Below are positions 1 to 64,000 of a stretch of 64,000 bases of DNA, one piece after another. The position numbers and the translations under genes were made by a program. Each line of letters starts with the position of its first letter. The stretch's first letter is position 1. Source of the stretch: Craspedostauros australis (Eukaryota; Bacillariophyta; Bacillariophyceae; Mastogloiales; Achnanthaceae); NCBI GenBank assembly GCA_026770025.1, contig JAMXDE010000013.1, forward strand, positions 434,001 to 498,000. The letters are read 5' to 3'. The notes beneath the pieces are model-generated. The model was not told the DNA's origin. It was given only the letters and a program-made list of their open reading frames with translations, and ran no database searches.

Positions 1-1
1 G

Positions 2-3000
2 CAGCTGCCCCTGTCTTCCGCAACCTCCATGATCGGGCGCTTTCACTACGTCACCACGCAACCCTGTAACGGACTCCGCACGCGGTCCAACATATACTGG
101 GAATTCGCCATCGACGAGCAGAAGAGCGACAAGACGCGGCAGGAGATACTTGGGGCCATGCAGACGTCCGTGTCCAACGCCATGGGCGCCGTCATCGTGC
201 TCAATGCCGACCTCATCCGGTACACCAAGTTCCACGGGTTGGAGAAGCAGGGGGAAGTCCGCACGCAACTGCTCATCCCGGGCACTGACGCTGGCGCGGA
301 TGGTGAGTGAATCTCTGCACTCCTTTTCATGTATTCGCCGCATGGAGCACCTGATGCATGTTCCATGGTGTGCGATTGGATGATGCAAGACCACAGATGG
401 GTTCTTCGTCGTCTATCATTCCATCATTTGTATCCTTCGTACGAGTGCAACAATAGAGTTCCGGTATGGATTGCATGGATGCTATGTATGTCGCGATGAG
501 GCATGACATCATCTGATCTTCTTGTCTCACCTTCTTCTTGCGCTCTGCCTACTACCCAATGCTACTCTACATACATATGTACGAGTCCTCTGTTTCACTC
601 TCTCTTCTAATCTACCGGACACGTGCATGCATACATGTATATATACCCTCTTCGTCCCCTCCCTCGCGGCATGCCCCTGCAGAATACGAATGCCCGCTCA
701 CCATGCCCCAATGCTCCATCGGGATTGCCACAGTCCCTTACGACCACGCCATCTCATTGCTACCTGGCGAGCTCACCCAAACATTCTTGCAGCAGGCGGA
801 TACCATCGCCAGCAGCGTCACAGCCACCATGTCGTCCAGCTTCGCAGACACGGAGTACATCGGACATCCTCTTGCCACTGGTAAGTTCGTTGTATCCCTC
901 GTGGGCGTCCCGTCGACGGACCAGCTCTTGAACTCTTTGCAACGCCGGTACGTGGAGCAGATCACGGCGGAGTTTTTTCAACAGTACCACAATCCCAGCG
1001 ACTCCTTCAGCACCAACCTCCAACAGCGCCCCGTCGTGCTCATGGCTTCCATCACGGACGCAGTCGCCAGCGACGATACCAACTCGGCAAGCAGCAATCG
1101 ATATCTGCGAGGCACGCAACAACGCTTGTTGCAGGACGCAGCTTCGTCATCGGGGGAGTTGCAACTCGGCGTGGACATCACAGGCCTGGTCGATTCGACC
1201 GACATCCGCGGTTTGGTGTTGCAAACCATGGAGAGCAATCCCGATGTTCTGCTGCATAAGTACTCGACGCAGTGGTATCGGCCGGGTGAGATCAACGAAT
1301 TGAATTCGGGAGAATTTTTCGGCCAGCTACAGAGCGTCTCTGTTGGACTGCAGCCTGCGGGATTCGGTCAGCCCCCGGCGACCTCGCCACCGGGCACCAG
1401 CAACGGTGGTGACAGCGGTATGGATGTGCAGGACAAATGGAAGATCGTTGCCATCGTCGGTCTCGTCGTTGGCCTGCTGTGGCTGCTGGTGCAGCTTTGG
1501 CGTGATTACATCGGTGACTTCCTGCGCGCGCACAGAATCTTGAAACCGAAGGAGCTGGAGGATTCTGCCACGACGGGCCTCATCTCGTCGTCCGACGAAG
1601 AACCTGACAGTCAGAAGCAACGTCGGATCTTCGGAATGTCGCTGCCGTCCATCCCCAGCGCCCACGCCGGTGGCGCATCGGACGATTGCAAGTCATTGGA
1701 CGGCCTGGGCAAGAATTCCTCGCGAGCTCCCAAGCTGGGATCATCCAAGTCAGATCATGTCGCCAGCAAGTTGCAACGTCCGAAGAGCTTGGGAAACCTG
1801 GAGCATTTTCTGTCTGATCACACCTGTCCGTCTCCGGGGCAGCGTGATGGTGGCAGCGTCGACGGCAATAAGCCTCAAAATCGCGCTGGGCAGAATGGCC
1901 GCGGAGTCCGACCAACGCGCAGCATGGATGATTCCAATCTCGTCCTTCGCAACCGCCCTGGACGTGGCAACTCGCGCTCCAGATCGTTGGAACCGCAGCG
2001 CATGAACGGCCTGCGTCGTACCAAGAGCTTCGATCCCACCGACTCCACCTCGCCGCCATCCCGGAATCGAGCCGGCCAAAATGGACGAGGCGTTCGCTCC
2101 ACGCAGAGCATGGACGTCATCTCGAAACGCAGTGCTCGCAGCGCTGCGAGCCATCGGTCACGCAGCCGATCCCCGAATCCTCAACGCCGCGTTATCCAAT
2201 CCACCCGCAGTTTGCCCATGCCCAGTCTGTCCAACTCTTCGCGCGGTCGCAACAAAAAGAAGCGTTCCTCCCAGCATTCCAGCGGGTCGACATCCTCCAT
2301 CGAAAGCGACGATTCCGACCTCGACTCCGACGATGACAGCAGCTCAAACGACAGCGACGATGGAAGTGAATTCGCGTACAACAGCAATCACGCCAAGAAG
2401 GCAATGTCCACATCGGCTCTCGTTCGTAACAGCACCCATTCCAAGGCGAGCATTGGCAAACGCAGCGCGCACAGGCCGCAAAAACCCAACAGTAGCAACA
2501 CCGACAAGGCAGGCAGCGATCGGGTGCTGGCCTCGGGTCGATTCAAATTGGAAGATTTTGAAGAGGAGGGCTCGCAGAGCGATAGTGACTGCAGCAATGA
2601 ATTAGCAGATGACGCGCAGTGCAACCGTTCCGTTTCCAGCGGTGCGCGCCGCGCCAAAAAGGGAACGAAGTTGAAAAAGAAGCGACAGGCCGACGCACGA
2701 TCTGCTGTGCACACCAAGGATTCCGGCAGTGACGTCTCGGGGAACAAGAGATTCAAGCCCAAGCCCATGAAAACGTCGAAGCACTCGCCTGTTCGCAACA
2801 GTTCCACGGACAGCACCGAGGCCATACCTCGCAAGACGAAGTCACTGGATGATATCCGTTCTCCAACCTCGCAGCCCCCCAAGACCAAGCCAGCGAAACC
2901 CAACCAGCCGGCAGATGACAAGCCAATGTTCAAAACACCAGGCAACAAGAAGAAGAAAATTGGCAAGGCCGGAACGAAGAAGAAAAAGAAGATCAGGGCC

Positions 3001-4239
3001 AAGGCCACAGGCGCTGGCACGGATGATGGCAGCAAGCAATCCAAGTCCACTAGCAACACTAGGGGCAGCGCGTCCGTCGGCAAGGTAAAGCGCAAAAAGG
3101 TGCTCGGCGATGGCAAGCAGCAGCCGAAGAAGTCGCCACCACCGCCCAAGAAGAAGACGAGCAAGGAATCGGTGACTAGCACGACAAGCGCAACCTCCAG
3201 CAGTCACGCTTCCAACCAGCCCGGCGTTGGCAGAGGCCGAGGCCGAGGTCCGAACAACACTGTTCCGCGCAGAGTGCCAAGCAAGGCATCTCAAATGCAA
3301 AAGGTGTCGGGCAAGGAGGATGAAGACAAACAGATCCCACCAAACCCGTCATCCAACAGGTCAGATCCAAAATCACACACTCGTACACATGGCCCCAATG
3401 CGAGTAGAAGCAGGAGCCGGAGTAGGAGCCGCGGTCGCGGTCGCAGTAGTTCCCGCTCCATCGGCAGCCACGGCAAAGTTGGCCGAAGTGCGACGTCATT
3501 CGGCGCTGTCGATTCCAACAATTTTGATCCCGAGTTCATGCCGAAGGAAGAAATGGACAAGTACCTGGCATCGCCAAAGTTCGAAAAGGAGTTGCTGCAA
3601 GTCGTTCCAATGAATGCCAACGAAGGCGGCGACGTGCTCAAGACCATGCGAGACAAGAAATACTTGGACCGCCTCGCTGCATCGAACGGGACACATCGGC
3701 TGAGGGGCGGTGCACCGTTGGCACCCAAGCGAAAGCCATCGGACGAGTTTGCCCCGCCTATCGCAGGACCAAGACGCAAGGCACCTGGTCGCAGCAAGTC
3801 ATCTGATTTTGTGGAACGTCGCAAACCGCCTGGCCGTAGCAAGTCGTCAGACTTCGTGGAACGTCGAAAGCCACCTCCCAAGACCAAGTCGATGGATTAT
3901 GGCAAGCACGGAAAGATCAAGTTCAGCCGCCGCTTCTCCTCTGGCGGTTCTTCGTTGGGTGGTGATAACAACCACAATCCCGGTAGCAACAACGGGGGCA
4001 ATTCAGATGGCCACAACGACGACGACGCCTCTCAAGAGTCCAGCATCTACCAGAAGCCACCGTCTTTACGAAAGGGCGAGAGGAGGAAGGTCGGCTTGCC
4101 GCTACCGTCCACAGGTCGTGGTGCTGTGGGTATCAGCGGCAACAACAGCAATGGGAACAGACTTCATTCGCATCTGGACAAGGGCGGTAAGGCCATGTCC
4201 GATGTTCGCAAGATGAGACTTGGCATCCAGACGAATTAG
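2..4239 (+). CDS. Single-pass membrane protein with ectodomain and long basic Ser-rich tail (5'-partial), copy 1
   Basis: The gene is cut by the left window edge. Exons are 2-302 and 683-4239; the intron 303-682 has donor GTGAGT, acceptor CTGCAG and phase 1, and the visible product is 1,285 aa. The first exon matches the end of the ectodomain of the downstream paralogue (GRFHY...EPC/QPC, LIRYT+F). A juxtamembrane region follows (ATGKFVVSL, LQRRYVEQI), then a helix encoded near 1441-1500 (IVAIVGLVVGLLWLLVQLW). The tail of over 900 residues is rich in S, K, R, P and N. It carries repeated basic-Ser motifs (RPKSLGNL, RPTRSMDD, RTKSFDPT, KTKSLDDI), two copies of RSKSSDFVERRKPP and an SR-dipeptide run (SRSRSRSRSRGRGR). 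An extracellular or luminal sensor or adhesin with a disordered, phosphorylatable cytoplasmic tail is inferred. No enzyme motif is seen, and the function is unknown. Confidence 0.8.
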
Positions 4240-6034
4240 CGTACCTCCAAAGCGTGCAGCTAACCAGGCGCGCAGGTGAATGCGTCACATTGACGGAAGC
4301 GGAAGCGGACGCTAGAGGGCGGCTGCATGTGGAGAATCACAGCGACATTCGAGTTTGCAGATTTGACATGGAAGTAGTCTCGCAACTCCTGCGTTTGGTA
4401 CCCATATGGTACCACACATACGAGGACATAGAAAGACAGAGAGGAATTGTAGTATGTATTTTATGTCCTTGCGGATACGCACATGATTGCTTCAATTCTC
4501 TGTAAATCGAGGCGTCTGTAGCTAGTGGACTACTACTGATGCGTGCCTGTCGCCGATACTCGCTGGCACGGTGGCCGAGAGGACAAGCGCATCTTTATCG
4601 AGTAGTTCGTTTTTGTAGTCGTTCTGGTAGCTCGTGCTTGGCGGGAGTCGATTCTGGTTTCGAGGATTCACTCGTGTTCGTCGACGTCGTTTGGAGTTCT
4701 GCGCATTGGTTGGAGCATGTGTGTTGCCGTAGCTCGAAACAGTGCTTTTGTTCGACGTGTTGGCGCGTGTGGTTGGTGGAGAACGCCGAAAGTCGCAACA
4801 GGCGCAACTGAATTGTTTTTCCGTGATGTCAGTGGGAGAATTGTTGGTCATGACTTCTGTCCGACGGCATCAATGTCACTGTCCTTAGCAGCAGATTTGA
4901 ATTTTAGCCATTGTTAGCACGTTTGATTCGACACACGCCAGGGACAATTTTCCTTTCGGACAATAAGTGACAATGCCGCCGTCGGCCATAAGTGGAACGT
5001 GTGTTTTTCTGGTCACAAAACGAAATGCGAAAATCCACACTGTGGCAGCGTGCAGCGTGGTGGGTTGCGTGGACGATGGATGGAGGAGTTGGCGGGAGCA
5101 AACCGCCTTGATGTCCGGAAAGCAGGACAGGACGGTGTTTGGCAAAGCGGAAACGGGAGAGACCGAGGATGGAGGAAGAGAGAAGAGTTCAGCAAGGGGG
5201 AGGAAGACGGGGGAGCATCGCGAGAGATTGGATGAGGTGAGAAGAAAGGCGGAGGAGGAACCTTGGGAAGAAACCCCACAGAGGTGCAGAGAGAGAGAGA
5301 GAAAGACGCCGAAGGCATAATTGAAGGGCATCGGCGCGGACAGAGATTTCCTCCACAAATCGAGCAAACAAGGGAACCAGATTGGGAAGACCTCTGAATC
5401 CGCATTGGCATTTCATACCTACCTGTACCCACACCTCATCCTTGTGCCTCCGAATTCCAGCCTCGTGCCACAAACTCTCGTTCCACCGCAAGGGAGCAAA
5501 TCAAAAGTCGAGTCGAGCCTGGAACAGAGAGGACTTGAGGTCGCTGCCCCACTTGTGCGAGCACCTGCAGTGTTCACAGAGTCAAGCGCTCTTCACTTGC
5601 TCATCCATCCAAGGGACTTCCGCGCCATCACGGGCGCAATCACGAACACAATCGAAGAGAAGAGCACTCGGGACGTGCTTCATTGCTGGGTTGAGAGAGA
5701 GAGGGAGAAGGCGGGGCCGCCATCCACATCACCATCGCGAAACCGAAAGCGCCGCCGAAGAAGCTATTGCTCAAGCACATCCAACACAAAGTCGAAGACT
5801 GGAGGAATTCAATTCCTTCGTGGGGTCGATGACCACAGCCGAATACCTTTCTGACAGAGCAATTGCAACCCATCATCTTCATCAGTGTCGAAGAGGTAGC
5901 CAGGAACGAAGGAAAGAAGCAAGTACAGCAAGCAACTCTTTGCTTCTACGAGCCACCAGCATCATTTGCGGACGAGTACAAGTCGCAATCAGAAGAGACA
6001 AGTCGCACGATCTCAAGGAACACAACGAGCACAG
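4240..6034. other. Intergenic region between the two paralogous membrane proteins
   Basis: About 1.8 kb between the stop of copy 1 and the first ATG of copy 2. It must hold the 3' UTR of the first gene and the 5' region of the second. Short open frames exist on both strands, but they are low-complexity (E/R/G- or S/T-rich) and match nothing recognisable. Copy 2 should need a signal peptide for its ectodomain, and none is visible at its first ATG, so a small upstream exon could be hidden here; I could not identify one. Confidence 0.5.
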
Positions 6035-9000
6035 ATGGGGCCACGACACCGTCACAATCCACAATCATCAGCACAATCATCAGCATCAGCATTCCATTCG
6101 TCATCGACAACAGACTTGTCAACGATGTCACAGTCCATCGACTCCCTGACAAGTGCCCATCGCACCGACACGGTCATCCCTGCATCAGAACCATCGACAT
6201 CGACGTCTCATCCCCTCCACGAGGGTTTCGCACAGGATCCACAGCCCGTTTCAGCAACAGAGCCAACCTCGAGCAATAGCATCCATTCCATCAATGCAAT
6301 CAATGCAATCAATGCAATCTCACATGCCCACACACAGACCATCAGCAACTCCAGCACCAAAGGCAACACCAATCCCAATCCCAACAGAAATACAAATAGC
6401 AACTCCGGCATGCACTTGGACGCATCCGATGATGCCCTTAGTGCTGGCGCGGCTACTATGACAGCCCCCAGCAGTCAAACTCCATTGCATGAATACCAAC
6501 AGCAATATGAACCACAGACCAGGAGGCGGCTCGACGAGGTGCAGAAGGTCAATGACGAGAACTGCCGCCTCACGACCTCCATGTCCACCCCATTTCCAGG
6601 GAGCGAAGAGCACTCCGGCGCCATGTTCACCGTGCTCGCTGCCCAAGATATCCGCTTGGTCACTCTGGAGCTGGACGTGGCCATCGAACCCAGCAACGAT
6701 GCTGCCAAAGCCGACGTCCCCATCGAGGTGTACATTCGCAACGGCCCATACTCGGACGCTATTGCACGAAACAGAGCTTCGTGGAAACAGCTCACGTCAC
6801 CGAACACCCGAGTCACACCGGTCATCATGCCGAACGGACCAGGCGTCATCATCCCGCTCTCGAACATCCAATCCTACCCGATCGCCGCTGGTCGGGTGTA
6901 TTCCATCTACGTTGCCGCTCCCAACTCCTCCAAGGTCAGGCTCCTGCCTCCGCGCAACCAGAACGACAGACCTGGAACCGTTCACTCCAAAGACGACCGG
7001 CTCACTGTCTACTTCGGCGTGGGCATCAACAACCGTGCCGAGGCCGCTGCATTTCCCGCTACCGTCACAACATCGCCAACGGCAGCGTTCGCCGGACGGT
7101 TTCACTACAACACCATCGAACCTTGCACCGAAGCGCGTGCCAGAACGCAGGTGCAGCTTGAGTTCGCCGTCGACACTTACGCCAGCGCCGCTTTGAAGCG
7201 TCTCAACGAAGCCCTGCAGGACACCCTGGTGGCTATCCAGGTCTTGAACCCCACCCTCATCCGATACACACGTTTCCAAATGCTCGACCTACAGGACGTC
7301 CAGTCAACTTATTGGCCCCGCAACAACAGCAACAAGAGGGATTTTGGTAAGTCGCGTGAAAACATGCTACAGTGTCATCGTTTGCGCATGCGTATCGCAC
7401 TTACGTACATGATATGGCTTGGTATTGTATGGCATGCGCGAAGATATCTCATTTGGGAGAGGCGCTTGATGTACCCGCAGCAAACGCTGGCACCACATAA
7501 CATTCCAAACCATTGGCAGATCCGCCTCTTTCAATTACACAATGCTGTCGCAACTCCCGCAACTCACGAAATATGTCGTGGCAACCACTCTACTACGATT
7601 GACTTCCTTCCTTTCCACCACGCTGCACCACAACATGCCACGCCACGCTACCTACGTGCCATACGGTAGACAAGAAATGTCCCGAATCATTCACGAGCTG
7701 CGAGTTGATCACAGCGAACATTTCCTACCTGCACTCCGTGTCCTTACCGCCGGGTGATCTGATCGCTGCCATCTTGGAGAACGATGAAATCATCGCTGAC
7801 AGTGTCGTCGCAACGACATCGTCATCCGTCTCGAGATCATCGTCAACCGTGGTGGCCTCTGCGTCATTGCGCGGTGCGGCAAATGACAGCGGCACCCAAG
7901 AGATGGACACAGAGGGCATCGAAAGCCCTGTCATCGTTGAAAAGGCGTCCGGTTCGGGTGCTATTGCTACGTCAAACTCGAAGGCCAACTACGCATACGT
8001 CGGGGAGTCATTGGCCACGGGGGATTTTGTCTTCACCCTCCAGCCGGTGCCGTACGATTTGCAACTCAATGCCCTGCAAAGACGGTACATGGAGCAGACA
8101 ATCACCAAGTTCTTCATGGAACGATCCGATGCACCCATCTGGAAGACAGCCATCACCGTGCAGGTGCCCGAAAGCGTCGCGGTTTCTGGTCTCGTCTCTT
8201 CCAAATCCCTCGTCACCAATGATGGCGGCAATGAAACCGACAGCAGTGCGGGAGGTGGATTGCGAGGCCGAGCTCGCATTCTGCAAGATGAGTCGACTCC
8301 CGAGTTCGGATACACGCAAATCGGGATGAAGATCACAGCGCAGGGCACGTCGCCGGGGTTGCGTAGCGACGTATTGGAGACCATGAACGATCACAATGCG
8401 TACCTCTCCCAACTCCTTTCGAGAGAATTTTACCGACCGGGTGAAATCAACTCGCTCGATTCAGGCCGTGTCTTCGCCGACATCAACCAAACCAGCGTCA
8501 TCATCCAGCCACTGGATTTTGGAAAGAACATTACGGTCGCGACCGTCCCTGAGGATTCTGGTGCGCAAACCTACCCTGCATGGATCTACATCTCGACCGG
8601 TGGGCTCATCGTTGGCATCCTCTGGTTGGCGTACGTGGTTTGGAATGACTTCCTGCGAGACCAGTGGGTTGGAAGGTATCTAAATACTTCCAAGACCGTT
8701 GGCGAACGAACGGATAGCTCGGAAGAGACCGCATCCAAAGATGCAGCCCAGACAACAGCTGGACTCTTGGATCCAAATCGATTCAATCAAGACGACATGG
8801 CATTGATCAATTCCTCGGCCATCAGGATTACGCGGCCCCATGTTACTCGTTCAAGGTCCATGCAGGGCCTCTTGGACATGAGTTTGGGCCTCAGCGCCGG
8901 CCCGCGAAGCCCGGACGGTTCGCAAGACTTTGCAAGCAACGAAAGTCGCCGACCCCAACTGGTCCGGCGCAAATCCTTCGGCGGAAGCTGCGAAAGCTTG

Positions 9001-12000
9001 CTATCGAATCGTGGACCACCCCCTGGTCGCACACCTGGTCCAAATCAACACCATCACTGCCACCCTCGCCATCACCCAGCGTCAAGATCAGGAATGCAGA
9101 AGCAACGTAGCTTCGATCAGCTCTATCCATCCTCTCGACACATGATAGGGCATGTGGAACCGTCACTGCCTCCGCCCACGGTTGATCACAATCGGCAATT
9201 CCATCACGACCGCCAGGTCGGAGTACGGAAGGAAGCGGACCGTCGGCGGCCAAGTTTCGATAACTTTCTGAAGGGTATGATGGGCCAAACTAAGGGCGCG
9301 GAAACCACGTCATCGGCACCGCCACCGCCACCACAGCACCATCAGCCAAAGCAGTATCAACAGAAGCAGCATCAACAGAAACAACAAAATAGTCACCCTC
9401 GCCAGTCAATCCAAACCGTGCACGCCCGTTCCTCCGTCGGAGGGCAGTCAATGTTCGCAGCCGCCCCCAACAAGAGCCCTCAATTCGTTGGAGATTGTGA
9501 TGACTGGCAAAATCCATCAGCCTTCAATGCCAAGTCCTTGGATCGTCGTAAGCGCAATGCGCGCCGCGACTCGACGGAGTCATCCGACTCGGACAAAAGC
9601 CAGAGCGTGCGACTCATGGATGAACTGTCGTCCAGGTCGCTGTCCACAAAGGGGAGCTTGGTCCAGGATATCGCCTCCCGTGACCTGAACGATAAATCAA
9701 GCCGGCATTCCAACGGCTCCAAACCGGAGCTCGCCAAGGCCCCGAGCTACATGGTCAAAAGCAAGAGCAAGCCTACCATCCATGGTGGCCCGAAGGCAGC
9801 AGGCAAACCGGACAGGTCACGGGGCAAATTGATGGAGCAAATCCCCGCAAAAACGAATCCATCAGCCACTGCGTCAGATTCAGACTACGATAGCGCCAGC
9901 GATGATACCGAAGACAGCGCCATCAATACTCAACTTGACACACTCTCGAGTTGCGAGACTCTGCTGTCACGGGCATCGGGTGGAAAGAAGAATGCTGACG
10001 TACTGAAGAAGAAGAAGTTGACGTTGAAGATCGTAAAGTCCAGCAAGGAAGCTACCAACGTGAAGGTCAATACCAGGTGGAAATCTGTGTCGAAACTCGA
10101 AGATGCAGGAGTTTCTGTCACCAAGACGCCGATCAGCTCCAGCACCAAGCTGGACAATGAGGCAAAGTCACCCCGAACCTTCCTGGATACAAGCGCATTC
10201 CAATCAGACGAATTCACGCCATCGGGATCCGTGGCGACAGGCACACATCTTGTCGACTCAGGGCGGTACCTGAAGGTGGGCGACAGCTTTTCCGATTCAT
10301 CATCCTTGATCTACGGCAAGACACCCAGGAACAAGAGGGGCGATGCTTCGATCCGAAGCGATGTCAGCAAGCAAAGTGCGCTACTGATGAACGCTGGATC
10401 GGGTTCACCGGAGTTGAGTCCAAGGTTGGACTCCTCCGAGCCGCTCATCAAATCGCCTGCCGGGTCCACCAGCACCCACCGAGGCAGACGACACGCTCAC
10501 GAGTCTGCCTCGTCGAATGCGAGGAGCAAATCAAAAGACCGCTTGAGCACACAATCGAAAGCTCCGAAGCGATCAAAATCTCGCGACAAGCTGTCCAAGT
10601 TCCAACCATCGAAGAGTTCGACGGCTGCTGTGGACCCATCCACAGCCACGTCGTCACTCCACTCCAAAAGCGGTGTTTCTGCGAAGGGTAAAAAGAAAAG
10701 TGAGAGCGAGGGCAAGAAGCTCAAGCGGTCGTCATCCAGAGATAGATTGGCGAAGGTCAGGCCCAAATCGTCATCTTCGGTATCGCAGCAATCGCTCGTT
10801 GGGAATTTGGATGAATTCATGAGCGCGGACACGAAGCAGCGTGGTAAGTCCGGCAGGAAAGATGCCCGCAGCGTTGCTAGCATGAGATCGCAACAAAGCC
10901 GTGGCACAGGACGCCCGAGCCACCACCGCCGTGATAAGCCCATGAAGCGAAGCCGTTCGCGGCAAGACATGGACAGCGGGTCTGTTGCACGCTCTGTGGC
11001 CAGTACGGATATGATCCGACGTGACGACAACGCAACATCTCACAGTCGGAGGAGCCTCCAGCCAACGCAGAGCGGCAAGATGCGCCCGCGAGGACGTCGC
11101 GATGCCCGGAGCAAGAGTCCTTCCCGCATGGAACCGCCCCAGATGACTCGCGGTCGCAGCCGAACAGATCTAGCACGCAGCCGAGGCCGTAGCCCCCACG
11201 ACCGATGCCGCAGGCCAAGCCTGGACTCAACAAGGTCATTTGACTTCCAGCAGGATGATCGCACAGTGGGAAGCCGAGCAAGCGTTCAGTCCGGCATCAG
11301 CCGCGATAGTGGAGGGCGAAGTCGCTGCTCGCGCAGCCCGTCGGGGCGACGACGTCGTCCGAGCATCCAGATTGATCTAGCGTTTGGTGATTCCTACGGG
11401 GACCTGAGGGATTCAACTACCCACAGCCGAACTAGCGTTCAGTCTATCGGAGCCAGGCAGAGCTCTGCGGACAATTCCCAAAGACGAGCGCGATCCAAGA
11501 GCCCAGGCCGACAGATATTCCGCCATGGCAACAGCCACGCGCAAGAGCGCAACCAACACGCAAACCATGAGGAGTTCGACTGGAATCCTGGTCGGATTGG
11601 CCGCAGGAGCTCTCATGGTCGGATGGACGAGAGAGATTTCAAACACGCTCATGGTCACAGCCATCACCAAACACAGCAGCAGCAACAACAGCTACAGCAG
11701 TACTCGAGGCCTTCAGGGTCGGGTTCTGGGAGGCCAAGGCAGCATGCAGGTCAAGGATACGGATCTTCCTACGCGACAGCTGCGTCATCTGCCTCAACTC
11801 GAATTGATATGGCAGGGCTAAGCCATCAATCGAGCCGCGGCTCGGGATCCAGGCACTCTCGCTCTTCCTGGGTGTCCCCGTCGTACCAAGTGTCGGCATC
11901 ATCAGCCCAGCAACCTCAGCTGGACGATAGCGGCACATTCTCATCCGACGATTCTGGCATTCATGAACCGTTCGGATCGTCGTTGGCGGTCATGTCCCCA

Positions 12001-12018
12001 ACGTACGAGTACTATTGA
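6035..12018 (+). CDS. Single-pass membrane protein with ectodomain and long basic Ser-rich tail, copy 2
   Basis: Exons are 6035-7346 and 7670-12018; the intron 7347-7669 has donor GTAAGT and phase 1, like copy 1. The model gives 1,886 aa. The open frame extends upstream of 6035 only by a TTG, so the first ATG is used; the ATG at 6125 is an alternative. Order: low-complexity N-terminus (INAINAINAI, N/P runs); ectodomain from about 6590 with FTVLAAQDIRLVTLELDV, PIEVYIRNGPYSDA and GRFHYN, resembling a beta-rich domain common in diatom surface proteins; a second juxtamembrane segment (ATGDFVFTL, LQRRYMEQ); a helix near 8578-8650 (TGGLIVGILWLAYVVW); then about 1,100 residues of basic, Ser- and Gln-rich tail. 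Tail motifs include RSRSMQGLL, RRKSFGGS, QRSFDQLY and KRSKSRDKL. It is a tandem paralogue of the preceding gene. No signal peptide is visible, so the 5' end may be incomplete. Confidence 0.8.
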
Positions 12019-12559
12019 GAATCTCGCAGTCCCCAGCCAGGTTTCATGCAAGCTTGGAACTGACTGATTTGTTGTGCTCTGCCACTTACCTGTATTACAA
12101 TACAGGATAGGGCCCAACCACAGTTGCGATGCCAACCAATTGAATTAGGTTGGATCGAATTGCAACAGAACGATCCTGTTTCCACTCCGTCGGTGACTCA
12201 CATTGACACTTGTTGCTGCTCGCCACTCACGCACAGCACCAGCAAAATACAGCGCAGTGCAGTGCAGCACAGAAAAACAAAACTATACATCGCATAATAA
12301 TAATAATAATAATAATAATATCGTCCAATAGAAGCTTACCTCATGAGACCGCGTCTTAGTTTGTGAACGGCAGCGCGTGGATCGAGTGCCTGATCTTCGC
12401 TACGATGAGCCCGTCGGGGGTGGTCTTTGCTGGTTGACTATCTGATTGATTCTCTGTGATGATCGATTTCTACATTAGTATTGAACGCCCAGGTGGAAAA
12501 GTGTGAATATGTTCGTCTCGGCGTCGACTGCTGTCGGATGATTTTGGCTTCGATGGCCT
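12019..12559. other. Convergent intergenic region
   Basis: The 3' ends of the membrane protein (+) and the phosphatase (-) face each other here. Apart from a TAA microsatellite, nothing was recognised. Confidence 0.5.
12294..12321. repeat. (ATA/TAA)n microsatellite
   Basis: An uninterrupted TAA run of about nine units in the convergent 3' intergenic region. Confidence 0.95.
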
Positions 12560-14383
12560 TCACGGTTTAGGCGGTGCCTTTCGCCGCTTGCGTCCACCGA
12601 TCAAGACGAACATCAAATACGGCAGGAGTATGGGAATGCCGCAGCAAACCCCAGGCAACACCAACATGGAGGTAAGCGTGATGCAGACCCCCACAAGTCG
12701 ATGCACCGGGTTCGGCGTTCCACGATAATTGTTGCATGTCCAGCTTCCGCTATCAGTTGTGCTGTCAATACCATCGACTTTCGCTTTGTGCTTTGATGGC
12801 ACGTGACTGTCAGATAATGCCTGGAAGGACCATGACTGATACAACAACGGCTGTGGTGGCGACGGCGATGCCAATCCATCTTCGTAACTCCCCCAAATGC
12901 GAGCATGGACGATCTCGCTGTCCCAATCAAATTCCAATTCTCCAAAATTGAGCTCGGTTGCGCACATCTGCGCGTCCGTTGCTTCGTCAGTGACGATGTC
13001 TGTCCACGGGTTGACGAAATTCGCGATAGCTGTGAGCGCATTCACATGAATGTGTAAGATGAGTTTGAGGATCGTCCCGATGGTGCTGTTGCGATCCGAC
13101 AGCAACGGAACGGCACGGCCAAACTTCTCCGATGCTCCCCATGCATGCGTCAGTCCGCTGGTTGTCATTTCCATGAGGGTGCGGCGTTCGAACGCATGCG
13201 GCAGTGTATTGTCCGTGCCCTCAAGCCTGGTGGACGGAGCTCTGAAACAGTCCTTTCTAAGAAACTGCGCGAAGTGGACATCGCCCGAAATGATGATATT
13301 TGCTGCAGCGCTGTTGTGGGTGTCATCGTCAGCAAGTGAAGATGACATTAGGATGGTGTTGTAGAGTCGAGCTTGCGCGGTTGGGTACTTTCCCCAATCC
13401 TCGATAATATTGCCATCGTAAATGCGATCGGCGTGGACCTGGACGCCGCTGACAAATACGTGGATGGCAGCGCTCGAACGTCGTACTGACCGCTCCAGCC
13501 ATTCCCATTGCTCTTCGCCCAAGAAATCACCTCGCACATCATCCTGCCAACGATGCGGGAGAGTCGTCTTCCACGGTGTTTTGTTGGTGCGCACATCCAG
13601 AACGAATACCGCAACCCGTCTGTTGTTTCTGGATGCCGGAGTCGATGGATTTGACGATGGCATCGCGCAAGTTGCGTTCTTCATTTGCGCGTCTTGGCTG
13701 TGACAGCGTTGTTGCGTGACTTGCAGAATGTCGCTGCCGTCTTCAATCCCAGCTTCCGCATCCGAAAGCGTCTCCTCACCGCTGCGACGATCAAAATCGT
13801 ACACTCGCACTCCGTACACACCCCGGCCTTGCTGCGCTCGTCGATACATGGCGGAATCCTCTGGGAGATTCAAGAAATCACGAACGAAAACGAAGCCGTT
13901 CATTCTCCCGTGCTCGAATGTCGCGTCGCCGTTGTTCCTCCCGTAGTCATGGTCGTCGATCGTCCCAAAGACATCGATTCCCGTGTCCACAAAGTGGGTG
14001 TAGTTTGGCTGTGCATGGCGTTGATGCAGCAACAGATGACTCAAATAATCGGGCGTTGCATCCCGATACCGCCAACGATTCCGTGGCTTCTCCCCTCGCT
14101 GTTGCTCCAGGGGATAGGCGTGCCCATCACTGAGATCATCACCGCCGTTGCTGTCGCTGAACTCAGAAGTGCTTTTGCGGTCGTCTGCATAAACAGCATC
14201 ACCGCCCCAAACGAAACCAGCCGCGTCGCGTCGTTCCATGATTGGCCACAGCGGCTGCGGGTGGAGCTGACTGCTGCATGATCCAAACAGCAAACGTGAG
14301 GCTCTTGCACGCTCTGTGGTTGCCGCCGGCATGCCTTGAGTTGTTGGGGGGATGGGGGTATTCGGAGATGAGGATGACCACAT
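12560..14383 (-). CDS. PhoD-like metallophosphatase / alkaline phosphatase D family protein, C-terminally membrane anchored
   Basis: A 607-aa frame starting at ATG 14383, with an in-frame stop immediately upstream. Motifs typical of PhoD-like metallophosphoesterases appear in order: RLLFGSCSSQ (residues 30-39), FVWGGDAVYAD (57-67), GTIDDHDYG (140-148) and, near residue 350, ISGDVHFAQFL. These acidic and histidine residues normally bind the two metals that hydrolyse phosphate esters. The C-terminus is a strongly hydrophobic stretch (GVCCGIPILLPYLMFVLIGG) followed by a basic tail (RKRRK), which suggests a membrane-anchored ectoenzyme or endomembrane enzyme. There is no clear N-terminal signal peptide, so either an upstream exon is missing from this model or the C-terminal helix alone anchors it. 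A role in phosphate scavenging is inferred from the family only. Confidence 0.82.
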   Translation of the reverse strand: MWSSSSPNTPIPPTTQGMPAATTERARASRLLFGSCSSQLHPQPLWPIMERRDAAGFVWGGDAVYADDRKSTSEFSDSNGGDDLSDGHAYPLEQQRGEKPRNRWRYRDATPDYLSHLLLHQRHAQPNYTHFVDTGIDVFGTIDDHDYGRNNGDATFEHGRMNGFVFVRDFLNLPEDSAMYRRAQQGRGVYGVRVYDFDRRSGEETLSDAEAGIEDGSDILQVTQQRCHSQDAQMKNATCAMPSSNPSTPASRNNRRVAVFVLDVRTNKTPWKTTLPHRWQDDVRGDFLGEEQWEWLERSVRRSSAAIHVFVSGVQVHADRIYDGNIIEDWGKYPTAQARLYNTILMSSSLADDDTHNSAAANIIISGDVHFAQFLRKDCFRAPSTRLEGTDNTLPHAFERRTLMEMTTSGLTHAWGASEKFGRAVPLLSDRNSTIGTILKLILHIHVNALTAIANFVNPWTDIVTDEATDAQMCATELNFGELEFDWDSEIVHARIWGSYEDGLASPSPPQPLLYQSWSFQALSDSHVPSKHKAKVDGIDSTTDSGSWTCNNYRGTPNPVHRLVGVCITLTSMLVLPGVCCGIPILLPYLMFVLIGGRKRRKAPPKP

Positions 14384-15131
14384 TCACACGTGGTTCCATC
14401 GCTTCCTTTGTGCGGTGTCTGAAGCGAGTGGGAACTCTTTGTCGACGACTTGCACATCCTGCATCTTACAAATACACATCGCGGTTGCGCGCATGGCGCC
14501 AGAATAGATCGTGCAGATAACGCGCCCTCGCTCCCTCTGTGGAAACCTTCATGGATCTGTCCCGCGATGCGCACAACGCCGTAGTCGTACGACTACAAGA
14601 ATTGGTGCACTCCTGACGACGCCAAAGTGTCGCCAGACAATGACTGCGGCTTCTCTTCTTCCATCGCTTCGCGTCACAGTTTCCAAGTGTTCGCTTTTAT
14701 ATTTTGTCGATCCAAGATTCGTTGTGACGTTGAGCATCGGACGGCGGACTGTCCAACATGAGACCTGAATGCATGTCCCGTCGGATCTGTATCAGACCGA
14801 ATATATGCTTGTTAATGAAGAATCGAATCATGATACGGTCGCCGTACCGACAGATCACTTTTCATTCCCGACAAGTCATTCGGATTCTCGACGGACGCGA
14901 ATTGTCCTCGAGTATCGCGCGGGCTTTGGTTGTCCGTCTATCACAGGCTAATGTCGAATCTAGAGACGGTAGTGGGCAGAGAAATCGCCAACAAAATCGA
15001 CCAACAAACACAACAACAAGAAACAAGAAACAAAAACAACCGAAATCCACACACAAAAAAGAGACGTCGCAAAACACGCCAGAACCCAAAGATTGACAGC
15101 ACCCATCATCGTCCCTTCGCTGGTACACGTC
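14384..15131. other. Divergent intergenic / promoter region
   Basis: About 750 bp between the divergently transcribed phosphatase and the CXC gene. It holds both 5' flanks and an A-rich, CAACAA-rich stretch around 14,990-15,060, probably the CXC-gene leader. No further coding sequence was recognised. Confidence 0.45.
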
Positions 15132-17442
15132 ATGGATCATCAACGGGTTGGCGACCAGCCCTCGCCCATGGCCAACGTGGATGGTGATGGAAGTGGTGCT
15201 GGTGCGTCCACTCAGCACCAGGCGTCCCAGAGGCCTCAACAGGAACAACCCCACTCGCAGAGCCCAATGAGGGATGGATCACCAAAAACGCCGCAGAGGC
15301 ATCCGCAGAGGCAAGCACGAGCGTCTCAGCAGATCCAACAGCAACAGCAACAGCAACATCAGAAGCAAGAAACAAAGCCAACGATCTTCGGCGCTTACGA
15401 TGATCTCCTCGTCAAACGGCATCAGATCGAAGCTCAGCAGCTGGGTGGTGTCATTCCGCTCCCATCTCACGTGATTGGCAACCCCAGTGATCAAGATAGC
15501 CTCAAGGCGCAAGTCAAGATAAGATGTGACTGTTCTGGCAACGCATGCTTGAAGGTGTGTACAAATATGCTTCCTCTGTTCTGCTCTGCATTGCATTACA
15601 TTACATTACGCGTACTATTGTGCTCCGCTCTTGTCATCACATTGCTTGGCAGTCTCTTTTCGTTCGGTCACGTGCCCAAGCGATCGATCATTGGCTTGTC
15701 TTCGTCCACGCTCACTGAGCCTTGGCTCACGCTCTTTCGTACTACTTTCAGGTTACATGCATGATACATACATGCATGCATGCATGCATGCATGCATGCA
15801 AACGTACTCGCACTCGCGCTATTCTGCCGTACGAGTACTGACTCACCAATGTACATTGCTCTCTTTCTTCATCTCGACACGCCTGGTACCCACGAGATAG
15901 CTCTACTGCAAGTGCTTTGCCAGTGGAATCCATTGCAAGTCCTGGTCATGCGGATGTTCCGACATGTGGTGCCGCAACAACGCCCTACATGAAGAGTACT
16001 CCGTCCCGCTGCCACCAAGCATGATGGCCTCAACCACTGAAAACTCATCGACGGCGCCGTCATCCGCTCCACTTTACCGCAACCACGCAGTCCTTCTCGA
16101 GCTGCATCGCAATGTGATTGCGTTTCGATCGCCGCCAGCGTCGTCAAAGACGAGACCTTTCGTCGCTGGTGGGGCTTCGATTTCAACTACGGCGAATTTG
16201 AATTCTCATTTTGCTACTGCTGATGCGGCGGCAGCGGCGGTGGCGAGTACAGCATCCAATCAGATGCCCTCTGGCCAGCAGCAGCAGCAGGAGGCAAATC
16301 ACGAGCAGGGCCGCTCGGCAAACGAGACAGCAACAAATCATGACAAAAAGAAGGTACTGGCGACGGTTGCCACAACGACAACAGCGGCAGGCCCGGCAAC
16401 CAATACGACTCCTATGGCTGCTGTGGCTGCTGATGGTATCTTCGCACCCATGCCAACCAAACGAACAGTGCCATCAGAGGCGAGAGAGAATGTCGCAGGC
16501 AAAGAAGAAACAAGAAAACGCCATCCTTCAGCAGCAGCTGAAGTGTCGAAGGTGCCGCTGAAGTTTCTTCGATCCTCTCTTTATGGCAGGGGCGCTGTCC
16601 CGGAAGGGATGCTGTTCTTCGAGCGTCAGATGGGAAAAAAGCGCAAGCGCCAAGATAGCAAGCACCGACCAGTTACGGGACACGCACCGATCGGGCAATG
16701 GTTTCATCTTCAGGATTCCCAAAGTCGTGACCCACAGCGACAGCAACAGGCTCCGGTTCTCTCTCAAGAGCATTTGAAGAGCCTGGAGATCAACACAACA
16801 GTGAATGCAGCGTCTACACTTCAGTCCCAACTCCCACTGACGCAAGCACCACTTTCCTCGTCGTCTTCTGCATCGGTCACATCGTCTCTGAAGGCGATTA
16901 TGCAGCGCATGGCGCAGACGAGAGAGACGTTGAAATGTCACATCAAGGCGCAACAACAACGGCAACGCCGATCGCGACAGGAACCTATCCACACATTGCT
17001 TTGTGACGAAGACATCGACGGTGATCCATCGAGTTCTGTGAACCTTCCGTCACCTTTCAGCGAGATGGATCGCTTGGTGTGTCGGGAAGAGATTGAAGAT
17101 GTTATTTGGCACAATGTCGAAGGCGATCATCTCATCATTGATCAAGCAACAGAACAAGAGGTCTATCCCGAAGGGGCGTTGTTTTGCGACGAAGATCTGG
17201 CAACGATGGATGATCTGAAAGGCAATGAACTCCTTCGGGCAGGGCCGTGCGGAGAACAGTCAGACCCAACAAAGTTTCGTCGCGTTGGCAAAAATGCACA
17301 CATCTGCCAACGAGCCATTCGAACTGCAGAACAGGTTTCGCTACTTCAAGAACTCACGAGCTGTATTCGGAGGAAGGCGCTGGAGCTTGCCAGAAAGCGA
17401 CTGCAAATGGATCGACCAGCAGTCCAACCTCGGACAATGTAA
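15132..17442 (+). CDS. CXC-domain (tesmin/TSO1-like) DNA-binding protein
   Basis: Exons are 15132-15554 and 15901-17442; the intron 15555-15900 has donor GTGTGT, an AG acceptor and phase 0. The product is 654 aa. The open frame runs upstream to a TTG, and ATG 15132 is the first methionine. The splice is strongly supported because it rebuilds a CXC domain: KIRCDCSGNACLK on exon 1 joins LYCKCFASGIHC on exon 2, followed by SCGCSDMWCRNN. CXC proteins bind DNA through zinc clusters and act in cell-cycle and developmental transcription (LIN54/TSO1 family). Only one CXC copy is seen. A degenerate linker (LHRNVIAFRSP) recalls the RNPxAFxPK segment that normally separates two copies, but the second copy is missing. 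The N-terminus is Q-rich, and the rest is low-complexity and probably disordered. Confidence 0.85.
15771..15800. repeat. (CATG)n / TGCA microsatellite in the CXC-gene intron
   Basis: A run of TGCATGCA units lies inside the intron. It is self-complementary and could form a hairpin. Confidence 0.95.
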
Positions 17443-17723
17443 AATGGGTGGTACGAGCATGACGCGTAAGCGTCCGTGCATGTTGCAGAGCGCGATTCCC
17501 CTCGAGTATGGCCACGCAACGTACTCGTACTAAGAATATTGTACTACTAACATGTATTGTACTATTATATGTGCAGTTGGCATCTCAGCACGAGAATACA
17601 GTGCCACAGAGGACGTCCGCACACACAGCATGCATTGCTTCACGATTCGTACTCTACTCGTATGCAGTTTGCGAGTATTCCTAGCACATCATGTCATCGG
17701 ACATACTCGCATTGCAGAATTCT

Positions 17724-19193
17724 CTAGGAATTGACACCCAAACCAGCGAATTCACAGCATTGGTGCCAACGATCAATCTGCGTCTTCACAGCTGCCACCA
17801 TTGCGTGTGCGGGGGCGCACACCAGAGACTTGCGCACAAACATTTGATCGTCAAATGATGCCATGCTTGCGGCTTCCGCGGCGATATCTGTCCCCAGGTA
17901 GATGTAGGAATGATTGACACCAGCGATTGCTGCCAACCGTCCGAAAAATTCGCTCCAATCGTAGGCACGCGGCAACACTTCGATCACCGAACTGCAACGA
18001 TGCATGAATGGGATCAATGTGAGTTGAGCGCCATGCGGCGTCAACAAGATGTCTACGGTATTGAATGCCTCCACTTGTTGCTCGAACGACATGTTTTCAA
18101 TGAAGAAAACAGGCGGTCTGTATGGCAACTGAAGGTCCTTCTGGAAGAAAATGGCAACCTTGTGCGCACCCAACATCCGTCTCGTGCCGTTGCGGTTGGC
18201 GATGGCGATGCGGGGTGGGCGGAATTTACTTCCTGGGATGCTCGAGGCAACGCCTCCATTCGCTTCACCAGTGCCCGCAGCTGTGCTCGTCGTCTGGGAT
18301 GTGCTCATTCCATCGCCTGGTTGAGTCCTTCCACAAGACTGGTCGATATGATGACCCATGCCAAGGGCAGCCAATGTTCGCCGTCTCAGGTATTGCAAGT
18401 CATCATCGTACACTGTCTGGTAGCCCTCGATACGATGCGCGTGCGCTATGAGAAGTTCGTCAAGGTGTGATCTGTGGTCACCTTTGAAGAACTTTACGTG
18501 CTGTTGAATCAAGGTGACATTGCTGGCCTTCAACACTTTGACCATGCCCTCGGTGAAAGCGGAACCTTCAGTCATCTGGCCAAAGAAGGGCTTCCGAGCT
18601 ATGAATACGTGGTTGGCGTCAGGGAAATGCCGCCACAACGACCAGCACGGGAAAATCTGTTGCATCTGGTGTGGGAAGTGATGGACATACGTGTGGTTTT
18701 TCACGGTGCATACGACCGTCTTGATTTGCTTCTGCCGACCATTCTCGGTCCCAACAACCTTCGTTTCAGCGCCATGAATCGTCGCGGCGTCGACTTGATT
18801 CCAGGCCTCGGTGAGGTTGCCGTAGATGTCCCCGAAGACGCTCAGCAAATCGTACGATGTGGGATAGTTCGTGACATTGAAGGTGTGCGGTATTGAGATA
18901 TTCAGGATGTTGCATCCGTTGGCATCAAAAGGATCAGTCGGCCACTGCAACATGAAGGCAGGGAATTCTGTGATGTTGCGCGTCCATCGATCCGGATGCT
19001 CAGCAAGTAGACCAGTTGGATGTTTGAACGCATTGCCCAATGTGAATGGATCATCGGCGTATTTGGAACTGTTCAGCATCCGCAAAGAGATGGTCCAGGT
19101 CATCAGGCTGAAACCGAAAATGGAAAGGGCCACGATGAACCTCACGGCTTTCAAGCTGCATGGAATACCAGAGTTCGCGCTCCGAGACGACAT
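17724..19193 (-). CDS. GT61/DUF563-like glycosyltransferase, type II membrane protein (paralogue A)
   Basis: 489 aa from ATG 19193, single exon. The N-terminal signal anchor (about residues 17-37, FIVALSIFGFSLMTWTISL) indicates a Golgi/ER type II protein. Its four cluster relatives share HHFPHQMQ, PCWSLWRHFPDA, the stretch LPYRPPVFFIENMSFEQQVE and LLTPHGAQLTLIPFM. The PHGAQ-L block is the hallmark of DUF563/GT61 transferases (xylosyl-, arabinosyl- or O-GlcNAc-type). Many N-x-S/T sequons (NIS, NLT, NHT, NHS) fit a luminal domain. It has a cytoplasmic-type basic N-terminus, and the C-terminus has a conserved RWHQCC pair of cysteines. The sugar donor and acceptor cannot be read from the sequence. 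Confidence 0.85.
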   Translation of the reverse strand: MSSRSANSGIPCSLKAVRFIVALSIFGFSLMTWTISLRMLNSSKYADDPFTLGNAFKHPTGLLAEHPDRWTRNITEFPAFMLQWPTDPFDANGCNILNISIPHTFNVTNYPTSYDLLSVFGDIYGNLTEAWNQVDAATIHGAETKVVGTENGRQKQIKTVVCTVKNHTYVHHFPHQMQQIFPCWSLWRHFPDANHVFIARKPFFGQMTEGSAFTEGMVKVLKASNVTLIQQHVKFFKGDHRSHLDELLIAHAHRIEGYQTVYDDDLQYLRRRTLAALGMGHHIDQSCGRTQPGDGMSTSQTTSTAAGTGEANGGVASSIPGSKFRPPRIAIANRNGTRRMLGAHKVAIFFQKDLQLPYRPPVFFIENMSFEQQVEAFNTVDILLTPHGAQLTLIPFMHRCSSVIEVLPRAYDWSEFFGRLAAIAGVNHSYIYLGTDIAAEAASMASFDDQMFVRKSLVCAPAHAMVAAVKTQIDRWHQCCEFAGLGVNS

Positions 19194-20794
19194 GATGTCT
19201 CGGTCTCTGAGCAGAGCACCCTGAGTCTACGGTGTGCTCGATTATGTTATGATGTCTGGTGCGGATTGTCGTATGATACGGTCAATCTTAGTTGATCCCG
19301 ACAAGTGGGTACATCAACGACCCACCAATGTGGGAAGGAATTGGTTGTCGATTCATCGGCATGCTCCAAGTACTCGGACAGCAGAACACGCCAGCATGGT
19401 CGATCGAGTGAGCCATGGAACCGACATGTCATGATGATGTCGGATGGGTTTTATGACTTGTCCTGACTTAGTGCCAATTTCCGAGTTGGGCCTAGTTAGG
19501 ACACACTATCTCCACCAGCGCGTTAGAGCCGCGAGTCCAAACAAGTGAGTCCTTGCGTGAGCGAAATTAATGCGCTCATTCGACACCAGGATCCACTAAC
19601 ATGCACAAAACGTACAACAAGGACACAGTGGATAACCAAGCAAGACGGGGCGCAAAATCAGACACTTGCCATGTTCTCATGACGATCCGATCTTGCATTC
19701 CGCTTGTCACCATCTGATCTGACGCAAACAACACTCCATCTGCAAGTGCATTGCCTCCTTCTGTCATCCGTTGCTGCAACCAATCAGATTGTAGCTCTCA
19801 ACAAGGCCGAATTGGCTCTTCCTTGCTCTGGATCAGAAGATTCGGGTCAGATCTCCAAGGAAAGGATATACATCGACTGCTCCACAGGAGCAGGAGGTGT
19901 CCTGTTTGGTTCTACCAAAGAACAGCTTATCCCATGGCTCTGCATGCTTGACTTTTGTATGACTCCTCAAGTTGGACAACCTTTCATCATAATCCACTTC
20001 GATTGTAATTCACAACCTATTGCAATTACTCTACAGTTTACATCTATCAAGTTCACCTTGCCCTGCCTGGTTCTCAACAACAAGCGGTCTCAAGCCGGTT
20101 GGGAACAGGCCATCTCAGGGAACATGTCCCCGAAAGGCACGAAACATTCACTGGCCTCATCTTGACGAGACCTGTCGACGGACAGGCGGCACCACGAGTC
20201 CAATTCGACAAGCAGTTTCGAAACCGAAACGACGATGCGCGTCTGGCTGAGCAGCTTCTCATTCGTGGTGCACCAACCGCGAAGCTGAAGCGATGTTGTT
20301 GTTGTTCATGAGAACGGGCTGGTCTTCCCACGCCATCGAACTCGGCACGTGCTCGAGGCACCATGCGCACAACGACCTTCCCTTACGAGCTATTCCATGA
20401 ACATATAATATAATATTATATTCTAATCGCCTATTCAATGCTACAATACAATGCTCGTTCGTGAGAATACGACAAGAGGGTCGCTGCAACTGCTGGACTC
20501 CATCTGTGACGATTGCCATCTTTCTTCACCAACGACCGGAGACGCACGTCATATTATTGCATGAACTGATGGTGCACGAAAATTCGCGCTCTACGAAACC
20601 ATGATCTGAAGTCAGCGTCACAATTATCAATACTCTAAATAGCATCTGATAAAGTTGTCAGTATCTGAGGGGGGATGATTACTAATGTGATTTATGACCG
20701 GGAGGGACGATCTTTTCTGTGCTGTCCTGTGGTTGCCACGGCATCTGTCATTGTCCGTGGGCAGTATGCCAACAGAAGTGGCCCCACCAGTTGC
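19194..20794. other. Intergenic spacer between GT61-like paralogues A and B
   Basis: About 1.6 kb. The longest frame (19704-20165, +) begins at a TTG, is not homologous to anything recognised and is probably chance. The segment around 20,400 is AT-rich (TATAATATAATATTATA). No RNA gene or transposon end was seen. Confidence 0.4.
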
Positions 20795-22303
20795 TCAATC
20801 AGTGAATCCGCAGCACTGGTGCCATCGATCGATCTGCACCTTGACGGCTTCCACCATCGGATGCACTGGGGCGCAAACATTGTACGCCCGCGGAATCTTC
20901 TGCCCCTCGAATGAATTGAAAGGCTCCGTCTCCGCCACCACATCGGTCCCAAGGTAAATGTAGGAATGGTTGACACCGGACAGCGCTGCCAGCCTCCCAA
21001 AAAACACTTGCTCCGAATAGGCGCGTGGGAATACTTCGATCACCGAGCTGCAACGATGCATGAACGGAATCAACGTGAGTTGCGCACCATGCGGCGTCAG
21101 TAATATGTCGACGTTGTTGAATGCCTCGATCTGCTGCTCGAACGTCATGTGCTCGAGAAAAAAGACCGGCGGTCTATACGGCAGATGGAGCTCCTCCTGC
21201 AGCAGCGTGGAAATATTGCGGCCGCCAAACATTCGCCTCGTGGTGTTGCGATTGGAAATGGCGATGCGAGGTGGGCGAAGGATCTGGTTGTTCAGAACCT
21301 TCGCCGCGCCGCTTGCTGTTGTGTTGGCGTCGGCTATCAATGGTATGAGCAGGTTGGTATGCTCCGTATTGGGCGAGGGAGGTACTCCGCAGGACGGTTC
21401 GAGGTAGCGCTCCAAGCCAAAGACAGGCAAGGCATGCCGTCTCAGATGATCCAGGTCGTCCTCGTAAACTGTCCGATAGCCATCAATGAGGGTCGTGTTC
21501 GGGTAGACGTAGAGTACGTCTCGGAGATGACTTCGATGCTGACTCTTGAACATTTTCACGGTGTTGAGTTGGATTGTGATGTTGTTCGCATTCAATATCT
21601 TGACCATACCCTCCGTGAAGGCGCTGCCACTTGTGAACCATTCATAGAAGATGTTGCCAACAACGAAGACATGTTCAGCGTCTGGAAAGTGCCGCCAGAA
21701 CGACCAGCAGGGGTATATGTTTTGCATCTGATGCGGAAAGTGATGTAGGAACCAGTTGCGAGAAATGCCACACGCGGCCGTCTTGACTTCCGTGACAGGG
21801 GCTTTCCGACGCCGCCGTCGAGTGTTGTTCGTGTGAACAGCATGAACTGTTCGGACCGTCCTACTGCCATTTGCAGCGCCGGCATGTTTCCATGCCCTCT
21901 TGAGATTCCCATGAATGACAATGAAGACGTCCTTGATGTTATACGATTTTGGATAGCGAGTGACGTTGAAGGTGTGCGGCAGCGAAGTGTTGAAAACGCT
22001 GCATCCTTCGGGTCCAAAAGGATCGGTTGGCCAATCCATCATGAACGAGGGGAATTCTGTGATGTTCGTGTTCCACCGGTGGGAATGATCGGGGGTTGGC
22101 TCTCTTGGGGGGCTTGTATCCATCACATCTTCCAATACCCCATCGTAGAATCGGGAATCTTGCGTCACGTGGAAGGACATGCGCCAATTCATCGCTGTGA
22201 ACGAGATTGCGAGAATAGCAGCCATCGCGCGCTTGAAATCCATGGCGCGAATCCTGAAGAGCTTGGTGTCGGATGGGATATTGTAAGTTACGAGCGGCAC
22301 CAT
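20795..22303 (-). CDS. GT61/DUF563-like glycosyltransferase, type II membrane protein (paralogue B)
   Basis: The open frame continues upstream to 22684 (ATG), but alignment with paralogues A, C and D puts the equivalent start at ATG 22303 (MVPLVTYNIPSDTK), giving 502 aa. The signal anchor follows (MAAILAISFTAMNWRMSF). Family blocks are LHHFPHQMQNIYPCWSFW, RPPRIAISNRN, the stretch LPYRPPVFFLEHMTFEQQIE, LLTPHGAQLTLIPFM and GRLAALSGVNHSYIYLGTD. An insertion of about 20 residues rich in R (TRRRRRKAPVTEV) before the FPHQMQ block distinguishes it from A. It is probably a luminal Golgi glycosyltransferase with unknown substrate. An ATG 22243 start, closer to the helix, is also possible. Confidence 0.82.
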   Translation of the reverse strand: MVPLVTYNIPSDTKLFRIRAMDFKRAMAAILAISFTAMNWRMSFHVTQDSRFYDGVLEDVMDTSPPREPTPDHSHRWNTNITEFPSFMMDWPTDPFGPEGCSVFNTSLPHTFNVTRYPKSYNIKDVFIVIHGNLKRAWKHAGAANGSRTVRTVHAVHTNNTRRRRRKAPVTEVKTAACGISRNWFLHHFPHQMQNIYPCWSFWRHFPDAEHVFVVGNIFYEWFTSGSAFTEGMVKILNANNITIQLNTVKMFKSQHRSHLRDVLYVYPNTTLIDGYRTVYEDDLDHLRRHALPVFGLERYLEPSCGVPPSPNTEHTNLLIPLIADANTTASGAAKVLNNQILRPPRIAISNRNTTRRMFGGRNISTLLQEELHLPYRPPVFFLEHMTFEQQIEAFNNVDILLTPHGAQLTLIPFMHRCSSVIEVFPRAYSEQVFFGRLAALSGVNHSYIYLGTDVVAETEPFNSFEGQKIPRAYNVCAPVHPMVEAVKVQIDRWHQCCGFTD

Positions 22304-22980
22304 TACGTTTCGCTCTGATGTTGGTATGGATGCCCGACGTTCTGGTGGTATCAATGTCGTATCGGAATGTATCGTATTGGGACTGGTCGGGCAAAGTGAT
22401 TGCGTTGACCAACTGCGCGCTCCCTCACTTGTGCGAGTCGGGTTGGATGATGGGATATGTTTTGACGGTGCTTCTGGGCAATGGGTTGCGACGTTGTTGT
22501 CGATTGTTGGTGGACTTGTATTGTAATCGCATCGCAGGAAGAGTGCACGCCCATGGGAGTCCCTTTTTTGGATTTTGGCAAGGGTGATGGCATGTCCCCA
22601 AACGAATGTGTCATTGGTTGTTCCGCTCAAACGCGTGCGTGAAGCGCCAACAGAGGCACAACACCACAAAACTTCTTCTTGCATCCAACGCACGTTTCAG
22701 TCCCCCAGGTACAGAAATTCTGGGTTGCGCTGTTGTATTTTTGTCCGACTCTGTCCTTTCGCGTTTTTTTTTTGGCGGAAAGCTGAGCACGCGAAGATGG
22801 ACGTGTTCATGTGACTATCACCGTAGAGTATAGTAATAATAGTAGTACGAGGAAATTCACTAACCAGGTCGTTTTCGTGCCTGGCCAATCACAATGGCCG
22901 GACTGTTGACAGGCGCGTCCTCGCGACAACGACGAAACTATTAATTTAGCCGCGAAATACACACGCCAACCGTTTCCCAG

Positions 22981-23091
22981 TAGAGTAGAGCAGAGTAGAG
23001 TAGAGTAGAGCAGAGCAGAGCAGAGCAGAGCAGAGCAGAGCAGAGCAGAGCAGAGCAGAGCAGAGCAGATCAGAGTAGAGTAGAGTAGACG
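22981..23091. repeat. (AGAGC/AGAGT)n pentanucleotide array
   Basis: About 110 bp of tandem AGAGC and AGAGT pentamers: mixed at both ends, a homogeneous AGAGC core in the middle. Confidence 0.95.
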
Positions 23092-23298
23092 AGACGAGAC
23101 AAGTCGATGATGTTGTTGATGAATTCTGTTCTGTGGAATACGAGTAGAGGGTTAAACCAACTATGTTGCATACTGACATCAGCCATGGGCATGTACCCAC
23201 CTTGGGATGGTCCATTCCCAACTGCGAGGAGTTTCAGATTACATGTAGTCCATTCCTGCAATACCGTTCGGTCACTGTGTGTACTGTGCATATAAAAG

Positions 23299-23770
23299 GT
23301 CAATCATATTTGACGATACCAACCGCACCACTCCAAGCGCACTCCAAAGAGTACGGTCTTCGAGTTTGAAGTCCTAGATCCGTTTAGAAGGTATCCAATT
23401 CTACGGATGCTGATATCAAGCAGTATTGAATGGTAGGCATCGTGCTGTACAGCGTTCTGAGCATGCGTGCAGACAAAAATGTCAATCATACTGCAATCCA
23501 ACATTTCGATGACTCCGAACCTCCTCCAAAGTGTACGGATGTTGAGTTTGAAGTGATAGATCCATGTGGGAAGGATTCAAATCTACAGATCAGGATGTCA
23601 TGTGATGCTGTGGGGTACGCATAAAACTGTACAGTAACTCGACCATTTGTGTATATAATATGTCGATCGCCATCCAATCCAACACTATCACCGCTTCAGA
23701 CATGCTCCAAAGGGTACGTTTATGGAGTTTGAAGTGTTAGATCTGTCAGAAAGGGATGTTGGCATGCGCG
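23299..23770. repeat. 181-182-bp tandem direct repeat, about 2.6 copies
   Basis: Three diverged units begin at about 23299, 23481 and 23662 (GTCAATCATA / GTCAATCATA / GTCGATCGCC). Inside each, the segment CTCCAAAG.GTACG....GAGTTTGAAGT...AGATC recurs at 23342, 23524 and 23705. The array lies immediately upstream of the FkbM pseudogene. Short peptide frames across the units share EFEV-[LI]-D, so a decayed coding origin is possible but unproven. Confidence 0.8.
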
Positions 23771-23910
23771 CAGGTGAGCCCCATGCATCAATGCCAGTCA
23801 TTTCCATTCGATATCTGCACCCGTACTTGTACTTCTTCTCTGTCCAAGTATCCCAAAACATCTCGAAACGTCTCGAAGCACCTCGAAACAGCCAAAACAC
23901 ACGATCCATC

Positions 23911-24878
23911 CTGGCGACGTTTCGACTCCCACCAAAGTCACAAACCGCATGGCAGTCGCAAAAGTGGGCTACGTACTATACGCTCCTCGCTGTCGCCTTG
24001 GTCTCTGTCGTACTGGTGACTCAGATCAACTCTGCCGCTTGCACAAATTCCATCGAAGATGTTAACAGTATCATCACCGCAAACACCGCGGCTGTCATGT
24101 CTTCGCAATCGCTGCGCACAAGTACAGACATTGCGCTCACCAAGCCACCACCACTCAAAACGCAGGCGACCTTGTGTTCTCGAAGACTGCCAGCAACATT
24201 GTTCCAGTCGCAATTTCAGGAGGACAAGTCCCTCATGGAAGGGGTATTTCAGAAACCTCTGTGGTGGCAGCTACATCAAGATGGGCGCCCTCGATGGTGT
24301 TACGCACAGCAATTCGAACGTCTTCAACAAAGGGCTGGATTGGAAGGGCGTCCTCATCGAGGCAGATCCCAACAGCTACGAAAAGCTGGTGAAGAACCGT
24401 CCCAGAGACATCGCCAAGGATCCACGCAGGCGTTTGTCTGGAAGAACGCGACCTGCATTGGGTGCAGGTGAATAAGCATCCCGCTGTTGCTGGATTCCTT
24501 GAATTCGCCAGCGAAGTCTTCAAGGTGACGTGGGATAAGGAGCTCATCGACAACGCACTGATCGTTAAGTGCCGTCGATTGGATACGCTTCTGCACGATG
24601 CTGTGGGCAGAAAGTTTCATTTCGACTTCTTCTCTTTGGATGTGGAAGGTGTCGAACTGCGTGCGCTGCAATCGCTCAACTTCGACGAGAACCAAGTCGG
24701 CGTCATTTTGGTGGAGGCAGATGGATCCAACCCGCGCAAGGATGAGGGCATTAAGACCATCCTGGACCGCGCTAGGTATGCATACGCTGGCAAATTGAAA
24801 GCCTCGAACTGGTACGTCAACCAAAACTTTGATGTCATCTACGCCGATGTCACCTACGACGACCAGAAGGCAGATTAG
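23911..24878 (+). pseudogene. Broken FkbM-type methyltransferase-like gene
   Basis: It is homologous along its length to the intact gene at 29867-30811. Three lesions are visible. The position of the functional ATG reads CTG (23911, LATFRLPPK versus MAKLRLPPR). The frame shifts by +1 near 24237-24243, between ...EDKSLM and YFRNLCGGSYI. It shifts +1 again near 24420, between RPRDIAK and HAGVCLEERDL. After the second shift the frame is open to the stop at 24878 (FHFDFFSLDVEG, GVILVEADGS). Residues of the SAM-dependent fold are otherwise well preserved, so decay is recent or the shifts are sequence errors; the CTG start argues for real inactivation. The hydrophobic anchor (LLAVALVSVVLVTQI) is retained. 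Confidence 0.78.
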
Positions 24879-25545
24879 AGCAAGGCAGAGTAGAACAGGG
24901 CAGCATAAGGCAACAACAACTAAAGTTTGTACTCGTATCTTGTCGAGCCATGCTTCAAGCATAAGATCCTGGTGAACCTCCGGGGGCTCTCTGCCCATCG
25001 GACAGCAGGAGGTTCATTTTCTTTTTCAAGTTACGACCAGCTCGCGTTGGCACATGCTCTGTGTGTGCTCGATTTCTGGTCTCTCCTTGGGTTTTTGTCG
25101 AAAGTCATCATCGCGCAAAAAATCTGAAAATCGACTCGCTTGACTGCATTCCAGTCACGGATTGATCCTGTGATCCTCTCAAGCCGTGATGATCCCAGAG
25201 AAGTTACGACCTGCTGCGGCTCGTATCTCACTCTGTAGGCACACATCTTCACATCGAATCCTCCAACGAAGTAGTGGAATAACAACCAACGCAGGCACTC
25301 CATCCGGAGAGAGCACACTCGCTGGATCGAGACGACAGTGCTGTGTGGTCGCAGGCGGGGGAGCCCTTCGTCCTCTGTCCATACTCGTTGTGCTGACGAT
25401 GAAGACAACAGCGGGCAGTTATCCGTGGTATACCCTCGGACTCTACGAGCAGAATATTCTCTCTCTCTCTCTCTCTCCAGAGTATGTAGGGTACAGTGCT
25501 ATTGTATCCCACGTTTGAACAATTGCATCACATACCGTGAGGCGC
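24879..25545. other. Convergent spacer between FkbM pseudogene and GT61-like C
   Basis: About 670 bp with no supported gene. It contains a CT microsatellite and an inverted pair around 24,973-25,015 (GAACCTCC ... GGAGGTTC) that could form a stem, perhaps a 3'-end structure. Confidence 0.45.
25459..25477. repeat. (CT)n microsatellite
   Basis: CT dinucleotide run just downstream of GT61-like C. Confidence 0.9.
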
Positions 25546-26982
25546 TTATGGAATGAATCCACAGCATCGATGCCATTGATGGACCTGGATCTTCACTGCC
25601 TCTATCACGCGATGCGCTGGCGCACACACTTCCGACATGCGCACGGATTCTTTCTGTTCCCTCGTTTGGAGGAATTGAGAATCCACGTCCCAATCTTCTC
25701 CAAGATAGATGAAGGAATGGTTCAGACCGCTAATTCCAGCCAATGATCCGAAGAATTGGTTCCAGTTATAGCCATATGGAAACAGCTCAATCACCGAACC
25801 GCAACGAGGCATGAATGGGAGGGACGCCAGATACTCACTGTGAGGTGTCAGCAGGATGTCGATGTTGGCGAACAACTCCACTTGGTGCTCGAATGACATG
25901 TCCTCCATGAGGAAAACAGGTGGTTTGTACGGGAGGTCAAATTGATCCTCCAGAAAGGCAGCGACGTCGTGTGCTCCATGGAATCGCCTCCCGATCTTGC
26001 GATTGGCGATGGCGATGCGTGGCGGGCGACGTGGATTGTCAGTAGCATTGTCTCCTGAATTTGCATCATCGCTGGTAGATGGTTCTGTGAGGAATGTGAC
26101 TCCGCAGGATTGATCGATGTAGTGATCCATCCCCAGCATGGTCAGGGTAGCTTGCCTCAACTGAGGCATGTCGTCTGTGTGAGCGGCTCGGTACCCACTC
26201 CTCAGGGTCATGTTTGCATGCGCGACCACGACGTCGGCAGGCGTCAATTTGTTGTTGTCCATGTAGTTCTCGACAAATTGATACGAGATGGTGACCTTGC
26301 TTGCCTTCAATATGCTGTACAGCCCGTCTTGGAATTCGGTTGTATGGAAATACTTGTCTTGGAAGAATTTCCCAACAACAAGTACATGCTTGGCATCTTG
26401 GAAGTGCTGCCACAATGACCAGCATGGCATGAGGTTTTGCATCAGATGCGGGAAGTGACGGATCCATGACGTCTCAGCTATCGTGCACAGAGCCTCCTTG
26501 ATTTGGTGGACGGTGGGCTGGCCATCACCCGATATGTTCGCCTGTTCTCCTTTGTTTGTGTTGGCGCCAACTTGATCCCACGCTTCATCCAGATTGTTGT
26601 GAGGAGCGCCGAAGACAGTCTGTAAATCATAGGATTTTGGATATGCACTGATGGTAAAGGTGTGTGGTATTGACCTGTTCATGAAGTTGCACTGATGGGG
26701 TTTGAAAGGATCCGTTGGCCACTGCAGCATGAAGACGGGAAAGTCTGTGATGTTGTGAGTCCATCCGTACCGGCGACCGACGGGTACCTCCGCTGGTTTA
26801 TTGAGAGCATTTTCCAGCTCATCCATGACGTGTTGGAAAGATCCCAACACGTTGAGGGAGAAGACCCAATTGATAGCCGAGAAAATGACGATGAAGAAAG
26901 CTGCAAGCCAACGCTTGTATTTTGCGTGCTGGATGTCGCGAAGCTTGGTTTGAGACATCATGTTTCGTAATGATACCGTCAT
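25546..26982 (-). CDS. GT61/DUF563-like glycosyltransferase paralogue C, with altered PHGAQ motif
   Basis: 478 aa from ATG 26982, with a signal anchor near residues 25-45 (AAFFIVIFSAINWVFSLNVL). It keeps the family blocks RHFPHLMQ, PCWSLWQHFQDA, RPPRIAIANR, LPYKPPVFLMEDMSFEHQVE and LAGISGLNHSFIYLGED. The normally near-invariant TPHGAQLT is TPHSEYLA here, so the Gly-Ala-Gln after the catalytic-region His is lost. FPYGYNW also replaces PRAYDW in A. The frame is intact with no stop, which suggests a diverged specificity or an inactive family member rather than a decayed gene. It is the most diverged of the four cluster members. Confidence 0.82.
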   Translation of the reverse strand: MTVSLRNMMSQTKLRDIQHAKYKRWLAAFFIVIFSAINWVFSLNVLGSFQHVMDELENALNKPAEVPVGRRYGWTHNITDFPVFMLQWPTDPFKPHQCNFMNRSIPHTFTISAYPKSYDLQTVFGAPHNNLDEAWDQVGANTNKGEQANISGDGQPTVHQIKEALCTIAETSWIRHFPHLMQNLMPCWSLWQHFQDAKHVLVVGKFFQDKYFHTTEFQDGLYSILKASKVTISYQFVENYMDNNKLTPADVVVAHANMTLRSGYRAAHTDDMPQLRQATLTMLGMDHYIDQSCGVTFLTEPSTSDDANSGDNATDNPRRPPRIAIANRKIGRRFHGAHDVAAFLEDQFDLPYKPPVFLMEDMSFEHQVELFANIDILLTPHSEYLASLPFMPRCGSVIELFPYGYNWNQFFGSLAGISGLNHSFIYLGEDWDVDSQFLQTREQKESVRMSEVCAPAHRVIEAVKIQVHQWHRCCGFIP

Positions 26983-28025
26983 GGTTGTGTTCTTGCTGTC
27001 GCTGCTGCTGCCGATATTGCCGTTGTTGCTGGTCTTTGACAGTTGATAATCAGCGCATTGGAAAATGGTGAATGCAACGGTGAATGCAACGGTGAATGCA
27101 ATGCTGTCAAGATGAAGGTTGCGAGCAGAGCTGGTCGTCCTCTGGTTCGTATTCGTGTTCGTATGCGGGAGGAGAGGAGGTTGAGTGGAGCAGAGTATTG
27201 TTACTCTCTCTCTCTCTCTCTCTCTCTCTTGTTACTTCGATCGTTCTCTCCTGAGAGAGGGAGAGTATTGGTATCGTATGCTGGTATGATACCTGGGTTG
27301 CCTGTTGCTGTACGTGGTAATACCGATGCAACTGCGGCACAAGCACAAGATTTGGCGCGAGCGTTGCGACGAGAACGGGCGAGCCGCTTGCTGATCTGCG
27401 TCAATTCTTCCGCTGATTCGCGCCTCAGTCGATTTCGCGTTGTTGGCTTCCCGTGTTGACCCAACGGCCCGCCCATCTGTTTTTGATGTGCGCGAGAGCG
27501 CCGCAACAAAATTCCCACCAACCGACCTGTGGCAGACGTTTGAGTCCAATTTGTCGAGGCTCCAGAACCGCAAATGCCAACAAAAAAATCGCGCAGATTT
27601 CGTTGACCGGACAAGACCAAACGTGATGTGGAGATGGAGAGGGACACCAAGCAACACACGCAATAACAGCACATTTTGAACATCACAGGAACAACAAGAC
27701 CAAGAACAATCGTCTCAAAGATTGCGTTCCGCTTGCGATAGCAAGGCTTCCAGAACATGCAATAGTATTGTAGAATACCATATTATCCACACAGCACAAA
27801 ACGCGTCTGCTTGGCATTTGTATTCACTCCAACAGCATCCAAAGACAGCAACGACAAGTGTGTCGATGGTCCCCAAGAGCTAGGTGTGACGCGTGTGCTC
27901 ACAACGTCGGACTTCGGCGCTCTACATGTCTCTTCGAAGGAGCCGACGTGCAATCATTGATTCATCATCTGCGTTCCTTCCATCGACAGCCCAGCGGTGT
28001 CCGCATCGTCCACATCGCCGACGCC
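26983..28025. other. Divergent intergenic region between GT61-like C and D
   Basis: About 1 kb holding the promoters of two divergent glycosyltransferase genes. It has an imperfect repeat of GGTGAATGCAAC near 27065-27100 and a CT microsatellite. Open frames here are low-complexity and unsupported. Confidence 0.45.
27204..27229. repeat. (CT)n microsatellite
   Basis: CT run in the divergent promoter region of two GT61-like genes. Confidence 0.9.
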
Positions 28026-29525
28026 ATGCCACCCAGCAACACGAAGCGCTCCACCAACCGTGGAATAATGATGAGCCCACATCGCCTGGCGGTTGTTGCC
28101 TCCGTCATTATTTTCACGCTGGCGAATTGGAGCCTGTCTCTGCGGGTGCTGGAGTATTCCCAACACCTCAACGATACCTTCGACGATGTCTTCAATAGTC
28201 CAACTCAATTACTTGTGGATCGTTCGCATCAGTGGAATAGCAACATCACTGCATTTCCACCCTTCATGCTGCAATGGCCGACCGATCCCTTTGGGCCCAG
28301 CGAATGTAGTATTCTGGATGACAGCATTCCCCATATATTCCACATCAACGACTATGCGAGATCTTACGATTTGGATGATGTCGTTCAAGGCGTTCATGGA
28401 AATCTCACACAAGCATGGAATCAGGCTTCTGCATCTGCCAGTGCATCTGCCACCACATCGATCCATTTTACTACATCCAACATATCCAACAATACTGGTA
28501 CAACAACAGACCACAGCGCATCTGCCAACCAACACCCAAATTCCATCAAGATGGTCGCATGCAGCTTCACCAACCTTCAGTTCGCCACGCATTTTCCGCA
28601 CCAGATGCAGCACATTCTCCCATGCTGGTCCTTGTGGCAGCACTTTCCAGACGCCAAGCACGTTTTCCTCATCCGGAAACGGCGTTACAGATACTTTCTC
28701 AATGGCTCGGCGTTCAGCAGGGGCATGTCCGATGTCATGCGAGCCAACGGCATCCGGATTCTTAACTTGCGGATGCAAATCTTCCAGCAGCGATACTCAG
28801 CCCATCATGGTCACAACTCGCTCTTGATGGCACACTCACCTCGAGCGGAAGGCTTCCGAGCAGCGCATCCAGATGATATGCCAAGTCTGAGGCGGAAGAT
28901 CTTGGACTTTTTTGAATTGAGCCATTACGCCGATCAGCATTGCGGGATGACGGAGTCGCACGATGAGCAAGGCACACGATCTACGTCAAGGACGGCCAGG
29001 GATGGACCAGCCGCGAGAGGCGCCTCGAATGAAAAACCCGTCCGTCCGCCCCGCATTGTCATTATCAATCGCAATAGGACGAGGCAGTTGCTTGGCATGC
29101 ACAATGTCTCCAGCATGGTGCAGACAGAACTGGAGTTGCCGTACCGACCACCCGTGGTCTTCCTCGAAGATATGTCATTCGAGCAGCAGGTGGAGGTATT
29201 CAACAACATCGACATCCTCCTGACGCCGCACGGCGCGCAGCTGACGTCCATTCCATTCATGCAGCAGTGCAGCTCCGTCATCGAGATCTTTCCGTACGGT
29301 TACGGCCGTGAAGAGTACTACGGCAGCTTGGCGGGCCTCTCCGGTGTGAACCACTCCTACATCTACCTTGGGACGGACATGGTCGCCGAGACCAAGGAGA
29401 TGGACACACGAGAAGGACAGCAGGCCGCGCGCAATCCCCCCGTTTGCGCTCCGGCATTCCGGATGATTGAGGCCATCAAGATACAGGTGGGGCAGTGGCG
29501 TCGATGCTGCGGGTTGGACGTGTGA
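28026..29525 (+). CDS. GT61/DUF563-like glycosyltransferase, type II membrane protein (paralogue D)
   Basis: 499 aa from ATG 28026. The frame is open upstream only to a GTG, and paralogue alignment places the start just before the anchor. The anchor is VVASVIIFTLANWSLSLRVL. Family blocks include FPHQMQHILPCWSLWQHFPD, RPPRIVIINRN, LPYRPPVVFLEDMSFEQQ and LLTPHGAQLTSIPFM. It is the only plus-strand member of the four and forms a convergent pair with the intact FkbM-like gene, 341 bp away. Serine/threonine-rich, N-glycosylation-sequon-rich segments (ISNNTGTTTD) sit in the variable central part. The donor sugar is unknown. Confidence 0.84.
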   Translation: MPPSNTKRSTNRGIMMSPHRLAVVASVIIFTLANWSLSLRVLEYSQHLNDTFDDVFNSPTQLLVDRSHQWNSNITAFPPFMLQWPTDPFGPSECSILDDSIPHIFHINDYARSYDLDDVVQGVHGNLTQAWNQASASASASATTSIHFTTSNISNNTGTTTDHSASANQHPNSIKMVACSFTNLQFATHFPHQMQHILPCWSLWQHFPDAKHVFLIRKRRYRYFLNGSAFSRGMSDVMRANGIRILNLRMQIFQQRYSAHHGHNSLLMAHSPRAEGFRAAHPDDMPSLRRKILDFFELSHYADQHCGMTESHDEQGTRSTSRTARDGPAARGASNEKPVRPPRIVIINRNRTRQLLGMHNVSSMVQTELELPYRPPVVFLEDMSFEQQVEVFNNIDILLTPHGAQLTSIPFMQQCSSVIEIFPYGYGREEYYGSLAGLSGVNHSYIYLGTDMVAETKEMDTREGQQAARNPPVCAPAFRMIEAIKIQVGQWRRCCGLDV

Positions 29526-29866
29526 AAAAAGAGCATGATAGAGCAGAGCACTCTATTTTTGGAAAGTGACAAAGTATTGGCACTCAATCTCTCTGTGATT
29601 TACCCGAGTGCGCTCTCTGGAATAGACTGGAGCACTCCTCGAGTATGCGCCTGCATGTACCATACGAATACTATACTGCTCTATTTGTGTTCCGTCTCGC
29701 TGTGAGTGTCACACTACATCCACTGCTACCTTGAAAGATTTGGAAGAAACGGATGATACTCCGACATCCGTGGGGCCATGCATTGGCACCACGCTCAACG
29801 CGACTTGTACGGTACGATTTTCAAAATGAATTAGTGTTGGCTTGGGACAAGCTTATGTGAACTGCC
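29526..29866. other. Convergent 3' spacer between GT61-like D and FkbM-like gene
   Basis: 341 bp between two stops; it must contain both polyadenylation regions. No repeats or genes were recognised. Confidence 0.4.
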
Positions 29867-30811
29867 CTACCCTTCCTTCTTATCGTCATAGATGACGTCA
29901 TCGTAGATCAGATCAAAGTTATCGTTCACGAACCAGTTGGATCGATTGATTGTGCCGATGAAAGTGTACCCAGCACGGTGCAGGATGGTCTTGATGGCCT
30001 GGTCCTTGCGACCATTGGCACCGTCAGCCTCAACGAGGATGACACCGAATTGATACTCGTTGAAGTTGAGCGACTGCAGCGCCAGCAGCTCCGCACCTTC
30101 GACGTCCAACGAGAAGAAGTCGAAGTGGAACGTCGTGCCCACAGTCTCACTCAGGATCTTGTCCAGCCGGCGGCATCTCACGATCAAGGCGTTATTGATC
30201 ATGGCTGGTGTCCACCACCTCTTCTTGAAGCCTTCCGCGGCGAATTCGAGGAAGCCGCACACGGCAGGATCCGAGCTATGGATGTAATGCAGATCGCGCT
30301 CATCCAGACAGACACCTGCATGGACCCTGGCGAGCTCATTGGGACGGTTGACCAGCACCTTTTGGTAGCTTGCGGGGTTGGCCTCGATGAGCACGCCTTT
30401 CCAATCCAATCCCTTGTTGAAGACGTAGGAATTGCTGTACCGAAGGCCATCGAGGGCGCCCATCTCGATGTAGGAGCCTCCGCAGAGGTTCTTGAACCAC
30501 CCGAGGAGGAGCTCATCTTCCTTCGATTGCGACAGGAAGATTTGTTTCGGCAACTGACGATTGCACAAGGTGGCTTGCGTCTTTTGGACTGTTGGTTGCA
30601 CGAGTGCGGTGCGCAGAGACTGCGAAGCAACAGCACTGTTGGCATCGTTGGCACCGTTGGCACCGCTGGCATCGTTCGAAGCGTTTTCGAGGTTGCCTGG
30701 TTGGATGTTGATCGTGACCACTGCAGCGAGCACGATGATGGAGATGAGCGCAGCCCACTTCTGCGATGATGGTGCGGATTCTAGGCGTGGTGGGAGTCGG
30801 AGCTTTGCCAT
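29867..30811 (-). CDS. FkbM-type methyltransferase-like protein with N-terminal membrane anchor
   Basis: 314 aa from ATG 30811. Upstream ATG 30988 is in frame, but this ATG has a better context (AACATGG) and matches the start of the pseudogene copy. A hydrophobic anchor lies near residues 15-35 (WAALISIIVLAAVVTI). The SAM-binding fold is indicated by NLCGGSYIEMGALDG, KGLDWKGVLIEANP and FHFDFFSLDVEGAELLAL, and the C-terminal block reads GVILVEADG. FkbM-like proteins methylate sugars or small molecules. Next to GT61-like genes, O-methylation of a secreted glycan or glycoprotein is a reasonable inference. The intact frame contrasts with the disrupted plus-strand copy 6 kb away. Confidence 0.83.
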   Translation of the reverse strand: MAKLRLPPRLESAPSSQKWAALISIIVLAAVVTINIQPGNLENASNDASGANGANDANSAVASQSLRTALVQPTVQKTQATLCNRQLPKQIFLSQSKEDELLLGWFKNLCGGSYIEMGALDGLRYSNSYVFNKGLDWKGVLIEANPASYQKVLVNRPNELARVHAGVCLDERDLHYIHSSDPAVCGFLEFAAEGFKKRWWTPAMINNALIVRCRRLDKILSETVGTTFHFDFFSLDVEGAELLALQSLNFNEYQFGVILVEADGANGRKDQAIKTILHRAGYTFIGTINRSNWFVNDNFDLIYDDVIYDDKKEG

Positions 30812-32290
30812 GTTGGATGGTTTGGAGCTGATAGTTGATAGTTGGTGTTTGTGTTGTAATCGGGAAGACGTGAATGATGGCAGAACGATCCTCTCTCGAT
30901 GTCGAGTGGCTTGTTGAGCAATACAATATGATGAAGTATGGTGAAGTATGGTGAAGTATGGAGAACAGGGAGTTTCGTTTGCGAGCATCGCGTCGTGACA
31001 GAGTTAGTTGCCGTTGGATGTTGGTGTTTTGCGTGTTTTGCGTCTTTTTTGCGCGTTGTTGGTGTTTTGGCGTCATCGTGTCATTGTTGTGCTCCATTGC
31101 CCAACGGCCATTGTTAGAACCCGGCCACAACACGCCCAACTCCCTCAACGCGAGTTCTGGCGAGCTCTCTTTGGATCCAATCGCTCTTACGACTGCTCCA
31201 ATGCGCTCCACGACCAAAACAACCGTATCATTCGAACTTCATGAGTCCTGTACGCGCCAGTTTCGTGTTGGCGCTACGGACTTCAAATTGCGCTCAGATC
31301 TGTCCGACATATTGTTTTCGTCCGTTTTGCGATTGCGGGGTTGGTGTAAATATCTTATTGCACGACGTTTCCAATACGACGATTCATTTTCGCGGAGGTT
31401 GATCGAACGAGGCGATGACTTGCGACACTTAGTTGGCATGTCGGTGGGACAGAAGAAAGACAAATTGCGCCTTCGTTTCGTGCAACATGAACACGTTGGG
31501 CACAAAAAAGCGTGGAAGTCGTGCGGGAGCAGGAAGTTCGTGGAGCACCACGAAGCGAGATGTTGGCTGCGCGCTGTTGTGTCACGAAAAAGAGGCACAC
31601 AGCAAGGAGGCTGTTGTGAGATTCCCTTGTGTGGTCATCAACCACCATCGAAATCATACCATCCAACACTCTGACACTCAACCATCTCCAACACTCAACC
31701 ATCTCCGAGCTACTCTCTTGTTGACGCACAGAGTACCAACCCCACCGACACATCGAGAAGAGAAGCATCCAGAACCATCGTGTTGTCGCAAGTGCTCCAA
31801 TCCAGCAAGTATTATATTATACCTATTATAATAGACGAGGAGGACACGAGTGGAGTGCCACACCTGCAAGCAAGAGCGAGCAGAAGGAGAGAGACAGAAT
31901 TCTTGGTCAGTTCTTGGTTGGCGCGGAAAGTTTGGAACGACTGAATTCCATCTGGTTTTGCCACATTTCGTTCGGTTTGGCTTTGTTACGGAATACACTA
32001 CCCATAGTAGGATAGTATAGCATAGTGCAAGTGGAGTGCATGCCACTGGTGGCGGTATTGGCAACGACAGCAATAGCATAGCAGAGTATAGCAGAGTATA
32101 GTCGGAGTAACAGCGGGAGTACAGTACTGGTGGCAACCCAGATCTGTTCCGCATTGCCAGAAAGACAGACGGAGAGGCACGGATCAGCGCCGAAAGGCAC
32201 CGCAGGCACTCCGCCAATAGGGAGAGCACACAGCTTCGGACTCTCTCCAGAGAGTAGTATATTGGGACACGCAGCGCATACCACGCAACC
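30812..32290. other. Divergent intergenic region between FkbM-like and LRR genes
   Basis: About 1.5 kb. The largest frame (30958-31674, +) has no recognisable domain or codon pattern and is judged fortuitous. Promoters of both flanking genes must lie here. Nothing else was seen. Confidence 0.45.
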
Positions 32291-35006
32291 ATGTCCGCCG
32301 CTGCTGACAACAGCACCGGTGATGCTGGAAACGAGGCATCTGCGCAGAACGCACACAACACGCCATCGAACGCTGCTGGAGGCAACGGAAAGGCAGTTCG
32401 ATTGACCATGTTGGGCACGGTGGTGGTGGACGATGCTGCTGCGAATGCTCGCACGACGATGGCCAACGCAACAGACACAAATGCAGACACTAGGAAACCA
32501 CCGGCCGTGGCTTCAGATGCCAGACGAGGAACGGGCACCACAGCGGGAACCAGCGTGGGCGCCTCCTTGCCGAACTCAGCCGCTGCTCATTCGCCTCCGC
32601 AGGTCGTCCCCACTTCCACGGGCATCTTGAACTCCAACCGCCTCAACCGCGATCCGCAGGCCGCTGCTGCTGCGTCGTCCACCAAGCCATCGTGGCAGAA
32701 GACCAGGATCTCGCATTCCACGCAGCGCGCTTCGGCCGACAACGCGGCATCCGACAACACGAGGCGGCGCATCCGATTGAACAAAGCTCCCAGACGTTCC
32801 GATCCGACCAGCAACATGAAGGAGGAGCATCTCACGCCTCCGTCCATGTACCGCGCTCAGACGGCGCCCGTCGCCACGCGCGTCAACATGCTCGGCACAG
32901 CCATGCCGTCCCAAAGCGATGCCATCTCGCGCAAGATCCAAGCCTACGATGGTGGCGACGTTCATCACAAGCCATCGTCCTACACACAGGTCGTCACGGA
33001 TGAGCAGGTGGAGGAGGATGATGTGGCGCTGCTGCGTGTCGAGGAGAAACCCGCGGCAACAACAACAACAGCAACAACGACGACCGAGGCTCCAAAGAAG
33101 AAACCGAGACACGAGGATGACCACCGTCCACCGCAACCGGACCATGACTACACGGAGGAGAGCGTCAGCGACATGGGTGACAGCGTCGAACTCATGGATG
33201 CTCCCGACGAGAATGCCGAAGGCGTGGACAACGAGGATGGCGTGGCCGCAATGCCGCAACCAGCCGCAGATCAGGTCCAGCCAGGAGCCGTCCGCCTCAC
33301 CAACTCGGACGCGCCACCGGTGCCTGGCAGGACCTCCTTCCTTTCCAGGTTCCGATCCACCGAATCCAGCAAGGTCACGCCAGCTTCCAACGGGCAGGGC
33401 CTCGTGGCGGCGACGGCCGTATCGCGCGACGACATAGAAGAGGAGGTCCGCAACGAGCTCCTCCACAACGTCGTCTCGGCCACGCGCGTCGAGACCGTCG
33501 TCATGGACGAGGAGCAGTTCCCCAACGGCAAGCGCACGTCCGGCACGCAAGCCACCTACGAAAGCCAAGACAACGGCAACAAATCCAACAACTGCTGCCG
33601 CAACCTCTGCGCCTGCACGATGGGCATCATCCTCGCGTCCGTCGCGTGCTGCTGCATCTTCATCGTCGGCATCAGCGTCGGTGTCGTCCTGGCCCTTTCC
33701 GACCCGGACTCGGGGGGCATATCCATCGATCTGGGTGACGCCTCCGAGACGACATCTCCCACCAACGCACCGACCAAAGAGCCCGACGATCCGCGAGATG
33801 CCTTCAACCAGCGCGTTCTGCAAACCGTCCTTGCCACGGACAATGACAACGCGGCGGCCCTCTACGATCCAACGACGCCGCAGTTCGAGGCATTCATCCG
33901 GATTGCCGACTACGTCCTCCACACCTTCGAAGACCAGAAGGCAAACAACGAGACGGACACCATCTTCAGCGATCCAAACTTGGCGGATAATCTGCGACAG
34001 CGCTTCGCCCTCACCACGCTCTACCTCGCCACCGACGGTCCCAACTGGAAGCGCTCCGACAACTGGCTGTCCGACAAATCCATCTGCGAGTGGTACCCAG
34101 CAAGCCCCACGCAGTGCGTGTGGGATGAGACCTTGAAGTCCTTCTACCTTCGCGCCCTCGACCTGCCCAACAACGGCCTCAACGGCGAGCTCGTGCCGGA
34201 ACTGGCGATGTTGCATCTGGTGGAGAAGATCGAGCTCAACGAAAATTCCTTCACCAACATCACCTACGTGCCGACGCAATTCGATCGGCGACTGCTGGAG
34301 ATCGAAGACGACGTGCGCACGGAGGATGCCGCGCCCCCGGAGTCCAACGTCACGCCGTCCGCATTTCCGGCGGCCTACGGATGGTTGGAAGGGCTGCTGG
34401 AATTCAAGTGTTCCCGCTGCGGTTTGTACGGCACGATTCCGCCGGAAATTGGAGACGCCGGCACGTTGCGAGTGTTGGAGCTGCGAGATAACAACATATT
34501 TGGCACGTTGCCGCCGCAGTTGGGCGATTTGGCGAAGCTGGAGCAGTTGGATCTCGTCCGGAACGATCTAACGGGGCAGCTGCCGACGACGCTTGGTCAG
34601 TTAGAGGCGTTGGGTGAGTACCATACGGCGCTGCGGATACTATCGTTGTGGTGATTGATATTGGTGCATGTGACCACATTGCTCTACTCATACTCTCATA
34701 CTCACACTGTTCTTCTTTTGCATACTTTACCGCACAGAATTCCTGAGTGTCGCACGCAACGACATCAATGGCAGCGTGCCGTTGGAATTCGGACAATTGA
34801 AATCGATCGAAACGTTGCTCCTGGACGGCAACGAGCTGTCTGGTGATTCCATCGAACTGGCCCTCTGCGGGGACAACAACGAATTCCACATGAATGTCAA
34901 CGGCACGCTGAAGTCGCTGTTCGCGGACTGTCGGGAGATCAGCTGTCCATGCTGCACGCAATGCTGCGTCGATGGACGGCCGGATCGATGCAAACCCAGG
35001 CGGTGA
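32291..35006 (+). CDS. Membrane LRR protein with cytoplasmic N-terminus
   Basis: Exons are 32291-34613 and 34738-35006; the intron 34614-34737 has donor GTGAGT, an AG acceptor and phase 1. The product is 863 aa. A long Ala/Thr/Ser-rich, charged N-terminal region (about 430 aa) precedes a Cys-rich juxtamembrane stretch (NNCCRNLCAC) and a helix (IILASVACCCIFIVGISVGVVLAL). The luminal/extracellular part starts with the diatom-type cap (RFALTTLYLATDGPNWKRS, NWL...CEWY). LRRs follow (ALDLPNNGLNGELVPEL, GTIPPEIG...LRVLELRDNNI, QLDLVRNDLTGQLP), and exon 2 adds LSVARNDINGSVPLEF plus a Cys-rich tail. The architecture matches the expanded LRR receptor-like family of diatoms. The ligand and role are unknown. 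Confidence 0.85.
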
Positions 35007-35239
35007 AGAATGGACAAACGGGGAGAAAGAGTTAATTCTGTTCTGTCTGAAGACAGAAGAGGACATATTCTAAGATGATTCTGTGAATGACATCGTGCCA
35101 GTCAGCGTTGGATTTTGTAGAAAGCAAGCGAGCGGCCGGTTGAGTGATTTACGATCACACGTTCTATGTCATGTACTCGCATCGGAACATACCAATTTCA
35201 ACATCCGCTAGCGTAGTATAGTACGATACTCTAGAGTAG
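35007..35239. other. Convergent spacer between LRR and ferredoxin-like genes
   Basis: 233 bp of 3' flanks; nothing further was recognised. Confidence 0.4.
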
Positions 35240-36472
35240 TTAGAGCTCCACGGACTTGCTCTGATCCTCTCTCATCTGCTCGAACCTCCTTCGCTCTTGC
35301 TTTTCGATGCGCTCCTTCTCACGTCGTTCGAATTCCGGATTCTTGCCCACGCCGAACATGGGACAGTCCTTGCATCCCCGACTGGGACAGTTGGTACACC
35401 GGGCTCTGGCGTTGCCCGAGATCTGCTGCGGCGCTGTGAAGGCCCGTGGACCCCCACCCGCAGTGGACGAACCGCCGTACTCACCCTGACTCACGAGACG
35501 CGCCTTGGCGTTGATGTTCTGACCGCGCCGATCGATCTCGAGGCGCTTCAATTCGTCGTACGGCACGTAATGAATGCAATCGACTGGACACGTCTCGATG
35601 GCGACCTGAATCGTCTCGTCGTCATCGCCCCATTGCTGAAAGACGCGCGCGCGGCCATGCTCGTCGTCCATGAAGAAGGTCGATTGCGCGATCATGGCGC
35701 AGTTCGTGCAGCCGATGCAGGTGTGCTCGTCGACGTAGACCATCTGCTGGCGCAGGGGTTCGTCCGTGTCGGGATCCTTCTCGACCTGCGTATGCGATTC
35801 GACCGTCGTGTAATCGATGTCGTCGAGGTAAGCCTCGGCCTCGAAGGTCTGCATGCCGGCGTCGGCCTCTTCCAAGGCGGTGTCGACGGCGACGTCCAGC
35901 GTGTTGGCGATGGCCTCCGAGCTGAGTCCCATCTCCTGCATGCGGCGTGCGCGGTCGGCGCGATCGGCGTCCTTGAGGTTGAATTCGATCTCCTCGGCCT
36001 GCATCGCAGCCAGCGCGTCCAACCAGGCCTCCGATTGATCCGTCAGGTCGTCGTCGTCGTCGCCGCCGTCCTCCTCATCTCCCTCCAAGGCCTGCATGGC
36101 GGCGTCGTCCTGCTCAATCGATTGGAAGGTCTCCCATAACGAGCCGTCCTTTCTGGCGCGGATGACGTCCTGCCAAGCCTCCACTTCGCCCATTGCGCTG
36201 TCGTTCGTCACTTCGTCCGAGGATCGCCATCGGTTGGCATCCAAGTCGGGATCGCTCCAGTCATTCGGGGTCGATCTCAATCGCGTGCTGAAGCATGATG
36301 CTGCTCTTGTTGATGCAGTGGATGATGATGCTAGTGATGATGATGCTAGTGATGATGATGCTAATGATGGGACTGTGGCGAATGACTCGCAACCAATGAC
36401 GATGGTGCTGATCACACCCAACGACAACCACAGCGACAGATGTCTTGGATGATGCATGGCAGCATTGGTCAT
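35240..36472 (-). CDS. Plastid-targeted 4Fe-4S ferredoxin-like protein with extra C-terminal cysteine cluster
   Basis: 410 aa from ATG 36472, which lies in a good context (ACC-ATG) and immediately precedes a signal peptide; the frame is open further upstream. The N-terminus MTNAAMHH...LGVISTIVIGCES|FATVPS shows a signal peptide followed by an ASAFAP-like site with Phe, as in bipartite plastid presequences. The ferredoxin core carries CIGCTNC (Cys 252, 255, 258) and CPVDC (295, 299), enough for a 4Fe-4S cluster, and the sequence HGRARVFQQWGDDDETIQVA before it. The core resembles ferredoxin modules of plant and cyanobacterial proteins, some fused to a J domain, but no J domain is visible. A second cluster, CTNCPSRGCKDC, sits near the C-terminus. 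A role in plastid electron transfer or Fe-S metabolism is inferred. Confidence 0.83.
   Translation of the reverse strand: MTNAAMHHPRHLSLWLSLGVISTIVIGCESFATVPSLASSSLASSSLASSSTASTRAASCFSTRLRSTPNDWSDPDLDANRWRSSDEVTNDSAMGEVEAWQDVIRARKDGSLWETFQSIEQDDAAMQALEGDEEDGGDDDDDLTDQSEAWLDALAAMQAEEIEFNLKDADRADRARRMQEMGLSSEAIANTLDVAVDTALEEADAGMQTFEAEAYLDDIDYTTVESHTQVEKDPDTDEPLRQQMVYVDEHTCIGCTNCAMIAQSTFFMDDEHGRARVFQQWGDDDETIQVAIETCPVDCIHYVPYDELKRLEIDRRGQNINAKARLVSQGEYGGSSTAGGGPRAFTAPQQISGNARARCTNCPSRGCKDCPMFGVGKNPEFERREKERIEKQERRRFEQMREDQSKSVEL
36316..36367. repeat. 15-bp tandem repeat encoding LASSS
   Basis: GATGATGATGCTAGT units, about 3.5 copies, inside the plastid transit region of the ferredoxin-like gene. 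On the minus strand they give LASSSLASSSLASSS. Confidence 0.9.
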
Positions 36473-37136
36473 GGTCGATGGATCTCTCTGTCTACTCGTG
36501 TTAAGACCAGTATGTATTAGGTTGCTTGTTTGTTGATTTGTTGATTTGATTGACTGATTGACTGCGAATGCCAGAGAGTCACTCCAGCAACGCCCGTACT
36601 TGCAATGATGAACACACAAAGACCAACACTCTCGACATCCAACATGCTTCAATCACAACATTCAACCACAACATCCAACCTCAACACGGCACATTGCGAT
36701 GTGCCACCGCTCACCTCGTACCGCTTTCGCCATGGTCCGATCCTTCCTTGTGGATTCTCTTTGTTCTGTGAATGCTGACGTGTCATGTGGAAGGACGTCA
36801 TCAATCACTCGCGTGTTGTGAATGAAAAAGGGATGACTGGATCCAACGAGTCGATTATGTTTCACGATTCATTGAATCGTGCAGAGCACAACAAAAGGAA
36901 AAGAAGCCAAGAGACGCGTCTGGCGAAGTTGTTTCACGTTGTTTCGCGTTGTTTCACGTTGGTTTGTTTGTCTCTGTTTCCTCATTTCTCGCGACAAAAC
37001 ACAACAAAACGAAACAGTCGTCCATCTTCTTCTCCAGAGGCAGACCCTGTTGACTTCCTTCCTTCCTTCCTCCCCATCCCACACTCGCATAGGTCGCACA
37101 CCAATACACAATACCCACAACACCAGTCTGAAGAAG
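36473..37136. promoter_or_regulatory. Putative bidirectional promoter region of ferredoxin-like and VPS28 genes
   Basis: 664 bp separate the divergent start codons, so both promoters and 5' UTRs must fit here. There is a CCTTCCTTCC tract and a TTTCACGTTG repeat near 36929-36960 (three copies of GTTTC[AG]CGTTG). No TATA box was confidently placed. Confidence 0.5.
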
Positions 37137-37820
37137 ATGCCTCTCTGGAACAGATCCGGCAGCGGGTCCGGCAGCAACCACGGTGACGACGACGGCGACG
37201 TGCTGGACTCCACAGTGTCGCTATACCGCAACTCCCGCGAACGCCAAGGCTACGACGACCAGGCCACGCTGTACGCCATCATCCTGGCCACGGAGCACCT
37301 GGAACGCGCCTACGCGCGCGACGCCATCACGCAGGACGAGTACACGACGGAGTGCAACAAGCTCATCTCGCAGTTCCGCCTGCAGGAGAAGGCGGCCCTG
37401 TCCAACAACCAATCCGTCGAGGAGTTCATGCACATCTACGACATGGACTGCCCGCGCGCCGCGGAGCGCCTGCTCAAGATGGGCGTGCCGGAGCCCATGA
37501 ACACGGCCAGCAGCTCCGATGCCGTGGCCGTCACGGTGGCCGAGACCGTGCAGCACTTCATCACGACGATGGACGCCGTCAAGCTGGAGCAGCGCGCCGT
37601 CGATGAGCTGCAGCCGCTCCTCTCGGATCTCATGGACGCGCTCACCAGATTGCCCGAGACGCCAAACGACTTTGAGCCAAATTTCAAGGTGCGCAAGTGG
37701 TTGCAGAAGCTCAACGAGTTGCGGGCGATGGATGAGATCAGCGAGGAGGACTCGAGGCAGCTCTATCATGATCTCGATTCGGCCTATGCCGAGTTCACGC
37801 GTTATCTCAAGCGGAAATGA
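37137..37820 (+). CDS. VPS28: VPS28, ESCRT-I complex subunit
   Basis: 227 aa from ATG 37137 (usual VPS28 length about 210-220). The frame is open upstream, but homology begins just after this ATG, and the context AAG-ATG is good. The N-terminal half matches the ESCRT-I core (LYAIILATEHLERAYARDAI, YTTECNKLISQF, Y..DCP.AAERLL). The C-terminal half is the four-helix domain that binds ESCRT-II (VQHFITTMDAVKLEQRAVDE, VRKWLQKLNEL, ARQL-type end YHDLDSAY). It acts in multivesicular-body sorting with VPS23/37. It is a single exon and probably housekeeping. Confidence 0.93.
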   Translation: MPLWNRSGSGSGSNHGDDDGDVLDSTVSLYRNSRERQGYDDQATLYAIILATEHLERAYARDAITQDEYTTECNKLISQFRLQEKAALSNNQSVEEFMHIYDMDCPRAAERLLKMGVPEPMNTASSSDAVAVTVAETVQHFITTMDAVKLEQRAVDELQPLLSDLMDALTRLPETPNDFEPNFKVRKWLQKLNELRAMDEISEEDSRQLYHDLDSAYAEFTRYLKRK

Positions 37821-38042
37821 GCGCATATGGTACATGCCCCACTGTTGTCTGGGTGGGCGGGGCATCGATGGTGTTTCCATGGCAGGCGAAGCAGTGTACA
37901 ACTAGGCACCCTTTTATACTTATACTTTTCTATCTATGTATCATACTCGCATGGGACAATCATCCTCGTATGTATTATGTGTACGAGGTAAGACAACGCC
38001 CCTATCTGCATACCATGTCGTTCCTTCTCCCTTTGCACCACA
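37821..38042. other. Convergent 3' spacer
   Basis: 222 bp between VPS28 and the next gene (-), holding 3' ends only. No repeat was recognised. Confidence 0.4.
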
Positions 38043-40776
38043 TCATTGTTCGACCGAATCTGCCGTGGTGGAAACGACCGACGGTGATTGAGGAGCGAAG
38101 TTCATGGCCAACTGCGACTGGATAGACTCTGGTTTGGGCGATTGTCGGTTGTTGCCACCCTTGCCGCCACCACTGCCGTTGCTGTTGTTCTTGGCGGCAT
38201 GGTACTTGGTCAAGATCGGTTTGTTGCGGAACGTGTGGCTCACCTTCTGCCGCGCCTTCACATCATCCACAAGCTCCCACTCGCTGTCGTCGTCCTTCGT
38301 CTTCTTGCGTTTGCACAGGAACCGCGTGCCGCAGTCCTTCAGCTCCTGCACGATGCGATTGAACAGCGCCATCTTCTGCTGACGATCGCCGTGCTCGTAA
38401 TCCGCCCAATTGGCCTCGATCAGGTTGTTCAAACGCCGGTTGCCGTGATGCTCCTGGTACGGCCGTCCGCGTCCCATCAGAATGTCATTGCGCGTGGGAT
38501 ACTCGATGTGCCCTTCGGCCTGCCGCGCATCGCTGGCCTCCGTCTCGGCTTTTTGGCGTTGCGTGATGCCGTCGAGGAAGCGGTATACCTCGTCCATCAC
38601 GATGGTCGAGGTCGTCTCGTCGACAGGCAGCACGCTGGCGGGGATTCCGAACGTCATGAGCTGGTAGCGGCATTCCGTGTCCGTTCCGAAATGCGAGCGG
38701 AAGCGGACTCTGCCGTACTTGCCCATGCCCATTTGGACCAATAGCATCTGCATTGGTGGTGTGATGGTGGTAGGGGGAGGAGTAGTAGTAGTAGTAGTAG
38801 TAGTTAGCACAATATGTGCGAAATTGATGGAGATGGGTGTGAGAAGGCGTTTTGATGATGCTGACTTGTCTACACATGACACTCGCGCCAAGACAGTAAC
38901 AAAGTGGCCTTCGATCAACGACGTATACATGCAGACACACACGCACGCACGCACGCACGCACGCAGAACGTACCGCTCCTCGCATTCGAGAATCATCATA
39001 ACAAAAGTGAAATGCTTGATACTTCATCGGCATTGCAGTGTGGAACAGGCGGGATGTGGATAGCAGATCCATTTCGAAGGGCAGCACGAACTGATCCTCT
39101 TTGACGCATTCGTAAGCGATGGCGACGATGCCATTGATCTGAGCATTCACATCTTGCATCAATGCATGCATGAGCGTGAAGACGCAGACTCGGCCCTGTA
39201 TGGCGGAACAATGCAGTTGTCGTCGTCGTCGTCGTGACCGTCGTCGTCGTTGATATTGGAAGAGATGGAATGATCAAATAATAATGTGAATGTAAGTGTG
39301 AATGTGAGTGCAAACTGGGTTCATTCGGCACAACTGCGTTGTCGTCTATGGCACCACATGCCTTGCATCGCCCACGACGAACATCGTTGCCATACTTGCC
39401 ACCCTGCTCGTTGGATCGTCCCCCACAAGAGCTCTGAACACAATCACACACACACAATGCGCAGATGCGACACGTACCAAATCATTCAAGGTCTTGTACG
39501 TGCACCGCCGATTGCAAAACAGCACGACGAGCCTGCCGCTCTGATCGTGCTTGGGCAGAATATGCACGAGCCCCTTGTCGAGGAAAGGGTTGTCGGGATC
39601 GCCGTCCATATCGCGCACGTCCTTGGCCGTCATGCCGCCCGGTTTGAGCAGCGTGTCCCAATCGCCGTCGGCAATCTGATATTGGTACGACCAGTACTTG
39701 ATGTATCGCTTAGCCGCCGCGACGCCGTCGTAGTTTTCGCAACGCACGAACATGGCGCGCAATTTGCGGTCCTGCACCTTTTTGGGGTGGTAGAACAATG
39801 CTTTTTCAAAGATCTGGCGATCCGATTTGGATGGCACCAAGGACGAGGAGGAGAGGGAGGATGGTGCGGAGGTGGTGGGCGTCGACGATATGCGATCCAG
39901 CTCTTTCTGCATGGCGTCGAGAGCGTCGTTGAGACGTTGCGGCGTCTCGTGGACATTCTGCGAGACGCCGTGCACATCCTCCATGATCTGTTGGCGCTCC
40001 GTGATGGATAGATCGTTGAGCTCGTGCACGAGGATATCTTCCGACACTTGATGCGTCGCATCGTTGATATGCGTCGTCGTGGCCTTGGCCGCCGCAGCTG
40101 CCGCCACTTCCGCGGTCGGTGGCGCGGCAGCCTTGGACCGTGCCTTCGATCTGCGTTTGGAAGATGATGTTGCGACTTTGGGTGCCATCAGTTTCGTCTT
40201 TTTGCTGGGCGTGATGGCGGCCGTTCCGTTGGAGACCGTTGCTGCCGCATCCGTCCTGACCATATCGGCCGTTGGCGATGGCGTGATGGCACCCGACACA
40301 TTGGTCTGAGATGAGGGCTGCAGGGCAGGTTCCGGCAACGCCTGTCCATTTCCTTGCCTCGCCCATCCTAGGGGCGACGAGGAGGCCGAGGATGATGCCG
40401 AGTCCAGGTTCATGGAGCCGAATTGCGGTGACAGGAAACCTCCTCCGAAGCAGCAGGAGGAGGATTGGGGGCGGTTGGGCAAGCACGGCACCGATCGACT
40501 TTGCGAGGAGCTGTTGGAGTAGTACGCAGCCAAGGCGGTTTGATGCGAGATTTGATCGAACACAGCGCGGTTGGCGTTGGCATTGGCCTTTGGCACAGCA
40601 CCAGGCGTCACTGTTGCCGGTTGTGGATGCGATGCGGTCGGCACGCGATTGTTGATCTGCGCAGGCGGCTGGACCCAGTTCTGGCCACCCTGTTTGGGCC
40701 CGAACAAGGAGCTGAGCGCCGCAGCATCGTCCATCTCCTCGTGACCCGCTTGACCTGGGATGAATCGGCGCTTCAT
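38043..40776 (-). CDS. CRAL-TRIO (SEC14-like) protein with C-terminal DUF6824-like domain
   Basis: Three exons on the minus strand: 40776-39478, 39195-38974 and 38747-38043. The introns 39196-39477 and 38748-38973 have GTACGT donors and phase 0. The product is 741 aa from ATG 40776 (frame opens with a TTG at 40896). The joins rebuild a CRAL-TRIO fold: FLDKGLVHILPKHDQSGR, RRCTYKTLNDL|GRVCVFTL, ALMQDVNAQINGIVAIAYE, YQAFHFCYDDSRMRGA|MLLV and FGTDTECRYQLMTFGIP. The last exon adds YPTRNDILMGRGRPYQEH and KMALFNRIVQELK, the DUF6824-like domain that is frequent in diatoms. The first exon encodes a low-complexity N-terminus. CRAL-TRIO binds small lipophilic ligands such as phosphoinositides. The GT, CAT and ACGC microsatellites lie inside the introns. 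The domain pairing is known in diatoms, but its function is not. Confidence 0.82.
38781..38803. repeat. (AGT)n intronic microsatellite
   Basis: Lies in the second intron of the CRAL-TRIO gene, near its acceptor side. Confidence 0.9.
38938..38965. repeat. (ACGC)n intronic microsatellite
   Basis: Lies near the donor of the second intron of the CRAL-TRIO gene. Confidence 0.9.
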
Positions 40777-41620
40777 GTTGGAACGGGGCGGAGTGGCGTG
40801 GAGCGGAACAGAGTGCTCCAGATGCTCTGGTGTGTCGAGTGTCTGGTCTGCGCCTGGTCTCTGTCTGGAACTCTTCGTTGGTCTCGTTCGATGCAATGCC
40901 AGTGGATACCAGTGAATAACGCCAGTGAATGCGCCTCTGCGTTTGGGATGTTTTGGAGCGAACTCGAGTTCCCGCCGTCTCCGCAGTCGTGCTCTTTGGT
41001 GCTATATTCCACTTTGTGGTGTGTGTCTATTGGCTCGGGCTACTATACGACTATGGCGGAGCCGGACGTGGGCTGTGCGCTTTCTGCCTTTCTGAAGAGT
41101 GCCTGAGGATTGATGATTGATGTTCAATGGCTAAAATGTCCTATACTCGTGCAACACCATGCAATGGAGGCGCAGATGGTCTGTGAGCCAACTCTGCTGC
41201 TCTGGAACCTTGGGGGGGGGGGGAAAGACGGTAATTTTGCATTTCCCATGATAAGGCAACAACAGTTTCTTCCATAATCAGCAGTTCAAAAGTCAAAAAC
41301 CAAACTGAAAATTTGCCATCTTTCAGCCTTCTTCCTGTCAGTTGTTTGCACAATCATCCTGATTTATGCAAAACCCAGATTCGTGGCTCCATTTTTGACT
41401 TTTACACCCTGTCGCCTGATCGTGTGTGTTGTCCGGACATTCCTCATTGTTATGGCCAACTTGTGCTTCCTTCTACTCTCCCACTACCCACACAATGTCA
41501 TTCTTCTTGTGGTACAAATCAACCATTCAGTACTTCCTCGTTTGTTCTGACTATCATGAGCACACTACATCCACAATAGATTCTTCAAAGGTGTGTATCT
41601 ATTTCTCACGTGGTTGCTGC
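40777..41620. other. Boundary between CRAL-TRIO gene and mobile block
   Basis: 5' flank of the CRAL-TRIO gene, then the proposed left end of the HARBI1-like region, with a 12-bp G run (41212-41223) preceded by CTT. No gene was recognised. Confidence 0.4.
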
Positions 41621-44218
41621 TTAGTTTGTTGTGTCATGCTCGTTTCCGTCACTGCCTCCATTGTCACCCTGCCTCTCTCCATCTCCGGTCATGTCCATTG
41701 CCTCGTCAACATTCAATGGTGCCTCGTCAACATTCAATGGTGCCTCATCAACATTCAATGGTGCTTCATCAACATTCAATGGTGCTTCTGCAGCATTCAA
41801 TGGTGCTGTTGGGTCCTGCACTATCTCAACATCTTCGACCAAGGAGTAGTTGGTTGTTGGCCCATCCCCTCCGCCTTCAGGTTGGTTTGGCGCCTCCTGA
41901 CTGGTCATCTGAGCACCTGCACTGCCTGCGGATTGCCTCACATTCTCTCCTTCCGGATTCTGATTCGTATTTACAGCTGTGGACCCCGCTGTGATGGTGG
42001 TTGTTGCAGTTGCAAGGTTGGTTGCTTCTGCTGCTGCTGCTCCCACCGCTGCTGCCTCTGTCAGTTTGTTGGCTTGGTCCGCAAGGACCAGCATTCCTTC
42101 ACATGGATCAACATCTCGTGTTGGTGGAGGAGACATCTGAGCTGTTGTTGTTGCCGATATTCCTTCCTCCCGTCCGTGCGGAAGGATCTGTCCTGTGCTG
42201 AGTTGCTGCGGATTCGTCGAGTGCATGTTGCCCGTCCCAGTCTGACCATTCTGCATCATTGCCGGGTGCTGGACTGATCCTGGGCCCTTTACGAAATACG
42301 GTCTGGTGAGGTCGTCCATTTTGTTGAAGACGCCATCAAGAAGGTTTCTGGCAGCCTCGTCAGAAGCTGTACCGCCAGTCACCACCATTCCCGGACGGCT
42401 CTGGTTGAGCTGTCCTTGCCGTCTCAGCTCTGCCCTTTCTCTGGCAGCCTGCTTTCGCAGTGCCACCCTCAGCTCAAGTTCGGCCACCCTCTCAACCTGG
42501 CATTCGAGTTGGGCTTCCAACACCTGAGTCACCTGCGTCGTGACTGATTGATCGTCTCCATGAAGCATGTTGCGTGCTCCAAAGGTGCGGAGATTCTTTG
42601 TCGTTCTTGCCGATCGGAAGCGTGGTTGAATGCGGCTGCCCATTGGGCTCCTGGGTTGTAAGGGTTGTGGCCATGGGGTCACCTTCTGGGCATTGCTGGC
42701 AGATGGCGGGTTGCTGGAGTTGCTGTTGTTGTCCGTGTATTGGGGGATTCTGTGTGACTGTGAAGGTAGCATTTGTGACTTGGCCCCTTTGTCGATGGCA
42801 TTGGTTCCGCCTGAGTTGAAACCAAGTGCGTGCATTTTTGAAAACTTGCACGTCATTCCCACAGTCGTTGTCTTCTCCTTCACCCTCGTCGACAAGATGA
42901 GGACTTTACGTGGTTGCCCATTGTTGTCTGGCATCACATGATTGAGCCAGACAACGCCCCCCAGCGTGCCGCAAGCGGATGGGCAGAACATGGTGTCGAT
43001 AGCAAAGGGCATCGGCACGAGCATTTCGCACCAGTGCCCCTTTGCAAAACCGGCCTTCTGCATTTGCAGGTCGTGTGCTTGTGCCTTCTGTGCTGCGTCG
43101 ACGAAGTGGGTCGCCTGAAGGTTGCAAATGGCCTTTGCAATACCCCCCTTTGCCCCAATGGCCACTGGAGGCCGATACTTCAGCACCACAAAGGGCCGAG
43201 GCACCCCACCCACTTCGCGATATTGAATGGTCAGCTGTGTATCCTGCTGGATGGTGGCTGCAGGCATGTAGAAGTCGATGCTGATCATCCGGAATGCCTC
43301 TCCCTTCGGCCTCCACAATTGCGTAGTGTAGAAGACGTCCACATGTGTTGGGACGGAAGAGAACTGGGCGACGCGAGAGTTCTCGGCCATGTCAAAGAAA
43401 TGACCATATCTTGCTGTCAGTGAGTTGTATGGTGGAGGGCCTGTCATGCCCACAACTTCAATGTCATCATCGAAGTCCATTTCTCGACCAAACACTGATG
43501 AAATTTCCTCGCCAAAGTCGCCCATGGCCCAGTCATCGTTGAGGAAGGCATCATTTTGGAACGACCCATTGGTGTTTGATGCCATTTGCGGAGATGGGTT
43601 TTGATCCCCTTCTCCATGGCAGCTCTTGTCTGTGTTGGTGGCAGCGTTTTCGGAGAGTGCTGTCATTGTGGGTGTTGTTGTGGTTTCTGCGACGGCCTTT
43701 GCAGGAGGAGATTTCGAGGGCTTTGTGTTGTCGAAGCCCTCTGGCTCATCGATGGGGCGAAGATGCATGGCCAAGTTACCTGATGCGTCTGGATTGAAGC
43801 GTCCATTTGCTGCCAAAACCCTCACAAAAGCAAACAGATGAAGAGATCGAGTGGTTGCTTGTGAGTTGTGATGTGTTTGTGCAGCATGATCAAAGCAAAG
43901 TTTGAGGACAAGAAATGCAACAGGGCAATCGCCACCACCCCAAACGAATGTGTCCACCGAGTGGTCGGGCCCACACGTTGCCTGCATTGGAGTTGACTTA
44001 CCAAAGAAGATCTTGTTCTTCACGAGCGTTTTCTTCAGCATCACATACCCTTTGATGAAGTTCTTTGCTGGATACTTTGCGAGGGTCGGATACTTGTCTC
44101 GGATGTGGCGAGGCTCCCACATCCACAAGTTGGGATCAGCTGCAAGCTCACGGATGAGGAGCTTGGCATCGACTCCCTTTTTCAAGAAGCGAGGGGCTCG
44201 TTTCCTTGGTGGCGTCAT
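41621..44218 (-). CDS. Large accessory ORF beside the HARBI1-like transposase, function unknown
   Basis: Exons are 44218-44002 and 43809-41621; the intron 43810-44001 has donor GTAAGT, acceptor GGCAG and phase 1. It is open in frame, so it may also be retained. The spliced product is 801 aa from ATG 44218 (retained: 865 aa); the frame extends upstream only to a TTG. The N-terminus is basic and charged (RKRAPRFLKKGVDAKLL, WMWEPRHIRDKYPTLAKYP), a plausible DNA-binding or HTH-like segment. The centre has VGGVPRPFVVLKYRPPV and VWLNHVMPDNNG, then a coiled-coil-like stretch (VERVAELELRVALRKQAARE). The C-terminus has five APLNVDE-type heptads. I do not recognise the family. Divergent pairing with a HARBI1-like transposase suggests a Harbinger-type second protein. 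Confidence 0.65.
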   Translation of the reverse strand: MTPPRKRAPRFLKKGVDAKLLIRELAADPNLWMWEPRHIRDKYPTLAKYPAKNFIKGYVMLKKTLVKNKIFFGKSTPMQATCGPDHSVDTFVWGGGDCPVAFLVLKLCFDHAAQTHHNSQATTRSLHLFAFVRVLAANGRFNPDASGNLAMHLRPIDEPEGFDNTKPSKSPPAKAVAETTTTPTMTALSENAATNTDKSCHGEGDQNPSPQMASNTNGSFQNDAFLNDDWAMGDFGEEISSVFGREMDFDDDIEVVGMTGPPPYNSLTARYGHFFDMAENSRVAQFSSVPTHVDVFYTTQLWRPKGEAFRMISIDFYMPAATIQQDTQLTIQYREVGGVPRPFVVLKYRPPVAIGAKGGIAKAICNLQATHFVDAAQKAQAHDLQMQKAGFAKGHWCEMLVPMPFAIDTMFCPSACGTLGGVVWLNHVMPDNNGQPRKVLILSTRVKEKTTTVGMTCKFSKMHALGFNSGGTNAIDKGAKSQMLPSQSHRIPQYTDNNSNSSNPPSASNAQKVTPWPQPLQPRSPMGSRIQPRFRSARTTKNLRTFGARNMLHGDDQSVTTQVTQVLEAQLECQVERVAELELRVALRKQAARERAELRRQGQLNQSRPGMVVTGGTASDEAARNLLDGVFNKMDDLTRPYFVKGPGSVQHPAMMQNGQTGTGNMHSTNPQQLSTGQILPHGREEGISATTTAQMSPPPTRDVDPCEGMLVLADQANKLTEAAAVGAAAAEATNLATATTTITAGSTAVNTNQNPEGENVRQSAGSAGAQMTSQEAPNQPEGGGDGPTTNYSLVEDVEIVQDPTAPLNAAEAPLNVDEAPLNVDEAPLNVDEAPLNVDEAMDMTGDGERQGDNGGSDGNEHDTTN
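41700..41804. repeat. 21-bp tandem repeat, 5 copies, encoding APLNVDE
   Basis: Five 21-bp units (GCCTCGTCAACATTCAATGGT and variants) near the end of the large accessory ORF; in frame on the minus strand they give heptads. Confidence 0.92.
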
Positions 44219-44842
44219 GATCGGAGGTTGGTTGTGTTTCTGATTTGTGTGACAAAGGGCACCTCTGCTCAACTCAAGGCTCCATTGAAGTGCACCTGCG
44301 AGAGAGCAGCAGTGTTTGGCGCAATGGATGTGTGTACGTTGGCGTGATGCGGTTTGTGTCGTCCTCATTTGCAGAGTTGGCCATGGGGTGCTGCTGTGTG
44401 GTTGCCAAGGACATGGAAGATGCTGTGCTTTGCAACGAGCAAACAACCATTGCAGCAATTTCTTGCCGACGACGCATTACATGCGCTGGTGATGCGTGTT
44501 GGTGTCTTGCACACACACGTACAACGATTGTAGTTCGCGGCCATCTGAACATCAGAAAAGAAATGTCAAGAGATGCTTGCATTGGCTTGAAGTGTTTTTT
44601 GTGTTCCTGTCCGTGGCGAAAGACACCGGTGCCCAAGAATGGTGTACTGTTCCCCGTACAAACTGTAACAATGGCCGATGTCAAAGGGGCGTAACCAAGT
44701 TGCTGCAAGCGCGAAAAGTCATTCGCGGGATGGCGACAACGCGAAGGAGGGCCAATGTTCGTCTTCGGAACCACAATGTGTAGGTACAGCATCGGTCCTT
44801 CATTCACAAGGCACTTTTTACGCTTGCGTTGAAAGCGTACTT
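44219..44842. other. Non-coding spacer upstream of array A
   Basis: About 620 bp between the accessory ORF (-) and the first minisatellite, presumably including the accessory ORF promoter. Open frames here are unsupported. Confidence 0.4.
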
Positions 44843-45150
44843 GGTCCTACGGTGACAACGCACTTTTTGCGCTTCTGTGAAAGGCATAATCGGTCCTACG
44901 ATCACAACGCACTTTTGCGCTTCTGGTAAAGGCATACTTGGTCCTACGATCACAACGCACTTTTGCGCTTCTGTTAAAGGCATACTTGGTCCTATGATCA
45001 TAACGCACTTTTGCGCTTCTGTTAAATGCATAATCGGTCCTACAATCATAACGCACTTTTGCGCTTCTGTTAAAGGCATACTTGGTCCTACGATCATAAC
45101 GCACTTTTGCGCTTCTGTTAAAGGCATACTTGGTCCTACGATCATAACGC
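44843..45150. repeat. 48-bp minisatellite (array A), about 6.4 copies
   Basis: Units begin with GGTCCTAC at 44843, 44892, 44940, 44988, 45036, 45084 and 45132, with 48-bp spacing (49 once). A diverged unit precedes at about 44793. Because 48 is a multiple of three, several frames stay open through it; that is a by-product of the period, not evidence for a gene. Confidence 0.95.
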
Positions 45151-45730
45151 AATATTTGAGTGTATGGAGCGCGGGAAAGGATGAATTAACGTCTATGCCG
45201 GGTTCACAAGGGCTAATTTGGCCTTATGAATCACTTTTTGAGGGTGAAAATTGCGTTATGACCACTCCATAAGGGCAATATTCACCGTTTGGATTGGTGT
45301 CATGAAGCACTTAAAATGATGCCTGTGTGATAAGGAATATATTGGACTTACGAATACGGTGTGTTGGTCACATTGGATAGGCATAGTGCTTCATATTGAG
45401 TCGAAGTAGTCGTAACATCCAATTCAGTCTTATGACGGCTCCATAGTGTCGAAAACACCTCTATGGATAGAATTATAAGCGCTGTTTTGGCCTTATAGAC
45501 GGCTTCAAAAGCACTATTTGCGTCTTATGCATAACTGCTGTGAGGACGAAACAAAATTGAGTCTATGTTGTAAGACTCATCGCGTCCTTATGGCTAGCGC
45601 ATAAGGGTCAGAAATGCATCTGATTCTGGCCCATAGCCGCCAATATTGCTTTAACGCGGGCTTATAAGGGCAGATTTGCACCTATGTTTATGTGATAGGC
45701 GCAGTTTTATCCATATGAATAGCACCATAA
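45151..45730. other. Diverged CATAAG/CTTATG-rich spacer with inverted repeats
   Basis: Not an exact array, but rich in CTTATG/CATAAG words, mostly in the forms CCTTATG and CATAAGG. A perfect 7-bp stem is CCTTATG at 45586 and CATAAGG at 45600, 7 bp apart. It looks like ancestral units of the neighbouring arrays that have diverged. Confidence 0.55.
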
Positions 45731-46011
45731 GAACAAATCTTATCCGGTAGAGAATGCTCTATGAACATAAGCAGATGGCTTATGCGGATAAGAAAAAATC
45801 TTATCCGGTAGTGAATGCTCTATGAACATAAGCAAATAGCTTATGCGGATAAGAAAAAATCTTATCCGGTAATGAATGCTCTATGAACATAAGCAGATGG
45901 CTTATGCGGATAAGAAAAAATCTTATCCGGTAGAGAATGCTCTATGAACATAAGCAGATGGCTTATGCGGATAAGAAATAATCTTATCCGGTAGTGAATG
46001 CTCTATGAACC
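45731..46011. repeat. 61-bp minisatellite (array B) with embedded palindrome, 5 copies
   Basis: TATCCGGTA recurs at 45741, 45802, 45863, 45924 and 45985, exactly 61 bp apart. Most units carry GGATAAGA, a short A-rich spacer and TCTTATCC, a perfect 8-bp inverted repeat (one copy has an A-to-T change in the spacer). Confidence 0.95.
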
Positions 46012-46385
46012 AAATGGAGGGCTTGTATGGATAAGAACTGATCTGTGCTATTGATAGATCTGTGCCATTGATAAACGCTCTTTCCACCCAATGGAGGGCT
46101 TGTATGGATAAGAACTAATCTGTGCTGTTGATAAACGCTTTTTGAACCAAATGGAGGGCTTGTATGAATCGGAACGCTCCTGTGTCATTGATAAACGCTC
46201 TTTCCACTAAATGGAGGGCTTGTACGGACAAGAACAAATCTGTCCCTGTCATGAACACTGTTGGAACCAAATGGAGGGCTTGTATGGATTGGAAAACTCC
46301 TGTGTCATTGATAAACTATGTTTCAACCAAATGGATGGCTTGCGCGGAAAGGGACTGAATATGTATCCATGTCATAAGCCTCGAT
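46012..46385. repeat. 60-bp minisatellite (array C), about 6 copies
   Basis: The word AAATGGAGGGCTTGTA and its variants start near 46012, 46089, 46149, 46209, 46269 and 46329; the spacing is 60 bp after a first interval of 77. It abuts array B, and the junction lies inside CTCTATGAACCAAATGGAGG. Confidence 0.93.
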
Positions 46386-46872
46386 TTATCTTACGGACAC
46401 CTTGCATGGATGTTCGTGAATGATGTCGATCCCAGTGAGTGTTCTGTGGAATGTCTGAGGAAGCCGAGGAACATGACCCAAGACCAACTCGCGTTGAGAG
46501 AACAGCGCGCGAATACTCCCACCAGCCAACAGATCGTGGAGACAAACACGGAAATCTTTGTGTTCTGCATCACCGTGTATTGCAAGTGATTGCTGTGCAA
46601 TGCAGCAAATGGCGGACTCTGCTTCTCGAGATGTCAGCATCAATGTGCGATGGCCATCAGCTGCACCTCGACAGCAACTCACATGCCGCCTGGTGCCAAC
46701 AAAGTATTGACGTCAACAACAACGACGACCAACAATCACGTGCAAGCAACCGAATCAACTACTTCTCACAATACCTGCCCACGACAGTATCCGATCCACC
46801 ATCAAGCCAACATCCAATCCACTACATTGCGCATCAACTTGCTCCACCTCGCAATGACTCATTCAGAAGACG
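46386..46872. other. Leader region upstream of the transposase
   Basis: About 490 bp of promoter and 5' flank for the transposase. No recognised coding sequence; the longer frame through it overlaps the transposase in another frame. Confidence 0.4.
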
Positions 46873-48082
46873 ATGGAGGTTGAGATTGCCCACTCTGGTA
46901 TGCAAATTGTGGGTCGCAACGTGGACATGCTCACTTGCATGGAGCAACCCCCATGGCTCACCATCCTTTTCCGCAGGACGTATGGGACCAGCATCGCAGT
47001 GGCTTCTGCAGTATGGACAGCACTGACACAAGACGGGCTGCTACCAGGCAACACCACCATCAACCACATGCTTGGTGCACTCGTGTTCCTGAAGCAATAC
47101 GTTCCATGGGAGATTCTTTCAGTGATGCTGAATAGGGATCGCAGAACATTAATGAAGTGGACATGGATTGTTTTGGAAGGCATTGCACGACTGAGCAGAA
47201 CAAAGGTGAGTGAACTTGGTGCTGTGTGCGGAGATGACTTGAATGCGTGTGCTTGCCTGACATGACTCACATCCCTTGCACATGCTCAAGTTCCTTTTTG
47301 TATCACTGCAGATCAGAATAGAGGAACGAAAGAATGGCAGTGTTGGTCACAACACTGTTTTCATGTCCGTGGATGGCACCGACTTTCGGATTGTGGAGCC
47401 CAATCCTTTCGACACAGATTGGTACTCTCACAAATTCAATGGAGCAGGCCTCAGATACGAGACTGGTGTGTGCATTCAGACTGGCCATCTTGTTTGGGTC
47501 GAGGGTCCATTTCCATGTGGGGAGTGGAATGATGTAACCATTTTTCGACGCAAGCTGAGGCAGGAACTGGACGAAGGGGAGCAGGTGATTGCGGATCAAG
47601 GCTACAGGGGTGAGCCTTCGTGTTGCATTGAGAGGACCAGATACAATGGAGTGATACGTGCAAGGCACGAAACAGTTCACAAACGCTTCAAAAACTGGAA
47701 GTGCTTGCGGGTGGAGTGGCGGCACCAACTTTGCAAACACCAATTGGCAATGTATGCCATCGCAGCTATCACACAATTCGAACTGCAGGATGAAAATCCT
47801 TTGTTTGACCTGCAGGAGACCATGGCGGATATCAGGGAAATGGAGAATTGGGTGGCATCACTGGCGCCCCCCTCAGGAGCAGCCGCCTCACGGGAGGTGG
47901 ATATGGAGGAAATGGTGGAGGAAGCAGCCAGAAGCGACAAGAGCAAAAGCACAACGAGCGAGGGCATGGACGACAGCACAACAAGCGAGGGCATGAGTGG
48001 CAGCACAACAAGTGGGAGCGTCAGCAGCAGCCCAACGAGTGGCAGTGCAAGCAGCGATGACAGCAGCTCTGGACGGGAGTGA
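46873..48082 (+). CDS. HARBI1-like DDE transposase / nuclease (Harbinger type)
   Basis: Exons are 46873-47205 and 47312-48082; the intron 47206-47311 has donor GTGAGT, acceptor CTGCAG and phase 0. The product is 367 aa from ATG 46873. The helical N-terminal part (INHMLGALVFLKQYVPWEIL) precedes the DDE domain. The likely triad is D132 (SVDGTDF), D185 (EWNDVTIFR) and E231 (RARHETVHKRFK). VIADQGYRG and RHQLCKHQLAMYAIAA are the usual Harbinger/DDE_Tnp_4 landmarks. The C-terminus is a low-complexity Ser/Thr tail with degenerate TSEGM repeats. The intact frame and catalytic residues suggest a recently active copy. Confidence 0.82.
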
Positions 48083-49740
48083 GCCGTCTGGTGCATAATA
48101 TAATTTTCTCACATAGTCCCTACCTCAATGTCGTATCGTTCATCTGGTGTTGCACAAGTAGCTGCGTTGTTGTTTGTCATTTGCGTTGGTGCTACCCGCA
48201 ATGGAGTTTGTTGTGGCTGTCAGTGAATTGCGGAAGAGCGTGCATGCATGTGCGAGCACCCATGCTGTGAGAAGGAAAACGGAAAACAACACTGGCACCT
48301 CCAAAGAAAAGACTACAACAACCATGTAGCACGAATGGCCAACACAACACTGTTATGGTTTCACAACACAATGCATGTTTAGCTGTTCACTGCAATGCAC
48401 CTTGCTTGAGGGTGGCATGTAGATAATGCGGATGTACGAAAAGGAGCATGGCATCCCCACCAGCTTCGGAGTGTTTTGCGTTGCCTAGAAGGTCGACACT
48501 AAAATGCCCCACTGTATGTTGATGATCTCAACAGAACTGACAATACGAGCATGCACATGAACCTCATTCCCAACAACAAGGATAGTCATTGACATGTCAA
48601 CGAAGGAACGAACGGCTGTACCAACACACCTGACAACAACAAAAGAAGGACACCAAAATCCAGAGAGACAGTGTGGACAGAATCACCTCGGTTGCGATCC
48701 TACCATGGCAGTCCTAGTCATCCAGAAACCAGGACAAGGAGTGCAAGCAAATGGACAGTTTTGTGCATGGAGGGAATGCAGCCACCCACAGGAAGCCCCT
48801 TGTTCGATCTGCATGATGGGCGAACACAACGTGTATCGAACACAAATTGAGGCATACAACGAACTACAGCCAAGCATTCCATTGTTGCTGTGGCACAGTG
48901 GCAACCAAGCAACTAATTCACCGGACATCATTGCTGGTGCAGGAAGAACTGTTCGAAGAGATGAATTCCAGTTGCATCGCATACAGGAGCCACCCATGGA
49001 CGAAACACTGTTGCAGTGGTGATGTTGGTGTACCTGTTGTTGTTGTTATTGTTGTGGTTGTGGTTGTGATTGTGATTGTAACAGGAACGAAGTGCTCTGT
49101 GGAGCAATGATCTCTGTGGAGAGTGTTGGGGTTGTGAGTTTTGTGTGCTCTGCGCTGGCCCAAGACAGCAGCCTTGTTTTGCGCGGACCGGAGACGAAAA
49201 CACGCTCAGCAAACACCGACACAGTGTAAAGTGGGGAAATGGAGCAATGACGAAGAGCGAAAGCAACTCGGGCGAATTTTGGGGGGAAAGCACCAATTAT
49301 CCAAAAAAGAACGAAAATGCCATATTATTCCGTCGAGGATAAGAACTAGGCGGAAACAAGCAATTTATGACTTAAACGCTATGAAATAGAGCCAATTATT
49401 GCATTTTGAACTGCCCCCCTTGCCTCTTGCACCAGTATGAGTATGTAATAAGAGTATGCAATAAGAGTAGTCGTATGCACGAGCAGGGAACGCGTACCGA
49501 TGGATTGGTCAATGGTCAATGTCCCTTTCTCGCATGCGTCCCTCTGCGTCGGTCTGTGTCAGGCTTCGGTTCCGTTGCAGTTGCGCTGCGGTTGTGCTGC
49601 GACTGTGGCTGTACCTGCTCTGGAGCACGCTCTCTTGAGTATTGCGGCTCTGTTGCGATTGTGCACATGCGTCCGTCTCTCTGTTGGTGGGAGAATCGAT
49701 TCGCAAGCGAAGGCCTTGTCAGACAGTGTTCGTAAACGCA
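48083..49740. other. 3' part of Harbinger-like region and host flank
   Basis: About 1.6 kb. A GT/TTG-rich simple-sequence tract lies at 49026-49080. The proposed right end of the element is near 49419. From 49423 to 49740 is host flank preceding the long-TIR element. The open frames (for example 48594-49022, +) carry no recognised domain. Confidence 0.4.
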
Positions 49741-49910
49741 CTAGGAGCCCCCCGAGTGAGTCGACCTGCACTTTGTCCTGGGACTCAACACCTTTTTTCT
49801 CGGATATCCAAAAAAGTTACATATTCATAATCCCCATATTCTAAAACCAAATACTGATTCAAATCACTTTCCGGTTAGACCTTATTTTAAGTTTTATGGG
49901 CCCATCAAGG
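49741..49910 (+). repeat. Left terminal inverted repeat
   Basis: 170-bp arm matching the right arm in reverse complement. Mismatches cluster at TIR positions 62, 73-78, 114, 125 and 159. Confidence 0.95.
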
Positions 49911-51593
49911 TGCTAATTTTTAGACTGCTTTAGGGACTCAGCCTTTGACAGCCGACTACATCGATCCAATTTAACCCTTTGCTGTTCTTTGTTTCAGCAA
50001 GTTTGTTCCGATTTTGAATTGTTTAGTCTCTTTTTCAGGTGTTCGGATGAGGCCATCCAACAGTCCATCCACGATAGCACTAGTTGTAGAATGTTGGGGG
50101 AAGCGGTGAATGCGCTTTTACATGCATTCAACCATGTGCTCGGACGATCCGTCATCGACGTCACGAAATTGGATACTTCGTCATGAAACACCAATGATAT
50201 CACGATGCGCAACATCATCAGGTCTGCTTCGTCGTGGCGAAGTGGTTGAGCGGGGTTGGTACTCCTCGAGTGTTTTATGTTGTGCTCCTTTTGGACAGTC
50301 ACTACAATTCTTGGTAAATCTCCACATCCCCCAATATGTGAGGCTGGTTGAGAGTGGCAAACTCGACACACCAACATGGAAGTGGAGCCACACCAAAAAA
50401 ACATCCACAATGGCCGTCGAACGGTATGCTTGGCGCCGCAACAACCAGCCGGCCAATTCAAGATTCAAGCATATCGCCGTCACCGCCATGCAACCTTTGG
50501 TGGGTGGACGAGCGGAGGCGGGAAGAGGGGTTGATTTGGGGCCGTCGTAGGCCCCAGAAATACGATCACAATTTGGCTCCAAATCGGCTGGTTGGTTTTG
50601 GCCTGTGTGTGGCACACACAGGTTATATCAGCGCCTATGGATGCGCAAGATGCCTCAAGGAGGCCAAGATGAAGGCACCCTCGAAGTTTGAGGGTCGCGG
50701 AGCACCGGGAAGGTGTCCGCGCGGAGGCAAAGGTGGTTTTGAGGAGTTTTGGTTGGGGCTCGCCTGGCACCGGTCGCGTGGCTTTGGCTGTGAGGGGCGA
50801 TGGGACGACGCCCCTCAATCGCAAAGCCACCCATACAAGGTGCGTGCGACATCAATTGAAGATGCACGTCGTGAAGTGTGCGCCATGGATATGGTCTACA
50901 AGAGGCTGCAGCTGACCATATCTGCAGAATGGTCGTTGTTGGTGGGAGCAGAAAATGCACCACCACATCATCATATGGAGGTGTACCACGTCGGCCATGC
51001 ACTCCCAGCCCATTCTGGATGCATCCGCGTGTCGCCATGGAGTGTGGGAATGCACGAGGAGCGCTTGGAGGGGCTGAAAGGGTCATATGGATGAGGTATG
51101 GATCCGTATCCATACCGCATCCGGATTGACAACGTTTTTTGGCAATTGCTCTGTTCCAGTGTGTGGCTGCATTGCTGCATGCAGAGCCAATGTCTGTGGC
51201 CAGCCTTCATGGAGTGGATAGCTGGGGGTATTCAGAGCGAATGGTATGCACAGTTTGCTGAAATACAAGGATGATGATAATGATCATGTGTGCTCATTGG
51301 AGGGCAACATTGTGGCATCAGCATTTTTTTCCGAATCCACCACACAAAACACAGCAAACCAACATGACTTCCAAAATATTTTCTATACTCATTTAACTTC
51401 AATATTCTGATAAACCGATAATCATGCGTATTAATGCAATGTTTAGATTTAATTGCAAGCGATGTGTTGTTGAGATATGGCATGACAAGCAGATATTGGA
51501 TGTGTTTTTGGATGGCCTCTAGACTCGTTGTAGTAGCATGGTCTGCCACCCACAAAACTCCACAACTAGTGTTATCGCGGCGATGCACATCCA
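49911..51593. other. Transposon interior downstream of the transposase
   Basis: About 1.7 kb inside the long-TIR element. Frames exist on the plus strand (50110-50550 and 50348-51094), but they have no recognisable domain and compete with each other. I make no gene call; a second, intron-containing or decayed gene is possible. Confidence 0.4.
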
Positions 51594-54500
51594 TCACAAA
51601 ATTTCCGTCCCATCATCCAACACAGCCTCACTTTCTGTGTTGGCCTTGATTGTGTCAGCATCACACCACATCTGATGATCCAGCTCCTCTTCTTCTCTCT
51701 GCAACTCCTCTTCTCTCTGCTCCTCCTCTGTTGCAGCTGGCGCATTGTGGGTCGCCACGATTACAGATGCTGTTGCTGTGCTTGTTGGGTTGGTGTTGGT
51801 GTTGGTTTCCGCCTTGATGAGAGAGGCCTCCTTCTTGTCCTTGCGTTGTTTGGCGTTGTACGCTGCAGACAGCGACGCTTTCACGCGCATGGGATTTGCG
51901 TGCAGTTGTACGTACCAGTCAGTTTTGGTCCTGTTGTCGTCCATCAATTGTTCGTGTGCTTCGTGTTCGGATGGTCTGTTTTTCGGGTCCTTCGCGGACG
52001 CTTCACTGATGTCCTTCAACTTGTCCGCGATGTAGTCTGGTAGTTCCGCTGGTTTGCGCGTTGTTTTGCTCGCCCAGCCTGGCACTGCGAGTGGAGGGTG
52101 TTCGGTTTCGGCGGTCTGGTCTTGTAGCGCTGTGGTGTGATCGGATGGTAGATGTTGTTGTCCGTCTGCGATGGCTTTACCGAACGCCAGCCCCTTGCTC
52201 TCTGCCGCTGTGCGCCCGAGTTTTCGCGTCTTGTCCGTCTTCCTGAACGATTCGGACGTTATCGGCAGCTTGTCGGACGTGAACGTTCTGTCCTCGAGGA
52301 CACCCAGCTCGTTGACAATCCAGCCATCCCATTCGGTGCTCTTGACCACGACGTCTTCCGTGATACCAGATGCAGCCACCAACCGCGCCTGGTCATCGTC
52401 ATACTTCACCTCGTGAGTTTGACGTACCTGTTGTCCGTTCGCGCGGAATCGTCGTTTTGGTGCGCCAGGAAGCGTGGTGATGTTGCCTTGGAGGGATGAC
52501 GCGTTGACCAGTACCGTGGTGGTACCCGCGATGTTACCAGCTTTCAGCGCAAGGAAGAGTTGGAACGGGGTCTTGATGTTGCGTCCACTTTGCACGTATT
52601 TTCGCAGTACACGGGTGATGTACGCGAAGTGGGTGTCCAGCATGCTCTTACCAGTTTGGGCCTCTGTGTAGATCCATGCGATGATTTTGGCCGCCTTTCG
52701 TGTCGCAAGGTTCTTGTTGAGTACCGATGTGATGAGCGCGATGTGCTCATGACTGGCAAAACAACACGCGTTATCGCTCTGGAAGATGATTTCAGTCACG
52801 GATGGGTGAATGTCTTTGACCGTTTTTTGCAGGATGTCAAGTAGTCCACCAACTTGAAGTGTGTCTTGTGTCGGTCTTCCGCCGACCACAATGTCAATGA
52901 ATCGATAAGTAAAAATGTCGTTGCGACACGTGATGACCATCGCCCCAAGCAGTGACATTCCCTTCTTCCCCCAATATTCTTGTTGGGCTTCGCTTTGGCC
53001 TGTCGGTAGAATTTTTTGCTTATGGTCGAGTACCACATAGGCTCTTTCAGGCTTATCATTGAGTTCGGATTGATAAAAGGCGATTTGTCGGAATTGCACT
53101 TTGGCACGCACTTTGTGAGCCATGTAGTTAACAATTTCATTGGCGAATCCCGGCGCCGCCGCAAGCATTGATTGCAATTCGTCCGTGTGTTCTGCGAGTT
53201 CGTTGTCCTTAAGCATTTCGACGAATGGGACAAAACGATCATTCACAAATCGCATTGCTGATCCACAACGGTTGCATACTTTACGTGGTTGTTCGGTCGT
53301 GGTGGTGGGAGAAGTGTCATTTGTGACGGTTGGCGTGTCGCTTTTGAGAGTGTTCTTCTTGCGCTTGTGCTTGTTGGTGCGTGGTTTGCGTTGATTGGAG
53401 GATGTGGTTGTTGCCTTCTTCTTCTCCTTTCCGGTGATGAGTGCGAACGCAGCCGAATGCATGGGGTCATCACACTGAAGCTGCATGTGCGACGCGGTGA
53501 ATTCCCATTTGAGGAACACAACAAGCAGCTCGAGCGCATGCAAGAGGGAATCGGCTGTGCGCACATGTGGAGAGATGACGTCATCTGGCTTGTCGTTGTC
53601 GCTGTTGCTGTCGCTGTCGCTGTCGCTCTCGTCATTGGCATCGTTTTGTTCCTCCCCGTCTGTTTCATACTTAGCCTTCAGTAGGTCTACTAGGCGCGAA
53701 ATTGCCTGTTTGAGTTTCTCCGTCGCCATCCAGAAGTAACTCTCGAAGGAAGAGAGGCCCGTCTTGATCTTGCTTTTGCGTGTTAGTAGGTGGGTCATGG
53801 TGGTGAAAGCGGGCATTCCCACTGGGCGGTTGGTCGTAGACGAGTACATGTCGAATAGTTGTTCGATAGTCGTGCTTCCTCGATCGAACACCGGAACATT
53901 TTCAAAATTGACACCGCCATACTGTACTGTGTGACTCAAACCTGCCTTGTATGTTGCAGTGGTCATGAGGAAAGACGTCACACCAGACAGGTCACAGGCA
54001 GGCACACGATACTGGAGAACTCTTGGCGGGATGATTTTGCCGCGGCTGAAAATTTCAAAAGCATGTCGCAAGGTTGTTAGTTGACTCCGGGTCATAGTAG
54101 CGCGTGCAGGCTTGACATGAATACGTTGTTCCTCTGGAAGAGTCTCCACGTGATGAGACAGGATTGCAGAGCTGTTAGTGAATGTCGTAGATGCAGCAAG
54201 CACAGCCCTGGATGCGTTAGCCAGTGTCTTTTCCCCCCTCACACAGAGGGTGTATAGATTCGGACCGAGTGTAGTTGGTGGAAGGTCCACGCGAGCACGG
54301 ACAAACGCCACCACCTGTTGCATCTGGCGAGTTGGCAATGCCTCACAAGGGAGCAAGACACCCCAGAGTGCAGTAACCACAGTAACCCATACGCGTGTCA
54401 CGTCCCACCATGTTTGCCTGTCACGCTGGCCGCCAAGCACGAATCCCGTGGGAGGCATGGCGTTAAACACGTCCATGTTGATCTGATCCGTGAGCTCCTC

Positions 54501-55133
54501 CATCACACGGATCACAGCATCACGTCTCCAGCTCCCCTCCTCTGCTGTATCACCCTTGAACTTGCCGCCCCTCCTGCCCCTGCCGGCGCGCATCTGTTCC
54601 TCCTTGTCGTCCATGTAGGTGCTGTCACTGTCATGGGAGGGATCCGCGTAGCCCCCAGCAACAACAGCATTGCAGCGACGAGGGAGCCTCGCTGGTGGGG
54701 CAGGCTCGACAGGTGGTGCAACGTCGGCCACAGCAGGCGGGGGTGGCGCGTTCACGACAACGCTCACCGAAGTCCCATCGCCAACACCTCGTCCCTCGGA
54801 TCGCACCCTGACGTTGGAGTTGTCGTAGGCGCTTCCGTTGTTGTCGAGGATGTGAACGTACACATGTAGCTCGCGAGCGTGCGCATGCGTACCGTTCGGG
54901 ACGAGGCTGCCATCTGCTGCGAGCATCGGCTTCACATCGATCACTTGCGTGATGGTGCTCGGCTTCCTCAATGCAGCAGATGGCTTGTCAGGCAACAGTT
55001 GCTCGACAGTAGGCAGCAAGTTCCCCTTCGAATCGAAAGGAGGAGCAGACATGGGGTCAACAGAACGCAGTTTCTTACTGGGGGAGGGGTTAGCATCCTT
55101 GGAGTGGGCCTTGGCAGCGGTAGAGGTAGACAT
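51594..55133 (-). CDS. Large RNase H-fold (DDE-like) transposase candidate of the long-TIR element
   Basis: 1,179 aa from ATG 55133, in good context (ACC-ATG); the frame extends upstream only to a TTG. The N-terminal 250 residues are charged/low-complexity (DPSHDSDSTYMDDKEEQMRA). The middle has an acidic Asp/Ser run (DESDSDSDSNSDNDKPDD), a Lys-rich basic patch (KHKRKKNTLK) and CNRCGS, a possible half zinc ribbon. The putative catalytic core is D703 in YVVLDHKQK, D787 in IIFQSDNACC and E824 in YTEAQTGKSMLDTHFA, followed by SGRNIKTPFQLFLALKAG. The D-83-D-36-E spacing fits an RNase H-like fold. I recall similar proteins in oomycetes and algae but cannot assign a superfamily. The frame is intact over 3.5 kb, which suggests a functional or recently active copy. 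Confidence 0.72.
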   Translation of the reverse strand: MSTSTAAKAHSKDANPSPSKKLRSVDPMSAPPFDSKGNLLPTVEQLLPDKPSAALRKPSTITQVIDVKPMLAADGSLVPNGTHAHARELHVYVHILDNNGSAYDNSNVRVRSEGRGVGDGTSVSVVVNAPPPPAVADVAPPVEPAPPARLPRRCNAVVAGGYADPSHDSDSTYMDDKEEQMRAGRGRRGGKFKGDTAEEGSWRRDAVIRVMEELTDQINMDVFNAMPPTGFVLGGQRDRQTWWDVTRVWVTVVTALWGVLLPCEALPTRQMQQVVAFVRARVDLPPTTLGPNLYTLCVRGEKTLANASRAVLAASTTFTNSSAILSHHVETLPEEQRIHVKPARATMTRSQLTTLRHAFEIFSRGKIIPPRVLQYRVPACDLSGVTSFLMTTATYKAGLSHTVQYGGVNFENVPVFDRGSTTIEQLFDMYSSTTNRPVGMPAFTTMTHLLTRKSKIKTGLSSFESYFWMATEKLKQAISRLVDLLKAKYETDGEEQNDANDESDSDSDSNSDNDKPDDVISPHVRTADSLLHALELLVVFLKWEFTASHMQLQCDDPMHSAAFALITGKEKKKATTTSSNQRKPRTNKHKRKKNTLKSDTPTVTNDTSPTTTTEQPRKVCNRCGSAMRFVNDRFVPFVEMLKDNELAEHTDELQSMLAAAPGFANEIVNYMAHKVRAKVQFRQIAFYQSELNDKPERAYVVLDHKQKILPTGQSEAQQEYWGKKGMSLLGAMVITCRNDIFTYRFIDIVVGGRPTQDTLQVGGLLDILQKTVKDIHPSVTEIIFQSDNACCFASHEHIALITSVLNKNLATRKAAKIIAWIYTEAQTGKSMLDTHFAYITRVLRKYVQSGRNIKTPFQLFLALKAGNIAGTTTVLVNASSLQGNITTLPGAPKRRFRANGQQVRQTHEVKYDDDQARLVAASGITEDVVVKSTEWDGWIVNELGVLEDRTFTSDKLPITSESFRKTDKTRKLGRTAAESKGLAFGKAIADGQQHLPSDHTTALQDQTAETEHPPLAVPGWASKTTRKPAELPDYIADKLKDISEASAKDPKNRPSEHEAHEQLMDDNRTKTDWYVQLHANPMRVKASLSAAYNAKQRKDKKEASLIKAETNTNTNPTSTATASVIVATHNAPAATEEEQREEELQREEEELDHQMWCDADTIKANTESEAVLDDGTEIL

Positions 55134-55668
55134 GGTGAAGTTGTTGCTGTAGAGTATAGTTGTTGGCTGGTTGGATGTGATGAACTGCACTGGTCTGAGA
55201 TGAAGTGAGGAAGGAGAGCATGCGATGATGGGTCGACCATTCGTTGGCAACAACAACAACTACTACTACTACTACACTACCACTACACTACCAGAACGAG
55301 CACTAACATTGAACACAAGAGCGAGCACGCATGGAATTGGCGAGGAAAGTTGTGAAATGGAGCGAAAGTGTGGCGATGATGTGTGAATGGTGAGGGGGTG
55401 TCGATGATGTTGGATGGGATGTGTTTTGTGTGATGTGTTTTGTGTGATGTGTTTTGTGTGATGCGTTTTGTGTGATGTGTTTTGTGACGAGCAAAATGTG
55501 AGATCATGCGCCACATGCTAACGTGTATTTAACGCGTACCAACCGAACGACATCTTCGACACCGTCTTCGTGACTGAGTACCATCCGATAAATAATCAAG
55601 AACATCACAGAACCTTCTGAGAAACAAGTAGGAGTTTCATGGGGTTCGACCCATACGACTCAAAAATG
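55134..55668. other. Transposase 5' flank within the transposon
   Basis: About 530 bp between the transposase start and the right TIR, presumed promoter. It contains a 14-bp minisatellite and a CTACTA-rich tract. Confidence 0.45.
55418..55487. repeat. 14-bp tandem repeat, 5 copies
   Basis: GATGTGTTTTGTGT units start at 55418, 55432, 55446, 55460 and 55474. They lie upstream of the transposase inside the transposon, a possible transcription or transposase-binding site array. Confidence 0.93.
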
Positions 55669-55838
55669 CCTTGATGGGCTCATAAAACTTAAAATAAGGT
55701 CTAACCGGAAAGTAATTTGAATCATTATTTGGTTTTAGAATATGGGGATTATGAATATGTGGTTGGTTTGGATATCTGAGAAAAAAGGTGTTGAGTCCCA
55801 GGACAAAGTGCAGGTCGACTCACTCGGGGGGCTCCTAG
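55669..55838 (-). repeat. Right terminal inverted repeat
   Basis: 170-bp arm, reverse complement of the left arm with 9 mismatches. Ends ...GGGGGGCTCCTAG. Confidence 0.95.
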
Positions 55839-58071
55839 TACTACGAGTTCAAAGAGGAGACCGCCAAACGCCTGAAACAGATGCCGATGGTGGGAAACGA
55901 CTGGGCGTGTCGCCTTTGACCACGTCCAACACACATCCAACAAGGGACGATGGTCCCCCAAAGAACATCTCGTTCACTGCGAAGGCCGTTCGCTGACCTG
56001 CGGAAGTGCACAAAACAGCGAGCGTGGCAATTTCGTCCTCCTTGCCGCACAACCTCCTGCGCCCCCTCGATACACCAGTACCCAAGACATGGGCGCATGA
56101 CGCGTACATTCCCTTCAGTGAAGCCAAGGCACAAGAACGGAGAGAAGAGTGGTCACGGACAGGTCGTTTCGTTCGTAGAAACTATTTGCGTTTCGATGTC
56201 GGGACACCTGGTGACGTCAGCTCAATTATCGCGTCGCTCGTTCCTTGGCGAGCCGACTTCCATTCTTGCCGAGTTTCTGAATTCTGTCCGCCAGCTTGTC
56301 CTTCCATCCCCATCGCCAAAAGGTTTCTCCGAAATGTGATGCTCCGCGTCATCCTGAATTCGACACTATTTCAGCGCCTTCTCGTCCCATGTTGTTTTAG
56401 TCCAGCGGGTCATCAATCAGCTGTTCTAATCCAACGAGTCATAGTATTGTTCGCTCACCAACTTTCTCGATTTTGTCACTCGGACGCACAAAGGACGCGG
56501 TTGTTCGACTCAAGAAAGAACAGGAATCCCTCTTCCGCACGTTGACCAGCTGCCCACGTTCCTTCCGCTCCCAGAAATTCTGCGGATTCACCTGGCCATC
56601 GCCCGTTGCGCAACACGTCGGTGTCCTCCAGCGATCTTCCTGAGCTTTCTCACGGGACCTCGTTCGTGAACGGACAGTTCACTGATTCGGATTGGTGGAG
56701 TGAATGTCGCAGGACGTGTCAAGTGCCAGCAGTTCGTGCCAGAACAGATTTCTCGTAACCATGACTCGAACCATTTGTTCTTTGGCGTGTTGCTTGCAGG
56801 GCAACAAGTTCCAAACTTTGACGTAAATTGTGTGCGTGGTGGAACATCGGTGCCTGCAGTAAAAGTTCCAAAGATCGCGGCATGTGCCAACGGCATCGGA
56901 TGGGGACGGAAGCAGAGATTGGAGAAGAGGGTGGTGTGCATCTGTGTGGACGTAAAAGCACCACAACGCGACGTAACGTAACGTAACGTAACGTAACACG
57001 ACACGACACAACACAACACATCAACTCGGCGTGACGTGACACCATTTTTCTACGGCACAGCACTGTGCTATTCGCACACTCCAAGGATCGACCAACTTCT
57101 GCATCTCTCTCTCTCTCTCTTCAACAGGTCACAAACTTCATTTAACTATTTTGTTGGTACGTTCTGTTGGTTCATCATCATCATCATCATCATCAGTCAT
57201 GGTGGTGGTATTGGCATGAGCAGGCATGCAGGAAGCACTTGGACAAGGAAGCATGCAAGCCCCATCCATCTCGATATGCATCCATCCATCCAAGCACCCA
57301 TCCATCCATCAATCCACATGAGTCGACGACGATGACAAGCCACGCTCCGAGAAGAAAAGACGTCAACAGAAGTCACGGTCGCACTTTCTTTGCGGTGGCT
57401 GTCGTCGTCATCGACATGTGCAAGATGGTGGTGATGGTGCATGTCTCTGTGCACATCATCACAAGTCATGTCGAGTTGATGGGCGTGCTTCGTTGGGCAA
57501 TACTCGGAATTGCATTCATCTCATCTGTTCTCATGTGATGTGATGCGGTACGCAACGCATCGATGAGGTTCTCATCATGTCTGCACCACAAGAAGAACGG
57601 ATACAACTGCTGCACACAATGTTGGATTGCACATCACTCACCAAGCTCTCTTCTCCAAACCATTCATTCCTCACATCTTTCATGGATGTGCCTTCATTCT
57701 TTCACACAATACAAATCACCGAAATGCAACGGACCATTTGATTTATTGATGTAATTCATTCGACGCCATACTAATTATCATCGATCATCTCATCTCCGAT
57801 GCATCTCTCGTGTTCATCTCAACGACCGTCATGGATCGAATGAAACGAATGAACAAACACTTCACTCGATGGGTCGAATTCAATGTAATTATTGGATTGA
57901 ATTGATCATCATCAATTCGTCATCTATGAACATGCAATGAACGTCATGCGACCACATCATTCATGTCCAAATTACCATTGAATTCCAATTGCGATCCCAT
58001 CCAATGCACAGACTCTCGTTGTAAACCAAAACCCGAGACGACCAAACCAAAACAACAGCAGTTCAACAATA
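55839..58071. other. Spacer between transposon and nitrate reductase
   Basis: About 2.2 kb. The longest frame (56006-56545, +) has no recognised domain. Tandem GTAAC (ACGTAACGTAACGTAACG near 56970) and CAT runs (57172-57195, and CATCC near 57276) are present. The part nearest 58071 must contain the nitrate reductase promoter, which is AT-rich with ATCAT/AATTGAAT words; no defined element was placed. Confidence 0.4.
57172..57195. repeat. (CAT)n microsatellite
   Basis: CAT trinucleotide run upstream of nitrate reductase. Confidence 0.9.
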
Positions 58072-60702
58072 ATGGCGCCGCAAGAAAAGACATCGCAGCC
58101 AACAGCTGAGGAGCTGTACGGACCGTACCCATCGGCCGTGCCGGTCCCGTTCCTCTCGAAGGAGGGGGAAAGCCCACCGCCGGAGGAAATTGCCAAGGCC
58201 AAGTCCTACAAGGACCTCTCCGGCAAGTACCCGGACTACCGCGATGCCGGAACGCCAGATGAGTGGCTCCCACGTGACGGACGCCTCGTGCGCCTCACGG
58301 GACGTCACCCATTCAACGTCGAGCCACCTCTCTCGGTTATCAACGAGACCAGATTCATCACACCATCCTCCCTGCATTACGTGCGCAACCACGGTGCCTG
58401 CCCCCAGCTCTCCTGGGAGGAGCACACCATCCACGTCGGCGGCGAGGTCTCCAACAAGCTCGACCTCACCATGGACAAGCTGGTCGATTTGTGCCCGCAC
58501 CGCGAGCTCCCCGTCACCCTCGTCTGCGCCGGCAACAGGCGCAAGGAGCAGAACATGATCCGTCAGACCATCGGATTCAACTGGGGACCATCCGGTGTCT
58601 CCACCAACGTCTGGAAGGGATGCCTGCTGCGCGATCTCCTCTTGGCGGCTGGGGTCGACAGCGACAACATGGCCGGCTACCACGTCGAGATGATCGGGGT
58701 GGAGGATCTGCCAAACAAGGTCGGCCCAGGCCCCTTCAAGGATGAGCCATGGGGCAAGCTCGTCAAGTACGGAACCTCCCTGCCGCTCACGCGCGCCATG
58801 AACCCGGCCTACGACATCCTCGTGGCATGGGAGGCCAACGGCGAGCGCCTGCAGCCCGATCACGGCTTCCCGGTGCGCATGATCATCCCGGGATACATCG
58901 GCGGCCGCATGATCAAGTGGCTCAAGCACATCAACGTCATCCCGTACGAGACCAAGAACCACTACCACTACCACGACAACCGCATCCTCCCACCGCACAT
59001 CACGGCCGAGGAATCCCTCTCCGGAGGATGGTGGTACAAGCCGGAGTACATCTTCAACGAGCTCAACATCAACTCCGCCATCTCCAAGCCGGATCACAAC
59101 GAGACCATCGCCATCGCCAAGAATGTCGACAAGATGTACACCCTCTCCGGATACTCCTACACAGGAGGCGGCCGCGCCATCACGCGCGTCGAAATCTCCC
59201 TCGACGGCGGCACCCACTGGCAGCTGGCCAAGATCGACCGCAAGGAGAAGCCAACCAACCACGGCATGTACTGGTGCTGGATCTGGTGGGACTTCGAGAT
59301 CAAGGTCGCCGACCTCGTGGGTGCCAAGGAGATCTGGTGCCGCGCCTGGGATGAGGCCAACATGACGCAGCCAACCCACCCCACCTGGAACCTCATGGGC
59401 ATGGGCAACAACCAGGTCTTCCGCACCAAGATCCACCTCGAGCAGGCCGCCAACGGCGAGCACGTCTTCCGCTTCGAGCACCCAACCCAGCCAGGACAGC
59501 AGCAGGGTGGATGGATGACGCGCATTGCCGACAAGCCGCACTCCGCTGGTTTCGGAAAGCTCCTTGAGATCCAGGCCGATGCCAACGACGACGTCCCACC
59601 ACCACCGGCAGCCAAGACCGCAGACGGCGCCAAGAAGATCTTCACCATGGACGAGGTCAACAAGCACAACCACGAGGAGGATGTCTGGATCGTCGTCAAC
59701 AACAGAGTCTACGACTGCACCGACTACCTCGAGCTCCACCCAGGCGGCATCGACTCGATCACCATCAACGCCGGTGAGGATTCGACCGAGGACTTCGTCG
59801 CCATCCACTCCATGAAGGCGACCAAGATGCTCGAGAGATATTACATCGGCGACCTCGATGTCAGCAGCATCAAGAAGGACGTCAAGGAGGAAGAGCTCAC
59901 CGACGCCCAGGGCCGCAAGCTCGCGCTGAACCCACGCAAGAAGACACCATTCAAGCTGCAGAACAAGATCGTGCTGTCGCGCGACTCCTTCCTTCTTGAT
60001 TTCGCCCTGCCAACCCCAGAGCACATCCTCGGCCTTCCGACCGGAAAGCACATGTTCTTCTCCGCCACCATCAACGGAGAGGTCGTCGTGCGCCGCTACA
60101 CCCCAATTTCCTCCAACTTCGATGTCGGCACCGTGAAGTTCGTCATCAAGGCCTACCGACCATGCGACCGATTCCCGGAGGGAGGCAAGATGTCCCAGTA
60201 CTTGGACAACCTGCAGATCGGCGAATTCCTCGACTTCCGCGGACCAGTCGGTGAGTTCGAGTACCTCGCCAACGGCGACTTCCTGCTGGACGGAGAGGCC
60301 TGCAAGGCCACCAAGTTCAACATGATCGCCGGAGGAACCGGAATCACGCCGGTGATGCAGATCGCCGCTGAGATCCTGCGCCATCCGCAGGACACGACGC
60401 AGTGCTCCCTCATCTTCGCCTGCCGCGAGGAGGGTGATCTCCTGATGCGCTCCACACTCGATGAGTGGGCCGCCCAGTTCCCAGACAAGTTCAAGGTGCA
60501 CTACATCCTCTCCGACGGATGGCCAAAGGACTGGAAGTACTCCACAGGCTTCGTCGACCGCAAGCTCTTCGAGCAGGAGCTGTACGCGCCAGGCGACGAC
60601 GTCTTCAACCTGATGTGCGGACCACCGATCATGCTCGACAGAGGTTGCACACCCAACCTCACCGCCATTGGGCACACGAAGACCAACCTCTTCTCCTTCT
60701 AA
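58072..60702 (+). CDS. NR: Nitrate reductase (NAD(P)H), complete
   Basis: 876 aa in a single exon from ATG 58072 (ATA-ATG). It reduces nitrate to nitrite in the cytosol, the first step of nitrate assimilation. Domains are in the usual order. The molybdopterin/Mo domain has the Mo-ligating cysteine at residue 152 (CAGNRRKEQ) and GYIGGRMIKWLKHI. The dimerisation domain is followed by cytochrome b5 with the haem-binding His in HPGG at residue 556, then the FAD domain (RRYTPIS from R674). The NAD(P)H domain has GGTGITPVMQ (from G754) and the conserved CGPP cysteine at residue 849; the C-terminus is NLFSF. No introns and strongly biased third positions (G/C-ending) suggest a highly expressed gene. 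A partner nitrite reductase or transporter is not in the window. Confidence 0.97.
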   Translation: MAPQEKTSQPTAEELYGPYPSAVPVPFLSKEGESPPPEEIAKAKSYKDLSGKYPDYRDAGTPDEWLPRDGRLVRLTGRHPFNVEPPLSVINETRFITPSSLHYVRNHGACPQLSWEEHTIHVGGEVSNKLDLTMDKLVDLCPHRELPVTLVCAGNRRKEQNMIRQTIGFNWGPSGVSTNVWKGCLLRDLLLAAGVDSDNMAGYHVEMIGVEDLPNKVGPGPFKDEPWGKLVKYGTSLPLTRAMNPAYDILVAWEANGERLQPDHGFPVRMIIPGYIGGRMIKWLKHINVIPYETKNHYHYHDNRILPPHITAEESLSGGWWYKPEYIFNELNINSAISKPDHNETIAIAKNVDKMYTLSGYSYTGGGRAITRVEISLDGGTHWQLAKIDRKEKPTNHGMYWCWIWWDFEIKVADLVGAKEIWCRAWDEANMTQPTHPTWNLMGMGNNQVFRTKIHLEQAANGEHVFRFEHPTQPGQQQGGWMTRIADKPHSAGFGKLLEIQADANDDVPPPPAAKTADGAKKIFTMDEVNKHNHEEDVWIVVNNRVYDCTDYLELHPGGIDSITINAGEDSTEDFVAIHSMKATKMLERYYIGDLDVSSIKKDVKEEELTDAQGRKLALNPRKKTPFKLQNKIVLSRDSFLLDFALPTPEHILGLPTGKHMFFSATINGEVVVRRYTPISSNFDVGTVKFVIKAYRPCDRFPEGGKMSQYLDNLQIGEFLDFRGPVGEFEYLANGDFLLDGEACKATKFNMIAGGTGITPVMQIAAEILRHPQDTTQCSLIFACREEGDLLMRSTLDEWAAQFPDKFKVHYILSDGWPKDWKYSTGFVDRKLFEQELYAPGDDVFNLMCGPPIMLDRGCTPNLTAIGHTKTNLFSF

Positions 60703-62217
60703 GCAGCAACAGTGTACTTTTTGGGGCAAACGCAACAACGTCATGGCATGGCATGTCACGTCACGACATGCGAGAATAGCAACAACGAATGACAAAACCA
60801 TACTCTACAATACAAATAATTACGGCTAACAAAATGAGCGCGTTAGTGTTTACCCAGAGCTATCTTTCCAAAACGAGTGTGGTATTCGTTCCATTGGTAT
60901 TAGTACGAGAATGCTGACGTTGCTCCTGTGACGGAGTGCGAGGAACCCATGGGCCTTGCGCAATGATGCATCGTATAACAGATGTGAACAAGCGTGGAGC
61001 TGGTGTGGAGCGTGGGAGTAGTTGGGCTCGTGCTTGTACTTGTACTTGTACTTGTATTACTCTGGCCAAGTCGGCATCGCGACGGAACAAAATGTGAAGA
61101 GGAGGATTCCAGAAACGCTCCAGGTTGCTGCTCAAGATTGCGGGAAATCTCTCCGACCGGCGCGAACCGCTACATGATCTCCCGCAGACACGACATACAA
61201 ATCACACATGCGTGTTTCTCCTCACCTCGACAGCCTGTCCACTGTGTCGCTTGAATGTGACTGCAGTGTCATGGGTGGAATACCATGAGCAAGACGAATG
61301 CAATGCATCAGATCGTATTCAGGCATTCCGTGGCAGATCTTCATCTGGGTGACGAAGAGTAGAATTACTGCTTCTTACGCCGTTTCATCTCATCCCTTGT
61401 GAGTTCTCCGCACTAATTTTGTGGAAATGTTGCACTTCGGGAGACGTGACCGAGCTGCGAATGAGACCGGAACATTCTTTCAACTCGTTGGGCCGCCGTT
61501 TCAGTCGACAGAACGAAATGCCAAGTGGGAGCACCAACTGCAGCTCTGCTCCAAGTGATTCGAGTGCACTAGTACACACAATACGAGTGCGCAAGACTCT
61601 GCAGTACTATATACTCTACTACTCATCGTACGCATGGTGTTCTGCAGGCCATGCTCCCCAAACGATAGAAAAGAAGCAATAGAGGGCACATCCAGGGAAG
61701 CAAGTTACGAGAACAAATCTGACACCGTCGACGCTGTACATAGCTCGTACGACTATGTGATACATGCCACGATCTCCCGCGCGAAAAGCATCTACGAGAG
61801 CGAGCGAGAGAGACAGACAGAGAGAAACGACGGTGCTCTGCTCTACTCTTTTGACTTCAATGAATTGCGGCATGAGTGTGTGGGTTGAAGCCGTTTTGGC
61901 ATGCTGCGGACACACCCTGACGGCATGGGCATGCTGGAGAATAGCTCAACATTCCAATCTATTTTATCGTACTCCAAAAAGCATCGTTACTTCACCGATA
62001 ATTCAAACGGGTATTGCGTACAATAGAATATTCTCCATGATAGAATGTGTCAGATTGCAACCCTGGAAAGGAGAAGAAGAGGAAGGTTTCGTTAGCACCA
62101 GTACAAATATAATAGTCGGCAGGGGAGTAGAGCACGTCTTTCATCCGAAGGCGACGAGTGGGTATGCATGTAATGGTGTATTGGTAGAAGACGATCGTCA
62201 TCATCATCGTCATCATC

Positions 62218-62252
<35 letters not shown>

Positions 62253-62883
62253 GTCTATCTTTTCTATCGCACGCGAGAGATGTGGCGATGGCTTGCCCAG
62301 CACAGATCGTAGTACAGCACGACACACCACGAAATGCGTTCTTTTGCATCACATCGCAGGTCTCACAATACGTGTCATAGCCACGAGCTAGAGGTATGCA
62401 TTGATGTGTGTTCGTTGCCGATTGGGTGACAGGTTGGTTGATTGATCGATTGTCAGGATAGAAAGGTCACAATCCAGAACCTCCCTCGTGTTTGTTAGTT
62501 TCTTCTTGCATGGACACAATGCCTGTTGGACAACCAGTGAGCACTGTGGCGGAAGCGGCTACACCCTTCAACGCTCTCTGTCGTTGCGCACGTGGAACGA
62601 ATCACGAATTGCGTTCAAACACTGAGTCGCGAACTCCCAATGGACAATATCGCACGAACGAAACCGATAAAATGGACACAACAAACGACCCTCGCGAAGG
62701 TCATTTAACGTTGAGGATGTGTCACGAAGAACGCGCAGGCCCATGAAAGGATGTAACAAACTTCCTCCGGAGCAGCAAAAGTCCGAAGCAGGAAGAAGAT
62801 GAGAGTTGGTCACATAACGGCTGACATTCCAGATCGTTCGTTTGTGCCTAGAAACAATCCAAACTCTGCCGCGTTCTCACACA
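60703..62883. other. Intergenic region downstream of nitrate reductase
   Basis: About 2.2 kb with the 3' end of nitrate reductase. Contains (CTTGTA)n near 61035 and a CAT/CT microsatellite at 62203-62250. No credible gene; open frames are short and low-complexity. Confidence 0.45.
62203..62250. repeat. (CAT)n followed by (CT)n microsatellite
   Basis: CATCATCAT... passes into CTCTCT... over about 48 bp. Confidence 0.9.
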
Positions 62884-63252
62884 ATGCGGTTGCCATTCAT
62901 GGCCGTGTTGTGTGGCGTGTTTGTTGGAGCCGCCGTTGCTCAGCTCTGCACACAAAACAGGCATTTGCGACAAGGAATGCACGTTGTTTGGTCATTCGTT
63001 CCTGACAACCATCGCAACAACGTGCAGAAAGAGAGCACAAACAGAACCGCGCGTGCATCCACATCACAGAAGCAGAGCCAAACAGACCAACTCAAACCCA
63101 CATCAGCCAAGTTGCTCAACTCAAACTCAGGCCGTCCAGATCGTATTGGTGTGCAGCAGACACAAAATCAAAAGCAACCCCAGACCAACGCAGCCATCGC
63201 AATCGACGCTGCCCACATCTTCCAACCACACTTGCAGATGTACATTGTGTGA
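62884..63252 (+). CDS. Possible small secreted protein
   Basis: 122 aa from ATG 62884. The N-terminus is an excellent signal peptide (MRLPFMAVLCGVFVGAAVAQ, with AVA-Q as the likely cleavage site). The rest is short and Gln/Asn/Thr-rich with no domain. It lies just upstream of the next partial frame and could instead be a first exon of that gene. No homology was recognised; support rests on the signal peptide alone. Confidence 0.35.
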   Translation: MRLPFMAVLCGVFVGAAVAQLCTQNRHLRQGMHVVWSFVPDNHRNNVQKESTNRTARASTSQKQSQTDQLKPTSAKLLNSNSGRPDRIGVQQTQNQKQPQTNAAIAIDAAHIFQPHLQMYIV

Positions 63253-63382
63253 TCCGCGCATTCCTCATTGAACGCCTGAGCAACAGCGACAAGCGAAGGA
63301 ACGGCGGTTACACTCGCACTCGCGGTCGACGACGAACCCATCAACAATCAACAATCGGCCATCGGCTGCACAGTCAATCACC

Positions 63383-64000
63383 ATGATAAGACAAGCGCCA
63401 TCGATCGGCGCGAACAGCAGCGTGAGGAACCCGCCCAGTTCGTCAGCTGCGAGAGTGCGGCAAAAGTCGAACGACGCGCTCTCATCTCTGCCGAGGCGTT
63501 CGAAGTCTCTGACTCGTCCAACCAACGCAAAGTCCATCAAGCCCAGGACTTCAGATACGGGTGCCAGGCAATCAACGAGCGGCAAGCAACCAGCCACGCG
63601 AAGGAGCTGGTTCTCCAAGCGATCTCAATCCGAGCGCAACATCCTGCAGAAGCCGGCATCGACGTCTTCGCTGATGACAGGCACGAACAAGCATCCCGCC
63701 TCAGTGCAGCGTCCGACGTCGGAGCGTTGCTTGAACACAAGCGCCATCGGCAACGCGGCTGGCACCAATGCCAAGTCGAGACCGAAGGTGCCGAGCCCAC
63801 AGCAGACGCTGCCAACGACGGACGAGACATGGACCCCGATCAACGGTCCCAAGCCAATCGTCGCCTTCGACGAGGTCGTCCCCATGTCACCGCAGACATC
63901 GGAGGATGATGTGTCGCCGTTGTCATCGCCGGTGGTGTCGCCAGAACAGGAGCAGCAGCAACGCAAGCTGCGCCAATCCACCAAAGCGGGTCTGCGTGCC
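63383..64000 (+). CDS. Ser/basic-motif protein, 3'-partial (N-terminal 206 aa)
   Basis: The frame is open from 63272 and starts at ATG 63383; it runs to the window edge without a stop. Composition is Ser/Arg/Pro-rich with basic-Ser motifs RQKSNDAL, RRSKSLTR, KRSQSERN and RPTSERC, like the tails of the two membrane proteins at the left of the window. It then becomes more acidic (TSEDDVSPLSSPVVSPEQEQ) with SP-type sites. No domain is visible in this part. It may be the beginning of another long-tail protein or a spliced continuation. Confidence 0.5.
   Translation, partial: MIRQAPSIGANSSVRNPPSSSAARVRQKSNDALSSLPRRSKSLTRPTNAKSIKPRTSDTGARQSTSGKQPATRRSWFSKRSQSERNILQKPASTSSLMTGTNKHPASVQRPTSERCLNTSAIGNAAGTNAKSRPKVPSPQQTLPTTDETWTPINGPKPIVAFDEVVPMSPQTSEDDVSPLSSPVVSPEQEQQQRKLRQSTKAGLRA

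Follow-up and report, generated by a model that had tools for sequence, protein, structure and literature searches.

Two long inverted arms enclose about 6.1 kb of DNA with a single large gene in the diatom Craspedostauros australis (contig JAMXDE010000013.1). The stretch of 64,000 nucleotides that was analysed, positions 434,001 to 498,000 of the contig, is called the window below, and all positions refer to it. The locus raises the question whether this is a complete DNA transposon, whether its protein is the transposase and where such an element belongs among the eukaryotic superfamilies. We consider it highly probable (about 90%) that it is an autonomous terminal inverted repeat (TIR) transposon of the DDE/D (RNase H-fold) type, with the 1,179-aa protein as its transposase and with ends that are cut and joined at NTAN. 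A complete transposon with a large transposase had been proposed by a sequence-only reading. It is now supported by the duplicated target sites, the dispersal in many copies, a sister element with an empty site and a predicted integrase-like fold.

Ends and anatomy of the element

The inverted arms (49740-49910 and 55669-55839) were 171 nt long and 95% complementary. The terminal pattern, with at most one mismatch, had 138 forward and 133 reverse matches in the genome (74.8 Mb, 90 contigs), while the reversed pattern as a control had 0 and 0. The arms were thus confirmed, and a chance palindrome was ruled out by 271 matches against none. The interval originally delimited, 49741-55838, is exactly the element plus both CTAG duplications. 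Its parts are as follows.

49745..55834, no strand: complete element, 6,090 bp, GAGCC...GGCTC, set by the duplication and eight other complete copies
49741..49744, no strand: left target-site duplication CTAG, same 4 bp at both sides
55835..55838, no strand: right target-site duplication CTAG, same 4 bp at both sides
49745..49910, plus strand: left TIR, from arm comparison and matches elsewhere in the genome
55669..55834, minus strand: right TIR, from arm comparison and matches elsewhere in the genome
49911..51593, no strand: internal segment with no sign of coding (third-position bias not steady; copies differ by indels of one base)
51594..55133, minus strand: transposase gene, 1,179 aa, single open frame (ORF, indel and third-position pattern, dN/dS 0.22-0.29)
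55418..55504, no strand: 14-bp tandem repeat array just upstream of the transposase gene

The TIRs of the window copy are about 166 bp long. Because 49911..51593 had no coding signature and no Rfam match, a second element-encoded gene was ruled out. The 14-bp tandem repeats are possibly regulatory or bound by the transposase.

About 2.2 kb from the element lies an 876-aa nitrate reductase-like gene (58072-60702, plus strand) with molybdopterin, Mo-co dimerisation, cytochrome b5, FAD and NAD domains. On the other side an ORF at 47276-48082 (plus strand) matched the DDE_Tnp_4 (Harbinger/IS5-like) transposase family with an E-value of 1.3e-7; it is apparently the remnant of an unrelated transposon.

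Target sites and an empty site

Thirty insertions were examined and both ends were readable in 26. In each of the 26 the 4 bp on one side were repeated on the other, and their second and third bases were T and A (NTAN); CTAG, GTAT and TTAC are examples. The number comprises 24 of 24 copies scored by script and two CCCG-type copies (GTAA and ATAT) that were missed by the end motif and read separately. The remaining four were unscored: C54 has a degenerate left end, the left end of C52 was not found in the stretch, the right end of C19 is altered, and for C1:2612138 the sequence examined covered the right arm alone. Inspection of the flanks of other copies for TA or CTAG duplications, suggested at the outset, thus revealed a 4-bp NTAN rule of which CTAG at the window copy is one instance. 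Tc1/mariner elements duplicate a 2-bp TA, whereas here the outer two bases were duplicated too in 26 of 26; this family was therefore dismissed.

The 12-kb span of copy C9 contains a second copy of the same element. The joined flanks of this inner copy formed one 349-bp stretch that was 97.7% identical to a sister element, i.e. a direct empty site inside the sister element. Neither an excision footprint nor a strain with an empty allele was seen.

Copies in the genome and recent activity

The left arm had at least 43 matches in the genome (40 of 226 candidates scored). From the numbers of forward and reverse ends we infer about 130 elements. Among 100 of the 271 ends 38 pairs were found; 31 spanned 6.0-6.1 kb, seven were longer and none was shorter, and 24 of these 100 ends were unpaired. 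There are two main end types, differing in bases 7-10 (CCCG or GATC) of the 21-bp tip. Exact CCCG-type ends numbered 55, and 26 of the 27 forward ones had a CCCG-type reverse partner (20 pairs of 6.0-6.1 kb, six longer, none shorter). No internally deleted or miniature derivative below 5.9 kb occurred in the overlapping sets of 38 and 26 pairs, the former drawn from 100 of 271 ends. The lack of short derivatives is unusual for an abundant TIR transposon.

The long copies C65, C2, C12, C25, C33, C40 and C4 carry inserts; the open frames in these are long, measuring 1,361 to 2,016 aa if fully covered by the sequence stretch. Two inserts were scanned, those of C65 and C4, and both were Copia-type by Pfam RVT_2. 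For these seven long copies and for C9 a larger composite element was ruled out, as they contain inserts or a second copy.

Insertions in or right against the arms of related elements were seen at C9, C12, C15, C33 and C44. C12, C15 and C33 sit in such arms, although at C33 the match past the junction is a mere 26 bp. C44 adjoins the end of another element, with ATAT common to both. The nested and abutting copies suggest self-targeting or tolerance.

Nine complete insert-free copies were aligned. Seven, including the window copy, were 95-99.5% identical to one another, and the other two were 83-86% identical to those seven. In the nine copies the two arms differed at between 1 and 17 of 167 positions, and seven of the nine are so similar overall; arm identity alone is therefore no clock. 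The closest pair, C51 and C42b, was 99.5% identical. As its duplications differ (CTAG and TTAT) these are separate insertions. Recent activity had been deduced in part from the identity of the two arms. This basis did not hold, while the claim itself is supported by near-identical copies (up to 99.5%) at sites with differing flanks and duplications, by intact frames and by dN/dS (see below); it refers to past activity. The genome search for further arm-sharing copies brought up many whose flanks do not continue the homology, and segmental duplication was ruled out because the flanks differ at 24 tabulated copies.

The transposase gene

The frame starts with ATG at 55133 and ends with the stop codon at 51594-51596, within an open frame of 1,221 aa. 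We compared it with two divergent copies, C44 and C6. Frame-breaking indels, including single-base ones, occurred up to 9 bases before the ATG. Inside the gene all eight indels of C44 and five of seven of C6 had lengths divisible by three; C6 has two further ones, of 4 and 14 bases, which lie 15 bases apart and together make 18. This pattern, in which frame-breaking indels stop before the ATG and in-gene indels keep the frame, supports the ATG at 55133.

Substitutions in the divergent copies C11, C6 and C44 favoured third positions in most 300-base blocks of the gene; the excess was not clear in the block at element positions 1201-1500 and in the initial part near the ATG. In the rest of the element the same comparison gave no steady third-position bias, and single-base indels were common. 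The dN/dS ratio was 0.22-0.29 for six copy pairs, computed after removal of 60 aligned codons at the start, among them the stretch before the ATG. The gene is thus under purifying selection. A protein search of the organism's own genome, in which 39 of 570 first-look candidates were scored, yielded copies that each cover at least residues 4-1177. Internal stops were absent from 36 of these 39, and the notion of one intact 1,179-aa gene was borne out by the unbroken frame of the window copy.

The predicted catalytic core

If the protein were a DDE/D transposase it should carry carboxylates on the first strand, at the fourth strand and in the helix after strand 5 of an RNase H core, and in the predicted fold they are found there. 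The strand and helix positions below are from predicted secondary structure.

52503..53045, minus strand: putative RNase H-like core of the DDE/D type, spanning roughly residues 697-877 (order of predicted secondary structure and structure matches)
53025..53027, minus strand: D703, first catalytic aspartate, situated on core strand 1; the same in all 37 aligned rows
52773..52775, minus strand: D787, second catalytic aspartate, with which core strand 4 ends; the same in all 37 aligned rows
52635..52637, minus strand: D833, most likely the third catalytic residue, at position 4 of the helix that follows strand 5; the same in all rows of the 36-row alignment
52662..52664, minus strand: E824, formerly taken as the third residue, directly after strand 5; invariant in the 36-row alignment

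D703 and D787 were invariant in all 37 rows, with E824 and D833 present in 90% or more. When the fragment P0034 was left out (36 rows) all four were invariant. The triad D703-D787-E824 of the sequence-only reading thus proved conserved in these 36 rows, but E824 is probably not the third catalytic residue, the equally invariant D833 being better placed. In retroviral integrases the catalytic glutamate is residue four of the helix that follows strand 5, and because D833 occupies this place in the predicted secondary structure it is most likely the third residue. That E824 serves instead, making the enzyme DDE (DD36E), is improbable in spite of its invariance, as it would lie directly after strand 5 with D833 in the following helix, and a second lineage of the family (see below) has a long insertion between D787 and E824.

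A structure search with the 1,179-aa protein pointed to an integrase-like fold. The list of structure matches includes integrase cores, and absence from it does not exclude a family. Plain Foldseek against the PDB gave no match at E<=0.001; the best was a herpesvirus terminase nuclease (E 0.027), presumably also of RNase H-like fold. The BFVD structure search had nothing at E<=0.001. The best PDB sequence match (E 0.033), a carboxysome shell protein, was judged to be due to chance. The catalytic cores of retroviral integrases and of Tc1/mariner (Mos1) were 11-16% identical to the window protein in the rows shown.

Relatives and further lineages

No Pfam family matched the window protein at E<=1, and so no non-transposase family did either. 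Fifteen different family proteins likewise matched no transposase family at E<=1, the relatives giving only sub-threshold matches to unrelated families. One homologue search yielded seven proteins (E 3.6e-72 to 3.3e-25) and a second one 34, the two weakest at 4.1e-12 and 1.3e-11, altogether 36 different proteins (P0001-P0036). A search with alignment A1 as the query had no match. The sole named source species is the diatom Dactyliosolen fragilissimus, the remaining homologues being from metagenome, transcriptome and genome data; none was found in viral contigs, prokaryotic genome contigs or phage records. Judged by these sequences, they appear to form a family of large transposases outside Pfam.

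In a 36-row tree the window protein formed a long single branch without a starred close group; its best identity was 40% over 282 columns. The majority line of 15 relatives (alignment A5) showed an N-terminal cysteine/histidine cluster that the window protein does not have. P0035 and P0036, which we take to resemble uncharacterised animal proteins, are distantly related (27% identity to P0005; a profile match of 99.7% with E 2.8e-26) and share with the window protein D703, D787, E824, D833 and a C-terminal GWA block.

A genome search with P0005 gave at least 89 matching stretches (47 of 386 candidates scored) and revealed further lineages of the family. The second lineage has a frame of 1,320 aa (L054:2340-6302), whose identity to the window protein is 28% across 1,020 columns. 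Its giant element at C14:801589-818347 (G000) measures about 16.8 kb with a 135-bp terminal repeat beginning GACCCGG; other copies were about 9 to 32 kb long. Both ends were readable in five of six copies, the right end of C27 being altered. Four of the five had matching duplications (C14 ATAA, C28 CTAA, C35 CTAT and C3 TTAA), so that the NTAN rule holds in two deep lineages. C43 had unequal flanks, CTAA and TTAT; as its left flank is shared with C28 a rearrangement is likely. A third lineage (C52:358210) has a boundary at L067:34, where the flank is a repeat and no inverted partner was found.

Classification

That the element fits no named superfamily, as had been held, agrees with the missing Pfam match and with features that exclude the families named below; Sola was compared by description only. 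Duplication length, TIR length and the probable DDD triad make Sola (Sola1, Sola2, Sola3) the nearest candidate. A passage in PMC10741241 ascribes to it 4-bp duplications, a DDD transposase and TIRs of 11-1124 bp. Our copies have the 4-bp duplication in 26 of 26 readable insertions of 30 examined, and the TIR of about 166 bp lies in a range so wide that it carries little weight. The inferred triad would be D-D-D, D833 being favoured by predicted secondary structure with E824 also invariant. Giant Sola-1 elements, one of 21.5 kb, are described for the brown alga Ectocarpus in a passage of PMC12477816, and the second lineage here is giant as well. On the other hand, the AT-rich AWWT duplication given for Sola2 in PMC3627910 fits only 4 of our 26 TA-centred NTAN sites, and CTAG, GTAT and TTAC do not conform. 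Membership in Sola, perhaps in Sola1, has somewhat less than an even chance. Since the likeness is one of description and AWWT fits poorly, we file the element as a DDE/D transposon family not yet placed in a superfamily.

A separate, undescribed eukaryotic DDE/D superfamily with the NTAN duplication as its hallmark is possible, at odds well below even. Two lineages only 28% identical both follow NTAN and 0 of 15 scanned family proteins match a Pfam transposase family at E<=1. The titles, abstract starts and passages of the open PMC literature (among them PMC4455052 and PMC11071193), a scope without Repbase and the Sola paper, contained no description of the family. An absence of matches is weak evidence, though, from a comparison that lacked Repbase and Sola sequences. 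Such a superfamily, which we put forward as a tentative proposal, would comprise two or more lineages that diverged deeply, one of 6-kb and one of giant elements in a single genome, with related transposases in a diatom and further sources, marked by NTAN, GA(G/C)CC termini, long TIRs, a DDD transposase of about 1,000-1,300 aa with a C-terminal GWA block, and no internal-deletion derivatives among the listed end pairs.

Several other families were ruled out on features stated in the cited papers. piggyBac and Kolobok share a 4-bp TA-centred duplication and are TTAA-specific (PMC9587614), while TTAA occurred in only 1 of 26. PIF/Harbinger (PHIS) has a DDE_Tnp_4 domain and duplications of 0, 2 or 3 bp (PMC12730594); our protein had no Pfam match at E<=1, where the neighbouring ORF matched DDE_Tnp_4 at 1.3e-7, and the duplication is 4 bp. 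The C(2)C and H(3-4)H residues of CACTA/EnSpm-Mirage-Chapaev-Transib between the second D and the last acid (PMC12730594) are not conserved between D787 and D833, nor is the C/DxxH of hAT, MuDR, P, Kolobok and Dada between the second D and the last E (PMC9587614) in our alignments. Ginger ends in TG...CA (PMC10741241) and our element in GAGCC...GGCTC; Zisupton and IS3EU make 8-bp and 6-bp duplications (PMC12730594) instead of 4 bp. Kinship with Tc1/mariner or retroviral integrases also finds no Pfam match in the window protein.

Mechanism and significance

We infer that the 1,179-aa protein performs the chemistry and that excision is of the cut-and-paste type. Its core, with D703, D787 and, as the most likely third residue, D833, would cleave the DNA at the GAGCC ends, the cut ends would be joined to the target with a 4-nt stagger across NTAN, and repair of this stagger would yield the 4-bp duplication.

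Within a section of the eukaryotic mobilome whose classification is poor, the element stands for a well-defined transposase family in which the ends and the target rule are known exactly and intact copies number in the dozens. As its ends and its open frame are intact, it can be put to a transposition assay directly, while unclassified algal elements may be easier to annotate with the help of the family alignment. If Sola does not cover the family, the list of eukaryotic transposon superfamilies would need a new entry.
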